A stretch of 64,000 bases of DNA from contig WGLS01000005.1 in the NCBI GenBank assembly GCA_016125455.1, forward strand, positions 124,001-188,000, written 5' to 3'. Positions 1 through 64,000 of this stretch are shown piece after piece (position 1 is the first letter of the stretch; the number at the start of each line of letters is the position of its first letter). Position numbers and translations under genes: made by a program. Source of the DNA: Alphaproteobacteria bacterium (GTDB taxonomy: Bacteria; Pseudomonadota; Alphaproteobacteria; Caulobacterales; Parvularculaceae). Below the pieces are notes generated by a model. The model did not search any database. It saw only the letters and a list, made by a program, of their open reading frames with translations, and had not been told where the DNA came from.

Positions 1-396
1 TACCCGGAAAAACTCATTCCAAAGTCCTGCTTTCGGATCGCTCGCGGGCGCAAGGCGCTCCTGCATGGCGACGGCACCTACAAGCGTTGCTGGCTTCACG
101 TGGAGGATACCGTTGCAGCGATCGGGACCGTTCTCGACAGGGGGGACCGGAACGAAATCTACAATGTGTCGGGCGACTGCGAGCTGCGCAACATAGATGT
201 CGTCACGAAAATCGCAACGATTCTCGGCGTGCCGACGGATGAGGCGATCATGTACATTGAGGACCGCTCGGGACAGGACGTGCGATATGCCGTCGATGAT
301 TCGAAGACCCGGGCGCTTGGGTGGCGTCCGGTCCGTGATTTCGACGTCGAGCTTGAACGAATTGTCCGAAGCGTTGAGCCAAAGCGGTTCATCTGA
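1..396 (+). CDS. NAD-dependent epimerase/dehydratase, RmlB-like (3' part only)
   Basis: The reading frame is open from base 1, so the gene begins upstream of the window; the ORF track lists only an internal GTG at 100. The visible 131 residues start with YPEKLIPK, which matches the NYGPxQxPEKLIP stretch of dTDP-glucose 4,6-dehydratases. They continue through HGDGTYKRCWLHVEDT and NEIYNVSG to QDVRYAVDDSKTRALGW, the usual C-terminal order of the extended SDR family. The catalytic Tyr-Lys and the Rossmann glycines are outside the window. It lies 48 bases upstream of a sugar aminotransferase, so the pair could make an amino-deoxyhexose. The substrate is inferred; the family is clear. It is distinct from the complete rmlB at 35182. 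Confidence 0.85.
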   Translation, partial: YPEKLIPKSCFRIARGRKALLHGDGTYKRCWLHVEDTVAAIGTVLDRGDRNEIYNVSGDCELRNIDVVTKIATILGVPTDEAIMYIEDRSGQDVRYAVDDSKTRALGWRPVRDFDVELERIVRSVEPKRFI

Positions 397-444
397 AGCA
401 GTCTGCGGCCCGCCTTCGGGGGGCATGGGAGGGGTCATCACGCA

Positions 445-1581
445 ATGCAGGTGCCATTCTACCGTCATTCCCTGTCTCGCGCGGACGCCGCGCGGGTGGC
501 GGATGTTCTCGATACGACGTTTCTGACATCCGGTCCCGTTGGGCGCGACGTCGAGGCGCGGCTTGCCGCGTTTTTCGGCGTTCACCACGCCCTGTTGACG
601 AGCAGCTGGACGACGGGCGCGATCGCGACCTTGATGTCGCTGGACATCGGTCCGGGCGACGAGGTGATTGTCCCGGCCATGACATTCATCGCTACGGCAA
701 ATGTCGTCGAGCTGGTAGGGGCGACGCCGGTCTTCGTTGATGTGGATCCCGATACGCTGATGATGACGCCGGCCGGCGCGCGCGCGGCGCGAACCGATCG
801 GACCCGAGCCGCGATCCCGGTTCATCTCTACGGGCAAATGGCTGATGTCGCCGGGCTTGCCGCCGCCCTCGGACCGGAAGTCGCGATCATTGAGGATTGC
901 GCTCACTGCTTTGAGGGCCGTCGCGATGGCGTCCGGCCGGGGCGTCATTCCCGCGCGGCGATTTTCTCTTTCTACGCCACCAAAAACGTCACGTGCGGCG
1001 AGGGCGGGGCGGTTATCTCCAATGACGCCGCCCTCGTGGACGCGCTGCGAAAGGTGCGCGTCCACGGGATGAGCGCAGCGGCGGCTGACCGGTTTTCTGC
1101 CGGCGGCGGCGGCTTTCGTCCGTGGGACATGGAGCGCCTCGGCATCAAGGCAAATCTCCCCGATTTGCTTGCCTGCCTCCTGCCGCCGCAGATCGACGCA
1201 ATCGACGCCCAGCTTGTCCGTCGTCGGAAGATAGCGAAGCGCTATCGCGCGGCTTTTGCGGGCCTGCCCTTGCGGATGCAGGCTGAACAGGCGGGCGTCG
1301 AGGATGCGCACCACCTGTTCGTTGTCTGGGTTCCGCCACAGCGCCGGCGAGCCTGCGTCGATCATCTCAACGCGAACGGCGTACAGGTGACCGTGAACTA
1401 TGACGCCGTTCCGTCTACGGCCTATTATCGAGAGCGATTCGGCGGCGCAAACCATTTCCCGGTCAGTTTTGAATGGGGGGCGGGGTGCATCAGCCTTCCA
1501 TTCTTCCCGGGGCTTGCCGACCCGGAGATTGAGCACGTGATCGCATCGGTCCGGTCGATGTGCGACGCGGCGTTGGCCTAG
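445..1581 (+). CDS. DegT/DnrJ/EryC1/StrS-family PLP sugar aminotransferase
   Basis: 378 residues, the normal length for nucleotide-sugar aminotransferases. Visible family features are SSWTTGAIATL (the phosphate-binding SGTAA equivalent), PGDEVIVPAMTFIATANV, the aspartate in AIIEDCAHCFEG, and the PLP lysine in FSFYATKNVTCGEGG. The usual EDAAQ(A)HG segment reads EDCAHCFEG here, a modest departure that may tune substrate choice. It probably transfers an amino group to a 4-keto (or 3-keto) nucleotide sugar made by the upstream dehydratase, in the cytoplasm. The stop lies 7 bases from the end of the convergent membrane-protein gene. The exact sugar cannot be told from sequence. Confidence 0.88.
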   Translation: MQVPFYRHSLSRADAARVADVLDTTFLTSGPVGRDVEARLAAFFGVHHALLTSSWTTGAIATLMSLDIGPGDEVIVPAMTFIATANVVELVGATPVFVDVDPDTLMMTPAGARAARTDRTRAAIPVHLYGQMADVAGLAAALGPEVAIIEDCAHCFEGRRDGVRPGRHSRAAIFSFYATKNVTCGEGGAVISNDAALVDALRKVRVHGMSAAAADRFSAGGGGFRPWDMERLGIKANLPDLLACLLPPQIDAIDAQLVRRRKIAKRYRAAFAGLPLRMQAEQAGVEDAHHLFVVWVPPQRRRACVDHLNANGVQVTVNYDAVPSTAYYRERFGGANHFPVSFEWGAGCISLPFFPGLADPEIEHVIASVRSMCDAALA

Positions 1582-1588
1582 ACGCTCG

Positions 1589-3400
1589 TCAGTCATTGCG
1601 TCGATAAATGAATATTTCGTCCGTCGTCGGATCGCGGCCGAACCCCCTCCGGGCATGGACGTGGGAGAAGCTGGCGACAAGCCGGTAGTCCGGCAGGCGC
1701 TGGGCGACCAGCCGGGACAGGGGCTTGTAGGTGTTCGACACGATGATGACATCGGGACGCGTCGCCCTGGCGTTCTCAATCAGCGCGCCAGGAAATGCCG
1801 GATCGTTCTCATGGGTGAAGAGAAACGGCGCGCGCGTAAAGTATGCAGCGTACCTGTAGCCGTTGTGATCCGACACTACGGTGCCGCCGTCGATGAGTTC
1901 CGCGAGCGCGCGGCCGTCGCGGAAAGTTTCCCTTTTGAAGGAGGATGGCTGGAATTGCATTGCGCCGGCGAGTGCGGTTGCGGTTAGCGTGATTGCGCCG
2001 CCGGCGATCATGCATCGCCTTCCGCCGAAGCGCAGGGCGCCGGCCATTATCGCCGCCGCTGCGGCGAGGGCCAGCCAGGCCTCCGCTGACGCCGTTGTCC
2101 AGTCGCGCCAGGCGGCATCGACGCGCCACATGCCGTTGAAATCCGAAAGGAGCGGCAAGACGCCGATCGCTGCGCCGAAGCCGATCGCGGCGTCTAGCGG
2201 CATCTTGCGCCTGCGGCCGCCGCTTTCCTCGGGCGCGGGCGCGCGCTGGAGCGATAGCCGCATGACATGCGCGCCGAGCACGAGCGCCGCGCCATAAGCG
2301 ACAAGCATCTTCTTGTAGTAGATAAGCGGTATCGCTGCGGACCAAAGGACGCTGAGCCCCAGGCAGACAGAGGCGAACCGGCCGGCTGGCGGCAGCCGTC
2401 TGTAGCTCAGGGCGCCGACGATCAGGATCGGGAACAGCAGGATTGAGGCGCCCGGCAGGAACGCGTCGAGGTTCCGGGGGAACCTGATCGTGACGTTCAT
2501 GAGCGCATCGCTCACGCTCGAGACGGTATAGGGCGAGCGGGCGATCACTTCGCGCGTCATGGCGACGCCGTCGAGATATCTCTCCGGGCCAATGAGAAAG
2601 GCGATCGCGGCCGCAAGAATGGCGATCGCGCCGACCCCGCCGGCCGTGAATGCGGCCGCCTGGCGCAAGTTGACGCAGCCGCGCATCATCTCAATCAGGA
2701 TGAAGATGGCGAGCGACAGCGGCAGGATAAAGCCGTCAATTTTGACCAGCGTCGAGGCGCCCGCTGCAAGCGCTGCCGTGGCGAGCCACCGCATCGACGC
2801 GCGCCGATCCGCCACGGAAGAGCCGAGAGCGCGGGAGACCGCAAGAGCCGTCAGCATAAAGAGCGGAAGATAGAGCAATTCGTTCATCGACGTGCTCCGC
2901 ATCGCCGTCGCCAGCGGCGACAGCATGAATGCGACGCTCGCCGCCAACGCGATCCTTGGCGCATCCGGCATGTCGGATTTGAGCATCCGCCACCCAAGGG
3001 CGAGCGACGCGATCGTCGCCGCAAGAAACGCGAGCCGCACCTGCGGCAGGCCAAAGCCAAATGCCGAGAGGGCCAGCCAGGTTGCGACGCTCGCCGCCGG
3101 CGACGACATGATGCTTTGCCATCGCCCGCCTTCGCCGGCGAAATCGCCGAAGAGGTATTTGGCGCGCCCTGCCTCGCCGGTGTGGAACTCTTCCACGAAC
3201 AGCGTTCGATAATCGGGGTCGGTGAAGGCGGAGACGGCGAGCAGCAGGACATAGACGCCGGCGAGCGCCGCGACGACGGCCTCAAGCGGCCAGGGCGATC
3301 CGATCCGGCGCCCAAGACTCCACGCGATTGCCCGAATGCGCCCCTGATGGCGGGGCGCCAGGGTCGTGGCCGCGTCATCGACTATCTTTTCAGCGGTCAC
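1589..3400 (-). CDS. Polytopic membrane protein, possible GT-C glycosyltransferase
   Basis: 603 residues with roughly a dozen hydrophobic segments and a soluble C-terminal part of about 120 residues. The first periplasmic loop carries an acidic FVEEFHTGEAG stretch, placed where GT-C enzymes (PMT/ArnT type) keep their catalytic acidic residues. The C-terminal part contains GTVVSDHNGYRYAAYF and RPDVIIVSNTY. I do not recognise a specific family, so a lipid-linked sugar transferase is a guess from topology and context. The GTG start at 3400 is preceded on its strand by AAGGGG at good spacing. The start is only 43 bases from the divergent methyltransferase start, so its promoter must overlap or lie in neighbouring coding sequence. 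Confidence 0.7.
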   Translation of the reverse strand: MTAEKIVDDAATTLAPRHQGRIRAIAWSLGRRIGSPWPLEAVVAALAGVYVLLLAVSAFTDPDYRTLFVEEFHTGEAGRAKYLFGDFAGEGGRWQSIMSSPAASVATWLALSAFGFGLPQVRLAFLAATIASLALGWRMLKSDMPDAPRIALAASVAFMLSPLATAMRSTSMNELLYLPLFMLTALAVSRALGSSVADRRASMRWLATAALAAGASTLVKIDGFILPLSLAIFILIEMMRGCVNLRQAAAFTAGGVGAIAILAAAIAFLIGPERYLDGVAMTREVIARSPYTVSSVSDALMNVTIRFPRNLDAFLPGASILLFPILIVGALSYRRLPPAGRFASVCLGLSVLWSAAIPLIYYKKMLVAYGAALVLGAHVMRLSLQRAPAPEESGGRRRKMPLDAAIGFGAAIGVLPLLSDFNGMWRVDAAWRDWTTASAEAWLALAAAAAIMAGALRFGGRRCMIAGGAITLTATALAGAMQFQPSSFKRETFRDGRALAELIDGGTVVSDHNGYRYAAYFTRAPFLFTHENDPAFPGALIENARATRPDVIIVSNTYKPLSRLVAQRLPDYRLVASFSHVHARRGFGRDPTTDEIFIYRRND

Positions 3401-3443
3401 TCAAGTACCCCTTGAAGCGTGCGCCGCCGCGGAACGGGCTTCG

Positions 3444-4052
3444 ATGCGATTCGATCCTCGAGATATTCTGTCTATGCCGTGGGCCTATGACTTGCACGCG
3501 AGGATTGTCGGCTCGTCCGATCTGAAGCGCCGATTCGTCGACGAGATCCTCCGCCCGCCGCCAGGCGGCAGCATACTCGACATCGGCTGCGGCACCGCTG
3601 ACCTGCTGCCCTACATGCCGCAGGTCGACTATGTGGGGTTTGACGCGAGCGCCGCCTACATTAACGCCGCGCGCGCGCGGTTTGGCGATCGCGCGCAGTT
3701 TCGCCACCAGCACATCACGCCCGAACTTGCCAATGAGCTGCCGAAAGCCGACCTCGTCATGGCGATCGGCGTCCTGCACCATCTTGACGATGCGACTGCG
3801 GCGGATCTTTTCCGGATCGCCCGGGCGGCCCTTGCGCCGGGCGGCCGCGTGGTGACCTGCGACGGGACGTACGCGGAAGGGCAGAACCCGCTCGCACGCT
3901 TCCTGATTTCCCTCGATCGCGGCGAGCATGTGCGCGACGCCGCGGGCTATGAAGCGATCGCGCGCCGCGTCTTCGGGGATGTGCGCATGACGATCCGCCA
4001 TGATCTCAGCCGCATCCCGTACACGCACTGCATTATCGAGGCGTCCAGCTGA
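3444..4052 (+). CDS. Class I SAM-dependent methyltransferase
   Basis: 202 residues from the ATG at 3444. The longer ORF from 3366 would run into the divergent gene and lacks homology-like sequence, so it was not used. Motif I is ILDIGCGTADLL near residues 41-52, followed by VDYVGFDAS (motif II acidic residue) and DLVMAIGVLHHLDD (motif post-II), the standard Methyltransf_11/25 layout. The acceptor is unknown; small enzymes of this type in polysaccharide loci methylate sugars, lipids or cofactors. It heads a three-gene run, ending one base before the next start at 4054. Family certain, substrate unknown. Confidence 0.87.
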   Translation: MRFDPRDILSMPWAYDLHARIVGSSDLKRRFVDEILRPPPGGSILDIGCGTADLLPYMPQVDYVGFDASAAYINAARARFGDRAQFRHQHITPELANELPKADLVMAIGVLHHLDDATAADLFRIARAALAPGGRVVTCDGTYAEGQNPLARFLISLDRGEHVRDAAGYEAIARRVFGDVRMTIRHDLSRIPYTHCIIEASS

Positions 4053-4053
4053 G

Positions 4054-4983
4054 ATGCGCTGGCGAATCGCCCTGAAGCCCATGGGCTGGGCGGTTTTCGC
4101 CGTCGCCGCGTTGGCTATAGCGGCGTTTGCGGCGACGGCCGGTATCGACTGGCGGGCCGTCGCGGGGATGCTCGGCGCCGCGGATACTGTCGGCCTGCTG
4201 GCGATCGCGCCGGCGCTCACGCTGTCGGTCTGGGTCCTGCGGGCCGTTCGCTGGAAGCTGACGCTTGACCTGATTGACCGTCGTCTGCCGCCGATCGACC
4301 TATATCTCCTGTCGTCCATGGCGATCGGCCTTGCCGCAGTCACGCCGGCGCAATCGGGGGAATTGATGAAAGCCGAGTTCGCGCGGCGCGGCGCCGGGGC
4401 GCCGATCGCCGAGAGCGTCGCGCTGTTCGCTGGTGAGCGCCTGTACGATGTGGCGACCCTCCTCGTCCTGACGCTTGCAGCGGTGGCAATGTCGGGTCTG
4501 GCTGGCGGATTGCCGCCAGCCGTCATGCTGGCGGGCGGCGCCGGCCTCGTTGCTGTCGCGGCCGCGACGGTTATGCTGGCGCGAAACTCTCCTGCCGCGG
4601 CGAACGCGCTTGGGCCTTTCGTACGAACGATGTCGACCCCGTCGGTCGCGGCAGGCATGGCGGCGACCACGCTCGCGTGTTGGCTGATCTCCGGCGCGGT
4701 CTGGCGCGTTGCGCTGGGCAGCGTCGGCGTCGAGCTTACCCTTGCGGCGACGATTGCGCTGATGGGCCTCGTCACCTTCGCGAACCTGGTGAATCTCGCA
4801 CCCGGGGGTGTTGGCACGACCGAGGCTGGCGTCGCGGGGTTTCTTCTGTTGCAGGGAACCTCTCCCGAAGCGGCAGCCGCGGGAGCGCTGGCGATCCGGT
4901 TTCTCGGCTTCGTCGCGATGGCGCTCGGCGCGGCGCACTGGGCGGCCCATCGCGTGATCCGGCGGCGGGGCGCGCCGGCATGA
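4054..4983 (+). CDS. LPG-synthase-TM (UPF0104 / AglD-like) flippase-domain membrane protein
   Basis: 309 residues with about eight transmembrane segments. The pattern of VRWKLTLDLI after the second segment, SSMAIGLAAVTPAQSGELMKAEFARR, a LVNLAPGGVGTTEAG stretch and a C-terminal basic tail is typical of the lysylphosphatidylglycerol synthase transmembrane family. These proteins often sit beside lipid-linked glycosyltransferases and are proposed lipid or polyprenyl-sugar flippases. ATG 4054 was chosen because the longer ORF from 4000 overlaps the methyltransferase. It overlaps the next gene by ATGA, so the two are translationally coupled. No aminoacyl-transfer domain is present. Confidence 0.8.
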   Translation: MRWRIALKPMGWAVFAVAALAIAAFAATAGIDWRAVAGMLGAADTVGLLAIAPALTLSVWVLRAVRWKLTLDLIDRRLPPIDLYLLSSMAIGLAAVTPAQSGELMKAEFARRGAGAPIAESVALFAGERLYDVATLLVLTLAAVAMSGLAGGLPPAVMLAGGAGLVAVAAATVMLARNSPAAANALGPFVRTMSTPSVAAGMAATTLACWLISGAVWRVALGSVGVELTLAATIALMGLVTFANLVNLAPGGVGTTEAGVAGFLLLQGTSPEAAAAGALAIRFLGFVAMALGAAHWAAHRVIRRRGAPA

Positions 4984-6770
4984 ACCGAATGCTGGCGCTT
5001 GACGGACCTGCGTTCGCGCCAGTTGTCGCGATGTCGCTTGTTTCGCTCGTCGCTGCATTCGGTAATCCGTACTTTCTCGTCAACGACAACCTGACCTACG
5101 CGGAATGGTCGGCTGCCGGGCTGATGTCGCCCAGCCTCGGCGCGCCAGTCTCCTGGTTGGTGCACTCGTTGACGAAGGTATTCGGCGCTGCGGTCAACTG
5201 GTATGGCGCGACGCTTTACGCATGCCTGACCGGCGCTATCGCATTGGTCCTTGACGGGGTGCGCAGGCTTCCCTTGAGGCGCCGCGACAGGCTGACGATT
5301 TCTATCGTCGCTGCATTCATCTTCGCTCCCTTCGCATTCCGCCTTGATTACACAGCAACAGCGATTCTGCTCGCCGCCGCGGGCCTGTTCTGGTTTGCCG
5401 CGGCGACGCAAAATGGCGCGCAGCTGCGACACGGCGCAACCCTCGCGGCCGCTATCTCGCTGGCCGCAATGATCCGCCATCAGGCGCCGTTCGCCGCACT
5501 CTCCATTGCGGCGCCGTTGCTGGTTTTTTGCAGTGCAGCTCGTGAAAGTACCGGACTGACGGCAGTCCGGCGCGTTGCAGGCGCAGCATTTCTGCTGATC
5601 GCGTGCATTTCTATTGGCGTCGCGTCTGTTGTTGTCGATCATGCGGTCAAGCGGCGCGTCGGGTCGGACGCCTACGCAGCCTTTGTCGCCTTCAATGACG
5701 TACGCGGCGCGCTTCATGGCACGGCGTTCATGGCGCTCGAGTTTGAGGAGGCGGAGCTTGAGCGGCGCGTCGGCTGGACGATGAATGATTTCCACGCCTT
5801 TCGACGCTGGCTGTTCGTTGATGAAACCACTTACAACGTTCAGGCACTGAGCGCATTTCGGGAGCTTGCAAGCGATGTCTCTCGCCGCGCGGGCGCGCAA
5901 TCGAACATGACCCTCAAAGCACGAAACTGGCGCGGCGGCTATTTGTCGTTTGCGCCCTTCATCGCGTTGTGCGTCGTCTATGTCTTTGCCCTTCAACGCG
6001 ACGATCGGAATTTGCAGGCGCGCCTCTGGTCGATTGCCGCGACAATAGGGGCCGCCGGCTGCGTCGCGTTCATCCTTGCGCGCACGGTGCGATTTCCTCC
6101 GCAGGTAGGATGGGCTTTCCTTGCAGCCGCACTGGTGTTTGTCGCGGCGATTGTCGTCACGGGCCGCACATCGCCGGCTGGCGCCACCAATCGCCAAGGG
6201 ATCCTTCTTCTGACGGGAATTGCCGGAGCAATCTCTATCTGGCTGGCGGTGCACGCGGACATTCTGCGTTCGGCGGCCGCCAGCCATGCCGCGTTCGACG
6301 CCCAGGCAAGGTTCATGAACACCGCATTTGATGGCGACTTCGTGCTCATCGAACCGGCTGCCGGGCTGGAGGTAAAATTTCTCCACCCGCTCGCGCCCGA
6401 ACGTCGTCGATTTGCAACGGTCCATACCGGTTGGACGACTTTTTCGCCACTTTTTTACAGGCAGCTTGCAGAGAACTCGTTGTCGAGCGGCGCAGACGCG
6501 CTCATCCATCTCATCGATAACCAGAACGCCTTCCTTGTCGGCGATTTTGGCTATGCAAAACTGCTTGTGCAGCAACTGAATGAACGGAGCCACGAAAATG
6601 TTCGCGCCATTCTGTGCCGGGATTACTGGACGTCCGATCGAGCGCGGACTTTCCAGTTGACGACAAGTGGACAAAAACCGGGTGCCGACCCCGACGTGAT
6701 CTTGCGCCTGGCGAAGTCGGCTGAACGTTTTGCGCCGGCTATCTGTCGAAAAGGAAGGCGAACCGCCTGA
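4980..6770 (+). CDS. Polytopic membrane protein of unknown function
   Basis: 596 residues from an ATG that overlaps the upstream stop as ATGA; the ORF-track start at 4677 is inside the previous gene. The N-terminal two thirds holds about nine to eleven hydrophobic segments and the last 150 residues are soluble. An early loop carries NPYFLVNDNLTYAEWSAAG, reminiscent of acidic loops in GT-C proteins, but I cannot assign a family. Its coupling to a flippase-like protein and a methyltransferase suggests a shared job on a lipid-linked intermediate (inference). Its last 32 bases overlap the 3' end of the convergent gene on the minus strand. Confidence 0.72.
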   Translation: MNRMLALDGPAFAPVVAMSLVSLVAAFGNPYFLVNDNLTYAEWSAAGLMSPSLGAPVSWLVHSLTKVFGAAVNWYGATLYACLTGAIALVLDGVRRLPLRRRDRLTISIVAAFIFAPFAFRLDYTATAILLAAAGLFWFAAATQNGAQLRHGATLAAAISLAAMIRHQAPFAALSIAAPLLVFCSAARESTGLTAVRRVAGAAFLLIACISIGVASVVVDHAVKRRVGSDAYAAFVAFNDVRGALHGTAFMALEFEEAELERRVGWTMNDFHAFRRWLFVDETTYNVQALSAFRELASDVSRRAGAQSNMTLKARNWRGGYLSFAPFIALCVVYVFALQRDDRNLQARLWSIAATIGAAGCVAFILARTVRFPPQVGWAFLAAALVFVAAIVVTGRTSPAGATNRQGILLLTGIAGAISIWLAVHADILRSAAASHAAFDAQARFMNTAFDGDFVLIEPAAGLEVKFLHPLAPERRRFATVHTGWTTFSPLFYRQLAENSLSSGADALIHLIDNQNAFLVGDFGYAKLLVQQLNERSHENVRAILCRDYWTSDRARTFQLTTSGQKPGADPDVILRLAKSAERFAPAICRKGRRTA

Positions 6771-7770
6771 AGCAGCGTTCCCGGAACCAGGCATCGCTTA
6801 GCCGCCAGACGCCGGCATCGACTATGAAGTGCCACATCACGACGCCAAGCGCAGCGCCGACCATGAAACGGTCCATTTCCGGCGACAGCCCCTGCCACAA
6901 GGTTCGCTCGCGCGTCGCCAGCAGCGCCGCCCAACCGATCACCCCGCACGCGCCGAGGATGAAAAGCGACCGGTTCGGCGACCTGTCCGGGTCGCCGGCG
7001 GCGAGAAAATACATGAACACGAAGTATTGCAGCGCGTGGGCGAGGGCGTAGCTCATCACCGCCTGCAGGTAGTTGTCGAAAAAGAACGTCGGCAGATAAA
7101 ACGCGGAAAGCATCGCGATCATGACGATCCGCCAGGCGCTCGCCCCGGCGCGGACATGGTGCGCTATGGCGATCGCCGCAGAAAGGAGCGCCCCTGCCGT
7201 GAACAGTTTTCCAAGCAGCACCGACTGGGCGAGATAGGGCCCGAAAGCGGTGCGGTCGAACTCCGGCAGCAAGGCATGGGCGCCGAGAATTCCGCCTATT
7301 GGCGCAAGGTGAAGGGCGATCCTCTCGGATCGCAACGCTTTGCCGGACTTTGATGATATCCCGATGAACGAGAGCACGCCGAAGTTCTGACGCCCATAGT
7401 GGAACAACAGCCAGGCGTGATAAAAGACGGTCAGGTAGACCTTGCCCGTATACTGAAGAAACAGCACCGATGCGCCGGCGCCCGCGATCACCAGCGCCGG
7501 GAGCCAAAGATAATAGACGTTCCGCGCCATCAGGTGGTTGCGGTAGTCCTCGTTGACGAAGAAGTAGGCTGTCAGCGCCACATGCATCGAACTGAACACC
7601 AGCATGAACCCGAGCAGGTCGTCGAGGCTGGTGGAGGCTTCCCGGTGCGGCGCCACCGCGACCATGAACAACGGCGAACCGAGGGTCGCGAGCGCGATCA
7701 GCCACTGGAATAGCGAGCGGTCCGATAGCCGCATAGACTGCGCCCGGTCGACTGATCCGATTTCGCTCAT
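6739..7770 (-). CDS. Multi-pass membrane protein with conserved-looking intramembrane histidines
   Basis: 343 residues with about nine predicted transmembrane segments. Several histidines lie inside or next to these segments: SSMHVALTAYFF, FYHAWLLFHYGRQNFG, ALAHALQYFVF and VMWHFIVDAG. Such spacing can bind haem, iron or copper, as in membrane oxygenases and desaturases including the Brp/Blh carotene oxygenases, but I do not recognise a defined family and assign no reaction. The ATG at 7770 is the first methionine. It converges on and overlaps the 3' end of the preceding gene by 32 bases. A 184-base gap containing a 12-base tandem repeat separates it from the DUF2793 gene on the same strand. 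Confidence 0.7.
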   Translation of the reverse strand: MSEIGSVDRAQSMRLSDRSLFQWLIALATLGSPLFMVAVAPHREASTSLDDLLGFMLVFSSMHVALTAYFFVNEDYRNHLMARNVYYLWLPALVIAGAGASVLFLQYTGKVYLTVFYHAWLLFHYGRQNFGVLSFIGISSKSGKALRSERIALHLAPIGGILGAHALLPEFDRTAFGPYLAQSVLLGKLFTAGALLSAAIAIAHHVRAGASAWRIVMIAMLSAFYLPTFFFDNYLQAVMSYALAHALQYFVFMYFLAAGDPDRSPNRSLFILGACGVIGWAALLATRERTLWQGLSPEMDRFMVGAALGVVMWHFIVDAGVWRLSDAWFRERCFRRFAFLFDR

Positions 7771-7862
7771 GCCGCGCTTTGCCCGCTGCTGCCGTCAGCC
7801 CGAAAGTAGTACAGACGCCGCGAGGCGCGTTCAAGGTTCGTTCCGCCCGGCAGGTCATGCTT

Positions 7863-7914
7863 GCGACCCTACTGGCGACCCTACTGGCGACCCCAATGGC
7901 GACCCCAATGGCGA
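7863..7914. repeat. 12-bp tandem repeat, four full copies in two subtypes
   Basis: Two copies of GCGACCCTACTG are followed directly by two copies of GCGACCCCAATG, then a partial copy beginning GCGA. The unit is a multiple of three, but no convincing gene covers it: the ORFs across it on both strands look like shadows. It sits between the minus-strand membrane-protein gene and the DUF2793 gene and could vary in copy number by slippage. Confidence 0.9.
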
Positions 7915-7954
7915 ACGGCGACCGGGCGCTCGGTCGTAAGGCGGGGGCCATGCT

Positions 7955-9004
7955 TCAACCGAGAAACGTGACGGAATAGCGATAGGCCGCGCCGCTGCGG
8001 TTCTCGATCACCAGCTTGCCGGCCTGCGCCGAAACGGTCGTTGACCCGTCGGTCCCGGTCGCGCCGGATAGGGGCGCAGTGCTGACCTCGAAATTTGCGT
8101 GGCCGAACGCCTTCATCGCAAAGATCGATCCGCCCGTGTCGAAGAAGATCGCGCCGGCCTGGGTCAGGTTGGGGAACCCGTTGTCGCGTCCGGCCGGACC
8201 GGTCGCGTAAATGACCGCAAGTCCGCCGGGCGCAGGGGTGGGGACATCGACGGTGGAATCATCGGCCGTCAGCGCCGTCACGACGCTGAGGAACGCGTTC
8301 GCCTTCGCGTCGCCGCCGACGGCAAGGGCGGCGTCATCGTCGGCGTCCGCGCCGGCAAGCCCCACATGGCCGCTCTCGCCGTCGGCCTTCAGCGCGGTTG
8401 CGAACGCAGCGCCGTCGGCCGAGACCTTGAGCGCGAAGTCGTCGTCCCCGAGGAGGCCGATGATCGCCCGTGACGAAAAGTCCGTCTGCAGCACGATGCG
8501 CGCATCGTCGCCCGCGGCTTCCTTGTTCAGGGTAAGGCTGACCGTATCTGTTTCCCGGTTGAACAGCACGGACGGGCTCTCGACCGTCAGCCTGTTGATC
8601 GCATCGGCGCTGGCGTTGACGCCGACCCGGTCGAAATCGCCGCTTGCGAGCCCCGCGCCGAAGCCGACTTCCAAGCCCCGCCAGGCCCCATCGCTCCAGA
8701 CGACAAGCGCCTCTTCATCGACGAGCCAGGCGACCCAGCCGGGCTGGGGCGTTCGCTTCATCCAGGCGCCGTCGGTAAAAACGAACAACGCGTTCTCGCC
8801 CCCGGCCCAGTCGCCAGCGGCGCCGGCCGGCGCGATGTAGGCGTCGCCGTTCGCGGGCGAGGCGGGCGGCGTCCCGAGGTCGCGGTCGATGACGGAAATC
8901 TGGGCGACGGCGTCGATAAGCCGGAGCGCCTCGTTGACGGTGACGTGCTTCTGCGCCTGTTGGGGCGCGAGGTAGGGCAGGGAAAGCTTTGGGGTCGTCG
9001 CCAT
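7955..9004 (-). CDS. DUF2793 domain protein (phage/GTA tail-associated type)
   Basis: 349 residues. The N-terminal ~110 residues show the DUF2793 signature: LSLPYLAPQQAQKHVTVNEAL, then NGDAYIAPAGAAGDWAG and repeated W/G blocks such as GGENALFVFTDGAW and LVVWSDGAWRGLE. DUF2793 proteins occur in alphaproteobacterial prophages and gene-transfer-agent-like clusters, usually as tail or host-contact components. The C-terminal two thirds is Ala/Asp/Gly-rich and beta-like, with no family I can name. No other phage gene is nearby, so this is an orphan. The ATG at 9004 is preceded by CTGGAGG on its strand. A structural or adhesive role is possible but unproven. Confidence 0.82.
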   Translation of the reverse strand: MATTPKLSLPYLAPQQAQKHVTVNEALRLIDAVAQISVIDRDLGTPPASPANGDAYIAPAGAAGDWAGGENALFVFTDGAWMKRTPQPGWVAWLVDEEALVVWSDGAWRGLEVGFGAGLASGDFDRVGVNASADAINRLTVESPSVLFNRETDTVSLTLNKEAAGDDARIVLQTDFSSRAIIGLLGDDDFALKVSADGAAFATALKADGESGHVGLAGADADDDAALAVGGDAKANAFLSVVTALTADDSTVDVPTPAPGGLAVIYATGPAGRDNGFPNLTQAGAIFFDTGGSIFAMKAFGHANFEVSTAPLSGATGTDGSTTVSAQAGKLVIENRSGAAYRYSVTFLG

Positions 9005-9233
9005 GGCTCTTCGGGCCTCCAGTTAATGCCGGCCATTAGACGGCCGCCGGAAGCCTGTTCGATGGGCTTTCCGAAAATTGGCATTTTACCGAACGAAAAC
9101 ATGGCATTACGTGTTCGATAAGTTTTTTTCCCGCAGGCGGGCGTTGCGTGTTCCTCATGGTCCGCGCAAGGGGCCTTGCCTGACGCCCGGGCGCCGCTAA
9201 ACGGGACCGTCACTGTCCAGGGACCGATCCGCC
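9005..9233. promoter_or_regulatory. Divergent intergenic region with AT-rich core, probable promoters
   Basis: 228 bases separate the DUF2793 gene (minus) from the GT-FkbM gene (plus). The segment around 9070-9135 is clearly richer in A and T than its surroundings, with TTGGCATTTTACC and ATGGCATTACGTG as near-repeats 30-odd bases apart. No confident -35/-10 pair was found. Both genes must start transcription here, so promoter content is inferred from layout. Confidence 0.4.
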
Positions 9234-11294
9234 GTGCTCGCGCGCCGTCTTTTGCTTATCGACATGACGCCGATTGGCGGACCGGCGGCCACCGGCGCCG
9301 TCAAGGACGTCTATTTCGGGGACTGGCCGGCTGACCGGCTGTTGCACGTCATGGGCGGCGATGCAGGGATGTTGCGGATCGCCGCCGGGAAGGGCGCGCC
9401 GCGATGGCTCGTTCAGACGGAAGGGTTGGCGCAGCAGCTCGCGGCGGCCTTTCGTCCCGACCTGATCCTTTATCGGCCTGTCGCCGATCAGCCCGACCTG
9501 CATCGCTTTGCCGTCGAGGCGGCGGCGGGGACGAACGCGCCGCTCGCGACCTGGACGATGGATGACTGGATTGGCCGCCTCGCGGCCAGCGACGGCCCTG
9601 CCGCGGCCGAGGCATTCGCCGCGAGCCTTGCGCCGATGTTCGCGCGCGCGGCCGTCAACTTCGTCATTTCCGAGGGCATGGCCAAGGCCTACGGCGCCAG
9701 GTTCGGGCAGGCGTTCGAAGTCCTGCGGAACGCCGTCGACCCGTCGCCCGCCGCATCGGACCCGGCCGGGTCGCCCGGCGGCGCTTTCCGGATCCGCTAT
9801 GCGGGATCGCTGGCGCCGGAGACGACGCTGGCGTCCGTTGAGCGCGTCGCGGCAGCGGTATCCGCGATGGCGCGGACCAGCGAGCGCATCAGTCTCGAAA
9901 TCCGGACGCAGCCGCACTGGCGCGCCATGCATGGGCGGCGGTTTCGCGGGCTTGCCGGCGTCTCCATCGGCGCCGCCGACATGGACGAGGCCGGGTATCG
10001 CGCCTGGATCGCCGATGCGGACCTGCTGCTCGTGGCTTACAACTTCGACGAGGTGACGACGTCGTATCTGCGGTACTCCTTTGCGAACAAGATACCTGAG
10101 GCGCTAGCATCCGGGTCGGCGATCCTCCTGCACGGGCCGGCGTCGCTGGAGACTGTCCGGTACCTGACGGATCGCCAACTCGCCATTGCCGTCACGACGC
10201 CCGATACCGAATTGCTCAAGACGGAGATTGCAAGCGCCGTCGGCGCGCCGGACCGTCGTCGTGACCTTGCAATGCGGGCGCGCGCTCATGCCGCGGCGGC
10301 ATTCGAGCGGAGCGAAAGGCGCGCTGCGTTCATTGCGACAGTGCGCCGGGTTGCGGCGCGGCTGCCGGTTGACGCCGAGGCCGCCGCCGGCGAGCAAGTT
10401 CAGTTCGATGAATGCGCGTTCGTGTATGCGGCGATCGATGCAGGCGCCCGGCCGGGCGTGATGATCGACGTCGGCGCCCATCATGGCGGCTCGCTGAAGC
10501 GGTTCGCCGCCGCCGGCTGGACCGTTCATGCGTTCGAACCCGACCCCGCGAATCGCGAGGCCCTGTTGCGCGCAACGCAAGGTGGGCCAGGGCGAGTCAG
10601 TGTCTCGGCTTCGGCTGTGGCGGCGGAAGAAGCGGCCAGCGCGCCCTTCTTCCGGTCGGACGTGTCGACCGGGATATCCTCTCTCGGCCGCTTCCACGAA
10701 AGCCACGCCGCGGCGGGCGATGTCCCGGTCACGACATTGAACCGGCTGATCGAGGACGAGAAGCTTGATGCGATCGATTTCCTGAAGATCGACGTCGAGG
10801 GCTTTGAATGGGATGTACTTCAGGGGCTCGACTTCGATCGGGTCCGCCCGCGCGCCATTCTCGCCGAGTTCGAGGACCGCAAGACCGCCAACCGCGGCGT
10901 GACGGCGGCGCGGCTTGCAGGGTTTCTGATCGATCATGGCTATGAGGTGTGGGCGAGCGAATGGTGGCCGGTGGTGGAGTATGGCCGGACCCACAGCTGG
11001 CGTCGCCTGCGGCGTTGGCCTTGCGAAACGGCGCCTGACGGGTGGGGCAATCTCCTGGCCTTCATCAAGCCGCCATGCCCGGACGCGATTGAAGACGGCT
11101 TCAGTCTGGCTGTTGCGGGCGGCTCGTTCGGTCTCTCCGCTGAACGCGCGGTCGCCCGGTTTGGCGCGCCGCCACGCCCACGCTCGCCGCTTCGCCGCGC
11201 CATCGACGCCCTCGCGACCCGCTTTCCCGGCGCATATCGGGCTGCCAGGGCTGTGGCCGGACCGGTCCTGCGCGCAACCGGCCGCCGCTCGTGA
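9234..11294 (+). CDS. Fusion: GT4-like glycosyltransferase + FkbM methyltransferase
   Basis: 686 residues in two parts. Residues ~1-385 form a GT-B-like glycosyltransferase half: ILYRPV and VISEGMAKAYG in the first lobe, then FRIRYAGSL, ADLLLVAYN and SFANKIPEALASG in the nucleotide-sugar lobe. Residues ~405-590 form an FkbM-type methyltransferase with motif I MIDVGAHHGGSL, VHAFEPDPANREAL and the hallmark FLKIDVEGFEWDVLQ. A 90-residue tail follows. The protein probably adds a sugar and O-methylates it or a neighbouring residue. It starts the export and decoration block that runs to 21.8 kb. The GT half is divergent from textbook GT4 enzymes, so the donor is unknown. Confidence 0.82.
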   Translation: MLARRLLLIDMTPIGGPAATGAVKDVYFGDWPADRLLHVMGGDAGMLRIAAGKGAPRWLVQTEGLAQQLAAAFRPDLILYRPVADQPDLHRFAVEAAAGTNAPLATWTMDDWIGRLAASDGPAAAEAFAASLAPMFARAAVNFVISEGMAKAYGARFGQAFEVLRNAVDPSPAASDPAGSPGGAFRIRYAGSLAPETTLASVERVAAAVSAMARTSERISLEIRTQPHWRAMHGRRFRGLAGVSIGAADMDEAGYRAWIADADLLLVAYNFDEVTTSYLRYSFANKIPEALASGSAILLHGPASLETVRYLTDRQLAIAVTTPDTELLKTEIASAVGAPDRRRDLAMRARAHAAAAFERSERRAAFIATVRRVAARLPVDAEAAAGEQVQFDECAFVYAAIDAGARPGVMIDVGAHHGGSLKRFAAAGWTVHAFEPDPANREALLRATQGGPGRVSVSASAVAAEEAASAPFFRSDVSTGISSLGRFHESHAAAGDVPVTTLNRLIEDEKLDAIDFLKIDVEGFEWDVLQGLDFDRVRPRAILAEFEDRKTANRGVTAARLAGFLIDHGYEVWASEWWPVVEYGRTHSWRRLRRWPCETAPDGWGNLLAFIKPPCPDAIEDGFSLAVAGGSFGLSAERAVARFGAPPRPRSPLRRAIDALATRFPGAYRAARAVAGPVLRATGRRS

Positions 11295-11420
11295 GGGGGT
11301 CGGCCGGGGACTTGCGATGACTCCGAGCGGTGTTCTATTGACCGACGACGCCTGGGCGAGGGCAGGGCGGCATTGTCCGGGCGGCTGACAGGGACGTTAG
11401 AGAAGGTCGAGCGACGGCAC

Positions 11421-12740
11421 ATGTCCACAACGGTCAGCTACGCGCCTGTCGGCGTCTTCAGCGAAAAAATGTTCCAGTGCGGCGCATCGATCGCCGCGCT
11501 GCGGCTGACGGATCTTCTCGCCCGCGACGGCGTTGATGCATTCTACAATTTCCAGGCGAAACTGCCCGGACAGGAACCGCCCGCGGGCGCGATGCCGCAC
11601 GTCAACTTTTCCTATGTTTCAAGTTTTCTCGACAAGCGAGCGAGCGCCGATGTCGCGCGCGCCGGAGCGACGTGCAAGACGCTAGCTATGCGCCGCAAGC
11701 TTGAAATCATCGGGGAAAAAATCCGTGTCGCGATGATTGAGCAGGGCGCTCGCGTCGCCCACTTCCACAACTATTCCGGCGATCGCGAAACCATCCTGCG
11801 GATCGCGCGCCAGATGCCGTTCGTGTGGACGTTGCACGATACGTCGCCGGTAACCGGGTATCACTACCGCATGTTCGGGCTTGACGATAAGCCGCTGGAG
11901 TACCGCGCGAAGCTTCTGCCCGCGACGGAAGAGTTCTGGGAGGCGCTGAAGGGCTTGCCGTTCGCGTTCACCGCGCCGAGCAAGTGGCTGGCGGATTACG
12001 CTCGCATGTCCTGTCCGGACTTCATCCGTGTCGAGCATATTCCGAACGCGCTGCCCGAACACGCATTCTACCCGATGGAAAAAGCGCACGCGCGGGCTGT
12101 CATCGGCCTCGATCCGTCGCGAACCTACATCCTCTTTTTCGCGGGAAAAGGCGCTTGGCAGCGCAAGAATTTCGAGGTCCTCGCGCGCTCGCTCGCCGGC
12201 GAGCCGGACCTCAACGTCAACGTGGTCGTAGTTGGCGGCGTCGCGGAAAAATCGCTGATCCGCGATTCGCGGCTGCTGTTCCTTAACGGCTTCGATCCGA
12301 TTGCGGATGCGGCCAGGATAACCGCACTCTACAACGCAGCCGACGCGTTCTGCATTTCCTCGCTTGTCGATAACCTGCCGAACACGGTGCTGGAAGCGAT
12401 CCATTGCGGTCGGCCGGTGATTGGCGCGGATACCGGCGGCGTGCCGGAAATGGTCATCGACGGGCGCAATGGCTGGCTCTTCAACCCGCGTGACGTGTCG
12501 TCATTGCGATTGGCGTTGCGCCGGTTCGTCCATGCGCGCGATCGATGGGACGCATTCGGCGCAGAATCGCTGAAGGTATCCGCTGCGGATTACTCCGCGC
12601 GCAAGGCAGTGGGCGGCCTCAGAAATCTTTACACGGAACTTCACGACATGCGCCTGCGGCGGGATATCGCCGAAACGGCGCCGGCCGCGACGCGGGGCGC
12701 CGCTCCAAGCGCGCGTGGAGGATTGCTGCAAGCGGTCTGA
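11421..12740 (+). CDS. Glycosyltransferase, GT4 family
   Basis: 439 residues from ATG 11421; the ORF-track start is a TTG 48 bases earlier with no better signal. The N-terminal lobe has FSEKMFQCGASIAALRLTDLL and WTLHDTSPVTGYHYRMF, the latter close to WcaC/WcaL-like colanic acid transferases. The C-terminal lobe has ILFFAGKGAWQRKNFEVL and the GT4 donor-binding stretch SSLVDNLPNTVLEAIHCGRPVIG with its conserved glutamate. It would transfer a hexose from a nucleotide donor to the growing repeat unit at the cytoplasmic face. The 3' end is followed after 68 bases by the coiled-coil methyltransferase. Donor and acceptor are unknown. Confidence 0.88.
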   Translation: MSTTVSYAPVGVFSEKMFQCGASIAALRLTDLLARDGVDAFYNFQAKLPGQEPPAGAMPHVNFSYVSSFLDKRASADVARAGATCKTLAMRRKLEIIGEKIRVAMIEQGARVAHFHNYSGDRETILRIARQMPFVWTLHDTSPVTGYHYRMFGLDDKPLEYRAKLLPATEEFWEALKGLPFAFTAPSKWLADYARMSCPDFIRVEHIPNALPEHAFYPMEKAHARAVIGLDPSRTYILFFAGKGAWQRKNFEVLARSLAGEPDLNVNVVVVGGVAEKSLIRDSRLLFLNGFDPIADAARITALYNAADAFCISSLVDNLPNTVLEAIHCGRPVIGADTGGVPEMVIDGRNGWLFNPRDVSSLRLALRRFVHARDRWDAFGAESLKVSAADYSARKAVGGLRNLYTELHDMRLRRDIAETAPAATRGAAPSARGGLLQAV

Positions 12741-12808
12741 TCGACCAGAACCGAAGAACGGGAGGGCGGGGCGAGGGCCACGCTCCCGGAAAGAAGAGGC
12801 TAGGCGTC

Positions 12809-14029
12809 GTGTTTGACATTCTGTTAGGTCTGGTGGCGATCGGCCTGTCCACTGCGACAGCGGGCTATGCGTATTTGCGGCTGCGGCCTGCGATAAATTC
12901 GCTCCGCCCCGAGATTTCACGGGCGGGCGGCATGTTCGACGAACTGAGCCAGCTATTTGAAACGACGCTTGGCTGGCGCAATGACGAGCGCCGCCTGACG
13001 CAGTCGATGGAATGGCAGCGCCGGCTGATCGCCGAGGAAACAGCGCGGGTTGACGCGGTCGGGCGGCGGCTGTCGGAAGCTGAAGCCAGATCTGATGCGA
13101 TCAGCGCCAGGATCGACGGCGTCCGGGATGAGGTCGCCGCCGTTCGCGCAAATTTCAGCGCGCAGTGCAAGACGGCCGAGGGCGCCGCGGGCAAGGTTGC
13201 GGAAGGCCTTGCCGCGGCGACCGATCGGCTCGACGCGCTCGACGTTGCGATTGAGAAGCTTCGTCGCGATGTGGAGTTCCTGCCGGGCGCGAACCTGCAG
13301 CGGGCGCTGACGCACGCGCGCCTCCTGTCTGACGGCGCGGTCGAGACCTTGCTCCATGACGTCTGCCCGAAGCTGGCGCTCGAACTGTCCGCGCGCCACC
13401 TGCATCAGATCGCGCACCGCATCTGCTCGATCGAGGACCTCTGCCATGGCCGTCTTGCGACGTCCGTGGACGCCATGACGACGCGAATCGTCGCGGCGCT
13501 CCACCTGGTGCGCAAGCCCGATGCGCCATTCCGCATGGCCGAGATAGGAACGCTCTATGGCATCGGGGCCATTGCGATCTATGATCAGGTCAGGTTTCGG
13601 GCCCGGCAACCGCACATGACGATCATCGACCCGCTGGAGGGTTACTACGGCGCCGGCGCGATTGACTATGTCTCCACCGTGCCGGTGACCCCTGACGTGC
13701 TGGCTGCCAACCTGGCGGTATTCGCCGTGCCGGATGACGCGGTCACCGTCGTGGCGGCGCTGAGCGAATCGGATGAGGCGTTGTCGGCGACGCGGAACGA
13801 AGAATACGATCTCTTGATTATTGACGGCGACCACTCCCGCGAAGGCGTCGAACGGGACTTCGAGAACTATTTTGGCCGGGTCAGGCCGGGCGGCCTCGTG
13901 ATCGTCGATGATTATGGCGTCAAGGAATGGCCCGCCATCAAGCAGTACGCCGACCAGAAACTACTTCCGCGCGCGGATGTTCAGCACGTGTTCGACGGAC
14001 ATCGAACGCTGCTTCTTCGGAAAGTCTAG
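12809..14029 (+). CDS. Membrane-anchored coiled-coil class I methyltransferase (Methyltransf_24 type)
   Basis: 406 residues from a GTG at 12809, which follows AGAAGAGG by about ten bases; the longer ORF from 12545 overlaps the previous gene. An N-terminal transmembrane helix (VFDILLGLVAIGLSTATAGY) is followed by ~100 residues of predicted coiled coil. A methyltransferase domain follows with MAEIGTLYGIGAIAIYDQV, MTIIDPLEGYYG and YDLLIIDGDHSREGVERDF, the Methyltransf_24 signature. The coiled coil may work as a ruler or oligomerisation rod, as in chain-terminating methyltransferases such as WbdD, where polymer length is set by a coiled coil. That parallel is inference. It precedes the ABC exporter genes, which fits a chain-terminator role. 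Confidence 0.78.
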   Translation: MFDILLGLVAIGLSTATAGYAYLRLRPAINSLRPEISRAGGMFDELSQLFETTLGWRNDERRLTQSMEWQRRLIAEETARVDAVGRRLSEAEARSDAISARIDGVRDEVAAVRANFSAQCKTAEGAAGKVAEGLAAATDRLDALDVAIEKLRRDVEFLPGANLQRALTHARLLSDGAVETLLHDVCPKLALELSARHLHQIAHRICSIEDLCHGRLATSVDAMTTRIVAALHLVRKPDAPFRMAEIGTLYGIGAIAIYDQVRFRARQPHMTIIDPLEGYYGAGAIDYVSTVPVTPDVLAANLAVFAVPDDAVTVVAALSESDEALSATRNEEYDLLIIDGDHSREGVERDFENYFGRVRPGGLVIVDDYGVKEWPAIKQYADQKLLPRADVQHVFDGHRTLLLRKV

Positions 14030-14060
14030 CGCCAACTCCCGCCAACAGGAGCCCCGGATC

Positions 14061-14933
14061 ATGAGCCCTCTCGCGTTCGCGCGCGCCTATTGGCGCCACA
14101 GCCGAGACCGGAGGCCCGACAGTCATGTCGCGCCCTATCGTCAGTTCTGGGATCCGTCCGAGGATGAGAAAATAAAGCTGGCGTTCCGCTACAAGATGGC
14201 GGGAGACGGGTTCGCGACGACGGAAAATGAAAAGCGGATCCTGTCATGGCGGGACGTCTACAAGGGCGAAAGGGCGTTTCTCATCGGCAACGGGCCGAGT
14301 CTCAACAAGCTCGACATGAAGAAACTTGCGAGCGAGCGCACGATCGGGGTGAATTCGATCTATCTGAATTTCGACAATATGGGCTTCCTGCCGAATCACT
14401 ACGTCATTGAGGATCGCTTCGTCGCCGAGGACCGCGCCGATGAGGTCAACGCGATGCGCGGGCCGGTCAAGTGGTTCGGGAACTATCTCAACTACTGCCT
14501 TAAGGGCGACGACGTGAACTGGATCAACGTCCGCATGCGGTACGACGAGCACGAGAATTTCCCGTTCTTCTCCACGAATTTCGCCCGGCAGGCGTGGACC
14601 GGCGGCTCCGTTACCTATGTATGCATGCAGCTCGCGTACTGGCTCGGCGTGAAGACGCTTTACCTGATCGGCTTCGACCATCACTACGTGATCCCCGACG
14701 ACGCCGAAGTCGAAGGGCTCGATATCACGTCGCAATCGGACGATCCGAACCATTTTCACCCGGACTATTTCGGCAAGGGCTATCGTTGGCATGACCCGAA
14801 GGTCGATCGCATGGAGCTCGGCTATCGCAAGGCCGGGCGATTCTTTGAGATGGACGGCCGCAAGATCTACAACGCGACCGCTGGCGGCAAGCTCGAATGC
14901 TTTGAACGGGTCGACTATGATTCGCTGTTCTAG
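14061..14933 (+). CDS. DUF115 / MptE-like protein (first copy)
   Basis: 290 residues from ATG 14061, preceded by AGGAG at 11 bases. Residues 73-86 read FLIGNGPSLNKLDM, followed by GVNSIY and later LAYWLGVKTLYLIGFDHHY. These are hallmarks of the DUF115 family, related to 6-hydroxymethylpterin diphosphokinase MptE and to motility-associated (Maf) sugar transferases. The NGPSL loop is expected to bind a nucleotide. In surface-glycan loci these proteins are suspected sugar or phosphosugar transferases, without a settled reaction. A second relative lies at 21847 on the other strand, and the two flank the MBOAT and ABC-exporter genes. Family confident, function open. Confidence 0.8.
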   Translation: MSPLAFARAYWRHSRDRRPDSHVAPYRQFWDPSEDEKIKLAFRYKMAGDGFATTENEKRILSWRDVYKGERAFLIGNGPSLNKLDMKKLASERTIGVNSIYLNFDNMGFLPNHYVIEDRFVAEDRADEVNAMRGPVKWFGNYLNYCLKGDDVNWINVRMRYDEHENFPFFSTNFARQAWTGGSVTYVCMQLAYWLGVKTLYLIGFDHHYVIPDDAEVEGLDITSQSDDPNHFHPDYFGKGYRWHDPKVDRMELGYRKAGRFFEMDGRKIYNATAGGKLECFERVDYDSLF

Positions 14934-14987
14934 TGGCGGGTCGTCAGGGCGCGCCGGAGCGGACGCAACGGTCTGGTGACGCGCTAG

Positions 14988-16484
14988 ATGGTCTTTTCCT
15001 CGCTCGAATTCATCTTCCTGTTCCTGCCGGCGACCTATGCCGGGCTCCTGGCGCTGACCCATTTCGGGCGCGCCCGCGCCGCGATCGTCTGGCTGATCGT
15101 TGCGTCGCTGTTTTTCTACGGCTACTGGGAGCCGAAATACCTGATCCTGATTTCAGTATCCATCCTGACCAATTTTGCGCTGGGTCCGATGATCGACCCT
15201 TCATCAGGCCGGACGGATCGCGCCCGACGGGGCTTTCTTATCGCGGCGATCGCCTTCAATCTCGGCCTCCTTGCTTACTTCAAGTACCTGAATTTCTTCG
15301 TCGACACTGTGAACGCCGTGGCGGGCGCGGAGTACTCAATTGCGCGGATCATCCTGCCGATCGGCATCTCGTTTTTTTCCTTTCAGCAGATTTCCTACCA
15401 GGTCGATAGGTACAAGGGCCTCGTCGACGACCGCAGCTTTCTCAATTATGTGCTGTTCGTCATATATTTCCCGCAACTGATCGCCGGGCCGATCGTTCAC
15501 CACAAGGAAATGCTCGGCCAGTTCGACGAGGGACGCGGGTTCCGGCTTTCGCTGGAAAACCTCTGCTATGGCGGCGCGTACTTTCTGATAGGGCTCGCCA
15601 AGAAGACCCTGATCGCCGATCCGCTCGCCGTGCACGCAAATGCGGTCTTCGCCGCCAGCGAGAAAGGTGGGACGCTGACTTTTGCCGACGCATGGGTCGG
15701 AGCGCTCGCCTACACCGGGCAGATTTATTTCGATTTCGCCGGTTATTCGGCGATGGCGATCGGCCTGGCGGCGATGATTGGCGTCAAGCTGCCGCTCAAT
15801 TTCAATTCACCATACAAATCATTGAGCATCCAGGAATTCTGGCGTCGCTGGCACATCACGCTGTCGCGCTTTCTGCGCGACTACCTGTACATTCCCCTCG
15901 GCGGAAACCGCCATGGCGAACAGCGGCGACTGGTCAACCTGATGCTCACCATGCTGATCGGCGGCCTGTGGCATGGCGCGGCATGGACGTTCGTTGTGTG
16001 GGGCGGCCTCCATGGCCTCTACCTCGTCGTGAACCGCGCGTTTGACGTGGCCGCGGCGCGTCTTGCGCCGGGCGCCATGGATGCGCCGGCGGCGAAGGTC
16101 GCCAGCTGGTGCATTACGTTTCTCGCGGTGGTCTATGCCTGGGTATTCTTCCGGGCGACGAGTTTCGATTCCGCGTTCGCGATGGTGCGGGCCATGAGCG
16201 ATCCCGGCGCGGGGACGCAGGCTGGGGCTTGGACCCTGAGCGTCGTCCGGCTGACGAACGCCGACGCCGCGCTCTTTGCGATCGCCGCATTCTTCGCAGC
16301 GGTCGCGCCGAATGCGGCGCAGCTGATGAATTTCCGGCCGGGTAACACGCCTGTCGACGCGCCGGCGCCGCTCTGGCCGACTTGGCGGCCGAACGTGGCG
16401 TGGGGCGTGGCCATCGGCGTTCTCGGATTCTTTGCTATTCTCGCCACGCAAAAGAACAATGAGTTCATCTACTTCCAGTTCTAG
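14988..16484 (+). CDS. MBOAT-family O-acyltransferase (AlgI-like)
   Basis: 498 residues with 10-12 membrane segments, as expected for AlgI/DltB-type enzymes. Recognisable stretches are SLEFIFLFLPATYAGL at the N-terminus, SFFSFQQISYQVD, YFPQLIAGPIVH, FWRRWHITLSRFLRDYLYIPLGGN and the catalytic-histidine region IGGLWHGAAWTFVVWGGLHG. These enzymes move an acyl group, usually acetyl, across the membrane for O-acylation of an exported polysaccharide. The next gene, 19 bases downstream, encodes an SGNH-like membrane-anchored protein, the usual extracytoplasmic partner. The stop of the preceding DUF115 gene is 55 bases away. Confidence 0.93.
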   Translation: MVFSSLEFIFLFLPATYAGLLALTHFGRARAAIVWLIVASLFFYGYWEPKYLILISVSILTNFALGPMIDPSSGRTDRARRGFLIAAIAFNLGLLAYFKYLNFFVDTVNAVAGAEYSIARIILPIGISFFSFQQISYQVDRYKGLVDDRSFLNYVLFVIYFPQLIAGPIVHHKEMLGQFDEGRGFRLSLENLCYGGAYFLIGLAKKTLIADPLAVHANAVFAASEKGGTLTFADAWVGALAYTGQIYFDFAGYSAMAIGLAAMIGVKLPLNFNSPYKSLSIQEFWRRWHITLSRFLRDYLYIPLGGNRHGEQRRLVNLMLTMLIGGLWHGAAWTFVVWGGLHGLYLVVNRAFDVAAARLAPGAMDAPAAKVASWCITFLAVVYAWVFFRATSFDSAFAMVRAMSDPGAGTQAGAWTLSVVRLTNADAALFAIAAFFAAVAPNAAQLMNFRPGNTPVDAPAPLWPTWRPNVAWGVAIGVLGFFAILATQKNNEFIYFQF

Positions 16485-16502
16485 CGCGGGAATCGCAACT
16501 TC

Positions 16503-17588
16503 ATGTCATCACCGCCGCGTAAGCACCTGACCGGATTCCTGGCGCTCTACGGCGCCCTGGCGGTCTGCCTCCTTGGCACAGCGGGCCTCGTCTGGGCGGT
16601 TGACCCGCTTCAGGTCTTCCGAAGGGCGTCGTTCTACGAGCCGATCATCGAGAGCGACGAACGCACGCAGAATGCCGGCCTCTTGCGCAGCTATCCCGCG
16701 CAGGGGTTGTTGATCGGCAGCTCGCTGTCGCAGGCCTGCCGCGCGGATGATTTCACCAAAGCGCTGGGCACGGACTTCCTTCGGATTTCGGCCGCCGGCA
16801 TGACCGCAAAGGAATGGCGCTACTTCCTTGAAACCAGGATCATGCGGCGCAAGCCCGCCCGCGTCGTCGACATCCAGTACTGGTTCACCTTCGGCCGGAC
16901 GAATGCAATGGATTTTCGCGAGGAATATGGGGCGTTTCCGACGCATCTTTACCAGCCCGGCGCTCTCGACATTGCGAAGTACCTCATCAACTACGACAAT
17001 ATCGGCATGGCGATTAACGTTCTTGCCGAGGCGGCCGGCTTCAGCGCGATCGAACGGATTGATTTTCAGAGCCGCAACAGTCCAGAAGCCGATCCTAGGC
17101 GAACGACTGGCGTCGCATCGGTCCGCAGGCTCTACAACCAGATTGCCGGCGGCCGAAAGCCGGACGCCGCCTTCCTCGCCGCAGAACGCAATCGAATGCT
17201 CGCGGCGTTCGACGAGTTCTATGCGCCGTTCATCCTCGACCATCAGGAAATCCAGTTCGATATTGTCGTCCCGCCGTTCACGCTCGCCTATTATCAGGCC
17301 TTCAAGAGCGCGGGCGTCTACCGGCTGAATACGATCCTGCTGTTCCGCCAGAAGCTTGCCGAGCTCGCACGCGAGGCCCCGAACGTGCGCATTCATGACT
17401 TCGGGGTCGACGACCGTTTCCTGAGCGATTACGACAACTTCTACGACACGCACCATTTCAGCGCGACGATCTGCGCAAGGATCGCCGACGACATTGCGGC
17501 GAAGCCGGCAGGGGATGGGGCCGAGGCGGTGATCGAAGGGACGCAGCGGCTGAAGGCCCTGGTCGACGACGCAGAGCTGCCCTGGTGA
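16503..17588 (+). CDS. SGNH/AlgX-like membrane-anchored acyltransferase partner
   Basis: 361 residues with one N-terminal transmembrane segment (LTGFLALYGALAVCLLGTAG) and an extracytoplasmic domain. The candidate nucleophile motif is LLIGSSLSQACRADDF and the candidate Asp-His pair is FYDTHHFS near the C-terminus, the layout of SGNH hydrolase-fold proteins paired with MBOAT enzymes (AlgJ/AlgX, PatB, DltD). It would receive the acyl group from the MBOAT protein and place it on the polymer. The pairing is strongly suggested by the 18-base spacing. It is rather short of obvious sequence similarity to AlgX, so the acylated polymer and position are unknown. Confidence 0.75.
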   Translation: MSSPPRKHLTGFLALYGALAVCLLGTAGLVWAVDPLQVFRRASFYEPIIESDERTQNAGLLRSYPAQGLLIGSSLSQACRADDFTKALGTDFLRISAAGMTAKEWRYFLETRIMRRKPARVVDIQYWFTFGRTNAMDFREEYGAFPTHLYQPGALDIAKYLINYDNIGMAINVLAEAAGFSAIERIDFQSRNSPEADPRRTTGVASVRRLYNQIAGGRKPDAAFLAAERNRMLAAFDEFYAPFILDHQEIQFDIVVPPFTLAYYQAFKSAGVYRLNTILLFRQKLAELAREAPNVRIHDFGVDDRFLSDYDNFYDTHHFSATICARIADDIAAKPAGDGAEAVIEGTQRLKALVDDAELPW

Positions 17589-17654
17589 TGGCGTGACGGC
17601 TTGGCGGCGACGGGTTTGAACGGCGGGAGAGGGCGTCTCGCCCTGGTGGACGAC

Positions 17655-18518
17655 ATGGGCGCGCAGGACGAACCTCAAGCTATATCCCCGCGCATCTACA
17701 ATCAGCGCTTGCGCCTGCGCGCGCCGCTGGGGGAAGCGGCGGAGTACGCGCTTGGCTCGCTGATTACCCACCGCTGGCAGATCATCCAGACCTTCCGGCG
17801 CGACTTCACCGGCCTGTCTGACCTGACCCGGTGGGGCGCATTCTGGAACTATGCGCTGCCGATCGTGCCGCTCGGCGTTTACGTTCTCCTGATGGCGCTG
17901 CGGCTGTTTCCGTCGTTCGGCGAAGTCAGCGGCGTCGTCTATATCACAATGGGCGTAACCCTGTGGTTCCTGTTCTCGGGCCTCCTGCGCTCGCCGGTGG
18001 CGGCGATCGAACGTGATTTCAAATCCCTTGCGCGCACCGATACGCCTATCTTCGTGGCCATCGCGACCAGCGTGTCGACGCTGTTCTTCGAGACCATGGT
18101 CCGCGCCATTGTGGTGATTGCGGTGTTTATCGCGTTCCAGGGGGCGCCGTCCTGGAAGATCGTCTACGCGCCGGCGTTTCTCGTCTTCGGGGCGCTCTTG
18201 TTCGCGTCGATCGGGGTCATCCTTGCGCTTTTCAATCTGGCCTACCGCGACATCGCCAAGATCCTCGGCGTGACGTTGGCCTACGGTATATTTTTTTCCG
18301 GAGTGATCTTTCCGCTGCAGGGAGGCGCGGTCATGGACGCCATCCTCCGAGCGAATCCGTTCTTCGTCTTTATCGAGAACATAAGGTCGGCCTGCGTCGG
18401 CGGCGGCATCGTCTATCCGTCGTCCCTCGCGACATTCTGCGCCCTGTCGGTCGCCCTCTCGGCGATCGCGGTGATCTTCGCCTATCGCAGCGAATTCCGG
18501 TTGCGGGGGCTGGTATGA
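17655..18518 (+). CDS. wzm: ABC-2 type polysaccharide export permease (Wzm/KpsM-like)
   Basis: 287 residues from ATG 17655; a GTG nine bases earlier is an alternative and the TTG at 17601 is unlikely. About 60 cytoplasmic residues precede six hydrophobic segments. GSLITHRWQIIQTFRRDFTGLSD is the amphipathic interface helix region, and YRDIAKILGVTLAYGIFFSGVIFPL is typical of the ABC-2 membrane family. It would form the transmembrane channel for the completed polysaccharide, working with the ATPase whose gene overlaps its stop by ATGA. The presence of Wzm/Wzt means this polymer is exported by the ABC route rather than Wzx/Wzy. Confidence 0.9.
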   Translation: MGAQDEPQAISPRIYNQRLRLRAPLGEAAEYALGSLITHRWQIIQTFRRDFTGLSDLTRWGAFWNYALPIVPLGVYVLLMALRLFPSFGEVSGVVYITMGVTLWFLFSGLLRSPVAAIERDFKSLARTDTPIFVAIATSVSTLFFETMVRAIVVIAVFIAFQGAPSWKIVYAPAFLVFGALLFASIGVILALFNLAYRDIAKILGVTLAYGIFFSGVIFPLQGGAVMDAILRANPFFVFIENIRSACVGGGIVYPSSLATFCALSVALSAIAVIFAYRSEFRLRGLV

Positions 18519-19900
18519 CGACGGGGGCGCCGACGAAGATCGTGCTTGACGTCGACCGCGTCGCGAAGCGCTATTACCGCAATCCGCTTTCCAGCCAGCG
18601 TCAGGCGTCGCGCGTCCTGTTCGAAGCTATGCTTGGACGAACGCGCGAGAATGCGAACCCGCAGCCCGGCGAAATCACGGTCGTCCGCGATGTGTCATTC
18701 ACGCTTCGGCGGGGCGAGGCGATCGGCATCATCGGCGGCAACGGCGCAGGCAAGACGACCATGCTCCGCATGCTGGCGGGCCATGTCCTGCCGGACGCCG
18801 GGGCGATCAGGGTCTACGGGACGACAGGGTCGATGATCGACCTGACGTCGGGCATCAAGGACACCATGAGCGGGCGGGCGAACATTTTTCTGCGATCGGC
18901 GATACTCGGCCGCCGACGGAAGGACGTCGAAGCCGATCTTGAGGAGATCATCGACTACACGGAACTCGGCGCGGCGATCGATGCGCCCGTCGCCACCTAC
19001 TCCTCGGGGATGCGCATGCGCCTCGCCTTCGCAACGACGATGTTCATGCGGCCAGACGTGCTGCTGGTTGACGAGGTTCTATCGGTCGGCGACTTCCGGT
19101 TCCGCCAGAAATGCCTCGAAAGCATCCGCATGATGCGCGAGAACGCCGGGTTCGTGCTCGTGTCCCACTCGATGGGCGACGTCAGCCGGTTCTGCGATCG
19201 GGTCCTGGTGCTGAAAGGCGGCGCGGTCGCTTTCGACGGGGCGCCCGATGACGCCATCGCTTTCTACTATGACCAGCAGGATCGCGCGGCGAAGAAGCCA
19301 AAGTTGCCAGCCGCGCCGGTCGGCGCAGCGTCCGGCGCTGCGGCGCGACCGCGCTATGGCGACTATATCGAACGCCGGCACCTGTGCGACGAAGTGGAGG
19401 CGCGCTGGCTCTCGGCGGAGGGCGAGGCGCTGGATGGCGTGCGCAGCGGCGATCGACTGCGGCTGCGCCTGTCTTTCCGGCTTCTCGCGCCAGTGCGACG
19501 GCTGATCGTTGGCGTACCGATATTCGGCCGGGATGGCGAGATGGTGACCGCACTTTCAAGCGAGCAGGCGGGCTTCGCCGCGACGCCGGGGGCTGACGGC
19601 CGGGTCGAAATCGAAATCGACGTGCCGGAGCTGCGGCTGACGCCCGGGGTCTACAAGGCGGTCCTCGCGCTGCATGACGGGCCGGAATACCTTTATCGCC
19701 AGTTGATCGGCGAAATCACGGTTGTGAGAGGGGGCCTGCCAAAGTATTGGGGGTCGCTCGTTACGCCGCAACGATGGTCGCAGACGCAGGGACGCGTCGA
19801 TGCGCCGACCGGCGCAAGACCCGAAGGCGCAGCGTCAGACGATGCGCCTGACGAAACCGGCGGGCGGGCTGAGGCGGGCGAGTCCGTCCGGGAGACCTGA
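18515..19900 (+). CDS. wzt: Polysaccharide ABC exporter ATPase with C-terminal carbohydrate-binding domain (Wzt)
   Basis: 461 residues, much longer than KpsT/TagH-type ATPases (~220-250). Walker A is GGNGAGKTT at 74-82, the signature is ATYSSGMRMRLAF, Walker B is DVLLVDEVLSVGD, and the switch histidine is in LVSHSM. A linker of ~60 residues follows, then a beta-rich domain (about 290-435) containing RLRLRLSFRLLAPVRRLIVGVP and ITVVRGGLPKYWGSLVTP. This is the Wzt_C domain that reads the modified end of O-antigen chains. In known systems it recognises a methylated or phosphorylated non-reducing end, which fits the methyltransferases flanking it. The start overlaps wzm. Confidence 0.92.
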   Translation: MTTGAPTKIVLDVDRVAKRYYRNPLSSQRQASRVLFEAMLGRTRENANPQPGEITVVRDVSFTLRRGEAIGIIGGNGAGKTTMLRMLAGHVLPDAGAIRVYGTTGSMIDLTSGIKDTMSGRANIFLRSAILGRRRKDVEADLEEIIDYTELGAAIDAPVATYSSGMRMRLAFATTMFMRPDVLLVDEVLSVGDFRFRQKCLESIRMMRENAGFVLVSHSMGDVSRFCDRVLVLKGGAVAFDGAPDDAIAFYYDQQDRAAKKPKLPAAPVGAASGAAARPRYGDYIERRHLCDEVEARWLSAEGEALDGVRSGDRLRLRLSFRLLAPVRRLIVGVPIFGRDGEMVTALSSEQAGFAATPGADGRVEIEIDVPELRLTPGVYKAVLALHDGPEYLYRQLIGEITVVRGGLPKYWGSLVTPQRWSQTQGRVDAPTGARPEGAASDDAPDETGGRAEAGESVRET

Positions 19901-20030
19901 CGTTGCCCGGCATCATCCGGCCGAGCATGCCGGCTGGCCGACTGGTGGAAAACTGAATACGACGGGCGCGACGCCCTTTGACATTGAGGCGGCGCCAAAG
20001 CCGGGCGGCCGCGCACGGGAGAGACGATGC

Positions 20031-21035
20031 ATGCCGTACAATACGGAAATTCCAGGTCAGCAGAGCGATTTCGAGCTTCGCGCGATCGAGCTCGTCGCGT
20101 CGCTGGTGCCTGAAAATGGCCATTGCGTGGAAATCGGCAGCCTGTTCGGGCGATCCGCCTGGGCTTGGGCAAAGAGCGTGCCTGCCTCGACGAAAGTCGT
20201 GTGCGTAGACCCATGGGAGCCAAGCCCCGCTTCGCGCCCACTGGAGCAGCGCTACGGCGTTTCCTACTCGATCGAGAGTTTTCGGCGGTTCACCGGGGAT
20301 TGCCCGAACGTCGAGGCGATACAGGGCTACAGCCCAGACGTCGTGAAGGACTGGTCGACGCCGATCGACCTGTTTTTCGAGGATGCGGTGCATCGCAATC
20401 CGGTTTTTGAGCAGAACATCGATTTCTGGGCCGGCCACCTGAAGCCGAACGGCGTTGCCTGCGGCGACGATTATCGCCCGCGTTATCCTGACATCGTGAA
20501 TGGGGTAAACAAGCTCGCCAAGCGCCTCGGGCGGTCCATCATCACGGTGGATTTCTTCTGGTGTCTCCTGCCGAACGCCGAAGACGTGCCGGAAGCCCGC
20601 GACGTCGAGCGGCAACTGAAGGCGCTGTCCAAGGAGGCCTTCGATCACAACCTGTCGCAGATGCCTGTCGTCTTCACCGAGCCCCTGTCGGTGTTCAAGA
20701 CGGTCAAAGTGAACCAGCCGCGCGAAGTAAAAGTGCGCGTCTGCAGTTTCTATGCGGATAACTGGCGCCCGGCGGACGATGGCCGCAAGGTCGAGATCGG
20801 CGTGCGGGTTTTCGCCGAAGACAAGAAAACGCAGATCGCTGAGCGTCGGCTGACGCTCGATGCGACGACGATATACCCGGACCAGCCGATCGAGCTGATG
20901 ATGGAGCTGCCCACGGCGAAAATGCCGACGGGAAAGCATTTCGCGCTCTACGGCGTCTTTGACGAGACCGGCGAGCGGTTCATGAGCGAGCGCCGGGGCA
21001 TGCCCGCGTTCATTCCTTACGAGTACGTCGCCTGA
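20031..21035 (+). CDS. Methyltransf_24-type methyltransferase with C-terminal beta-rich domain
   Basis: 334 residues from ATG 20031, preceded by GGGAGAG; the longer ORF from 19800 overlaps wzt. Residues ~1-190 are a class I methyltransferase: CVEIGSLFGRSAWAWA, VVCVDPWEPSPASRP, PIDLFFEDAVHRNPVFEQNI and GVACGDDY. The last ~100 residues (KVRVCSFYADNWRPADDGRK onward) look beta-rich and match no family I know. It sits between wzt and an FkbM methyltransferase, 130 bases after wzt. The expected EDGDHS-type acidic motif reads EDAVHR, so catalysis may differ. A role in methylating the polymer or its terminus is inferred. Confidence 0.72.
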   Translation: MPYNTEIPGQQSDFELRAIELVASLVPENGHCVEIGSLFGRSAWAWAKSVPASTKVVCVDPWEPSPASRPLEQRYGVSYSIESFRRFTGDCPNVEAIQGYSPDVVKDWSTPIDLFFEDAVHRNPVFEQNIDFWAGHLKPNGVACGDDYRPRYPDIVNGVNKLAKRLGRSIITVDFFWCLLPNAEDVPEARDVERQLKALSKEAFDHNLSQMPVVFTEPLSVFKTVKVNQPREVKVRVCSFYADNWRPADDGRKVEIGVRVFAEDKKTQIAERRLTLDATTIYPDQPIELMMELPTAKMPTGKHFALYGVFDETGERFMSERRGMPAFIPYEYVA

Positions 21036-21068
21036 CGGCGCGTCGTGCGATCGGGCTGGAGCAAGCGA

Positions 21069-21842
21069 ATGTCGGAAACGGTTCAATCGGCGCCTCGTCG
21101 CGACAAGAATTTCTGGTCGGCGAATTACCTCAATGAGGGCGCCATCACGATGGCGAGGCTCGAAAACCATCCGCCCCTCAATAATCCGAAGATTCTTGTG
21201 AACGTCGGGTCGCACCTCGCGGCCGAAGCTCGCCCGTACATCGACGCGGGCTGGCGGGTGTTCGCCTTTGAGCCGAATCCGGTGCTGCACGACCAGCTTC
21301 GCGAGATGGAGCGCGCCCACGAGAATTTCACGTTCCTTCCGAAGGCGGTGTCCGACAAGCCGGGCGAAGACCTGACGTTCTGGGTCTCCGACAAGAGCTC
21401 CGGCATGAGTTCGCTCGTCAAGCGCGATCCTGATGCGCGCGAAGTGAAGGTCGAGGTGACGACGCTCGCCGCCTTCTGCGAGGAATATGGCATCGAGGCC
21501 ATCGATTTCCTGCTGGTCGACGCCGAGTTGAAGGACCTGGAAGTCGTCATGTCCCTCGGGCCGTCGACCCGCGTCGGCGCTTTGTGCGTTGAATTCGGCG
21601 GCAATCGCCTGAACGCCCTGCATGGCACCATCACGGAGCGATGGCCGCAATTCGACGAGATCATCTGGGAATATCGAAAGCCGCTTGGCGAGGACGGCAA
21701 GGAAAAGATGGGCGTCGCAGCGAAGTGCATCGCCCGCAGTTCGTATGAGCAGTACATCGAGAAAGTTCGCACCGACGCGCCGCGCGGCCGCTGGGGCAAT
21801 ATCTTTTACTTCGACCGGCGTTTTGTGAAGAAGGGCCGTTGA
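21069..21842 (+). CDS. FkbM-family methyltransferase
   Basis: 257 residues from ATG 21069 with GGAG eight bases before. Motif I reads ILVNVGSHLAAEARPY, followed by WRVFAFEPNPVLHDQL and FTFLPKAVSDKPGEDLTFWVS. The FkbM hallmark, normally KIDVEG.E, is altered here to FLLVDAELKDLEVVM, so the usual lysine and the EG pair are missing while the aspartate remains. It is therefore either a divergent active enzyme or one with changed chemistry. It lies 33 bases after the preceding methyltransferase and ends four bases from the convergent DUF115 gene. Substrate unknown, probably the exported glycan. Confidence 0.8.
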   Translation: MSETVQSAPRRDKNFWSANYLNEGAITMARLENHPPLNNPKILVNVGSHLAAEARPYIDAGWRVFAFEPNPVLHDQLREMERAHENFTFLPKAVSDKPGEDLTFWVSDKSSGMSSLVKRDPDAREVKVEVTTLAAFCEEYGIEAIDFLLVDAELKDLEVVMSLGPSTRVGALCVEFGGNRLNALHGTITERWPQFDEIIWEYRKPLGEDGKEKMGVAAKCIARSSYEQYIEKVRTDAPRGRWGNIFYFDRRFVKKGR

Positions 21843-21846
21843 CGCC

Positions 21847-22971
21847 CTATCGTCCGTCATCGGACGGTGCGCCCGCCATCCGCTCAAGGTCCGCAATGCG
21901 CGCCCGCAACGCGGCGAGCTCGGCCGATTGGTCGTTGACGACGGCCGCGACCGCCCCGCGGGTATGGAGAACAAGCGCTGCGAGGGCGTTCAGGAGCGCG
22001 ACCGCAAGAGCGATGCCGAGCGTCAGCGCGGCGGGCGTGGCCGCGCTCGCTACGAGAACGACGGCCAGCGCCGATAGTCCCGCGAAGAACGTCAGGGCGG
22101 GCCATGACCGCCGGATGAGCTGCGCGAGCTTCGCTTGCGGCGATGCCGGCGCGGCGGCGCGTTGCGGAAGATCCCTGGTGAACGGCGACGGCAATGATTG
22201 CGGCGCCGGCGCAGGCGTTGCGCCGGCGCCCAGCAATGCGTCGAGATCGACGAACGGGAAAACGCGAACAGCCGATGCGGCATTGGCATTATAAACTTCG
22301 ACGTCCGCGCGCGCGGCGAGCCTGACGCCGGCCTCGGTCCATGCGCCAACGTGCAGGTCAGGCCGCGGGTTCGGAAGATTGTAGCGGTCGCCTGGCGCCT
22401 GGTATCCCTCGAAGAAATAGTTGGGGTTTTCCCGCCGTTCCATGATCTCCAGTTCGATTCCGCTGCGCTTGCGCGCGCCGTCGACAACCTCCGTATAAGT
22501 CGCGTCGACGCCAAGCATGACAAGGCGGCGATAGCCCATGTCGGCCGCCCACAGCGCGGCGCCGCTGCCCGTCGTGATCGTCGCGCCGCGATAAATGTCG
22601 CGGCGGGCGGCAATCGCGTCATAGTTGACGACAGTCGGCGTTGCGGCGGCGTGGCCAAGCGCCTCTATCAGGTTCGAGCGCAGCAGGAAACGTTGAATGC
22701 GGCTTTCACGGATCAGCTCGGCGATCGCATCGGCGTGGGAGAGGCCGACGACGGTATCAAGGCAGGCATAGTAGCGCGGCCGCCAGTCGATCTCGCGCCA
22801 GTAGCGGTAGGCGGCGTTCATGCCGACGGTGGCGAACGGGGACAGACGGCGAAGGTCGACGGACTTCAGCGATGGACCGTTGCCGAGCAGGAACGCCGTC
22901 GCCGCGTCGGCGCGCACGCGCCGGGCGGTGCCATCGCCGGCCGGTCCGGCGTCAGTCGCCGCCGTCGTCAT
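21847..22971 (-). CDS. DUF115 / MptE-like protein with C-terminal membrane anchor (second copy)
   Basis: 374 residues. Residues 26-40 read [15 protein letters not shown] and are followed by [11 protein letters not shown], matching the nucleotide-binding loop and next strand of the protein at 14061. [20 protein letters not shown] matches its later conserved stretch. Unlike that copy it has two hydrophobic segments near 290-345 and a short coiled coil ([18 protein letters not shown]) at the end, so it is probably tethered to the inner membrane. It is encoded against the surrounding operon and is flanked by convergent FkbM and divergent gmd genes. Function is undetermined; a sugar- or phosphosugar-transferase role is the best guess. 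Confidence 0.76.
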
Positions 22972-23061
22972 GCCGGCCCGCCCCGGCCCGGGTTTGCTGG
23001 CGCGCCAGTGCCGGATAGGCTAGGAGGCGAACGAAGCGGACAGGGCAAGCTCAGGAATTTC

Positions 23062-24111
23062 ATGACGAAAACGGCCTTGATCACCGGCGTCACCGGTCAG
23101 GATGGCGCTTATCTCGCGCGGCTTCTGCTCGAGAAGGGCTATACCGTTCATGGCGTAAAGCGACGCTCGTCCTCGTTCAATACCGGCCGCGTCGACGGGA
23201 TCTACCGCGATCCGCATGAAGCCTCGACCAAGTTCTTCATGCATTATGGCGATCTGACGGATTCCACCAACCTGATCCGGCTGCTGCAGGAGACAAAGCC
23301 CGACGAGGTCTACAATCTCGGCGCGCAGAGTCATGTCCAGGTGAGCTTCGAGACGCCGGAATACACCGCCAACGCAGATGGTCTCGGCGTGCTGCGCCTG
23401 CTTGAGGGGATCCGCATCCTCGGCCTTGAGAGCTCGGTTAGATTCTACCAGGCTTCGACGTCCGAGCTCTACGGCCTCGTTCAGGAAACGCCCCAGACCG
23501 AGCGCACGCCATTTTATCCGCGTTCGCCTTACGGCGTGGCGAAACTTTACGGCTACTGGATCACGGTCAATTATCGCGAGGCGTACGGCATTCATGCTTC
23601 AAACGGCATTCTGTTCAACCATGAAAGCCCGATCCGCGGCGAGACCTTCGTTACGAGGAAGATCACTCGCGCCGTTGCTGCGATCAGCAAAGGAGCGCAG
23701 GCGACGCTTTATCTCGGCAATCTAGAGGCCCGCCGCGACTGGGGTCATGCGCGGGACTATGTCGATGGCATGTGGCGCATCCTTCAGCAGGAAACGCCGG
23801 GGGATTTCGTTCTTGGCACTGGCGAAGTCCATTCGGTGCGGGAATTCGCCGAAATCTCGTTCCGCGAGGCCGGTATTGAGATCGAGTGGCGGGGCGTCGG
23901 CGCCGAGGAAGTTGGCGTTGACCGGGCGACAGGCGACATCCGGGTCCGGATTGATCCGAAATACTACCGGCCAACGGAGGTCGACCTGCTTGTCGCGGAC
24001 CCGACAAAGGCCCGCGAGGTTCTGGGCTGGCGTCACACGACCAGCTTCCATGATCTCGTGAAGGAGATGGTAGCCGCCGATCTCGCCGCGCTTGATCCGG
24101 CGCAGGGCTGA
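23062..24111 (+). CDS. gmd: GDP-mannose 4,6-dehydratase
   Basis: 349 residues from ATG 23062; the long upstream extension in the ORF track is antisense to the DUF115 gene. The NADP-binding motif is [43 protein letters not shown] and [13 protein letters not shown] are diagnostic of Gmd, and the catalytic set is S/T in [10 protein letters not shown] with YxxxK in [29 protein letters not shown] is the GDP-mannose-binding region. It converts GDP-D-mannose to GDP-4-keto-6-deoxy-D-mannose in the cytoplasm. It overlaps fcl by one base (TGATG), and manC at 38783 can supply GDP-mannose. Confidence 0.96.
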
Positions 24112-25067
24112 TGGCTGCGACGCTGTATTCGCTCAAGGGCAAGCGCGTCTTCGTCGCCGGCGCCCGCGGCATGGTCGGGCGGGCCGTTGTTGAACGTCTT
24201 GAGCCGGAAGGATGCGCCGCCATCCTCGCGCCGGGCCGGGACGCCCTCGACCTCGTCGACCAGGCGGCCGTTTCCCGATGGATGGCCGCGAACCGGCCGG
24301 ACGTGGTCATCGTGGCCGCGGCTCGGGTCGGCGGCATCCACGCGAACGACGCGTGGCCGGCCGAGTTCCTCTATGACAACCTGATGATCGAGGCGAACCT
24401 GATCCACGCCGCGCACGGCGAGGGGATTGAGAAGCTTCTGTTCCTGGGGTCATCCTGCATTTACCCGAAATTCGCGCCGCAACCGATCCCGGAAGCCGCG
24501 TTGCTGACAGGGCCGCTTGAGTCCACGAACGAATGGTACGCGATCGCCAAGATCGCCGGGATCAAGCTGTGCCAGGCCTACCGCCGCCAGCACGGGGCGG
24601 ACTTCATCTCAGCGATGCCGACAAACCTTTATGGGCCGCACGACAATTTCGATCCGGAGACGAGCCATGTGCTGCCGGCGCTGATCCGAAAGGCCGTTGC
24701 CGCGGCGGATGCCGGCGAGCGCGGCATTGCGATCTGGGGCACAGGGACGCCGCGGCGTGAATTCCTGCATGTGAGGGACTGCGCGGACGCCCTCGTGTTT
24801 CTCCTGAAGAATTACTCGGGCGAGGCGCACGTCAATGTGGGCGCCGGCGAGGATGTCAGCATTCTCGACCTCGCGGGCATGGTGCTTGGAGCGGCAGGTA
24901 TCGTCGATGGCGAGGTGCGCACCGATCCGACGAGGCCCGACGGCACGCCGCGCAAGCTGATGGACGGTTCAAAGCTCGCGGCGATGGGATGGCGAGCCTC
25001 CATCCCGTTGCGAGATGGCATTGCGGAAACCGTCGCATGGTACCGCGGTAATCGCCCTGCGACGTAG
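24111..25067 (+). CDS. fcl: GDP-L-fucose synthase
   Basis: 318 residues. The start is GKRVFVAGARGMVGRAVVERL, with the later motifs AARVGGIHANDAWPAEFLYDN, FLGSSCIYPKFAPQPIPE and the catalytic EWYAIAKIAGIKLCQAYR (YxxxK). NLYGPHDNFDPETSHVLPALI is the usual substrate-binding stretch of WcaG/Fcl. It performs 3,5-epimerisation and 4-reduction of GDP-4-keto-6-deoxymannose to GDP-L-fucose with NADPH. The one-base overlap with gmd implies a joint transcript. Length is normal for the family. Confidence 0.95.
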   Translation: MAATLYSLKGKRVFVAGARGMVGRAVVERLEPEGCAAILAPGRDALDLVDQAAVSRWMAANRPDVVIVAAARVGGIHANDAWPAEFLYDNLMIEANLIHAAHGEGIEKLLFLGSSCIYPKFAPQPIPEAALLTGPLESTNEWYAIAKIAGIKLCQAYRRQHGADFISAMPTNLYGPHDNFDPETSHVLPALIRKAVAAADAGERGIAIWGTGTPRREFLHVRDCADALVFLLKNYSGEAHVNVGAGEDVSILDLAGMVLGAAGIVDGEVRTDPTRPDGTPRKLMDGSKLAAMGWRASIPLRDGIAETVAWYRGNRPAT

Positions 25068-25219
25068 CCAATCGTCTGCGCCGGCTTCATTTGCGGCGGC
25101 GGATCGGGCATAACGGCGCATGGTCGGCCGGTTCAGCGCGGCCATAATGTCGGCCAGGCGAACGGCCACGGCAGCGGCCGAACCAGAGCGTCGGCAGCGG
25201 CGAAAGCAGCGGGGATCAG

Positions 25220-26251
25220 ATGACGGCATCGCGGACCGACACGCCGGAAGGCGCGCCGAACGACGCCAAACAGGAGCCCCGGATTGGTGCCCGGAGCGGG
25301 CCCCGCGAGACCGTCAGCATCATCTTCCGCGCTCTCAACGAGGAGAAATGGTTCGGCCAGGCGCTCGCCGCCTGCCGCGAGCAGGAGATCGCCGACGCCG
25401 ACGTTGAGATCATTCTCGTCGATTCCGGCTCCACCGACCGGACCGTCGAGATCGCCGAGGCGGCCGGCGCGCGCATCGTCCATATCAAGAAGCACGATTT
25501 CACCTTCGGCCGGTCGCTGAACTATGGCTGCGAGGCCGCGGCGGGGGATTATCTCGTATTTATCTCCGCCCACTGCATTCCGGCGCACCGGCACTGGCTC
25601 GCCAACCTCATCCGGCCCTTGCGCGAGGGACTGGTCGATTACTCCTACGGCCGCCAGCTCGGGCACGAGGTGACCAAATTCTCTGAACGGCAGATTTTCG
25701 CGCAGTATTTTCCGGCCTTCGACAAGCTTCCCCAGGCCGATTTTTTCGCCAACAACGCCAACGCCGCGATCGCCCGCGAGCTTTGGGAAAAACACCGTTT
25801 CGACGAGACCGTGACGGGCCTGGAGGACATGGTCCTCGCCAAGGCGATCGTCCGGGATGGCGGGCGGATCGGCTATGTCGCCGACGCGCCGGTGTACCAC
25901 ATCCACGAAGAGACCCTGCGCCAGACCCGGCGCCGCTATTACCGCGAGGCGCTGACCCTGCGCGAGATCATGCCGGAGGTGCAACTGCACTTCGGCGACT
26001 TCGTGCGCTACACGACAGCCGCGATCCTGCACGATTTTTCCGAGGCGCTGAGCGAGCGCAAGCTGCTGAGCGTCGCGGGCGAGGTCGTCTCGTTTCGTCT
26101 CATGCAGTATTGGGGCGCCTGGAAGGGGCACACCGAGAACCGCGTCCTCTCCCATGCCCAGAAGGAAAGCTACTACTACCCGAAGCCGGCGAAGCGGCAG
26201 CCGGACGACGGGACAACGACCGGCCGCAGCCGGCGCGCGCCAGCTGAATGA
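25220..26251 (+). CDS. GT2-family glycosyltransferase
   Basis: 343 residues from ATG 25220 with GGGG nine bases before. After a ~30-residue polar leader comes a GT-A fold: VSIIFRALNEEKWFGQALAA, VEIILVDSGSTDRTVEIAE, HDFTFGRSLNYGCEAAAGDYLVFISAHC and LEDMVLAKAIVRDGGRIGYV. The usual DxD reads SAHC, which several rhamnosyl-type GT2 enzymes also show. Its C-terminal region is soluble, so it acts at the cytoplasmic face. It precedes the cytidylyltransferase operon by 101 bases and may use the sugar made there (inference). Confidence 0.88.
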   Translation: MTASRTDTPEGAPNDAKQEPRIGARSGPRETVSIIFRALNEEKWFGQALAACREQEIADADVEIILVDSGSTDRTVEIAEAAGARIVHIKKHDFTFGRSLNYGCEAAAGDYLVFISAHCIPAHRHWLANLIRPLREGLVDYSYGRQLGHEVTKFSERQIFAQYFPAFDKLPQADFFANNANAAIARELWEKHRFDETVTGLEDMVLAKAIVRDGGRIGYVADAPVYHIHEETLRQTRRRYYREALTLREIMPEVQLHFGDFVRYTTAAILHDFSEALSERKLLSVAGEVVSFRLMQYWGAWKGHTENRVLSHAQKESYYYPKPAKRQPDDGTTTGRSRRAPAE

Positions 26252-26352
26252 AGGCGGGCGAATGACTTGACGGACGCCCCGCCTTGCCGGAAGCGGGGAG
26301 CCCGTCGCCGCGCCCGATCCGGAGCGCCGGCCCGCACTGATGGACATGGAAC

Positions 26353-27075
26353 ATGATTGCAGACGCCAGACGCGTCACGGCCCTGTTGCCGATGAAGGCC
26401 CACAGCGCACGCGTGACCTCGAAGAACTTCCGGGACATCGCCGGCAAGCCGCTGTTCCGCTGGATCCTCGACGTCATGTGCGGCATGGCGGAAATCGACC
26501 GCGTCGTCATCAACACCGACGCGCGCGCCATTCTCGCCGACAACGGGCTTAAGGATGGCGACTATGGCGGCAAGGTCATGATCCGCGACCGCCGCCCGGA
26601 AATCTGCGGCGACTTCGTGTCCATGAATCTCGTGCTGGCCGACGACATCGCCAATGTCGCGTCAGACTATTTCTTCATGACCCACACGACCAATCCGCTG
26701 CTCTCCGCATCGACGATCCGGCGAATGCTCGATCAGTTCGCCGCGGCGGCGGCAGACGGCCGCGCCGACAGCCTGTTCACCGTAAACCGGCTGCAGACCC
26801 GGTTCTATACGCCGGAAGGCGCGCCCATCAATCACGACCCGGACAATCTCGTCAGGACGCAGGACCTGCCGCCCTATATGGAGGAAAACTCAGTCGGCTA
26901 CCTCTTCACCGCGGAGAGCTTCGCGCGCACTGGCGCGCGGATCGGCGCGCGGCCGATCCTGTTCGAGACGCCGCGGCTCGAGAGCGTCGACATCGACGAG
27001 AAATCCGACTGGTACATGGCCGAATCGCTCCTGATGCGGATCGCCGCTGGCGAAACCCTGCCCACGGAAGAATAG
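26353..27075 (+). CDS. CMP-sugar-acid cytidylyltransferase, NeuA-like
   Basis: 240 residues. The N-terminal CTP-binding signature, usually IPARGGSKRIPxKN, is LLPMKAHSARVTSKNFRDIAGKPLF. It is followed by DRVVINTDARAI, the family's THTTNPLLSASTIRRML in place of LQPTSPLR, and the metal-binding pair in LESVDIDEKSDWYMAE. These enzymes couple CTP to a sugar acid (sialic, legionaminic, pseudaminic or Kdo type). It is distinct from kdsB at 45400, so a second CMP-activated acid is likely. No NeuB-type condensing synthase is in the window. It heads a five-gene run with gaps or overlaps of at most six bases. Substrate unknown. Confidence 0.85.
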   Translation: MIADARRVTALLPMKAHSARVTSKNFRDIAGKPLFRWILDVMCGMAEIDRVVINTDARAILADNGLKDGDYGGKVMIRDRRPEICGDFVSMNLVLADDIANVASDYFFMTHTTNPLLSASTIRRMLDQFAAAAADGRADSLFTVNRLQTRFYTPEGAPINHDPDNLVRTQDLPPYMEENSVGYLFTAESFARTGARIGARPILFETPRLESVDIDEKSDWYMAESLLMRIAAGETLPTEE

Positions 27076-27081
27076 ACCCGC

Positions 27082-28029
27082 ATGTCCCGTCCGAACGTTC
27101 TCGTCACCTGTCCGCCCATGCTTGGCCTGTTCGATGAGTTCGCCGCCGATTTCGAGGCGGCGGGCCTCTCCGCGACGCCTGCGAAAGTAACGCAGGTGCT
27201 GAGCGAAGACGAACTGGTCGCGCTCGTCCCAAACCATGACGGCTGGATCATCGGCGACGACCCGGCGAGCCGCCGCGTCATCGAGGCGGCTGCGAAGGGC
27301 AGGCTGCGCGCGGCGGTGAAGTGGGGCGTCGGCGTGGACAATGTGGACTTTGCCGCCTTCAAGGACCTCGGGCTGCCGGTCGAGAACACGCCGGGCGTCT
27401 TCGGCGGCGAAGTCGCCGACGTCGCGCTCACCTATGCGCTTGGCCTCGCGCGCGAGACCTATTTCATCGACCGCGAGATACGGGTCAACAATGGCTGGCC
27501 GAAGCCGAGCGGCATCAGCATCGCCGGCCGCACGGTCGCGCTTGTCGGCTTCGGCGACATCGGGTCCCAGACGGCGAAACGGCTGATCCCCTGCGGCGCA
27601 AGGGTGATAGCCTATGATCCGTTCTACAAGCCGGTCGATGGCGTTGCGGTCGAGACCGCTCAGTGGCCGGCGCGCATTGGCGAGGCGGATTTCCTGATCT
27701 TCACCTGTCCGCTGACGCCGCAGACCCGGGGCATGTTCAATCATGACCTTGTCCCCATGCTGAAGGATGGCGTGCGCGTCGTGAACGTGGCGCGGGGGCC
27801 GGTCGTTGTGGAGTCTGCGCTCATCGAGGCGCTCAGGTCCGGCAAAGTCCATTCCGCGGCGCTTGACGTCTTTGAAGTGGAGCCGTTGCCCGCGACCTCG
27901 CCGCTGCGCGGATTTGATAGCTGCATCTTCGGTTCGCACAACGGCTCCAACTCCGCGGACGCGGTGCGCCGGGTCAGCCGCATCGCGATCGGCAAGATGG
28001 CGCGTTTTCTCGGAACGACGCTGGCGTGA
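27082..28029 (+). CDS. D-isomer-specific 2-hydroxyacid dehydrogenase (SerA-like)
   Basis: 315 residues, normal for the catalytic core without a regulatory ACT domain. The NAD fold has VALVGFGDIGSQTAKRL. The catalytic triad is visible as Arg in VVNVARGPVV, Glu in DVFEVEPLP and His in FGSHNGSNS. LRAAVKWGVGVDNVDFAAFK is the substrate-side signature of phosphoglycerate dehydrogenase relatives. It would interconvert a 2-keto acid and a D-2-hydroxy acid. Its place six bases after a cytidylyltransferase and overlapping an SDR gene by GTGA argues against serine synthesis and for a sugar-acid pathway, though this is inference. Confidence 0.88.
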   Translation: MSRPNVLVTCPPMLGLFDEFAADFEAAGLSATPAKVTQVLSEDELVALVPNHDGWIIGDDPASRRVIEAAAKGRLRAAVKWGVGVDNVDFAAFKDLGLPVENTPGVFGGEVADVALTYALGLARETYFIDREIRVNNGWPKPSGISIAGRTVALVGFGDIGSQTAKRLIPCGARVIAYDPFYKPVDGVAVETAQWPARIGEADFLIFTCPLTPQTRGMFNHDLVPMLKDGVRVVNVARGPVVVESALIEALRSGKVHSAALDVFEVEPLPATSPLRGFDSCIFGSHNGSNSADAVRRVSRIAIGKMARFLGTTLA

Positions 28030-28769
28030 CAGGGCGCAGCGTTCTCATCACCGGCTGCAATGGCGGCATCGGCGTCGAGCTCATGCGGGTTTTCGCGGAC
28101 GCGGGCTGGCGAGCCATCGGCGTCGACCGTAACCCGGCCGAGCCCGTCGGCGCCGAGAGCGTGATCCATGTGGATATCGGCGGACTTGTTCGCGACGCAG
28201 GCGCGCGGGCGAATTTTGCGGCGGACGTGCGCAAGCGGTGCGACGGCGCGCCGCTCGGCTGCATCATCAACAACGCGGCCGTGCAGCGTCTCGGCAAGCT
28301 TGAAGACCTCGCCGTCGACGACATCATCGAGACAATGGACGTAAACGTGGTCGCGCCGATGTTGCTCGTTCGGGCGTTCCTGCCAGAACTGCGCGCGAAC
28401 AGTGGCGCCGTCGTCAATATCGGTTCGGTCCATGCCCAGGCCACGAAGCCGAATTTCTCCGCCTACGCTACATCCAAATCGGCGCTGCATGGCCTGACCC
28501 GCGCGCTGTCAGTCGATCTGGGGCCAGAGGTTCGGGTCAATACGCTCGCTCCGGCGGCTACGGCGACGCCGATGTTGAAGGCGGGCTTTGAAAATGATGA
28601 CGCCGCGTTTGCGGCGCTTGAGAACGTGCACCCGCTGCGGCGCATCGCGGAGCCCGCGGAAATCGCGCGGATCGCGCTTTTCCTTGCATCTGAGGATGCG
28701 AGTTTCCTCACCGGCGCGACGGTCTTCGCCGACGGCGGGGTCCTGTCGCGCCTGCATGACCCGGCCTGA
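28026..28769 (+). CDS. SDR-family oxidoreductase
   Basis: 247 residues from a GTG overlapping the preceding stop. It is a classical short-chain dehydrogenase: SVLITGCNGGIGVELM for cofactor binding, CIINNAAVQ (NNAG-type), the catalytic Ser in VVNIGSVHAQ and YATSK for Tyr and Lys, then RVNTLAPAATATPM and a C-terminal FLTGATVFADGG. The aspartate after beta-2 (AIGVDRN) suggests NAD(H). It probably oxidises or reduces a hydroxyl on the sugar acid handled by the operon. The substrate cannot be told from sequence. Confidence 0.9.
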   Translation: MTGRSVLITGCNGGIGVELMRVFADAGWRAIGVDRNPAEPVGAESVIHVDIGGLVRDAGARANFAADVRKRCDGAPLGCIINNAAVQRLGKLEDLAVDDIIETMDVNVVAPMLLVRAFLPELRANSGAVVNIGSVHAQATKPNFSAYATSKSALHGLTRALSVDLGPEVRVNTLAPAATATPMLKAGFENDDAAFAALENVHPLRRIAEPAEIARIALFLASEDASFLTGATVFADGGVLSRLHDPA

Positions 28770-28773
28770 CGCG

Positions 28774-29682
28774 ATGGCGGAACCGGTTTCCATCGGGAGC
28801 ATCGAGTGCGTCGCGGATGTCGGGGCCGCGCTTGGCGAGGGGCCGCTCTGGGACCCGCGTGCCAAGCGCCTGATCTGGGTCGACATAAAGGGCGACCGAA
28901 TTTTCCGGTTCGACCCCGTTTCAGGGCGTACGGAGGAATGGTCCTGCGACGGCATGACGAGCGCCATCGGCCTTGCAGACGCGGGCGGATATGTTTCGGC
29001 AGCAAGACACGGATTTTTCCTGCTAGACCTCGATGATGCCGGCGGCGGCGTGCGCCGGCGGGCGCTGGCCGATCCGGAAGCCGATGCGCCGGGCAACCGT
29101 TTCAATGACGGCAAGGTCGATCCCGCCGGCGGCTTCTGGGCCGGGACCATGGACGACGCCGAGCGCGAGACGACCGGCGCCTGGTGGCGCCTGTCGCCCG
29201 ACGGCGCGGCGACGCGCCTCGCGGCCTGCTTCCGGGTGACGAACGGGCCGGCGTTCGACCCGACGCGCGGCCGCGTCTTTATGACCGACTCGGCGCGCCG
29301 GACGATCTTCGTTGCCGAGACCGAGGGCGCAGCGCCGGGCGAGCTCGGCGTCTTCAGGACGTTCGGTGATGGCGACGGTTACCCGGACGGCATGGAAATC
29401 GACGCCGAAGGCTGTCTTTGGGTGGCGTTCTGGGACGGCGGCGCGGTGCGGCGGTTTTCGCCGGATGCCGATCTCCTCCAGACCGTCGATCTGCCGGTCC
29501 CGCGGCCGACCAGCCTCGCCTTCGCCGGGGCCGATATTTTCGTGACGTCCGCACGGATCGGGCTCGACGCCGCGGCGCTCGACGCCGCGCCGCTTTCCGG
29601 CGCCCTGTTCCGGATCCGGACGGACCGGCCGATTGGCGGCCCGGCGGCGTATTTCCGCGCCGGCGCGATCCTGGAAAACTGA
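28774..29682 (+). CDS. SMP-30/gluconolactonase-family lactonase
   Basis: 302 residues from ATG 28774; an in-frame ATG 18 bases earlier is possible. The six-bladed propeller shows its metal-site motifs in order: Glu in ALGEGPLWDPRAKRL, Asn and Asp in NRFNDGKVDPAGGFWAGTM, Asn in CFRVTNGPAFDP and Asp in GYPDGMEIDAEGCLWVAFWD. The family hydrolyses sugar lactones with a divalent metal. In this operon it may open an aldonolactone made by the SDR, giving an acid for CMP activation (inference). It overlaps the next transferase start by one base, which strengthens the operon. Confidence 0.9.
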   Translation: MAEPVSIGSIECVADVGAALGEGPLWDPRAKRLIWVDIKGDRIFRFDPVSGRTEEWSCDGMTSAIGLADAGGYVSAARHGFFLLDLDDAGGGVRRRALADPEADAPGNRFNDGKVDPAGGFWAGTMDDAERETTGAWWRLSPDGAATRLAACFRVTNGPAFDPTRGRVFMTDSARRTIFVAETEGAAPGELGVFRTFGDGDGYPDGMEIDAEGCLWVAFWDGGAVRRFSPDADLLQTVDLPVPRPTSLAFAGADIFVTSARIGLDAAALDAAPLSGALFRIRTDRPIGGPAAYFRAGAILEN

Positions 29683-30755
29683 TGAATAATGAATTCGCTA
29701 TCTCTGTCCCGATTGGCGCTTACCATCCTTTCCTGAGGGATTGCCTGAAGAGCCTGTCGATCCAGTCGCCGCGGCCGCGCGTCGCGCTTCTCGACGCGTC
29801 CGGCGACCCTCGGGTCAAGGCGGCGGCGGACGACTTCCGGGACCTTCTCGCCTATCGGCGGCATGGGCCGGACGGCGGGCAGTCGGACGCTATCCTGGAG
29901 GGCTGGCGGCATGTGGACGGCGACATTCTCGGCTGGCTGAACGCCGACGATGCGCTATATCCGGATGCGCTCGCCCGGGCGTCGGCGCGGTTCGCGGCGG
30001 ACCCCGGCCTTGAGGTCGTGTCCGGCCATACGGTGATCGTCGACGATGACGGCGCAGTTACCGGCTATCACTGGGCGGTCGAGCCGCCGGGCCCTTCGCT
30101 GCTTAGCGGCGACACGATTTCCCAGCCTTCCTGCTTTTTCCGCCGGTCGCTGCACGATCGCGTCGGCGGCCTTGATGCGGATCTTCACTATACGATGGAC
30201 TGGGACCTCTGGGTGCGGTTCTGGAACGCCGGGGCGCGGTTCGATTTCATCGACGAAACCCTGTCGCGCGTCTTGTGGACGAAAGACGCCAAGACGGGCG
30301 GCTTCAACGGGCGCCGGCGCGCGGAAATAGGGCGCATTCTCGACGCGAACGCGCCGTCCGCGGCGCGACTGAAAAGCCGCATCGGGTTCGGGCTGCACTA
30401 TCTCGCCGAATATGTTCTGCCGACGGAATTCGCCTACGCCCTGCGCGAGGCGGTCTCTCCATCCAGCAAGACGATCAACGGGCTCGGCCGGAACGGCGAG
30501 ATTGCAGCCGTCGCGTCCTTGCCGCTTGTGCATTTTGGCGACCATGCCGTCAGATCCCTGAGGATCGGCTTCCGCGGGCCGGACCAGGGCGTTGCAAGGA
30601 CGTTCGTTGACGACGCCGAAGCGCGCATCGACTGGGACGGCAAGGTCATGGCCGTGACGCCGGCGGCGCCAATCGAGCCGGCCGCCACGTCGATCCTGCG
30701 CCTTGAAGCGTCGCCCGGCGCGATCCCGAGACTTCGCCATGTCCGCTTCGCCTGA
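29682..30755 (+). CDS. GT2-family glycosyltransferase
   Basis: 357 residues; the ATG at 29682 shares a base with the upstream stop. The first ~210 residues are a GT-A domain: FAISVPIGAYHPFLRDCL, then GGQSDAILEGW and GWLNADDALYPDALA, where NADD is the DxD-type metal motif, and ISQPSCFFRRSLHDRVGGLD and YTMDWDLWVRFW later. The last ~120 residues are a separate region without a family I know. It is the last enzyme clearly coupled to the CMP-acid operon, and overlaps the following GT gene by 17 bases. Donor sugar is unknown. Confidence 0.88.
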   Translation: MNNEFAISVPIGAYHPFLRDCLKSLSIQSPRPRVALLDASGDPRVKAAADDFRDLLAYRRHGPDGGQSDAILEGWRHVDGDILGWLNADDALYPDALARASARFAADPGLEVVSGHTVIVDDDGAVTGYHWAVEPPGPSLLSGDTISQPSCFFRRSLHDRVGGLDADLHYTMDWDLWVRFWNAGARFDFIDETLSRVLWTKDAKTGGFNGRRRAEIGRILDANAPSAARLKSRIGFGLHYLAEYVLPTEFAYALREAVSPSSKTINGLGRNGEIAAVASLPLVHFGDHAVRSLRIGFRGPDQGVARTFVDDAEARIDWDGKVMAVTPAAPIEPAATSILRLEASPGAIPRLRHVRFA

Positions 30756-31821
30756 TCCGGGCGAGGGGGCCATCGACGGCAAGCCGCCAGCCGTCTCGGT
30801 CATCATCGTCAACTTTAATTCCGGCAAGAGGCTTGCCGACGCGTTGCGCCATCTCAGGGGCCAGACCTTCGCTGACTTCGAGACCATCGTTGTCGACAAT
30901 GGGTCGACTGATGAGTCGATCGCGCTGGCGAAAGCGTCCGGTCAGGCATTCAGGCTGATCGATGCCGGCGCCAATCTCGGCTTCGCCGCGGCAAACAATC
31001 TTGCGGCGAGAAGCGCGCGCGGCCGCTGGCTCGCCTTGCTCAATCCCGATGCCTACGCGGATGACCGCTGGCTGGAAGCGCTTCTCGACGCTGCGGCGCG
31101 CCATCCTGATATCGACGCATTCGGATCAATGCAGGTCGACGCAACAGACCCGCGAAGGGTCGATGGCGCCGGCGACTGCTTTCATGTCGGCGGAGTCTAC
31201 TATCGGGGCGGCTTTGGCCGGACCCTCGATGCGATCGGTTTTCCCGACGCCTTCGACGACGTGATGGAGTGTTTTGCCCCGTGCGCCGCCGCCGCGCTCT
31301 ATCGCGCCGAGACGTTTGCAGGGCTCGGCGGCTTTGACGAAACCCTTTTCTGCTATGGCGAGGACGTCGATTTCGGGTTTCGGTTGCGGCTTGCCGGCGG
31401 TCGCTGTGCGCAGGTTCGCGACGCGCTCGTGCGCCATGAAGGATCGGGCGTCACCGGAAGGCGCAGCGACTTCACTGTGTACCACGGCCATCGCAACCGG
31501 ATCTGGGTTGCATACAAGAATGTTCCCGGCGCGATCTACTGGCCGACCTTGCCCCTGCGATGGGCCGCGCACCTTGCGCTGTTCGTCAAGGCGGCACTGG
31601 CGGGCGCCGGGCCGGCCTACTTGCGCGCGATCAGGGATGGATTTCTGGGCGTCGGCGCCTATCGCACGGCGCGGCGCGAGCTGCAGGCGGGGCGTCGGGC
31701 GCCGCTCGGCGAGCTGGCGCGGGCGATGGCCTGGAACCCGGTGGCGCTTCTGGATCGGCGGGCGCAGCTGCGAAAGCTGCCTTTGACCCCGCCGGTCGCG
31801 CCGCCGCCTGCGGCGCGTTAA
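30739..31821 (+). CDS. GT2-family glycosyltransferase, rhamnosyltransferase-like
   Basis: 360 residues from ATG 30739. The layout is that of WbbL/RfbF-type transferases: VSVIIVNFNSGKRLADALRH, FETIVVDNGSTDESIALA, ANLGFAAANNLA, the metal motif in LALLNPDAYADDRWLE, a CFAPCAAAALYRAETFAGLGG acceptor loop and YGEDVDFGFRLRLAGG. A hydrophobic patch near 270-310 may touch the membrane. dTDP-L-rhamnose from the rml genes at 35-38.7 kb is a plausible donor. The gene ends the tightly packed run; 112 bases with two hairpins separate it from the next gene. Confidence 0.88.
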   Translation: MSASPDPGEGAIDGKPPAVSVIIVNFNSGKRLADALRHLRGQTFADFETIVVDNGSTDESIALAKASGQAFRLIDAGANLGFAAANNLAARSARGRWLALLNPDAYADDRWLEALLDAAARHPDIDAFGSMQVDATDPRRVDGAGDCFHVGGVYYRGGFGRTLDAIGFPDAFDDVMECFAPCAAAALYRAETFAGLGGFDETLFCYGEDVDFGFRLRLAGGRCAQVRDALVRHEGSGVTGRRSDFTVYHGHRNRIWVAYKNVPGAIYWPTLPLRWAAHLALFVKAALAGAGPAYLRAIRDGFLGVGAYRTARRELQAGRRAPLGELARAMAWNPVALLDRRAQLRKLPLTPPVAPPPAAR

Positions 31822-31933
31822 CACGCCGGAAACCGAACTGGCCCAAAACCGAACCCATGCGTGGCGGGCGCGTCCCGCCGCTGACGGCCAATGGCGGCGT
31901 CGCCCTCGTGCGCCATTGGAATGAGGGTTCGAC
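31822..31933 (+). promoter_or_regulatory. Leader with two consecutive inverted repeats before a TTG-started gene
   Basis: The first hairpin is GGCGGG(31863-31868)/CCCGCC(31874-31879) with a five-base loop. The second is CCAATGGCG(31888-31896)/CGCCATTGG(31911-31919) with a 14-base loop. Neither is followed by a T run, so intrinsic termination is unlikely. The second ends four bases before the GAGGG ribosome-binding site of the TTG start at 31934, and could limit translation or protect the RNA end. Confidence 0.5.
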
Positions 31934-32962
31934 TTGAACACACACGCGTTCGACCTGACGCCTGCGCCGGGAATGCGGTCCTCGCAGACCCGCGGGCTGT
32001 CGGTTGTCGTTCCGTGCCTTGACGAAGAGGCGGTCCTTGAGACAACCCTCGAACGGCTCGTCACGGTCTGCGAGGCGACAGCGCCCGGCCGTTACGAAAT
32101 CATTCTTGTGGATGACGGCTCGACGGATCGCACCTGGTCGGTGATCGAGGCGGCGACGCGGCGCAACGCCGCCATCGTCGGGGTTCGCCTGTCCCGCAAT
32201 CACGGCCATCAGCTCGCGTTGCTGGCGGGCCTGTCCGAGGTCCGTGGCGAACTCGTTCTCGTCATCGACGCCGACCTCCAGGATCCCCCCGAAATCCTGC
32301 CGGACATGATCGACCTGATGGCGGTCGAAGGCGCCGATGTCGTCTACGGCAAGCGCCGGACGCGGACCGGCGAAACATTTTTCAAGAGGCTCACGGCGGA
32401 CTGGTTCTACAGGTTGCTCGACAAGTCGACGGATTTTGAAATTCCGCTCGACGCCGGCGATTTCAGGCTGATGACGCGACAGATTTCCGACCTTCTCGTG
32501 TCGATGCCCGAGCGGGACCGCTTCACGCGGGGCATGGTGGCCTGGCTCGGGTTCAGGCAGGTCCCGTTCCTCTATGACCGGGAGCCGCGCCACGCCGGGG
32601 AAACGAAGTACACGTTGCGGAAGATGCTCCGGCTCGCCTCGGACGCGTTTCTCGGATTTTCACTGCTGCCGCTCCGTTTCGGGCTGTTCCTGGCCGCGTT
32701 CACGTCGATCTTTTCGATCGGGATGGGCATCTTCGTGGTCGGATCCGCGTTAATGACGAATACCGCCCCGGGCTGGGCCTCGGCGATGCTGTTCTCGTCG
32801 ATTGTCGCCAGCGCCCAGTTCGCCGTGCTTGGCGTGATCGGGGAATATGTCGGGCGCATCTATCTGCAGGACAAGAAGCGTCCCCTGTTCCTCGTCAGTC
32901 GCCTGTCGGATCGACGCAATGCGCCGGCGCGCGAGCCGTCAAGGTTCGCGGCGAGCGCATAG
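31934..32962 (+). CDS. Polyprenyl-phosphate glycosyltransferase, GtrB/DPM1-like (GT2)
   Basis: 342 residues from a TTG with GAGGG six bases before. The GT-A part has LSVVVPCLDEEAVLETTL, YEIILVDDGSTDRTW, NHGHQLALLAGL and the metal motif in VIDADLQDPPEILPDMI. FKRLTADWFYRLLDKSTD and DAGDFRLMTRQ are typical of GtrB/ArnC relatives. Two transmembrane helices near 235-300 anchor it. It would load a sugar onto undecaprenyl phosphate for use in the periplasm. GtrA-family proteins move that lipid, and one is encoded at 40690, 8 kb away. TTG plus the upstream hairpins suggests modest, controlled translation. Confidence 0.88.
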   Translation: MNTHAFDLTPAPGMRSSQTRGLSVVVPCLDEEAVLETTLERLVTVCEATAPGRYEIILVDDGSTDRTWSVIEAATRRNAAIVGVRLSRNHGHQLALLAGLSEVRGELVLVIDADLQDPPEILPDMIDLMAVEGADVVYGKRRTRTGETFFKRLTADWFYRLLDKSTDFEIPLDAGDFRLMTRQISDLLVSMPERDRFTRGMVAWLGFRQVPFLYDREPRHAGETKYTLRKMLRLASDAFLGFSLLPLRFGLFLAAFTSIFSIGMGIFVVGSALMTNTAPGWASAMLFSSIVASAQFAVLGVIGEYVGRIYLQDKKRPLFLVSRLSDRRNAPAREPSRFAASA

Positions 32963-32971
32963 GAGGCGCCC

Positions 32972-33664
32972 ATGGACGCTGCGGAGTTCGACAAGTTCGC
33001 CGACGAATACTATGCGACGCACAAGGACAATATCCGCGCGTCGGGCGAAGATCCGGAGTTCTTTGCGGAATACAAGGTCCGGGAAGTCGCCGCCGACTTG
33101 TCAAGGGCGCAGGTGGAACCGCCGCGGACAGTGCTTGACCTTGGCGGCGGCGTGGGCGCGTCGACCGTCCACCTCAGAAACGCCTTCCCTGCCGCCCGCC
33201 TGATCCTCGCCGACGTCTCGCGACGCAGCCTTGAGATCGCCGGAGGGCGGGGCGTCCCCGGGCTCGAGATCGCGCATCTTGACGGCGAGACGCTGCCATT
33301 CCGGGACGGCGAGATTGACCTCGTTTTTGTCGCCTGCGTCTTTCACCACGTCGATCACGACCGGCACGCCGGCATGCTTAACGAGATCCGTCGCGTTCTG
33401 GCGCCGGAAGGCCGGTTCTATCTTTTCGAGCACAATCCCTGGAACCCGTTGACGCGCAAGGCGGTTTGGGAATGCCCGTTTGATGAGAACGCCGTTTTGA
33501 TTTCCGGTCGGACGATGCTGGACCGGGTGCGCAAGGCCGGGTTTGGCGCTGCGCGCGTTTCTTACCGCGTATTTTTCCCGAGGGCGTTGCGGTCGTTGCG
33601 GCGCTTTGAGCCGCTACTCGGCTTTGCCCCCATCGGCGCCCAGTACTTCATTGCGGCGCGCTGA
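32972..33664 (+). CDS. Class I SAM-dependent methyltransferase (Methyltransf_11 type)
   Basis: 230 residues. TVLDLGGGVGASTVHL is motif I, ARLILADVSRRSLEIA gives the acidic residue of motif II, and DLVFVACVFHHVDHDRHAGML with EIRRVLAPEGRFYLFEHNPWNPL completes the UbiE-like core. It starts nine bases after the GtrB-like gene, a pairing that recurs in glycan loci, where the methyltransferase may act on the lipid-linked sugar. Substrate unknown. A 94-base gap with nothing recognisable follows. Confidence 0.88.
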   Translation: MDAAEFDKFADEYYATHKDNIRASGEDPEFFAEYKVREVAADLSRAQVEPPRTVLDLGGGVGASTVHLRNAFPAARLILADVSRRSLEIAGGRGVPGLEIAHLDGETLPFRDGEIDLVFVACVFHHVDHDRHAGMLNEIRRVLAPEGRFYLFEHNPWNPLTRKAVWECPFDENAVLISGRTMLDRVRKAGFGAARVSYRVFFPRALRSLRRFEPLLGFAPIGAQYFIAAR

Positions 33665-33758
33665 AGCGGTTTCAGCCTGATTGCGCGGTCCCGGCGGCGC
33701 CGCTATTTCCATCGGCGGCGCAGCGCGTCGATAGGCAGAACAAGGCGGGCGACGACGG

Positions 33759-34967
33759 ATGCCAAAGTCGAAATCCACGAAGGATGCGCTCGCCGGCCGC
33801 GCCCGTTCGTGGCTGATGGACGCGGCCTTTCCTCTCTGGACGGAGAAAGGCGTCGATGCGCGCGGCGGCTTCGTTGAGCGGCTGTCTCTTGATCTTGAAC
33901 AGGTTGACGACGATGCGACCCGGGTGCGCGTGCAGGCGCGCCAGACCTATGCGTTTGCGGTCGCCCACCGGATGGGCTTCCGGCATGGCCGGGAACTGGC
34001 GCGGATGGGCGCTGACCGGCTGGTGCGGCTGGCGTTGGCGGACGGACGATTGCCGGGGCGGCTGATGGCCTCTGGCGGCGGTCGGATCGGCCACGACGTT
34101 GAGCTCTATGACTGCGCGTTCACGATGATGGCCCTGTTTGAGGTCGCGGCGGCGACTGGCGACGGGTCCGCGCTCGCCGGCGCGACGGAAGCGTTCGCGC
34201 GGATCGTTCGTACCCTTCGGCTGCCCGATGGCGAAGGGTTTCGGGAACGCCTGCCGGGGGATGCCGGCTCCATCGATGGGCAGCGCGACGATCGCGGCTT
34301 CGACAATGACGAGCGAGTTGAAAAGCCGCCGCGCGAGCAGAACCCGCACATGCATCTCTTCGAAGCCTGCCTCGCCGGCTACCGGGCGACGCGTGATATT
34401 CGCTATCTCGACGAAGCGGCGGCAATCGGCCGTTTTGTCTTTACGAATTTCTATCGTCGCGACCTCGGCCTCGTCGAACTGCATCGGCGCGGCGCGTCCG
34501 TCGCGGACAATCGGATCGAGCCCGGCCACCTTTTTGAGTGGTCATGGCTCCTTCGGGCCCCGGCCGCGTTCCGCAACGCCGCCGCGAGGGACCTGGAGGC
34601 GGACCTGCCAGCGGGCCTGGCCGATGACCTATTGCGGCGCGCCGAAGGCCTCGCCACTGACGCGGGCCGGGTGCTCCTCGCCCATGACCTTCAGGGCGCG
34701 CCGATCGATCCGAGAGCGCGGACCTGGACCGCGACGGAGGCGTTGCGCGGAGCGGTCGCGGCCTGGCGAGCCGGACGCGATGGCGCTTCGGACAACATAG
34801 AACGTTTTGGCGAGCGGCTCTTTGACGACCATCTGCGCGACGACGGCGCATGGATGGACATGGTCGACATCGACGGGGCGCCGCTGTCGGAGGATGTGAC
34901 GGCCGCCAGCCTTTACCACATTGTGGGCGCACTCGATGCGCTAATTTCGGCGACGGCCGAACGGTGA
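33759..34967 (+). CDS. AGE-family epimerase/isomerase, possible mannose-6-phosphate isomerase
   Basis: 402 residues with the (alpha/alpha)6-barrel pattern of N-acylglucosamine 2-epimerases. Recognisable stretches are FPLWTEKGVDARGGFVERLSLD, RVRVQARQTYAFAVAHRMGF, YDCAFTMMALFEVAAATGD, QNPHMHLFEACLAGYRATRD and IEPGHLFEWSWLLRAPAAF. The paired histidines in QNPHMHLFEA and PGHLFEW are the active-site ones in this family. Some AGE-fold enzymes isomerise mannose 6-phosphate and fructose 6-phosphate. Since the ManC at 38783 lacks a fused isomerase domain, this protein may feed the GDP-mannose and GDP-fucose branch. No phosphomannomutase was seen. Confidence 0.85.
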   Translation: MPKSKSTKDALAGRARSWLMDAAFPLWTEKGVDARGGFVERLSLDLEQVDDDATRVRVQARQTYAFAVAHRMGFRHGRELARMGADRLVRLALADGRLPGRLMASGGGRIGHDVELYDCAFTMMALFEVAAATGDGSALAGATEAFARIVRTLRLPDGEGFRERLPGDAGSIDGQRDDRGFDNDERVEKPPREQNPHMHLFEACLAGYRATRDIRYLDEAAAIGRFVFTNFYRRDLGLVELHRRGASVADNRIEPGHLFEWSWLLRAPAAFRNAAARDLEADLPAGLADDLLRRAEGLATDAGRVLLAHDLQGAPIDPRARTWTATEALRGAVAAWRAGRDGASDNIERFGERLFDDHLRDDGAWMDMVDIDGAPLSEDVTAASLYHIVGALDALISATAER

Positions 34968-35181
34968 ACGCGGCGACGCGGACGCGAACCGAAGCCCGCC
35001 ACGTTAAGGCGATATCCAGTCGTCGCCTTTACCCTTGGCCCGTCATGTGGGACCGGAAACGGCGCTAGGACCCGAACCGCCGCGGGCTAGCATCGCGCCG
35101 CGCCCTCTGGCCGGACGAGCGACGAAGCATCAGCGGCGCGGATTTGCGTCCGGGATCGGGAACGACGAGAAGAGCGACGAA
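34968..35181 (+). promoter_or_regulatory. Intergenic region before rmlB with a short hairpin
   Basis: 214 bases without a gene. A stem AAGGCGA(35006-35012)/TCGCCTT(35023-35029) with a ten-base loop lies 38 bases after the AGE gene. It is followed by TTACCCTTGG rather than a T run, so at best it is a weak terminator. The rest probably holds the rml promoter, but no convincing -35/-10 pair was found. GAGAAGAG at 35167 is a good ribosome-binding site for ATG 35182. Confidence 0.35.
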
Positions 35182-36246
35182 ATGGGCGATGCGATGAAAA
35201 TCCTGGTCACCGGCGGCGCCGGCTTCATCGGTTCGGCGGTGGTGCGCACGGCGCTCGCACGCGGCCATGAAGTGGTGAATTTCGACAGCCTGACCTATGC
35301 GGCGAACCTCGACAATCTCGCTGGCTGCGAAGGCGCGCAGGGGTATGCGTTCGTGAGGGGCGACATCTGCGACCCGGACGCCGTGGCGGCGGCGCTCGAG
35401 GCGCATCAGCCCGACGCGATCATGCATCTCGCGGCTGAAAGCCATGTCGACCGGTCTATCGACGGCCCGGGCGCGTTCGTCGAAACCAATATCGTCGGCA
35501 CCTACCGCCTGCTGCAGGCCGCGCGCGGCTATCGCGATCGGTTGCCGGCGGAAAGGGCGTCGCGCTTCCGCTTTCATCATGTGTCTACGGATGAAGTCTA
35601 CGGCACGCTGGGGACCGAAGGGCTTTTTACCGAGGAGACGCCCTACAAGCCGAATTCGCCCTATTCGGCGTCGAAGGCGAGTTCCGATTTCCTCGTAAGG
35701 GCCTGGGGCGAGACCTACGGCTTGCCGGTCGTCACCAGCAACTGCTCGAACAACTACGGACCCTGCCAACACCCCGAAAAGCTCATTCCGGTGGTCATCC
35801 TGAACGCCCTTGAAGGGCGCGCAATCCCTGTTTACGGGGCCGGCGAGAACATCCGGGACTGGCTATTCGTCGACGATCACGCCGATGCGCTGCTTCTCGT
35901 GCTGGCGCAGGGAAGGCTTGGCGAAACCTATAATATCGGCGGCTGCAACGAGCGCCGGAACATCGACCTTGTTCGGACGATCTGCGGTCTCATGGACGAA
36001 CGGCGGCCGAAAAACCGGCCCCACGAAGAGTTGATCGAGTTCGTGACCGATCGGCCGGGGCACGACCTGCGCTATGCGATCGACGCCTCGAAGATCGAGC
36101 GGGAACTCGGATGGCTGCCGTCAGTGACTGTGGAAGAGGGCATGCGCCGAACCGTTGATTGGTATCTGGAGAACGAAGACTGGTGGCGTGCGGTGCGCGC
36201 GCGCGGGCATGCCGGCGACCGGATCGGCCTCGGCGGCAAAAGGTGA
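35182..36246 (+). CDS. rmlB: dTDP-glucose 4,6-dehydratase
   Basis: 354 residues from ATG 35182, chosen over 35194 because GAGAAGAG stands seven bases before it. [16 protein letters not shown] binds [19 protein letters not shown] is the RmlB hallmark, the catalytic Asp-Glu and Tyr-Lys are in [13 protein letters not shown] and [13 protein letters not shown], and [19 protein letters not shown] follows. It makes dTDP-4-keto-6-deoxyglucose, the first committed intermediate of dTDP-L-rhamnose. The four rml genes run B-A-C-D on one strand; the order differs from the common enteric rmlBDAC. It is the second RmlB-like gene in the window. Confidence 0.97.
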
Positions 36247-36256
36247 GAACCGGGCA

Positions 36257-37132
36257 ATGAAGGGCATCATTCTCGCCGGCGGGTCCGGCACGCGGCTTTA
36301 TCCAATGACCAAGGCGGTCTGCAAGCAGCTGCTGCCGATCTACGACAAGCCGATGATCTATTATCCGCTGACGACGCTCATGCTGGCGGGCGTGCGGGAC
36401 ATTCTCATCATCACGACGCCGGAGGATCGCGCGATTTTTGAACGGCTGCTAGGCGACGGGGCGGACTGGGGCGTTTCGCTGAGCTATGCGGTGCAACCAA
36501 AGCCCGAAGGCCTCGCCCAGGCGTTCATCATCGGCGAAGAGTTCATCGATGGCGGGAAATGCGCGCTGGTGCTCGGCGACAACATCTTTTTCGGCGACGG
36601 CCTAGCTGACCTGCTCCAGGACGCCGCGAGGCTGACCTCCGGGGCGGTCGTGTTTGGCAGCCACGTGCAGGACCCGCAGCGCTATGGCGTCGTCGAGTTC
36701 GGGCCCGACGGGACGGCATTGAGCATTGAGGAAAAGCCCGCCCGGCCGAAGTCCAACTACGCCGTCACGGGGCTCTATTTCTACGACGAAACCGTGTGCG
36801 AGCGGGCGCGCGACGTAAAGCCGTCCGCGCGCGGCGAACTGGAGATAACGACTCTGAATGAAATGTACCTTGCCGATGGCCAGCTTGGCGTCAGCCTGCT
36901 CGGCCGCGGCTATGCCTGGCTCGACACGGGCACCTGTTCCTCGTTGCTGCAGGCGGCCCAGTTTGTCGAGACGATCGAGGCGAGGCAGGGGTTGAAAATC
37001 GGTTGCGTCGAAGAAGTCGCATTTCGCATGGGATGGATCGACGCCGCCCAGCTTGAGAGGCTCGCTGCGCCGCTCATGAAAGGCGGGTACGGACAGTATC
37101 TTGTTGGCCTGTTGAGCGACAAGGTCTACTAG
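36257..37132 (+). CDS. rmlA: Glucose-1-phosphate thymidylyltransferase
   Basis: 291 residues from ATG 36257, 10 bases after rmlB; upstream extension in the ORF track lies inside rml[21 protein letters not shown] is the nucleotidyltransferase signature, followed by [32 protein letters not shown], the metal Asp in [13 protein letters not shown] and [19 protein letters not shown]. It couples dTTP to glucose 1-phosphate and is normally feedback-inhibited by dTDP-rhamnose. Length and motifs are standard. A 133-base gap separates it from rmlC. Confidence 0.97.
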
Positions 37133-37265
37133 AGCGGCGTCGAAAAGATCTGAGTCAAGAACTTGCTCCCGGTTTCCGGCTCGTCGCATGTTCTGATGAG
37201 GAACCGGCATTCACTTCGTCGGACAATCCCTTTGATCGAACGGTCCCCGGAAGGAAGCGCAGCAA

Positions 37266-37817
37266 ATGGAAATTTCGGAACTCGGCATCCCGGGCGTGTT
37301 CACGCTCGCGCCACGGCGGTTCGAGGACGATCGCGGTTACTTCGTCGAGACATATACAAAGAACAAGTTCGACGCGCTGCTTGAAGGGCTTGAATTCGTC
37401 CAGGACAACGAAAGCTATTCGCGCGATAGGCACACCGTGCGCGGACTGCACTATCAGTCGCCGCCCCACGCTCAGGACAAGCTCGTCCGCGTCGTCAGGG
37501 GGCGCATCTTCGACGTGGTCGTCGATGTGCGGAAGGCCTCGCCGACCTATGGCCAATGGGTCGGCAAGGAGCTTTCCGACGCCAACGGTCTGCAGCTCCT
37601 GGCTCCGAAAGGCTTCCTGCACGGCTTCATGACGCTGGAGCCGGACACCATCGTCGCCTACAAGGTGACGGCGTTTTACCACGGGCCTTCCGATGGCGGG
37701 GTCTACTGGGCGTCGCCGGAGCTTGGCGTCGACTGGCCGGTTGGCGAGGGCGAGGCGACCTTGTCCGACAAGGACGCGCGCGCCGGCCGCTTCGCTGAGT
37801 TCACGTCCCCGTTTTGA
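37266..37817 (+). CDS. rmlC: dTDP-4-dehydrorhamnose 3,5-epimerase
   Basis: 183 residues, the normal cupin length. PRRFEDDRGYFVETYTKN, FVQDNESYSRDRHTVRGLHYQ (the conserved catalytic His is in RGLHYQ), RVVRGRIFDVVVDVRKASPTYG and APKGFLHGFMTLEPDTIVAYKV are all present. GGAAGGAAG lies 10-15 bases before the ATG. It epimerises C3 and C5 of the keto sugar. The 132 bases upstream hold an imperfect repeat (CCGGTTTCC and GGAACCGG, about 25 bases apart) that might mark a small control element or a transcript boundary. Confidence 0.97.
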   Translation: MEISELGIPGVFTLAPRRFEDDRGYFVETYTKNKFDALLEGLEFVQDNESYSRDRHTVRGLHYQSPPHAQDKLVRVVRGRIFDVVVDVRKASPTYGQWVGKELSDANGLQLLAPKGFLHGFMTLEPDTIVAYKVTAFYHGPSDGGVYWASPELGVDWPVGEGEATLSDKDARAGRFAEFTSPF

Positions 37818-37831
37818 ATGCGGGCGCCAAC

Positions 37832-38725
37832 ATGAAGATTTTTGTCGCAGGCGCCGCCGGTCAGGTCGCCAGTTCCCTCGTTCAGCGCGCCGCCCTTGGC
37901 GGCTATGACCTGACGGCGGCCGGCCGCCCCGAACTCGACCTTCTTGATGCCGCGAGCATCGACGCGGCGATCGCCGCCCACCGGCCGGACGTGGTCGTCA
38001 ATGCCGCTGCCTACACTGCCGTCGACCAGGCGGAAAATGACGCTGACGCCGCGCGCCAGCTCAACGCCACGGGCGCCGAAGCCCTCGCGCGCGCGGCCGC
38101 ATCCGCCGGCGCGTCAATCATTCATCTGTCAACAGACTATGTGTATGACGGGTCGAAGCGGGCGCCTTACGTCGAGACGGACCCGACAGCGCCGCTCTGC
38201 GTTTATGGCCATACGAAGCTCGAAGGGGAGCGCCTGGTCGCGGCCGCCAATCCCCGAGCGATCATTCTGCGCACCGCATGGGTGTTCAGTCCGTTTGGCA
38301 AGAACTTCGTGAAGACTATGCTGCGGCTGGCGGCTTCGAATGATGTGGTGAATGTCGTCGACGATCAGCATGGATCGCCGACCTATGCGCCCGATCTTGC
38401 CGACGCGATTCTTGGCGTTGCAGGAAGAGCGAGCGCGGAGGGCGCTTCAGGGTCCGCGGCGTCAGGCATTTTTCATGCTGCCGGTTCAGGCTATGCGACG
38501 TGGGCCGACGTCGCAGCGGAGACCTTCGCGGCAAGCGCCGCGCTCGGCGGTCCGGCGAGCCGGGTCAACCGCATCAGCTCGGCCGATTATCCGACGCCGG
38601 TCACCCGGCCGGCGAACTCGCGGCTGGATGGCGCCAAACTCGGCGCAGTTTTCGGGGTCCAGCTGCGCGACTGGCGCGCCGGCGTTCATGACTGCGTCGC
38701 ACGACTGTTGCAGGACGCTGCGTAG
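37832..38725 (+). CDS. rmlD: dTDP-4-dehydrorhamnose reductase
   Basis: 297 residues from ATG 37832, 14 bases after rmlC; a TTG at 37814 overlapping the rmlC stop is a less likely start. MKIFVAGAAGQVASSLVQ binds the cofactor, VVNAAAYTAVDQAENDADAA is the family hallmark, and the catalytic set is in IHLSTDYVYDGSKRAPYVE and CVYGHTKLEGERL (YxxxK). It reduces the 4-keto group to give dTDP-L-rhamnose and completes the rml set in this window. 57 bases separate it from manC; they hold a short CGCGCC/GGCGCG repeat. Confidence 0.96.
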   Translation: MKIFVAGAAGQVASSLVQRAALGGYDLTAAGRPELDLLDAASIDAAIAAHRPDVVVNAAAYTAVDQAENDADAARQLNATGAEALARAAASAGASIIHLSTDYVYDGSKRAPYVETDPTAPLCVYGHTKLEGERLVAAANPRAIILRTAWVFSPFGKNFVKTMLRLAASNDVVNVVDDQHGSPTYAPDLADAILGVAGRASAEGASGSAASGIFHAAGSGYATWADVAAETFAASAALGGPASRVNRISSADYPTPVTRPANSRLDGAKLGAVFGVQLRDWRAGVHDCVARLLQDAA

Positions 38726-38782
38726 CGCGCTCGCGCCGACCGGACTGGTTGGCGCGCGACGGCGTTCCGACCTAGGGTCGCA

Positions 38783-39886
38783 ATGCAAACTGGAGGCTTC
38801 GTGACGAAACGGATCGACGTTCGGCCGGTAATCATGTCTGGCGGATCGGGCACGCGACTGTGGCCGATGTCGCGGCGCGCGCGGCCGAAGCAATTCCACC
38901 CGGCGACCGGCGAGACGAGCCTGTTCCAGTCGACCCTGCAGCGGGTGACGTCCGCGCGGGGCCCGTTTCTGGATCCGGTCATTCTCGCTAGCGTCGACCA
39001 TGAAGCGATCATCCGCCAGGAACTCGATGCAATCGGCGTTGTGGAGAAGGCGATCCTGCTTGAGCCCGTCGTGCGCAATACGGCGCCGGCGATCGCGGCG
39101 ATGGCGGTGCTGATCGCTGCCGATTCAGGCGGCGATGTCGCCGTCGTTCTGCCTGCGGATCACATGATCGCTGAAGTCGACGACTTCGCTGCGGCGCTGG
39201 CCGCCGGCGCGCCCGTTGCGGCTGAAGGCAAGATCGTCACCTTCGGCGTGACGCCCGCTTATGCGGAGACGGGTTACGGTTACATCCAGGCCGGCGCGCC
39301 CTGTGGCGCGGGCGCGTTCGCTGTCAAGGCGTTCAAGGAAAAGCCGCGCCTCGACATCGCGCAAGCCTATGTCGACGATGGCGGGTATTTCTGGAACGGC
39401 GGCATCTTCATGTTCCGGCCGGACGTGATGCTGGACGAGATGGAACGCCATTGCCCGCAGATCCTCGAGGGCGCCCGCCGTGCGGTTGGCGCGGCGCGAC
39501 GCGCGGGCACGTCGGTTTATCTCGATGCGGATGCTTTTGGGGCGTGCGAGCCGGTTTCGATCGACAATGCCGTCATGGAGCTCACCGATCGGGCCGCCGT
39601 TGCGCCGCTCGACGTAGGCTGGTCGGACGTCGGTTCGTGGGCTGCGTGGGGCGAGATCGTCGCGAAGGACGAGGCGGGAAACGCGCAACGCGGCGATATC
39701 GCGCTGATCGACGCGCGCGACGTGCTGGCGTGGTCCGATGGTCCGATGGTGGGGGCGATCGGGGTGGAAAATCTCGTCATCATCGTTTCTGAAGGTCGCG
39801 TTCTCGTGGCGCCAAAGTCCCGCGCGCAGGACGTGAAAAGGCTTGTGGAACGCCTGAAGGCCGAAGGTCGCGACGACCTGCTGTGA
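38783..39886 (+). CDS. manC: Mannose-1-phosphate guanylyltransferase (short form, no isomerase domain)
   Basis: 367 residues. VRPVIMSGGSGTRLWPMSRR is the GMP signature, followed by PKQFHPATGETSLFQSTLQR, VVLPADHMIAEVD, FKEKPRLDIAQAYVDDGGYFWNGGIFMF and PLDVGWSDVGSWAAW. It couples GTP to mannose 1-phosphate. The common bifunctional form has ~120 further residues of cupin-type phosphomannose isomerase; that domain is missing here, leaving room for the AGE-fold protein at 33759 to do that step. Product feeds gmd-fcl. Confidence 0.95.
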   Translation: MQTGGFVTKRIDVRPVIMSGGSGTRLWPMSRRARPKQFHPATGETSLFQSTLQRVTSARGPFLDPVILASVDHEAIIRQELDAIGVVEKAILLEPVVRNTAPAIAAMAVLIAADSGGDVAVVLPADHMIAEVDDFAAALAAGAPVAAEGKIVTFGVTPAYAETGYGYIQAGAPCGAGAFAVKAFKEKPRLDIAQAYVDDGGYFWNGGIFMFRPDVMLDEMERHCPQILEGARRAVGAARRAGTSVYLDADAFGACEPVSIDNAVMELTDRAAVAPLDVGWSDVGSWAAWGEIVAKDEAGNAQRGDIALIDARDVLAWSDGPMVGAIGVENLVIIVSEGRVLVAPKSRAQDVKRLVERLKAEGRDDLL

Positions 39887-39943
39887 CCGAAGGCTGCAAC
39901 GCCAGCGGGATTGACCGCTGCGCTATCTGAATGGCTGGAGTTC

Positions 39944-40648
39944 ATGACCAACGGGCCAGAATTGATTTCCTTCGCATCGAGGCAGGCGATGGCCGATCGC
40001 GTCGCCGATCTGGTGCAGGCGGAGTTGGCGCGGGGCATAGGGTCCGATGGCCATGCGGAATGCGCCGTATCTGGCGGATCGACGCCGGAGGCGCTCTATC
40101 GCACGCTTGTGCGCCGCGACGTTCCGTGGGGGAAGGTCGGCCTGACGCTGGTCGATGAGCGATGGACGCCCCCCGATCATCCGCGGTCAAATGAAACATT
40201 CGTCCGACGGTCGTTTGAGGGCGCGCCGATCCGGGCGTTGAGGGGGCTCTATCGTCCGGCGCCGACGCCGGCCGATGCGCTGGCGCAGGTGGAAGCGTCA
40301 CTCGCGGACATAGGAAAGCCTTTCGACGTCGTCATCCTTGGCATCGGTCCGGACGGCCATTCGGCGTCCTGGTTTCCCCATGCGCACGGCCTTTCAACCG
40401 CGCTTGCGAGCAAGGCGATGGTCGCGACGGTCCGCGCCATCCGCAGCGACGTCACCCAGGACGAAGTTGACCGCATGACACTGACGGTGTCCGCCGTGGC
40501 CTCGGCGCGGCGGATAGTCCTCTTGCTGGCGGGGATGGACAAGCGGGCGGCGTTCGAGGCCGCCCGTGGCGAGGGGCCGGTGGAGGCGATGCCGGTGCGG
40601 GCGATCTTGCGGACCCGGCCTGACCTTTGGGCGTGCTGGGCGCCCTGA
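39944..40648 (+). CDS. pgl: 6-phosphogluconolactonase
   Basis: 234 residues from ATG 39944 with GGAG five bases before; the ORF-track start 33 bases earlier lacks such a site. CAVSGGSTPEALYRTL, TLVDERWTPPDHPRSNE and VILGIGPDGHSASWFPH are the three DevB/Pgl motifs, and TLTVSAVASARRIVLLLAG fits the C-terminal part. It hydrolyses 6-phosphogluconolactone in the pentose phosphate route. Its genes usually sit with zwf and edd; here it is between manC and gtrA, and may help supply ribulose 5-phosphate for the Kdo module, which is inference. Confidence 0.92.
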   Translation: MTNGPELISFASRQAMADRVADLVQAELARGIGSDGHAECAVSGGSTPEALYRTLVRRDVPWGKVGLTLVDERWTPPDHPRSNETFVRRSFEGAPIRALRGLYRPAPTPADALAQVEASLADIGKPFDVVILGIGPDGHSASWFPHAHGLSTALASKAMVATVRAIRSDVTQDEVDRMTLTVSAVASARRIVLLLAGMDKRAAFEAARGEGPVEAMPVRAILRTRPDLWACWAP

Positions 40649-40689
40649 AGCGTTGGTCCATGCGCGTGCAGTCGCCGCCGGCAAACCCC

Positions 40690-41130
40690 TTACGCGTCCG
40701 GCCTGGCGGATCGTCGTATCTCCGGCTGCTGGCGAAACGTGAAAAGCGAATGGACGATAAAGCTGGCGGCCGGGTAGTAGCCGGCGCTGAGGAGCAGCGT
40801 CGTGCGGGCGTCCATGCCGATGCGCGACAGGCTGGCGACGAGCGCAAGCTGGACCGCGGCGATGCCGGCCGTGGCAATAAGGAAACGTGGCGCGGTGCGC
40901 CGGACTTCGCCCTCAATGCGAAACGTGATCCGCTTCTGGGCGAAATAGGAAACGACAAGGCTAACCGGATAGGCGATCAGGTGAGCCGTCGTGGCGGCGA
41001 GGCCGAGTTTGAGCAGTCCAATCCCGGTAAACAGGTAGACGAGCGTGCAGCCGACGCCCACGACGATGAAGCGCAGAAGGCGAAAACGGATCGCCGGATC
41101 TGATAGTCGCGCGGCAAGGTCGGCGATCAT
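40690..41130 (-). CDS. GtrA-family membrane protein
   Basis: 146 residues with four transmembrane segments. It begins IRFRLLRFIVVGVGCTLVYLF after a short polar lead, and continues LAATTAHLIAYPVSLVVSYFAQKRITF, the diagnostic GtrA stretch. GtrA proteins are believed to flip undecaprenyl-phosphate-linked sugars made by GtrB-type enzymes; a GtrB-like protein is encoded at 31934. It is on the opposite strand from the surrounding genes, convergent with pgl (41 bases) and divergent from the wecC-like gene. Confidence 0.9.
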   Translation of the reverse strand: MIADLAARLSDPAIRFRLLRFIVVGVGCTLVYLFTGIGLLKLGLAATTAHLIAYPVSLVVSYFAQKRITFRIEGEVRRTAPRFLIATAGIAAVQLALVASLSRIGMDARTTLLLSAGYYPAASFIVHSLFTFRQQPEIRRSARPDA

Positions 41131-41279
41131 TCGTTTCCACTCTCGGACGCACCGGGATCCGTCAATTAAACGAAATTTCAGTTAAAGTATGTCGCCCTGT
41201 GGTTCCGTCGCGCCGGCGCCGCCCCCGCGCGGGCGCGGTCGGGACGAAGGGCGAACTCCGTGGGGAGCGGATCAGGCAC
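41131..41279. promoter_or_regulatory. Divergent gtrA/wecC intergenic region with AT-rich core
   Basis: 149 bases separate two divergent genes. Around 41162-41190 the sequence (CAATTAAACGAAATTTCAG) is strikingly A/T-rich for this window. TTAA occurs twice, 12 bases apart, and not at the seven-base spacing of a CtrA site. Promoters for one or both genes are probable here from layout, but no standard -35/-10 pair is convincing. Confidence 0.4.
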
Positions 41280-42563
41280 GTGAAGATTGAAACCATATGC
41301 GTCGTCGGTCTCGGCTATGTGGGCTTGCCAACGGCCGCGCTTCTCGCGCGGGCCGGGTATCGCGTGCATGGCGCTGACGTAAGCGCCGCCGTCATCGATG
41401 CGCTGTCGTCAGGGCGCTGCCCGCTGGCGGAAAATGACGTCGCGGCGATTGTCGATCAGGCGCTGAAATCCGGCAACCTGACGGTCGGGCTCGCGCCGGT
41501 CCGCGCCGACGCCTATATCATCTGCGTACCAACGCCGGTGCTTCCGGACCGGTCCGCCGACCTGTCGATGGTGCGGGCTGCGGCGCGCGCTTGCGCGGCC
41601 GTCATCGAACGCGGCGCGCTCGTGATCCTCGAGTCGACAAGCCCGATAGGCACGACCCGCGACGTTGTCGGCGGCGAACTTGCCGCCCACGGCTGGGACG
41701 TCAATGCGGACCTTGACATCTGCTACTGTCCGGAGCGGGTGTTCCCCGGCGCGACCGTTCGGGAAATCCTCCAGAACGACAGGCTTGTCGGCGGACTGAC
41801 GTCCCGGGCGGCAGCGCGGGCGAAGGCGCTTTACGAGAGTTTCTGCGAAGGCAGCGCCCTGACGGCGGACGCGGAAGTCGCCGAGTTTTCGAAGCTGATG
41901 GAGAACACCTATCGCGACGTGAATATCGCGCTCGCGAACGTCTTTGCACGGATCGGCGAGGACCTTGGCGTGGATGTTCATGACGTCATCGCGCTCGCCA
42001 ATCGCCATCCGCGCGTCAACGTACTGCGGCCGGGGCCGGGCGTTGGCGGCCACTGCATTCCCGTCGACCCGTGGTTCCTGATCAACGCCGCTCCTGGGCC
42101 GAGCGATCTGTTGCGGGTTGCGCGGGACGTGAACGATGGCCAGGCGGCGCGGCTACTGGACCGGGCCGAAGCGGCGGGGCTCGCCCGGGGAGATGACGTC
42201 GCCATCCTCGGCGCCGCCTACCGCGGCAATCTCGATGATCCGCGGGAATCGCCCAGTCTCGCCATGCTCCACAACCTGAATGAGCGCGGCTATCGCTGGC
42301 GCATCCACGACCCGTTCGTGCGGCGCCTCGCGATGGAAACTGGCGAAACTGTGGAGGTGCGCCCCGCGATCGCCGACGCCCTCGAAGGCGCTGATGCCGC
42401 GATCGTCATGACGGACCACGCCGAATACCGGACCCTTGCGCCGGCCGTCTTCGCGCCGATGGCCGGCAAACTTATCATCGACGGGCATCGCATCCTGTCG
42501 GAAAGGGCGCTCGTCGAGGCGGGGTATCAGGTGTTGCCGATCGGCGCGGCGAAACGGGCGTAG
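41280..42563 (+). CDS. wecC: UDP-N-acetyl-D-mannosamine dehydrogenase (WecC-like)
   Basis: 427 residues from GTG 41280. TICVVGLGYVGLPTAALLARAG binds NAD, and LVILESTSPIGTTR, ICYCPERVFPGATV, LMENTYRDVNIALANVFA and ANRHPRVNVLRPGPGVGG follow. HCIPVDPWFL holds the catalytic cysteine. The CPERVFPG and ANRHPRVN forms are closer to WecC than to UDP-glucose dehydrogenase. It oxidises UDP-ManNAc to UDP-ManNAcA. With glmS and wecB at 52-55 kb the route from fructose 6-phosphate is largely covered. The next gene encodes a WbpE-like aminotransferase, so a different UDP-hexosaminuronate remains possible. Confidence 0.9.
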   Translation: MKIETICVVGLGYVGLPTAALLARAGYRVHGADVSAAVIDALSSGRCPLAENDVAAIVDQALKSGNLTVGLAPVRADAYIICVPTPVLPDRSADLSMVRAAARACAAVIERGALVILESTSPIGTTRDVVGGELAAHGWDVNADLDICYCPERVFPGATVREILQNDRLVGGLTSRAAARAKALYESFCEGSALTADAEVAEFSKLMENTYRDVNIALANVFARIGEDLGVDVHDVIALANRHPRVNVLRPGPGVGGHCIPVDPWFLINAAPGPSDLLRVARDVNDGQAARLLDRAEAAGLARGDDVAILGAAYRGNLDDPRESPSLAMLHNLNERGYRWRIHDPFVRRLAMETGETVEVRPAIADALEGADAAIVMTDHAEYRTLAPAVFAPMAGKLIIDGHRILSERALVEAGYQVLPIGAAKRA

Positions 42564-42659
42564 CACGCTGCGGGCCGGCCATTTGCCGCGGTCGCTATCC
42601 ATTCCGCCTTCGATCGAATAGCTTGAGTTTCATGGCGAAGCTGACTTCAAGCATGAGTA
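42564..42659 (+). promoter_or_regulatory. Short intergenic region with a perfect 10-bp palindrome
   Basis: 96 bases lie between the wecC-like gene and the aminotransferase gene. TTCGATCGAA at 42609-42618 is a perfect palindrome 41 bases before the ATG and could be an operator half-pair. No -35/-10 pair was confirmed. Palindromes of this length occur by chance, so the call is weak. Confidence 0.25.
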
Positions 42660-43847
42660 ATGGCGTCACATCCCAATATTCCCTTCATTGACCTGGCGGC
42701 GCAGCGGCGCGCGATGGGCGACCGCCTCGATGCGGCCATCGCCCGTGTCGTCGATGGCGGCAGATACATTTTCGGCCCGGAAGTCGACGAACTGGAAGGG
42801 CTTCTGGCCCGGCATGCCGGCGCGCGGCGCGCGCTGACCTGCGCCAACGGCACCGATGCGCTCGCGCTGCCGCTGATGGCCTGGCGCTTGCGGCAAGGCG
42901 ACGCCGTTTTCTGCCCGAGCTTCACGTTCTGTGCGACGGCTGAAGTCGTGCCCTGGCTCGGCGCCGAGTGCGTTTTCGTCGATGTCGACGAACGCACTTT
43001 CAACATGGACGCCGACAATCTCGACGCCGCAATAGCTGCGACGATTGCCGAGGGCCGCCTGACGCCGCGGGCGATCATCGCCGTGGATCTTTTTGGTTTG
43101 CCAGCGGACTATGACGCCATCGCCGCCGTTGCGCGGAAGTACGAGCTGAAGCTGATCGCCGACAGCGCCCAGAGCTTCGGCTCGAGGTGGCGTGGCCGTC
43201 CGCCTTCGGACTATGCCGACGCGATGACGACGAGCTTTTACCCGGCGAAGCCGCTCGGGTGCTATGGCGATGGCGGCGCGATTCTGACGAACGATGACGA
43301 TCTCGCCGAACACATCGTTTCCCTTCGCAATCACGGCCAGCCGATGCCAGGCGACGAACCACCGAAGGGCATCGAGACCGAGCCGAAGTATCTCAACATG
43401 CGAATTGGCATGAACAGCCGGCTCGACACGCTCCAGGCGGCGATCCTGATCGAGAAGATGCGGCTGTTCCCCGGGGAGCTTGACGCGCGAGATGCGGCGG
43501 CGGCGCGTTACCGCAACCTGCTCGAAGGCAGCGGCGTCATCGCGCCGACGATGCCGGACGACGGGACGCGATGCGTCTGGGCCCAGTACACGGTGCGTTT
43601 GCCCCAGGCGGCGGGCGATCGCGACGCGGTGGTCGCAAGACTGAAGGCGGCAGGCGTGCCGATCGCCGTTTACTACCCGGTGCCGATGCACCTCAACGCG
43701 CCCTATCGACGGTTCGGGACCGCGCCCGGAGGGCTGCCCCGCACCGAACGACTGGCGCGCGAAGTGTTCAGTATACCAATGCACGGCTATCTTGAGGAAG
43801 CGACGCAGGTCGTCATCGTCGACGCCATCCGGCAGGCGATGCGATAG
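42660..43847 (+). CDS. DegT-family aminotransferase, WbpE/WlbC-like
   Basis: 395 residues. [20 protein letters not shown] and [20 protein letters not shown] open the protein, [13 protein letters not shown] is the phosphate-binding loop, [13 protein letters not shown] has the PLP aspartate, and [18 protein letters not shown] carries the PLP lysine. [17 protein letters not shown] and [12 protein letters not shown] complete a pattern very close to WbpE, which aminates UDP-2-acetamido-2-deoxy-3-keto-glucuronate. The matching WbpB oxidoreductase and WbpD acetyltransferase are not in this window. An alternative is amination of Kdo at C8 (KdnA type), since kdsA lies only 26 bases downstream, but the WbpE likeness is stronger. 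Confidence 0.9.
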
Positions 43848-43873
43848 AACCGGCAGGGGCGAAACCGCGCGCG

Positions 43874-44740
43874 ATGACGACAACCGGCAAAAACCATTCA
43901 GTGACGGTGCGCAGCCCGCTCGGGCGCGAAGCGACCTTCCGCAACGACGGGCCGTCGGCGTTCATCCTCGGGCCCTGCGCCCTGGAAAGCCGAGATCATG
44001 CGGTGATGATGGCGACGAATTTGCGCGCCTTGAGCGATCGTCTTGGCGTGGCGGTCGTCTACAAGACGTCTTTCGACAAGGCCAACCGGACGAGCGCGTC
44101 AGGCTATCGCGGCGTCGGCATCGATGCCGCCGGGGAAATCCTCCGGGAAATCCGCGAGAGCATCGGGCTTCCAACGCTGACAGACGTGCATTTGCCGGAT
44201 CAGTGCGAGCGCGTCGCGGAATTCGCCGATATCCTGCAGATTCCTGCGTTTCTTTGTCGGCAGACGGATCTTCTCGAAGCGGCCGCAAGAACGGGACGCG
44301 CCGTGAATGTCAAGAAAGGCCAGTTTCTCGCGCCCTGGGACATGCGCCACGTCGTCGACAAGCTGCGCGCGTTCGGCGCGACCGACGTCATTGTCACTGA
44401 GCGGGGCGCGAGCTTTGGCTATAACGCGCTCGTCACCGACATGCGCGCAATTCCTGAACTGCGCAGGGACGGAACGCCTGTCGTCTTTGACGCGACCCAT
44501 TCGGTGCAGCAGCCGGGCGGGCAGGGGGCGTCTTCCGGCGGCCAGCGCGACTATGCTCCGGTGCTGGCGCGCGCTGCGGTTGCGGTTGGGGTTGCGGGCG
44601 TGTTCATGGAGACCCACGAAGCGCCCGATCGTGCGCCCTCTGACGGTCCGAACATGATCCCGCTCGCCGAACTCGAAGGCGTCGTGGCGGCCCTTAAGGC
44701 GTTCGACGACCTCAGAAAGTCAATGGACCTGCCGCTCTAG
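43874..44740 (+). CDS. kdsA: 3-deoxy-8-phosphooctulonate synthase
   Basis: 288 residues. [89 protein letters not shown] and [20 protein letters not shown] give an unbroken family profile. It condenses phosphoenolpyruvate with arabinose 5-phosphate to Kdo 8-phosphate. The cysteine of GPCALES is the metal ligand of the metal-dependent subclass; E. coli KdsA has Asn there. It is the first gene of a Kdo module whose other members are on both strands. A housekeeping copy elsewhere is likely, but cannot be seen. Confidence 0.95.
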
Positions 44741-44741
44741 G

Positions 44742-44780
44742 GATTTCGGTAAAGGCCAATGTGAGGGTTGCGCCGAAATC
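44742..44780. terminator. Inverted repeat between convergent kdsA and phosphatase genes
   Basis: GATTTCGG at 44742-44749 is repeated inverted as CCGAAATC at 44773-44780, with a 23-base loop, in the 49-base gap where two transcripts meet. There is no T run on either side, so this may be a bidirectional transcript end of the hairpin type without a U-tract, or coincidence. Confidence 0.35.
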
Positions 44781-44789
44781 GTCCGGGGC

Positions 44790-45407
44790 CTAGGCCAGCT
44801 TCGGCGGGCGAACGTTCCACGCAACGATGCTATTCTCGCCCCCGGTCCCGACCTTGACGATCCCGTAGGCGGCGGTGTTCAGCTTTCGCGCCGCCCAGGC
44901 TGGCGCGTCGTCCGCGCCGTCGCAGGCGTACCGCGCCACGCCATTGCTGGTGACAGCGAGGATAGGGCCGCTCTCGGTCGCGCAGTCCGCGAAGAATGCG
45001 CGCCAGGTCGAAATGATCTGCCCCGCGTCAATGCGCCAGCCGGCGGGCACGTCCCCGGCGCGTTCCCACGCGGCAAGCGCCCGATCGCCGAGTCGTTCGA
45101 CGACATCGCTTTCCGGCCTGCCTTCGTCCGGTCCGTAATGAACCTCCTTCAAGGCGGCGAGCGGTTCAATGCTGACGTCTGGGGCGCAAGCGTCGCGTAC
45201 GGCGCTCGCCGTCTCCATGGTCCGCTTCAGTGGCGCTGCAAATATGCGCGTGAACCGCCAGCCGTCCGTCTTGAGAGCCGCGCTGACTGATGCCGCCTGG
45301 GCCCGTCCGGAGACTGACAATGGCAGATCCGTGCCCGCGCCGATCCGGCGGATGACGTCGCCGGGGTCGAATGTGTTGCCATGACGAAGAATGACGATGT
45401 CAGGCAT
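44790..45407 (-). CDS. Histidine-phosphatase-family protein lacking the second catalytic His
   Basis: 205 residues from the ATG at 45407; the ORF-track start lies inside kdsB. The RHG motif with the nucleophile is intact (IVILRHGNTF, His9), as is the FAAPLKRTMETA arginine region. The late motif, normally SHGG, reads AVTSNGVARY, so Asn155 replaces the second catalytic histidine. The gene overlaps the kdsB stop by eight bases and is almost certainly on the kdsB transcript. No HAD-type KdsC is in the window, so a Kdo-8-phosphate phosphatase role is attractive, but the missing histidine might instead mean altered chemistry. Family secure, role inferred. Confidence 0.82.
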   Translation of the reverse strand: MPDIVILRHGNTFDPGDVIRRIGAGTDLPLSVSGRAQAASVSAALKTDGWRFTRIFAAPLKRTMETASAVRDACAPDVSIEPLAALKEVHYGPDEGRPESDVVERLGDRALAAWERAGDVPAGWRIDAGQIISTWRAFFADCATESGPILAVTSNGVARYACDGADDAPAWAARKLNTAAYGIVKVGTGGENSIVAWNVRPPKLA

Positions 45408-46227
45408 AGGAAAAGAGATCCGTATCGGGATCGCCGAGCCGCTGGACCAGCGCTTCTGCGGCTTCCAGGTCCGCTGGCGTATCAATGCCGCTCGTCGCAT
45501 ATGGGTCGGGGGCGACGTCGACGCACGCGATGTGGCGGCCGGCCTCCATCAGGCGCAACTGTTCGAGGCCTTCAATCCGTTCATAATCTGACGGCGGCGT
45601 CGCAACGAAGTCCCTTAGCGCCTCGATCCGGTATGCGTAGAGCCCGACATGGCGCCGGACGGGCGACAGTGCGTCAGTCTTTCGACGTTCCGCTTCGTTG
45701 CGGATGGCGGGCAGGATCATCTTCGTGAACCACAGTGCGCGACCGTCCGGCGCAACGACGCAGGTCGTGCCGGAATGCGGCCGCGTCGCCTTGACGGCGC
45801 GAAAGTCGTCAAGCGCCGACCAGGGCAGCCGGATCGTCGGCGTGCAGACGTCGGCGGCGCGGTTGCCGTCAAGGGCGTCGACGAGCTGCGTCAGGTAGTC
45901 AATTGGCGTGAACGGCGCGTCGCCCTGCAGGTTCAGGACGTTTTCAGGGCGCCAGCCGCAGGCGTCGACAGCTGCAAGCGCCCGGTCAGAGCCGCTCGGC
46001 AGGTCGGGATCGGTCATGACCCAGTCAACGCCGGCGGCCTCGGCGGCGTCGCCGATCCTTTGGTCGTCAGTGGCGACGAGGGCGCGGGCGTCGCCAAGGC
46101 GCCGGGCCGCGGCCTGCGCGCGAACGGCGACCCGTTCCAGCATGGACCGGCCGGCAATCCGGGCCAACGGCTTTCCCGGGAATCGCGAAGACTGGTATCT
46201 GGCGGGAACGACAATGAGCGTTTTCAT
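45400..46227 (-). CDS. kdsB: 3-deoxy-manno-octulosonate cytidylyltransferase
   Basis: 275 residues from ATG 46227; the longer ORF has no homology-like extension. TLIVVPARYQSSRFPGKPL is the diagnostic start, with ALVATDDQRIGDAAEAAGVD, MTDPDLPSGSDRALAAVD, NLQGDAPFTP, RRHVGLYAYRIEALRDFV and the ending SGIDTPADLEAAEAL. It makes CMP-Kdo from CTP and Kdo. Two signature spots differ from the usual form: HPSGTDR is LPSGSDR and QGDEP is QGDAP, the latter altering a conserved acidic residue. A relaxed or changed substrate, such as a Kdo variant, is possible. Confidence 0.88.
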   Translation of the reverse strand: MKTLIVVPARYQSSRFPGKPLARIAGRSMLERVAVRAQAAARRLGDARALVATDDQRIGDAAEAAGVDWVMTDPDLPSGSDRALAAVDACGWRPENVLNLQGDAPFTPIDYLTQLVDALDGNRAADVCTPTIRLPWSALDDFRAVKATRPHSGTTCVVAPDGRALWFTKMILPAIRNEAERRKTDALSPVRRHVGLYAYRIEALRDFVATPPSDYERIEGLEQLRLMEAGRHIACVDVAPDPYATSGIDTPADLEAAEALVQRLGDPDTDLFSYA

Positions 46228-46328
46228 GCTAATCGATTGATCCGTCGAAGCTGGGCGACTGGACGCCGGTCGGCGCACGGGGCCGGCCTTGTCGGATCGC
46301 CCGGCTTCCTTTCCTGACGCGAGGCGCG

Positions 46329-47294
46329 ATGTCCACTCTCGAGGATACCGATATTGAAATTGGCCGAAAGGTGCTGCGGCAGGAGGCGGCGGCGCTTGAA
46401 ATGCTGGCGGGCGCGCTCGGCGGGTCCTTTGCAGATGCAGTCTCGCGAATTGTCGCGACCGACGGTCGGGTGATCTGCAGCGGCGTGGGCAAATCGGGCC
46501 ACGTGGCGAGAAAGATGGCAGCGACGCTCTCGTCCACCGGCACGCCGTCCTACTTTGTCCACCCGACCGAGGCGAGCCACGGCGATCTCGGGATGATCCA
46601 GGAAAATGACGTGATCGTTGCGATATCGCGGTCGGGCGACACCACCGAGCTCGACGATCTGGTCCAGTATTCGCGCCGGTTCGGCGTCACGCTGATCGCT
46701 ATTACCGCCGCGGCGGGCGGGGCCCTGGCGGCAAAGGCGGACATTGTCCTTCTTGTGCCGAACGCGCCCGAAGCCTGCGCGGAAACCCGCGCCCCGACGA
46801 CGTCGACGACAATGATGATGGCGCTTGGCGACGCGCTGGCCGTAGCGCTATTGCGCCGTCGCGGCTTTGACGAGGCGCGGTTCAAGCTGTTCCATCCCGG
46901 CGGCAAGCTCGGCGCGATGCTGAAGACCGCTGGCGACCTCATGTTGACGGGCGGCGCGATCCCGCTCGTCGAGGCGTCGGCCGCTTTTGAAGAGGCGCTT
47001 GCAACGCTCTCGGAAAAGCACCTCGGCTGCGTCGGCGTCATCGACGGCGAGGGCGCGCTTGTCGGGATCATCACCGACGGCGACGTGCGCCGGCTGTTCA
47101 GCAAGCGCGTCGCGCCGCGTACGGCCGCCGACGCCATGACCAAACGGCCGATCGCCATGCCGGCCGGCACGCTGGCCGCGACGCTTGTTCAGATCATGAA
47201 CGAAAAGAAGATCACGCAGATTTTCATCGTTGACGGCGCGCGGCCGGTTGGCGTCGTCCATTTGCACGACGTCCTGAAGGCGGGCGTCGTATAG
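46329..47294 (+). CDS. kdsD: Arabinose-5-phosphate isomerase (SIS + two CBS domains)
   Basis: 321 residues, normal for KdsD/KpsF. The SIS domain has VICSGVGKSGHVARKMAATL, SYFVHPTEASHGDLGMI and VIVAISRSGDTTELDDL; then VPNAPEACAETRAPTTSTTMMMALGDALA; then a CBS pair (roughly 205-320) with LGCVGVIDGEGALVGIITDGDVRRL and ITQIFIVDGARPVGVVHLHD. It interconverts ribulose 5-phosphate and arabinose 5-phosphate, the first step of Kdo synthesis. It is divergent from kdsB by 101 bases, so the two may share a control region. KpsF-type capsule paralogues look the same. Confidence 0.94.
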   Translation: MSTLEDTDIEIGRKVLRQEAAALEMLAGALGGSFADAVSRIVATDGRVICSGVGKSGHVARKMAATLSSTGTPSYFVHPTEASHGDLGMIQENDVIVAISRSGDTTELDDLVQYSRRFGVTLIAITAAAGGALAAKADIVLLVPNAPEACAETRAPTTSTTMMMALGDALAVALLRRRGFDEARFKLFHPGGKLGAMLKTAGDLMLTGGAIPLVEASAAFEEALATLSEKHLGCVGVIDGEGALVGIITDGDVRRLFSKRVAPRTAADAMTKRPIAMPAGTLAATLVQIMNEKKITQIFIVDGARPVGVVHLHDVLKAGVV

Positions 47295-47331
47295 CGACGG
47301 GCGGGATCGCGTCTCGCGCCGTGTGGTTCGT

Positions 47332-48321
47332 CTACGAACTGCCTGATGCTTGGCGGTAGTCGGTGAACCACGCGGCGAACTTCGGAATGCCCACTTCGAG
47401 CGGCGTTCGCGGCGCATATCCGAAATCCTGGGTGATGGCGGCAATGTCGGCGCAGGTGGAGCGCACGTCGCCCGGCTGCATGTCCGTGAACTCCCTAACG
47501 GCTTCCCGTCCGAGCGCCGTCTCAATCAGCTCGATAAACCGAAGCAACGACACCGGACGACCGTTGCCGACATTGTATATCCGGTGCGGCGCATCGCCCT
47601 CGGGCTTGAAGGGATCGAGCGCCGTTGCGACGACGGCGGCGGCCACGTCGTCGATGTAGGTGAAGTCACGGCTGAGGTCGCCATTGTTGAAGACCTTGAT
47701 CGGTTCGCCAGCGAGAATGCGATCGGCGAACAGCCAGTAGGCCATGTCCGGACGTCCCCAGGGCCCGTAAACCGTGAAAAACCGAAGGCCGATCTGTTCG
47801 ATCCCGTAGAGCCGGGCATAGCTTTCGCTCAGCATCTCGTCCGAACGTTTCGTCGCCGCATAGAGGGATACCGGCGCGTCGACGCGATCAGATTCGGCGA
47901 ACGGCGTCTTCGTGTTGGCGCCGTAGACCGAACTCGAAGAGGCATAGACAAGTCTCGGCCGCTTCGGCGAACGGCGCGCCAGCTCGAGAATGGACAGGTG
48001 GCCGACGAGATTTGATCGGGCGTAGGCGAATGGATTTTCGATTGAATGGCGGACCCCCGCCTGCGCCGCGAGGTGAATGATGGTCGCGCAATCCATCACG
48101 CCCGGCGCAGCCGGCAGTGCGTCGTGGTCGGCGATGTCGATCTCGTGGAAGACAAACCGGTCGCGCTCGCCGATCCATGACAGCCTCGCGCGCTTCAGGT
48201 CGGCGTCGTAATAGTCATTGACGCAATCGACGCCGATGACGTCATGGCCGGCGTCAACGAGGGTCCGGGCGACATGCGCGCCGATGAACCCGGCGGCGCC
48301 GGTGACTAGGATCTTGACCAT
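47332..48321 (-). CDS. UDP-glucuronate 4-epimerase
   Basis: 329 residues from ATG 48321; the longer ORF runs antisense into the aldo/keto reductase gene. VKILVTGAAGFIGAHVARTL binds NAD. VNDYYDADLKRARL and LAAQAGVRHSIENPFAYARSN are hallmarks of the CapI/LpsL/WbnF group, the catalytic set is YASSSSVYGANTKTPF and LYAATKRSDEMLSESY, and RFFTVYGPWGRPDMAYWLF follows. It makes UDP-galacturonate from UDP-glucuronate. A UDP-glucose 6-dehydrogenase is not in the window, so the substrate must come from elsewhere. Convergent with kdsD at 37 bases. Confidence 0.93.
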   Translation of the reverse strand: MVKILVTGAAGFIGAHVARTLVDAGHDVIGVDCVNDYYDADLKRARLSWIGERDRFVFHEIDIADHDALPAAPGVMDCATIIHLAAQAGVRHSIENPFAYARSNLVGHLSILELARRSPKRPRLVYASSSSVYGANTKTPFAESDRVDAPVSLYAATKRSDEMLSESYARLYGIEQIGLRFFTVYGPWGRPDMAYWLFADRILAGEPIKVFNNGDLSRDFTYIDDVAAAVVATALDPFKPEGDAPHRIYNVGNGRPVSLLRFIELIETALGREAVREFTDMQPGDVRSTCADIAAITQDFGYAPRTPLEVGIPKFAAWFTDYRQASGSS

Positions 48322-48397
48322 CGTTAACTTACGTCTCCAGCCTGTGTTTTCGCCCCTGGGCCGCCATTCGGCAAGGCCAAGCAAGTTCCGATCCGCA

Positions 48398-49297
48398 ATG
48401 AACTCTGTGAGAAATCGACTGGGATTCGGCGTGACCGGTCCGTTGGCCGCCCACTGGTACGCCGATGGCGAAGCGGTCCGGGCCATTGAGGTCGCCATCG
48501 ACAACGGCATCGGCGCCTTCGACGCCGGCCCCTTCTACGGCGGCGGCCTCGGCGAAGCGAGGCTCGGCAAGGCGCTCGCCGGCAAGGGCGACGGCGTCGC
48601 GGTCTTTTCCAAATGCGGGACAATCCGCGAGCGGTTCGGGCGGACCCGCAAGGACTTTTCGGCCGCGGCGATCCGGCGCGACGTCGAGGGCAGTCTTCGG
48701 CGCCTTCGGCGTGAGGCAATTGACGTGCTTTACCTGCATGGCCCGTCAAGGGCGCAGATGGCCCCGGGGCTTGAAGGCCTCGCCAGGCTCAAGGATGAAG
48801 GCAAGATCCGCCGCTGCGGCATTTGCACCGAGACGGCGCTGGCCATGGATGCGGTCAACGCCGGCGCCGAGGCGCTGATGACGCCCTACAATTTCCTGAA
48901 CCGGAAGGCGGCTGCGGCAATTGAGCGGGCGAAGGCCCTTGGGCGCCATGTCGTCGCGATTGCGCCGCTCGCCCAGGGCGTTTACGCGCCGGGATATGCC
49001 GCATTGAGCCGCCCTGCGGATATCTGGAAGCGCCTGCGCAGCGTCCGCCGGACGCCCCGGCTGGCTGCTGCCGCCCAGGAGGTGCGTGCTGCGATGATGG
49101 CGGCGACCGACAGGCGCCCGCTGACCAGCGCGGCGCTCGGCTATGTGCTCGCCAGCGACGCGGTCGACATCGCCGTCTTCACGACGACGCGGCGCGAACG
49201 GATCCCGGAGCTGGTTGCCGCGACGCCCTTGTCGCAGGGCGAATGCGCCGCCCTGGCGGCGATCGCTGGCCAAGTCGGGCTGGAGATCGAAGGCTGA
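48398..49297 (+). CDS. Aldo/keto reductase
   Basis: 299 residues from ATG 48398. The fold is the AKR barrel: LGFGVTGPLAAHWYADGEAV, the catalytic Asp-Tyr in GAFDAGPFYGGGLGEARLG, Lys in VAVFSKCGTIRERFG, His in IDVLYLHGPS, then EGKIRRCGICTETALAMDAV and AIAPLAQGVYAPGY. It would reduce a carbonyl with NADPH. It is divergent from the UDP-glucuronate epimerase (76 bases) and converges on transketolase. A role in a deoxysugar pathway is possible from position only; relatives also include D-threo-aldose dehydrogenases. Confidence 0.88.
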   Translation: MNSVRNRLGFGVTGPLAAHWYADGEAVRAIEVAIDNGIGAFDAGPFYGGGLGEARLGKALAGKGDGVAVFSKCGTIRERFGRTRKDFSAAAIRRDVEGSLRRLRREAIDVLYLHGPSRAQMAPGLEGLARLKDEGKIRRCGICTETALAMDAVNAGAEALMTPYNFLNRKAAAAIERAKALGRHVVAIAPLAQGVYAPGYAALSRPADIWKRLRSVRRTPRLAAAAQEVRAAMMAATDRRPLTSAALGYVLASDAVDIAVFTTTRRERIPELVAATPLSQGECAALAAIAGQVGLEIEG

Positions 49298-49317
49298 CAG
49301 CGCCGGCGGAGCGAACG

Positions 49318-51285
49318 TCAGATCACGGACCGGACCGCTTCGGCGACGGCGCGTGACGTGATGTCGAAGCGTTCAAACAGCGCCTCGGCCGGCGCGCTGG
49401 CGCCAAATCCCGGCATGCCGACGAATCGGCCCCGCGGGCCGGTGTATTTCTCCCAGCCCATGGCGATGCCCGCCTCAACAGCGACGATCGGCTGGTCGCC
49501 AAGCACCTCTAGGCGGTATTTCTCCGGCTGCTGATCGAACGCCAGCCAGTTCGGCACGGACACGACGCGAACAAAGACGCCGTCGCCGGCGAGGCGCGAC
49601 GCCGCCTCGATAGCCAGGTGCACTTCGGAGCCGCTGGCGAGGATCGTCGCCGAATAGTCGTCACGATCGGCGATGGCGTAGGCCCCGCGCGCCGACAGGT
49701 TCTCCGCCTCTATGTCGGAACGCAGCAGCGGGAGGTTCTGGCGCGACAGCGCCAACGCGCTCGGCCGCGTCGTATCCAGCAGGGCGGCGGCCCAGCACTC
49801 GGCCGTCTCAACCGCGTCCGCCGGGCGCCACACATGCAGGTTCGGTATCGCGCGGAGCGCGGCCAGGTGTTCGACGGGCTGGTGCGTCGGCCCGTCTTCG
49901 CCAAGCCCGATAGAATCGTGAGTCAGGACAAAGATCGACTGGACCCCCATGAGGGCGGCGAGGCGGATCGATGGCCTGCAGTAGTCGGAAAACACGAGAA
50001 ACGTGCCGCCATAGGGCGCGACGCCGCCATGCAGCGCGAGGCCGTTCATCGCCGCGGCCATGCCGTGTTCGCGAATGCCGTAATGTACGTAGCGGCCTTT
50101 TCGATTGGCGTCGTCAAAGACCTCAAGACGCTCCGTCTTCGTATTATTCGATCCCGTGAGGTCAGCCGAGCCGCCGAGCATTTGCGGAATTTCGGCGGTG
50201 AACGCCTCGAGCGCGTGTTGCGAGGCCACTCGCGTCGCCATTGCCTTCGGCGTCTCGCGGATGGCCGACTTGGCGCGGGCAAGGGCCGCGTCGACCCGTT
50301 TTGGGTCGATTGGGGCCATGCGGCGCCTGAACTCTTCGCCCGCGCCTGAGGCCGACAGCCGCGCTTCCCAGGCGCGCCGATGCGACGCGCCCCTGGCGCC
50401 TGCCTCGCGCCAGGCCTCAAGAATGTCGTTGGGCACCTCGAACGGCGCATACGGCCAGTCGAGGTTCCGGCGGGCGGCGGCGATTTCCGCCTGCCCAAGC
50501 GGGCTGCCGTGGGCCTTCGCCGTGCCGGCCTTGGCGTCGGCGCCTTTGCCGATCGTCGTCCGGCAGGCGATAAGGATCGGTCGATCGCTGTCCTGGGCGC
50601 TGTCGATCGCGTTTTCGATCGCCGTCGGATCGTGGCCGTCGATCCGCTGCGCGCGCCAGCCGGACGCCTCGAACCGCGCGAGCTGGTCGGTCGCGTCCGC
50701 CATCGACACCTTGCCGTCGATCGTGATGTCGTTGTCGTCCCACAGGACAATCAGCTTGCCGAGCTTTTGCCGACCGGCGAGCGAGATCGCCTCCTGGCTT
50801 ATGCCTTCCATCAGGCAGCCATCTCCGGCGATCACGTATGTTTTGTGGTCGACGAGTTCGGCTCCGAAAACCGCAGCGAGATGCGCTTCGGCCATGGCGA
50901 ACCCGACGGCGTTTGCGAGACCCTGACCCAGCGGGCCGGTCGTCGTTTCGACGGCCGGCGCATGGCCGAATTCCGGGTGGCCGGCGGTTTTTGCGCCGAG
51001 CTGGCGGAAGTTCTTCAGCTGGTCGATGTCCATGCCGTCGTAGCCGAGAAGATAGGCGAGTGAGTAGATAAGCATCGATCCGTGTCCGGCGGACAGGATG
51101 AACCGGTCGCGATCCGGCCACTCGGGCGCGGTCGCGTCGAATTTCAGGAATTTCGAAAAGAGGACGGTCGCGACGTCGGCCATGCCCATCGGCATGCCGG
51201 GATGGCCCGAGTTAGCCTTTTCCACAGCGTCCATTGAGAGCGCGCGAATGGCGTTCGCCATCCGCAAGGTCGTGTCAAAAGTCAT
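49318..51285 (-). CDS. tkt: Transketolase
   Basis: 655 residues from ATG 51285; the ORF-track start is a TTG one codon earlier. NAIRALSMDAVEKANSGHPG and DRFILSAGHGSMLIYSL open the pyrophosphate domain, and GPLGQGLANAVGFAMAE and VIAGDGCLMEGISQEAI with DDNDITIDG give the thiamine-diphosphate site. YVHYGIREHGMAAAMNG and FLVFSDYCRPSIRLAALMG form the pyrimidine domain. It moves two-carbon units in the non-oxidative pentose phosphate path. It follows the transaldolase gene by 24 bases on the same strand, so both are likely co-transcribed. Confidence 0.96.
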   Translation of the reverse strand: MTFDTTLRMANAIRALSMDAVEKANSGHPGMPMGMADVATVLFSKFLKFDATAPEWPDRDRFILSAGHGSMLIYSLAYLLGYDGMDIDQLKNFRQLGAKTAGHPEFGHAPAVETTTGPLGQGLANAVGFAMAEAHLAAVFGAELVDHKTYVIAGDGCLMEGISQEAISLAGRQKLGKLIVLWDDNDITIDGKVSMADATDQLARFEASGWRAQRIDGHDPTAIENAIDSAQDSDRPILIACRTTIGKGADAKAGTAKAHGSPLGQAEIAAARRNLDWPYAPFEVPNDILEAWREAGARGASHRRAWEARLSASGAGEEFRRRMAPIDPKRVDAALARAKSAIRETPKAMATRVASQHALEAFTAEIPQMLGGSADLTGSNNTKTERLEVFDDANRKGRYVHYGIREHGMAAAMNGLALHGGVAPYGGTFLVFSDYCRPSIRLAALMGVQSIFVLTHDSIGLGEDGPTHQPVEHLAALRAIPNLHVWRPADAVETAECWAAALLDTTRPSALALSRQNLPLLRSDIEAENLSARGAYAIADRDDYSATILASGSEVHLAIEAASRLAGDGVFVRVVSVPNWLAFDQQPEKYRLEVLGDQPIVAVEAGIAMGWEKYTGPRGRFVGMPGFGASAPAEALFERFDITSRAVAEAVRSVI

Positions 51286-51309
51286 CAATGAATTCCCTGA
51301 TCGACGCGC

Positions 51310-51963
51310 TTAGATGACGGACTGGCCGGTCGAGGCCCAATCCTTCAGGAAGGTTTCAAGACCTTTATCCGTCAACGGATGGCTGGCCAGCGCCTTCAGC
51401 ACGTCCGGCGGCGCCGTCGCGACGTCGGCCCCGATCAGCGCGCACTCGCGGACATGGTTCGCGCTCCTGATGGACGCCGCCAGGATTTCGGTGCGGAAGG
51501 CGTAATTGTTGTAAATCGTGCGGATTTCCTGAATAAGAATCAGCCCGTCGATGTGGATGTCGTCGAGGCGGCCGATGAACGGCGATACGAACGTAGCGCC
51601 GGCCTTGGCGGCCAGAAGCGCCTGATTGGCGCTAAAGCAAAGGGTGACATTGGTCATTACGCCGTCGTCGGTGAGCCGCCGGCAGGCCTTCAGTCCGTCA
51701 ATCGTCAACGGCAGCTTTACGACCACATTCTCCGCGATTTCGGCGAGCCGGCGACCTTCTCGCTCCATCCCGGCGGCGTCCGTCGCCGCGACTTCGGCGC
51801 TGACCGGCCCCGGCATGATCTCGCAGATTGCCGCGATGGTCTGTTTGAAGTCCGCGCCCGATTTCTTGATCAGCGACGGGTTTGTCGTGACCCCGTCGAT
51901 CAGGCCGGTTTCGGCGAGTTCCCGGATTTCGTCGACATTGGCCGTGTCAGCGAAAAATTTCAT
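51310..51963 (-). CDS. tal: Transaldolase, small TalC/Fsa subfamily
   Basis: 217 residues, the short form. [20 protein letters not shown] and [14 protein letters not shown] are diagnostic, the Schiff-base lysine is in [14 protein letters not shown], and [30 protein letters not shown] and [12 protein letters not shown] follow. It moves the dihydroxyacetone unit between sedoheptulose 7-phosphate and glyceraldehyde 3-phosphate, or acts as fructose-6-phosphate aldolase in close relatives. Pairing with tkt (24 bases) supports the transaldolase reading. Confidence 0.93.
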
Positions 51964-52151
51964 GTGACCATTCCATCCTTTTGGCCGCCTCTATGCCTTA
52001 TTGAGGATTTAGGCGCCATAGTCCGGGAGCGAAACCATTTTGCGGTTGCTTGTGACAGCCGTGCGAGGACCTCAGGCCGGCATTGACGCGGCGCCACGAA
52101 TTCGCCAGCGATTGTCGGGCGTTGGCGTATTGGCAGGCGGAGATTGGCGAG
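51964..52151. promoter_or_regulatory. Divergent tal-tkt / glmS intergenic region
   Basis: 188 bases separate the divergent transaldolase and glmS genes and should contain both promoters. I saw no convincing -35/-10 pair, and nothing resembling the glmS ribozyme, which is a feature of Firmicutes. GGCGAG shortly before ATG 52152 is a passable ribosome-binding site. Confidence 0.4.
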
Positions 52152-53978
52152 ATGTGCGGCATCGTCGGAATACTCGGAAAGGGCGACGTCGCGCCGATCG
52201 TGATGTCGCGTCTGAAGGCGCTGGAGTATCGTGGCTATGATTCCGCCGGCGTCGCGACCGTTTGCGCCGATGGCATCGATCTCCGGCGCGCGGCTGGCAA
52301 GCTCTGCAATCTCTCTGCGTTGCTCGACAATGACCCCCTGCGCGGCGCGAGCGCCATAGGGCACACGCGTTGGGCGACCCACGGGGCGGCAACGGAAGGG
52401 AACGCCCATCCCCATTCCACCGGCCGTGTCGCCGTCGTTCACAATGGCATTATCGAGAACCACTACGAACTGCGCGATGAACTCGAGCGGGAGGGGATCG
52501 TCTTCACGTCCGAGACCGACACCGAGACGGTCGTTCGGTATGTCGACTGGGCGATGTCGACGGGCGGGCGCAACGCCGTTGAAGCGGTGCGCGACTGTCT
52601 TGCGCGGATCAGGGGCGCGTTCGCGCTGGCGTTCCTGTTCGCCGGCGACGACGACCTGATGATCGTCGCGCGTCAGGGAAGTCCGCTCGTCATCGGGCGC
52701 GGCGACGGCGAAATGTATGCCGGGTCCGACGCCTATGCGCTCGCCGGTCTCACCAATCGCGTGACCTATCTCGAGGACGGCGACATGGCGGTCCTTACCC
52801 GGACGGCATTTACCGTCTTCGATCATGCAGGCAAGCCGCAGCCTCGCGAGGAACGCATCTCCGCCGCCGCGGAAACTGTCGTCGACAAGGGCGGGCACAA
52901 GCACTTCATGGCGAAGGAGATTCACGAGCAGCCCTATGTCATCGGACATACGTTGACCCGGTACCTCGACCCGCTCGCCATGCGATCGGCGATTGAAGCC
53001 GTCGAATTCCCTTTCGCGGAGCTCAGCCGCCTGACGATCTCGGCCTGCGGCACGGCATTCTACGCCGGCGCCATTGCCAGTTACTGGTTCGAGAGCTGGG
53101 CCCGACTGCCGGTCCAGATCGATATCGCATCGGAGCTAAGGTACCGGGATGCGCCGTACGCAGCGGGCGGCGGCGCGATTTTCATATCCCAGTCGGGCGA
53201 GACCGCAGACACGCTTGCCGCGCTTGTCAATGCGAGGGCGCACGACCAGCGAACGGCCGCCATCGTGAACGTGCCGGAATCTACCATCGCTCGCACGGCG
53301 GACGTCCTTTTCCCAACGGCGGCGGGACCGGAAATCAGCGTCGCCTCGACGAAGGCGTTCACTTGCCAGCTGGCGGTGCTGGCGTGTCTTGCCCTATCAG
53401 CCGGCCGCCAGCGCGGGGTCCTGTCCGCCGACGCCGAGCGCGCGATCGTCAGCGACCTGCTGGCGATCCCGCGGCTCGCCGCAAGCGCGTTGCGCCTCGC
53501 CGAACGGATCGAGGAAGCGACGCGGCGCATCGCCAAGGCGCGGGACGTGTTGTTCATCGGACGGGGCGTTTCCTATCCGCTGGCCATGGAAGGCGCCCTG
53601 AAGCTGAAGGAAATCAGCTATATTCATGCCGAGGGTTACGCGGCGGGCGAGTTGAAACACGGGCCTATCGCGCTGATCGACGAACACACGCCTGTCATCG
53701 CGCTGGCGCCAAGCGACCGGCACTTCGAGAAAACCCTATCGAACGTTCAGGAAATCGTCGCGCGCGGCGCAAAGGTCGTGCTGATCGTCGATGAGCGCGG
53801 CGTCGGGGCGGCGTCAAAGATCGCCGCCGACATCATCGAAACGCCCTACACGAACGAACTCCTGTCGCCGTTCGTCAATGTCATCCCTATGCAGTTGCTC
53901 GCCTATCACACGGCGATCGCCAAGGGCACCGACGTCGACCAGCCGCGCAATCTCGCAAAGTCGGTTACGGTCGAATAG
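52152..53978 (+). CDS. glmS: Glutamine--fructose-6-phosphate aminotransferase
   Basis: 608 residues. The start was set so that Cys2 of MCGIVGILGKGDVAP is the glutaminase nucleophile after Met removal; the ORF-track extension would block this. THGAATEGNAHPH and VVHNGIIENHYELRDEL follow, then two SIS domains with SACGTAFYAGAIASYWFE, ISQSGETADTLAAL, YIHAEGYAAGELKHGPIALID and the ending RNLAKSVTVE with Lys603. It makes glucosamine 6-phosphate, entry to UDP-GlcNAc. The last 14 bases overlap the convergent wecB gene. Confidence 0.97.
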   Translation: MCGIVGILGKGDVAPIVMSRLKALEYRGYDSAGVATVCADGIDLRRAAGKLCNLSALLDNDPLRGASAIGHTRWATHGAATEGNAHPHSTGRVAVVHNGIIENHYELRDELEREGIVFTSETDTETVVRYVDWAMSTGGRNAVEAVRDCLARIRGAFALAFLFAGDDDLMIVARQGSPLVIGRGDGEMYAGSDAYALAGLTNRVTYLEDGDMAVLTRTAFTVFDHAGKPQPREERISAAAETVVDKGGHKHFMAKEIHEQPYVIGHTLTRYLDPLAMRSAIEAVEFPFAELSRLTISACGTAFYAGAIASYWFESWARLPVQIDIASELRYRDAPYAAGGGAIFISQSGETADTLAALVNARAHDQRTAAIVNVPESTIARTADVLFPTAAGPEISVASTKAFTCQLAVLACLALSAGRQRGVLSADAERAIVSDLLAIPRLAASALRLAERIEEATRRIAKARDVLFIGRGVSYPLAMEGALKLKEISYIHAEGYAAGELKHGPIALIDEHTPVIALAPSDRHFEKTLSNVQEIVARGAKVVLIVDERGVGAASKIAADIIETPYTNELLSPFVNVIPMQLLAYHTAIAKGTDVDQPRNLAKSVTVE

Positions 53979-55086
53979 ACGCGACTGCCGGCGAGAACGC
54001 CGCCGCCTCGCGGCCGGCGAGGATGTCGGCGATTCGCGCCGCGGCCCTGCCGTCGCCAAACGGGTTTTGCCGCGTTCGTCGGCTGGCGACGCCGGCGAGC
54101 ATGTCCGTCGCCCGCGCGTAGATGCGATCGGGATCAGCGCCGACAAGTTCGCAATGACCCGGCGACAGCGCTTCGGGCCTTTCGGTGCTGTCGCGCAGCA
54201 CCAGCGTCGGCGCGCCAATGGTCGGCGTCTCTTCCTGGATGCCGCCGGAATCCGTCAGGATCAGCGCCGCGCGCTTCATCAATGCGACCATTTCCGGGTA
54301 CGGAACGGGTTCGATCAGGCTGACATTGGGCCGCGCCGTCAGTTTCTCGAACGCCGGTTCGCGGACCTTCGGGTTCAAATGCACGGGGTAGACGAAATCA
54401 ATATCCGGGTTTTCAGCCGCGAGCCGCGCGATGACGCTGAACACGGCCTCGAAATTCGAGCCTAGGTTTTCGCGCCTGTGGCCGGTGATCAGGACCATCC
54501 GACTTCGCGACAGCGGGGTTTGAGGATCGCCGACGCGCGCGAGGGTCGCGACCAGAGCGTCCACCACAGTATTGCCGACGACATGCAACTCGCCGCCGAC
54601 GGCTTCCGCACGCAACGCCTCGGCGGCATGGCTCGTAGGACAGAAATGCCAGCGCGCGACGCGGCTCGCCATCTGACGAAAACCTTCTTCCGGGAACGGG
54701 CGGGCGAGATCATGAGTCCGAAGGCCCGCCTCAACGTGCCCAAAGGGAACTTCGGCATTGAACGCGGCGATGGCGGCGGCAAGGACGGTTGTCGTGTCGC
54801 CCTGCGCGAGGACGATGTCCGGACGCTCGGTCCCGATCAGCGTCGCGATCCCTGCAATCGCGGCCGACGCCACCCCCGACAGCGACTGGCCCGGCCGCAT
54901 CAGGCGCAGGTCATGGTCGGGCGTCATCCCGAACCAGTCGAGAACCTGATCAAGCATCTCCCGATGCTGGCCGGTCGAAACGAGCACCGGCTCAAATGCC
55001 GCATCGGCGCGAAGGGCGGCATGCACCGGGGCCATTTTGATGGCTTCAGGGCGTGTGCCGACGATAATGAAAACCCGTATTGCCAT
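53965..55086 (-). CDS. wecB: UDP-N-acetylglucosamine 2-epimerase (non-hydrolysing)
   Basis: 373 residues. VFIIVGTRPEAIKMAPVHAAL is the diagnostic start, with STGQHREMLDQVLDWFGM, VLAQGDTTTVLAAAIAAF, FGHVEAGLRTHDL, MVLITGHRRENLG and ILTDSGGIQEETPTIGAPTL. It makes UDP-ManNAc, the substrate for the WecC-like enzyme at 41280. The common PEExNR motif is PEEGFR here, so the Asn is replaced; the two glutamates and the arginine remain. It overlaps the convergent glmS by 14 bases. The hydrolysing NeuC type is less likely, since no sialate synthase is present. Confidence 0.92.
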   Translation of the reverse strand: MAIRVFIIVGTRPEAIKMAPVHAALRADAAFEPVLVSTGQHREMLDQVLDWFGMTPDHDLRLMRPGQSLSGVASAAIAGIATLIGTERPDIVLAQGDTTTVLAAAIAAFNAEVPFGHVEAGLRTHDLARPFPEEGFRQMASRVARWHFCPTSHAAEALRAEAVGGELHVVGNTVVDALVATLARVGDPQTPLSRSRMVLITGHRRENLGSNFEAVFSVIARLAAENPDIDFVYPVHLNPKVREPAFEKLTARPNVSLIEPVPYPEMVALMKRAALILTDSGGIQEETPTIGAPTLVLRDSTERPEALSPGHCELVGADPDRIYARATDMLAGVASRRTRQNPFGDGRAAARIADILAGREAAAFSPAVASIRP

Positions 55087-55168
55087 GGTCCGGCTTCAGC
55101 CTCGGTCAGCGCGCGCCGGCGAGCCTATGCCGCTTCGGCGGAAATGCGAACGCCGATTGGCTCCCGGC

Positions 55169-57499
55169 TCAGGACTGTACCTTGACGTAGGCGCCGGGCG
55201 CATCCTCGATCGGCGCAAGGTCGCCATCACCGGGCGTTCGCGCCCCGGTGCGGCCAGGGCTGACGTCGTCGAGCCAGTCCATCCAGTAACGCCACCATGA
55301 TCCGGGACGCCGTTCGGCGTCCGCTTTCCACTCGTCGAGCGTGGCCGGCAGCGCTCGGCTCACGCTGTGGTGATACTTGTTCTTATCAGGATGATTGATC
55401 ACGCCCGCGATGTGTCCCGAGCCCGCCAGCATATAGACGATCTTTCCCTTGGCCGCGCCATCGGCGAACAGGCGCGCCGTGTTGTATACAGACTGATGGG
55501 GCGCGATGTGGTCGGTCTCGCCTGCCTGGAAAAACATCGGGATGGCGACCTTCTGCAGGTCGAGCCGTTCGCCATTGATGACGAGTTCGCCCTTGGCCAG
55601 CGCGTTCTTCTGGTAGAATTCCCGCAAATAATAGAGATGGACGTTCTTCGGCATGCGCGTCGAATCGGAGTTCCAGAACAACAGGTCGAAGCGCGCCGGG
55701 TCCTTGCCCATCATGTAGTTGTCGATGACGAACTGCCAGATCAGGTCGTTGGAGCGCAGCATGTTGAACGTGGTGGCCATCGCACGTCCTTCGAGCACGC
55801 CGCCTGCGGCGTCCATCTGTCGTTCGATGGAATCGAGCTGCGCGTCGTCGACGAACAGGAGCAGGTCGCCCGCCGCGGAAAAATCCGCCTGAGCGGTCAG
55901 GAACGTGGCCGTCCTGATCCGATCGTCGCCCTTGCGCGCCATGACGCCGAGCGCCGTCGCCAGCATTGTGCCGCCGATGCAATAGCCAATGGCGTCGACG
56001 TCGCGCTCGCCGGTCGCCTTGCCGACTGCCGTAAGCGCCTCGAAGCACCCCTGTTCGATATAGTCCTCGAAGGTCTTGTGGGCGAGCTCCGGTCCGGGGT
56101 TTACCCAAGAGACGACGAAGACCGTGCGGCCCTGGTCGACCATCCATTTGATAAAAGAATTCGACGGTTGCAGGTCGAGGATGTAGAACTTGTTGATCCA
56201 CGGCGGAAAGATCAGGAGAGGGCGCCTGGCGACTTTCTCCGTTGTCGGATCATACTGGATGAGCTGCATGATCTCGTTCTGGAAGACGACTTTTCCAGGC
56301 GTCGTTGCGATGTTCTCGCCGAGCTTGAAATAATCGAGATCCGCCTGGCGAATCGCCAGGTCGCCATGGCCGCGATCGATGTCCTCGAGGAAGTTCCTGA
56401 TGCCCTTCATCAGGTTTTCGCCGCGGCTTTCGATTGTCGCTTCGACCACCTCGGGGTTCAGCATCGGGAAATTCGTCGGCGCCAGCGCGTCGACGAACTG
56501 GCGCGTGAAAAACTCCGCGCGCTTCTTTTCGTGCTCGTCGCTGATGTCGAGCTGTTCGACGGTCGACGTCAGCCATTTTGACGTAATGAGATAGGACTGC
56601 TTGATAAAGTCCAGGACGTAATTCTCCGACCACGCCTTATGTCGAAAGCGTTTGTCGCCGCTGGCGGGTTCGATCGCCGGCCGCGGCGGTTCGCCGGAAA
56701 AGCGTCGCGTCGTGTTCGCGATCAGCTTTGCATAGTCGCCCCATAGTTCGAACTGGCGTTGCAGGACGGTCGCGGGGTCCGAGGCGAAGCCTTCGAGCAT
56801 TTCCTTGTAGGCTTCGCCGATATTCAGAGGGTCAGCCGGGCGCCGGCCCTGGGCGAGTTCGATGATTTCACGGTTCTTGCCGAAAAACTCCGCAATCACG
56901 TCCTGACTCTTGCCCGACACGTCCGCGAGGTACGAAGCAAGCGCGTCGAAGTCCTCGATAATGCTCTCATGCTTGTCGCTGTCTGGCGCAGGCGCTACGG
57001 CGTGGCGTCTTGCGTCGCCGAATGACGATGTCGGGGCGGTCGCTTTTTTACTCGCGATCCCGGCGCCGGCATGTCTTGCAGCGACTGCCGTTGCGGCGGA
57101 CGAAGGCGCGCGCGACGTTCTTTTCGACGCTTTCGCCTCGCTTGCGTTAGCCTTCTTCGCGGCAGTTTTCCTTACCTTGACCTTCTTGGCCGCACGCTTC
57201 GTGGTTGGCGCCTTCGTCGCTGCGGGCTTTTTGGGCGATGGCGTTTGTGGCGTCTCGTCAGACGTCTTGCTTGTCATTTTCGCTTTCGTCGATTTTGCCG
57301 ATGCCTTTGCTGCCGATGCCTTTGCGGGCTGGCGTGCCGGGTTGCCGATGGATGGGGCGGCGCGCGACCTCTTTGGCGACTTGGCCGGTCCCTTCGGCGC
57401 GGGCGGGCCATTCGCTGGCGCGGCTGGCCCATCCGCCGCGTCGCTGGTCTTGCTCGTGCGCTTCGTCCGCGCGGGCGTTGCATCTTCCGCTTGCGTCAT
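55169..57499 (-). CDS. phaC: Class I poly(3-hydroxyalkanoate) synthase with histone-H1-like N-terminal extension
   Basis: 776 residues against ~590 for class I enzymes. The catalytic core begins near residue 176 (SDKHESIIEDFDALASYL) and holds the lipase-like box GYCIGGTML with Cys507, Asp663 in AGETDHIAP and His696 in AGSGHIAGV. The first ~170 residues are almost only Ala, Lys, Pro, Ser, Thr and Arg, with runs such as TTKRAAKKVKVRKTAAKKA, like the C-terminal domains of histone H1 or AlgP and of PHB-granule proteins that bind DNA. It polymerises 3-hydroxybutyryl-CoA on the granule surface. No in-frame start close to the core gives a better ribosome site, so the extension is probably translated. 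Confidence 0.95.
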   Translation of the reverse strand: MTQAEDATPARTKRTSKTSDAADGPAAPANGPPAPKGPAKSPKRSRAAPSIGNPARQPAKASAAKASAKSTKAKMTSKTSDETPQTPSPKKPAATKAPTTKRAAKKVKVRKTAAKKANASEAKASKRTSRAPSSAATAVAARHAGAGIASKKATAPTSSFGDARRHAVAPAPDSDKHESIIEDFDALASYLADVSGKSQDVIAEFFGKNREIIELAQGRRPADPLNIGEAYKEMLEGFASDPATVLQRQFELWGDYAKLIANTTRRFSGEPPRPAIEPASGDKRFRHKAWSENYVLDFIKQSYLITSKWLTSTVEQLDISDEHEKKRAEFFTRQFVDALAPTNFPMLNPEVVEATIESRGENLMKGIRNFLEDIDRGHGDLAIRQADLDYFKLGENIATTPGKVVFQNEIMQLIQYDPTTEKVARRPLLIFPPWINKFYILDLQPSNSFIKWMVDQGRTVFVVSWVNPGPELAHKTFEDYIEQGCFEALTAVGKATGERDVDAIGYCIGGTMLATALGVMARKGDDRIRTATFLTAQADFSAAGDLLLFVDDAQLDSIERQMDAAGGVLEGRAMATTFNMLRSNDLIWQFVIDNYMMGKDPARFDLLFWNSDSTRMPKNVHLYYLREFYQKNALAKGELVINGERLDLQKVAIPMFFQAGETDHIAPHQSVYNTARLFADGAAKGKIVYMLAGSGHIAGVINHPDKNKYHHSVSRALPATLDEWKADAERRPGSWWRYWMDWLDDVSPGRTGARTPGDGDLAPIEDAPGAYVKVQS

Positions 57500-57550
57500 G
57501 TTGTCGATCGCTGGTCAATTGGCTTCGATCAGACTATAGGGCCGCCCTAC
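57500..57550 (+). promoter_or_regulatory. Compact divergent promoter region between phaC and a lipoprotein gene
   Basis: 51 bases separate two divergent starts. TGGTCA(57512)-17 bases-TATAGG(57535) is a possible sigma-70-type promoter for the rightward gene. It has good spacing and a weak -35, and would give a transcript starting only a few bases before ATG 57551. No ribosome-binding site is evident there, consistent with a near-leaderless message. Confidence 0.3.
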
Positions 57551-57895
57551 ATGCGTGCAAAACCATTTATCTTCGCCGCGCTCGTGGTCGTTGCTTCCGC
57601 TGGCTGCGCAAACGCCCAGCGATTCCTGCCGGGCGGCATCATCAAGGTTCGCGACCTCGAGAAGGGCCGTCCCATCAACCAGGATGTCGTCGAAGATATC
57701 ACGAGCAGCGAAAGGTCAGCGCGCAAGGCGTCGTTTCCCCTCCTTCGTGAACAGCCCGCAACGCCTCCAACGGCGAAGGCGGCGTCGGTGGTAAGGGCTG
57801 AGACATCGGATCTCATGACGGAAAAAGCCCGCCTCGAACGGGCCATCGGGGCCGATCGGGAAGCCGCGATCGCAGAACGTCGCGCCGACGATTAA
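57551..57895 (+). CDS. Small secreted protein, probable lipoprotein
   Basis: 114 residues from ATG 57551; the long ORF-track version is antisense to phaC. MRAKPFIFAALVVVASAGCA is a signal peptide with a lipobox-like SAGC. It is followed by NAQRFLPGGIIKVRDLEKGRPINQ and a charged, Ala/Arg/Glu-rich C-terminus that could be helical. I do not recognise the family. It lies 90 bases before an outer-membrane beta-barrel gene, so a joint envelope function is possible. The mature protein would be under 100 residues. Confidence 0.65.
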   Translation: MRAKPFIFAALVVVASAGCANAQRFLPGGIIKVRDLEKGRPINQDVVEDITSSERSARKASFPLLREQPATPPTAKAASVVRAETSDLMTEKARLERAIGADREAAIAERRADD

Positions 57896-57985
57896 TCAGC
57901 GTGCGAAAAGGCGATCAGGCAATTTACCAAAAAATAAGAGTTCCGAATGGAATGCTGACGGCGACGCAAGACACGGAGCGCCGGC

Positions 57986-58705
57986 ATGTCCCGGATAATC
58001 AAGCTTGTTGCATGCGCCTCGATAGCGTTTGCCACCTTCATCGGCGGCGCTCTTGCCGAAACAGGCAGCAATGAGCGCCTCGCGGACGACGATCTGAAGC
58101 GGATCCGGGTCGCGGCCGACGCGCGCAGGAGCCGCAGCGCACAGGCTGGCGGCGGCTGGTCCCAGGCGCAAAGTGGCAGGCGGTCCCGATCGATCTATGA
58201 GGGCTTCGGCAATGCGGTCTTTGCGCGTGCCGGCGTCGCCTTTGCGGCGGACGAGTCGAACGCCGATCGCGACGCCTTCGGGGTCTCCGGGACGCTGGGC
58301 TACAGACGGGGCATCGCCCGCAAGGGCCGCAGCGTCTTCTGGATCGAGCCGGCGGCGGTGTATTTCAGCGACTCCCAGACGACGAACGTTGGCGCGGCGT
58401 CATTCGAGACGACTTTCTCCGGGACCGGCGCGCTCCTCTCGCTTGGCTATGCCTACGATCTGGGGCGGATTTCGCCCTTTGCGACCGCCGGCGCAGGCGC
58501 TCTCAAGATCGAAACGGAAGTCGATGACGGTTTTTCCGAGGTCTCAACCGGCGAAATGAGCGTCGGATATGCAGGCGTCGCCGGGGTGCAGGCGCGCCTC
58601 TTCGACGATCTCGCGCTTGAGGCCGCCTATCGCTACCTCGGCTCGGTGCGCACAGACATCATCGGCATACATTCCCTTGAGGTCGGCGTGTCCTATCGCT
58701 TCTAG
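57986..58705 (+). CDS. Outer-membrane beta-barrel protein (OmpA/Omp25-like porin fold)
   Basis: 239 residues. A Sec signal (IIKLVACASIAFATFIGGALA, cut near AETG) precedes ~50 polar residues rich in Arg and Ser. An eight-strand barrel follows: FARAGVAFAADESN, FGVSGTLGYRRGI, FWIEPAAVYFS, GALLSLGYAYDLG, ISPFATAGAGALKIETEV, VGYAGVAGVQARLFDDLALEAAYRYLGS and VGVSYRF, ending in Phe as barrel proteins do. These proteins stabilise or decorate the outer membrane in alphaproteobacteria. Start ATG 57986; no ribosome site of note. Confidence 0.85.
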   Translation: MSRIIKLVACASIAFATFIGGALAETGSNERLADDDLKRIRVAADARRSRSAQAGGGWSQAQSGRRSRSIYEGFGNAVFARAGVAFAADESNADRDAFGVSGTLGYRRGIARKGRSVFWIEPAAVYFSDSQTTNVGAASFETTFSGTGALLSLGYAYDLGRISPFATAGAGALKIETEVDDGFSEVSTGEMSVGYAGVAGVQARLFDDLALEAAYRYLGSVRTDIIGIHSLEVGVSYRF

Positions 58706-58824
58706 TTAAAACAGGTTCCGCGCTGGACGGGCGGGCGAAGCTCGGGCAAGACCTCGCGGGTCCGGGCCCGGCGCGTCAGCGCCCAGCAGGCGGTCCGGGC
58801 GTTTTGACCAGCTCGGAGCGCATC

Positions 58825-59793
58825 ATGGCCGACCAGGAATTTCTCGATCGCGTCTTCACGATGGAAGTCGGACGCTGCACGGAGGCGGCGGCCGTCGCCG
58901 CGTCCCGCATGATCGGGCGGGGCGACAAGGAGGGCGCGGACCAGGAAGCGGTGAATGCGTTGCGTGACGCTTTCAACAAGCTTGAGATGCGAGGCGTCGT
59001 CGTTATCGGTGAGGGTGAACGCGACGAAGCGCCGATGCTATACATCGGCGAAGAGGTCGGAACAGGGCGTGGTCCGAAGATCGATATTGCTCTGGATCCA
59101 CTCGAAGGAACAACGTTGACGGCCAAGGCCATGGCGAATGCGCTGTCGGTCGTTGCAATGGCGCAGGGCGGCACGCTCCTGCACGCGCCGGACGTCTACA
59201 TGCAGAAGATTGCCGTCGGTCCGGGCTATCCGAACGGCGTGGTCGATCTCGACGCGAGCGTTGAGGACAATATCGCCTCGCTGGCCAAGGCGAAGGGCGC
59301 GCCCGCCTCGGAAATAACGCTGTGCGTTCTCGATCGCGAGCGCCACGACGGCATCATCGCCGGCGCCAGGAAGATGGGCGCGCGCGTGTTCCTAATTCCC
59401 GACGGCGATGTCGCTGGCGTCTTTCATACCGCAGAGGCGCATACCGGAATTGACATGTATGTCGGTTCGGGCGGCGCGCCGGAGGGCGTTCTTGCTGCGG
59501 CGGCGTTGCGCTGCGTCGGCGGCCAGATGCAGGGCAGGCTGCTGTTCCGCAATGACGACGAGCGACTGCGCGCCGAACGCGCCGGCATCACCGACCTCAA
59601 TCGGAAGTACGGGCTGATGGACCTTGCATCCGGCGACGTGATCTTTGCGGCGACGGGCGTGACGAACGGTTCGATGCTGGAGGGCGTCAGGTGGGAAAAG
59701 GATTTCGTCCACACCCATACCGTCATCATGCGGTCGAAAACCGGCACTGTACGGTACATCAAGGCCCGCACTCCCCGCGACGGACGGCAGTGA
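58825..59793 (+). CDS. glpX: Class II fructose-1,6-bisphosphatase
   Basis: 322 residues from ATG 58825 with GGAG eight bases before; the ORF-track TTG at 58804 is not needed. AAAVAASRMIGRGDKEGADQ, VVIGEGERDEAPMLYIGEEV and the metal-binding IDIALDPLEGTTLTAKAM are diagnostic, as are VGSGGAPEGVLAAAALRCVG and IFAATGVTNGSMLEGVRW. It dephosphorylates fructose 1,6-bisphosphate in gluconeogenesis. In many alphaproteobacteria glpX is next to recJ; here a GNAT gene and an ABC transporter lie between them. It overlaps the GNAT gene by GTGA. Confidence 0.96.
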   Translation: MADQEFLDRVFTMEVGRCTEAAAVAASRMIGRGDKEGADQEAVNALRDAFNKLEMRGVVVIGEGERDEAPMLYIGEEVGTGRGPKIDIALDPLEGTTLTAKAMANALSVVAMAQGGTLLHAPDVYMQKIAVGPGYPNGVVDLDASVEDNIASLAKAKGAPASEITLCVLDRERHDGIIAGARKMGARVFLIPDGDVAGVFHTAEAHTGIDMYVGSGGAPEGVLAAAALRCVGGQMQGRLLFRNDDERLRAERAGITDLNRKYGLMDLASGDVIFAATGVTNGSMLEGVRWEKDFVHTHTVIMRSKTGTVRYIKARTPRDGRQ

Positions 59794-60389
59794 CGTTGCC
59801 GCCGCTTGCCAACGGGTTTTCCTGGCGGCTGGCGACCGAAGCCGACATTCCGGCGATTGAAGACCTGATGCGACTGGCCATCCGGCACAATATGGCGGCT
59901 TTTCTGTCGCCATCGGAAATCAGCGCTGCGACCGAGACGATGGGCGTCGACAGGGCGCTGATCGCGGATCGCACGTACTTCGTGGTATTCGCCGGCGAGC
60001 GGCAGGCTTCCGGCGAATATACTGAAAAGGGCCGCGGCGGAGCGCCGTCAATGGTCGGTTGCGGCGGATGGGGCAAACGCCGGACGCTTTACGGCGGCGA
60101 CGCTTCGCCCGGACGCGACGACCGGCTCAGCGATCCCGCGCGCGACGCAGCGCGCATCCGGGCGATGTACACGCACCCTGACTGGACGCGCCGCGGCGTC
60201 GGTTCGCTGTTGCTGCGCCTTGGCGAGGATGCGGCCCGGACGGCGGGCTTCGCCGTCATTGAGCTTGGGTCGACGATCCCGGGCGAGCCGCTCTACCGGG
60301 CGAGGGGGTATTCGGAATTTGCGCGCGATCGCCATGTCGGCGCGAACGGCGCGGAGAACATCGTCATCCGCATGCGCAAGGCCCTGTAG
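59790..60389 (+). CDS. GNAT-family N-acetyltransferase
   Basis: 199 residues from GTG 59790, overlapping the glpX stop by GTGA; the longer ORF-track start is inside glpX. SWRLATEADIPAIEDLMRLAI opens the fold, ARIRAMYTHPDWTRRGVGSLLLRLGEDAARTAG holds the acetyl-CoA loop (RRGVGS), and LYRARGYSEFARDR is the usual C-terminal block. An inserted polar loop (SGEYTEKGRGGAPSMVGCGG) sits mid-protein. The acceptor is unknown. Translational coupling to glpX suggests co-expression, not shared chemistry. Confidence 0.88.
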   Translation: MTLPPLANGFSWRLATEADIPAIEDLMRLAIRHNMAAFLSPSEISAATETMGVDRALIADRTYFVVFAGERQASGEYTEKGRGGAPSMVGCGGWGKRRTLYGGDASPGRDDRLSDPARDAARIRAMYTHPDWTRRGVGSLLLRLGEDAARTAGFAVIELGSTIPGEPLYRARGYSEFARDRHVGANGAENIVIRMRKAL

Positions 60390-60498
60390 GCGCGTCGCCG
60401 GCTTCTAGTGGCGGTTGCGCGCTTGCGGTTCGCCGCATGCCTCTTATTTACTGGGTCAGGCCACAGATCGCGCCAGACAATCCGGGACTGAGCGCGTC

Positions 60499-62364
60499 AT
60501 GTTCGCGTTTTTCGAAAAGCTGCTGCAACCATTCCCCGACGCCCGACATGGCGCGCCGCCAAAGGGACTAATTCAGTTTTCATGGCATTTTGTCAGGGAC
60601 GCCAAATGGTTCCTGGTCGCGTCCGCCTGCCTCTCGGCGCTGATCGCGATCGGCGAAGTGGCCCTGTTCCGCTATCTTGGCGAACTAGTCGACTGGCTGG
60701 GCGCGGCGGACACATCCACATTCCTCGCCGATCATCGAGGCGCATTGATCGCAATGGCGCTCGTGCTCGCGATCGGCCTTCCGCTGGCGAATTTCCTGTT
60801 TTCGCTTATCACTCACCAGACCTTGCTCGGCAATCTTCCGATGTCAGCCCGTTGGCGGATGCATCGGCGCATGCTCGGCCAGTCCATGAACTTCTACGCC
60901 GACGAATTCGCCGGACGCGTCGCCACCAAGGTCATGCAGACGTCGCTGGCCGTCCGCGAAGCGGTGATGAAGCTGATCGAAGTCTTCGTCTATGTGAGCA
61001 TCTATTTCCTGACAACGATCGCAACGGTCGCGGCGGCCGACTGGCGCCTTGCAGCGCCGATGGTCGCGTGGCTCGCGGCCTACCTTTGTTTCGTCCGTTA
61101 CTTCGTGCCGAGACTGTCTAGCATTTCCGAGAAGCAGGCCGACGCGCGCTCCGCGATGACCGGTCGCATCGTCGACAGCTACACGAATATTGCGACCGTC
61201 AAGCTGTTCGCCCATGCCGGCCGGGAGGAAGCATACGCCCGCGCCGGCATGAAGGCCTTTCTCGACACGGTCCATCCGCAGATGCGCCTCGTTACGCGGT
61301 TCCATAGCCTTGTATACCTGAACAATTGCCTCGGAATCCTGCTCGTTGCCGCATTGTCGATCCATCTTTGGTCGAACGCGCTTATCTCCGTAGGGGCGAT
61401 TGCGACGGCGATCGGCCTTGCATTGCGCCTGAACGGGATGTCGCAGTGGGTCATGTGGGAAGTCTCGGCGCTTTTCGAGAATGTCGGCGTCATCTACGAC
61501 GGCATGGAAATCCTGACGAGGGCGCAGGCCGTCACCGACCGCGAGGGGGCAACCAAAATGGCCCGCCCGGTAGGCGCGATTTCGTTCGAAGACGTCTCAT
61601 TTCACTACGGAAAGGATGGCGGCGTCATAGAAGGCCTGAACCTGTCGGTCAGCGCCGGCGAGAAGATCGGCATCGTCGGGCGGTCCGGCGCTGGCAAGTC
61701 CACCCTCGTGAATCTTCTGCTCCGCCTCTACGATCTCGAACGCGGCCGCATCGCCATCGACGGCCTCGACATTTCCAAGGTCACGCAGGATTCGCTCCGC
61801 TCGCATATCGGCGTGGTCACTCAGGATACCGCGCTCCTCCATCGCTCAATTCGCGACAATATCGCCTACGGCCGTCCTGACGCGTCGGATGAAGAGATCA
61901 TCGACGCCGCACGCCGCGCGAACGCCTACGACTTCATCCGGGACCTCGCGGACAGGGATGGAAGAACCGGCCTTGACGCCCATGTGGGAGAGCGCGGCGT
62001 TCGCCTGTCCGGCGGCCAGCGGCAGCGCATCGCCATCGCCCGCGTCTTCCTGAAGGACGCACCAATTCTCGTGCTCGACGAAGCCACGTCCGCGCTCGAT
62101 TCCGAAGTCGAGCAGGCGATCCAGGAAAACCTCTTCGAGTTGATGCGGGGCAAGACCGTTATCGCCATCGCGCACCGCCTATCGACAATCGCCGCGCTTG
62201 ATCGCCTCATCGTGCTCGACAAGGGCGCGGTCATCGAAGAAGGCCGCCACGATCATCTCGTCGCCGCGGGGGGCGTATATGCCGACCTATGGAAGCGTCA
62301 GTCCGGCGGCTTCCTGTCGGCGGCGGCGGACGAAAGCGCGCGCGGACAGTCGGCAGCCGAATAG
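60499..62364 (+). CDS. ABC exporter, fused membrane and ATPase domains (MsbA/MDR type)
   Basis: 621 residues from ATG 60499; the ORF-track extension starts at a poorer site. Six transmembrane segments fill residues ~40-330, with SMNFYADEFAGRVATKVMQT as the coupling-helix region. The ATPase domain has Walker A in GIVGRSGAGKSTLVNLLLRLYD, the Q-loop VVTQDTALLHRSIRDNIAYG, signature VRLSGGQRQRIAIARVF, Walker B in PILVLDEATSALDSE and the H-loop IAIAHRLSTIAALD. It would act as a dimer and export a lipid, drug or peptide. It is close to lipid A/lipid exporters in layout, but the cargo cannot be inferred. Confidence 0.93.
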   Translation: MFAFFEKLLQPFPDARHGAPPKGLIQFSWHFVRDAKWFLVASACLSALIAIGEVALFRYLGELVDWLGAADTSTFLADHRGALIAMALVLAIGLPLANFLFSLITHQTLLGNLPMSARWRMHRRMLGQSMNFYADEFAGRVATKVMQTSLAVREAVMKLIEVFVYVSIYFLTTIATVAAADWRLAAPMVAWLAAYLCFVRYFVPRLSSISEKQADARSAMTGRIVDSYTNIATVKLFAHAGREEAYARAGMKAFLDTVHPQMRLVTRFHSLVYLNNCLGILLVAALSIHLWSNALISVGAIATAIGLALRLNGMSQWVMWEVSALFENVGVIYDGMEILTRAQAVTDREGATKMARPVGAISFEDVSFHYGKDGGVIEGLNLSVSAGEKIGIVGRSGAGKSTLVNLLLRLYDLERGRIAIDGLDISKVTQDSLRSHIGVVTQDTALLHRSIRDNIAYGRPDASDEEIIDAARRANAYDFIRDLADRDGRTGLDAHVGERGVRLSGGQRQRIAIARVFLKDAPILVLDEATSALDSEVEQAIQENLFELMRGKTVIAIAHRLSTIAALDRLIVLDKGAVIEEGRHDHLVAAGGVYADLWKRQSGGFLSAAADESARGQSAAE

Positions 62365-62434
62365 CCTGCCGGTTTTCCACACCCCTCGGTCCGCGGCGTC
62401 GCAATCGGCGGGCGACTCTGCAATTGTCGCGGCG

Positions 62435-64000
62435 ATGGAACAGGCAGGCGCCCTCGCGACCCAAACTCCAATAGCCGCCGGCGACGAGGCGGACGCCGCC
62501 TATTGCGTCGATGATGCGCCCGCCGGGGCGACGGCTTCCGGCGCTCGATGGATTCGAAACCCCTTCGACGCATCCGCGGCTGTTGAGATTTCCCGACGCA
62601 CCGATGCGTCTCGCCTGTTGGCGCGGATCCTCGCGACCCGTGGCGTTGCGCCGGAAGAGGCGTCAGCGTTCCTGAACCCCAGCCTGCGAAATTCCTTGCC
62701 GGACCCTTTTGTCCTCAAAGGCATGGAGACTGCCGCCGCCCGAATCACGTCGGCGATCCTGAACGACGAGACCGTCGGCGTGTTCGGCGACTACGACGTA
62801 GACGGCACGACGGCGACCGCCATCCTGAAGACCTATTTCGACGCGGTCGGCGCATCGCTCGTCGCGCATCTGCCGGATCGGATGACCGAGGGCTACGGGC
62901 CGAGCGCCGCGGCCTTCGCGGCCCTGAAAGAGCGCGGCGCCGGGCTTGCCGTGACGGTAGACTGCGGCGCGTCGGCGGATGCCGCCGTTGACGCAGCCGT
63001 TGCGATCGGGCTCGACGTGATTGTCGTCGACCATCATCAGGTATCGGGCGTTGGTCCGGCAAGGGCGCTCGCCGTGGTTAATCCGCATCGTGACGATGAC
63101 CGGTCCGGCCTGACCAATCTTTCCGCCGCCGGACTGGCGTTCCTGCTTGTCGTCGCGGTCAATCGCGAGCTGCGCGCGGTCGGCAGGTTTGACGCCTCTC
63201 GCGAACCCGATCTTCGCGGCCTGCTTGATCTCGCTGGGCTCGGGCTTGTCTGCGACGTGATGCCGATGACCGGTGTCGCGCGGACTATTGTTTCCCAGGG
63301 ACTGAAAGTTCTCTCCGCGCGCGAGGCGGGCCCTGCGAACAGGGGGCTGCTGGCGCTCGCGGACGCCTGCGGCGCGAAGGCGCCCTATGGCGCGTATGCA
63401 TTCGGGTTCCAGCTCGGCCCCCGCATCAATGCTGCAGGGCGCATCGGCCATCCGGATATCGCTTTCAAGCTGCTGACCACGCCGGACCCGGCGGCGCGCA
63501 GGTCGCTGGCCGAACGCCTTCACGCACTGAACGCCGCGCGGCAGGACATTGAAGCCGACGTTCAGGCGGAGGCGGTGGCGGCGATCGAACGCAGTCGGCT
63601 TGATCGCGAGGCAGTCATTGTCGTTGCCGGCGAGGGCTGGCATCCGGGCGTCGTCGGGATTGTGGCTGGCCGTCTGAAGGATCGCTATGGCAAGCCTGTT
63701 GTCGTGATCGGCCTCGATGAGAAGGGCATTGGCAAAGGGTCCGGTCGCTCTGTCGAAGGCGTCGATCTTGGCGCCGCGGTGCGCCGAGCAATGGAAAATG
63801 GCGTGCTGATCGCTGGGGGCGGCCATGCCATGGCCGCCGGATTGACGGTGCATCAGGCGTCTATCCAGTCGTTTACGGACGATCTTGCTTCGACGCTTGC
63901 GGCGGATGTGGCCCGAGCGCTGCGCAACCGCGCCCTTCGACATGACGGACCGGCGGCGTTGTCGTCCGTGTCCCGAGGGACGGTTGAAGACCTGGCGCGG
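62435..64000 (+). CDS. recJ: Single-stranded-DNA-specific exonuclease RecJ (5' part)
   Basis: The gene runs off the window after 522 codons and is absent from the ORF track because no stop is reached. Start ATG 62435 gives a ~35-residue polar leader. The DHH phosphoesterase motifs are in order: VGVFGDYDVDGTTATAIL (I), LPDRMTEGYGPSAAA, LAVTVDCGAS (II) and VIVVDHHQVSG (III, DHH). The DHHA1 part has FQLGPRINAAGRIGHPDIA, GWHPGVVGIVAGRLKDRYGKP and GKGSGRSVEGVDL with VLIAGGGHAMAAGLTV. It degrades single-stranded DNA 5' to 3' in recombination and mismatch repair. Frame and family are secure; the C-terminal OB-fold is cut off. Confidence 0.95.
   Translation, partial: MEQAGALATQTPIAAGDEADAAYCVDDAPAGATASGARWIRNPFDASAAVEISRRTDASRLLARILATRGVAPEEASAFLNPSLRNSLPDPFVLKGMETAAARITSAILNDETVGVFGDYDVDGTTATAILKTYFDAVGASLVAHLPDRMTEGYGPSAAAFAALKERGAGLAVTVDCGASADAAVDAAVAIGLDVIVVDHHQVSGVGPARALAVVNPHRDDDRSGLTNLSAAGLAFLLVVAVNRELRAVGRFDASREPDLRGLLDLAGLGLVCDVMPMTGVARTIVSQGLKVLSAREAGPANRGLLALADACGAKAPYGAYAFGFQLGPRINAAGRIGHPDIAFKLLTTPDPAARRSLAERLHALNAARQDIEADVQAEAVAAIERSRLDREAVIVVAGEGWHPGVVGIVAGRLKDRYGKPVVVIGLDEKGIGKGSGRSVEGVDLGAAVRRAMENGVLIAGGGHAMAAGLTVHQASIQSFTDDLASTLAADVARALRNRALRHDGPAALSSVSRGTVEDLAR

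Follow-up and report, generated by a model that had tools for sequence, protein, structure and literature searches.

A lysine-rich, histone H1-like N-terminal tail on the class I PHB synthase of Parvularculaceae, a candidate nucleoid anchor built into the enzyme

The window, a stretch of 64,000 nucleotides from a Parvularculaceae bacterium (GenBank assembly GCA_016125455.1, contig WGLS01000005.1, positions 124,001 to 188,000), encodes a class I poly(3-hydroxybutyrate) (PHB) synthase, PhaC, whose core is preceded by a long basic tail of histone H1-like composition. We infer that this tail is a disordered, DNA-binding polycation anchoring the synthase and the nascent granule to the nucleoid, and assign this reading a probability of roughly 0.55. 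Put more broadly, the proposal that the tail fastens synthase and granules to some negatively charged polymer, DNA or another, is probably correct. The features of the gene are as follows (coordinates of the window).

57533..57561, minus strand: putative sigma-70-like promoter, TTTGCA-17-TATAGT, 33 nt before the ATG of the tail (judged by recurrence in relatives and by shuffles)
55169..57499, minus strand: phaC, class I PHB synthase, 776 aa, ATG start (TIGR01838, 730.8 bits)
56966..57499, minus strand: N-terminal Lys/Ala/Pro-rich tail, residues 1-178, pI 11.2, net charge +27, predicted disordered
56786..56965, minus strand: conserved amphipathic-helix segment and linker between the tail and the TIGR01838 core, residues 179-238 (IIEDFDALASYLADVSGKSQDVIAEFF...), helix at 174-207
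55172..56785, minus strand: class I PhaC core, residues 239-776 (TIGR01838, and phmmer to solved PHA synthases)
55979..55981, minus strand: catalytic Cys507 (GYCIGG box)
55511..55513, minus strand: catalytic Asp663 (ETDHIAP)
55412..55414, minus strand: catalytic His696 (GSGHIAG)

On its domain content, the 776-aa ORF is a genuine PHB synthase of class I. TIGR01838 matches residues 239-774 above its cut-off (622.65 bits), PF07167 (PhaC_N) matches residues 282-453, and the solved PHA synthases 9knj, 5xav, 5hz2 and 5t6o align across the core in phmmer searches. A preliminary description of this DNA had called the core complete, with Cys507, Asp663 and His696 as the triad; all three residues are intact and invariant across the PhaC alignment, the Cys lying in a lipase-like box. 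The same description placed the start of the core near residue 176, which fits the first conserved helix (~174-181) but not the catalytic core, since the models begin at residues 239 and 282. The C-terminus coincides with the end of the TIGR01838 model (the match runs to residue 774 of 776), leaving no extension of the Cobetia type discussed below. Neighbouring genes encode a UDP-GlcNAc 2-epimerase-type protein, a short ORF, an outer-membrane barrel and a GlpX-like protein, and none of them is a PhaE/PhaR subunit gene adjoining the class I phaC. We read the ORF as this Parvularculaceae bacterium's principal PHB synthase, of class I.

The tail (residues 1-178) contains 46 Ala, 26 Lys, 20 Pro, 20 Ser, 18 Thr and 12 Arg, and its pI and net charge (11.2 and +27) contrast with a pI of 5.2 for the rest of PhaC. 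Its Lys:Arg ratio (26 to 12) is opposite to the Arg-over-Lys bias of the genome (63% GC; 2.9% Lys and 8.9% Arg in the proteome), and it is not a chance property in this genome, as only two proteins among 402 ORFs (446 kb) reach at least 21% Lys over 100 aa, namely PhaC and a CarD-type protein. Residues 1-176 match no Pfam family at E values up to 1, no DNA-binding family of Pfam or NCBIfam matches the tail, and curated H1/HC2-type family profiles give no match either. Because no Pfam or NCBIfam family recognizes the tail, its likeness to H1 and AlgP is compositional: as in H1-like, HC2 and AlgP-type tails, the segment is of low complexity, rich in Lys, Ala and Pro, basic, and predicted to be disordered. 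AlphaFold places no secondary structure before residue 174, with very low confidence there and a shallow alignment of nine sequences, which weakly suggests that the tail is intrinsically disordered. The low-complexity, H1/AlgP-like tail of ~170 residues first described on this synthase is therefore real in this compositional sense, at ~178 residues.

Several observations indicate that the tail is translated. The start ATGACGCAAGC (MTQA, MTQAE) and the bases before it are kept across genera, while the tail after the start is not; one family member (L025) uses a GTG start. Relatives beginning with MTQAE show a promoter-like pair of the type TTTTRCAC...CTATAA in the corresponding position, about 30-35 nt upstream, and the count of promoter sites like TTTGCA-17-TATAGT in shuffles was 0.0. 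The phaC of the window has in-frame alternative starts at ATG75 and GTG194/201, but in 16 of the 32 family members the tail is free of any ATG, GTG or TTG and so offers no start. Given the conserved start, the upstream promoter-like pair and the members lacking internal starts, the tail is translated from a correctly assigned start codon. An internal start near the core, the first refuting condition named in the preliminary description, was examined and is ruled out on these same three grounds. A frame error or an antisense ORF as the origin of the tail is likewise ruled out, as tail and PhaC lie in one open frame and the architecture is found in 31 other members.

Within the family of the window (Parvularculaceae, f1), 32 main PhaC genes were readable, and all 32 carry a tail (39-180 aa) with a positive net charge; the conservation among close relatives by which the preliminary description proposed to judge the tail is thus borne out. 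The tails contain 12-37% Lys (median 21%), with a median Lys/(Lys+Arg) of 0.80 vs. 0.25 in the proteome of the window's genome, and tetrapeptides of the PAKK/AKKA/KPAA type occur 95 times vs. 26.9±5.9 in composition shuffles. The PhaC cores are 55-80% identical within the family; the tails, by contrast, resist residue-level alignment, and even those of the two members of the genus that could be read do not align reliably. The shortest are 39 aa long with net charges of +2 to +4 (L031, L037). Across the family, then, the tail is conserved as a property (charge and composition) and not as a sequence.

In a tree of 93 PhaC cores, three tail changes suffice, and all 32 f1 synthases fall in a single, fully supported, tailed clade. 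Elsewhere in the same order, 6 of 6 synthases of f3 have Ala/Lys/Pro-rich tails that are poorer in Lys, one f5 genome (G044) has a tailed PhaC, f2 has no PhaC tail, and in f4 tails are lacking or, at most, weak (L057, L060). PhaC paralogues in the same genomes have no comparable tail. Outside the order the tail is sporadic: a class-wide sample of 90 alphaproteobacterial synthases yielded five clear tails (L139, L154, L177, L202, L203) and one weak tail (L195). A class I PhaC of a different alphaproteobacterial family, L154 (G244:C3:1389600-1391500), has a 133-aa N-terminal tail of KPAAK repeats (23% Lys) and is apparently an independent example, stronger than that of the window. A further sequence, L005, is on a contig labelled Bordetella parapertussis (CALQLA020000031.1) and its PhaC groups with alphaproteobacterial synthases; the contig is probably a mislabelled metagenome bin.

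We also asked which separate tether proteins the genomes encode. PhaM (NF043076) was found by profile search in 0 of 61 genomes of the order, including that of the window, and an NCBIfam scan gave no PhaM match for the window's PhaC; the absence is credible because the same model finds PhaM in 2 of 120 genomes across the phylum. A family-profile search gave no PF05597 (PhaF-type) phasin above threshold in the window's genome, and the window's PhaC has no PF05597 domain, only the tail. PF05597 phasins occur in 10 of the 38 order genomes with a tailed PhaC vs. 14 of the 17 that yielded no tailed class I PhaC; of these 17, four (all f5) have only a PhaC paralogue. We count this complementarity in favor of the tether, but as suggestive, since the contrast follows family lines and so reflects few independent events. 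Tail-less f2 has PhaH-like proteins that combine PF05597 with a C-terminal helix-hairpin-helix (HHH) domain (L219:1414-2250, L240, L241), and f5 genomes without a tailed PhaC have PF05597 proteins with a strong H1-like tail (L209, L210).

PhaH was not found among the HHH matches in the window's genome, and in this survey PhaH-like proteins were seen only in f2. Two of these HHH matches were considered as PhaH and read instead as a wax ester synthase-like protein and as the ribosomal protein bL21 extended by an HHH domain; a third (C37) is weaker. The bL21 form, with a C-terminal Lys/Ala-rich linker and HHH domain, is present in L231, L233 (G000:C4:100205-100852, minus strand) and L235, and it confuses searches for PhaH-like phasins. 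The genome does encode a separate 221-aa PhaE/PhaF/PhaR-like protein with an H1-like tail, KKAATKAATKAATKTAARK (G000:C2:44692-45357), its matches being weak (E 2e-5 to 9e-3); the gene immediately precedes one for a class III-like PhaC (G000:C2:43535-45357), and a nearby Phasin_2 protein begins with MAPTKKTTKKTTAKAAAKRATKK. Given this H1-tailed protein and the start of the Phasin_2 protein, the genome has other candidate tethers besides the synthase tail. The search for separate PhaM or PhaF genes suggested in the preliminary description thus has a divided outcome, with neither PhaM nor PF05597 detected by profile but a separate H1-tailed PhaE/PhaF-like protein present.

These genes belong to a lipid-storage cluster (G000:C2:38602-45357; L111/L112, L078) in which several products bear appendages that look nucleic-acid-binding: the class III-like PhaC is accompanied by the H1-tailed PhaE/PhaF-like protein, by the Phasin_2 protein with its KKTTKKTTAKAAAKRATKK head, and by a 590-aa wax ester synthase/acyltransferase-like protein with an HHH-like C-terminal domain, a likeness read from sequence. 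A CarD/CdnL-type protein (PF02559 and PF21095; 407 aa) is encoded on the contig of the window (G000:C13:262733-263956, minus strand; L109:14733-15956, minus strand). It has an N-terminal H1-like tail of ~200 aa (PAKKAPAAKAAPKKKTAAKAAA...), and no other stretch found in the sampled 446 kb is as rich in Lys. The CarD/CdnL family acts at the transcription machinery.

In the mechanism that we propose, the tail would bind chromosomal DNA through multivalent, sequence-nonspecific, electrostatic contacts. Each nascent granule would present many synthase copies with ~27 positive charges apiece, and granules would start on the nucleoid and travel with it. The built-in tail would do the job of the separate H1-like tails of PhaM and PhaF, or of the helix-hairpin-helix domain of PhaH. 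Two points make DNA the likeliest partner: in PhaM and PhaF, tails of this H1-like kind bind DNA and position PHB granules (PMC9049629, PMC13052382), and in this genome a CarD-type protein bears the same type of tail. We count in favor of the tether that H1-like tails also occur on CarD/CdnL-type and other storage-granule proteins of this genome, and against it the separate H1-tailed PhaE/PhaF-like protein; tails of only 39 aa (net +2 to +4) also seem insufficient to hold the enzyme firmly on DNA by themselves. A wider reading is more tentative and, in our view, somewhat doubtful: that throughout the family the link between granule and chromosome has been transferred to the synthase, so that PHB synthesis would begin on DNA by default, and that more generally the storage-inclusion proteins of this lineage (synthase, phasins, PhaE-like subunit and HHH-tailed wax ester synthase-like protein) carry nucleic-acid-binding appendages.

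Polycations bind RNA and polyphosphate as well as DNA, and the chemistry of the tail does not tell DNA from the other two. The tail might therefore bind another polyanion, chiefly polyphosphate or RNA, and hold the synthase near polyphosphate granules or ribosomes instead of the chromosome. Polyphosphate is the main rival to DNA as partner, given that the KPAA tail of AlgP, the closest compositional analogue, is needed for the spacing of polyphosphate granules (PMC9239181). We nevertheless consider this unlikely: DNA is the partner in both studied H1-tailed PHB proteins (PhaM and PhaF), CarD of the same genome carries such a tail, and AlgP is itself described as DNA-binding.

The tail could instead have no specific partner and be a tolerated or weakly useful disordered extension, free in length, that aids solubility, enzyme spacing on the granule or oligomerization. 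This is conceivable because length and sequence drift freely (a nearly fivefold length range, with no alignable sequence) and the shortest tails have little net charge; most alphaproteobacterial PhaC enzymes work without a tail, and the two short tandem repeats that TRF detects in the tail DNA offer a route for growth. Drift of this kind is hard to square with a positive charge in 32 of 32 members, a preference for Lys over Arg against the genome bias, a motif count above that of shuffles and fixation throughout the family's clade, and the repeats of the window's tail number only two, with two copies each; we therefore hold a neutral extension to be improbable. Least likely by far is a regulatory or assembly module that replaces the activating role of PhaM, for example by binding acidic phasins or promoting synthase dimers, with DNA contact secondary. 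PhaM does also activate PhaC1 of C. necator (PMC9049629) and was found in none of the 61 order genomes, but its Lys-rich PAKKA motifs are credited with nucleoid attachment and not with activation (PMC9049629), and hydrophobic or helical contact sites are absent from the tail. Binding of DNA by the synthase tail thus remains our preferred reading.

Only for a few species is it worked out how PHB granules are placed and passed on to daughter cells, and in each of them a separate protein serves as the tether. A tether apparently built into the synthase allows a one-gene test of nucleoid attachment, and a tailed PhaC would offer a portable, self-anchoring synthase. The preliminary description set a tail on the synthase itself against the known separate DNA-binding phasins. 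The idea is less new than this contrast implied, being already published: PhaC2 of Cobetia/Halomonas sp. SF2003 (2021) has a basic C-terminal extension of ~380 aa with nonspecific matches to the HC2 (H1-like) domain, and this extension has been suggested to anchor the synthase to the nucleoid as a substitute for PhaM (PMC8686332). The N-terminal, family-wide version is new, and we found no published description of an N-terminally tailed Parvularculaceae PhaC in the open-access literature.

Among the closest known systems is Cobetia PhaC2, also a class I enzyme whose own chain is prolonged by a long, basic and disordered stretch resembling H1/HC2 (pI ~10.3 in Cobetia). Its extension is C-terminal, ~380 aa long and found in a gammaproteobacterial genus, whereas the Parvularculaceae tail is N-terminal, 39-180 aa long and fixed family-wide; the two would represent repeated evolution to the same solution at different ends of the enzyme and in different bacterial classes. 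The remaining systems all place the tether on a separate protein. PhaM of Cupriavidus necator has a similar Lys/Pro/Ala tail, whose PAKKA motifs attach PHB granules to the nucleoid, and works with PhaC, but its tail is C-terminal. PhaF of Pseudomonas putida links PHA granules to DNA through a disordered H1-like AAKP tail, which is again C-terminal and sits on a PF05597 phasin. In the related alphaproteobacterium Caulobacter crescentus, granules are tethered to the nucleoid by PhaH (reviewed in PMC13052382), a phasin that uses a helix-hairpin-helix domain in place of a tail. AlgP of Pseudomonas aeruginosa (PMC9239181) has a disordered KPAA-rich tail of similar length and also acts in storage-granule placement, but its tail is C-terminal and the granules are of polyphosphate.
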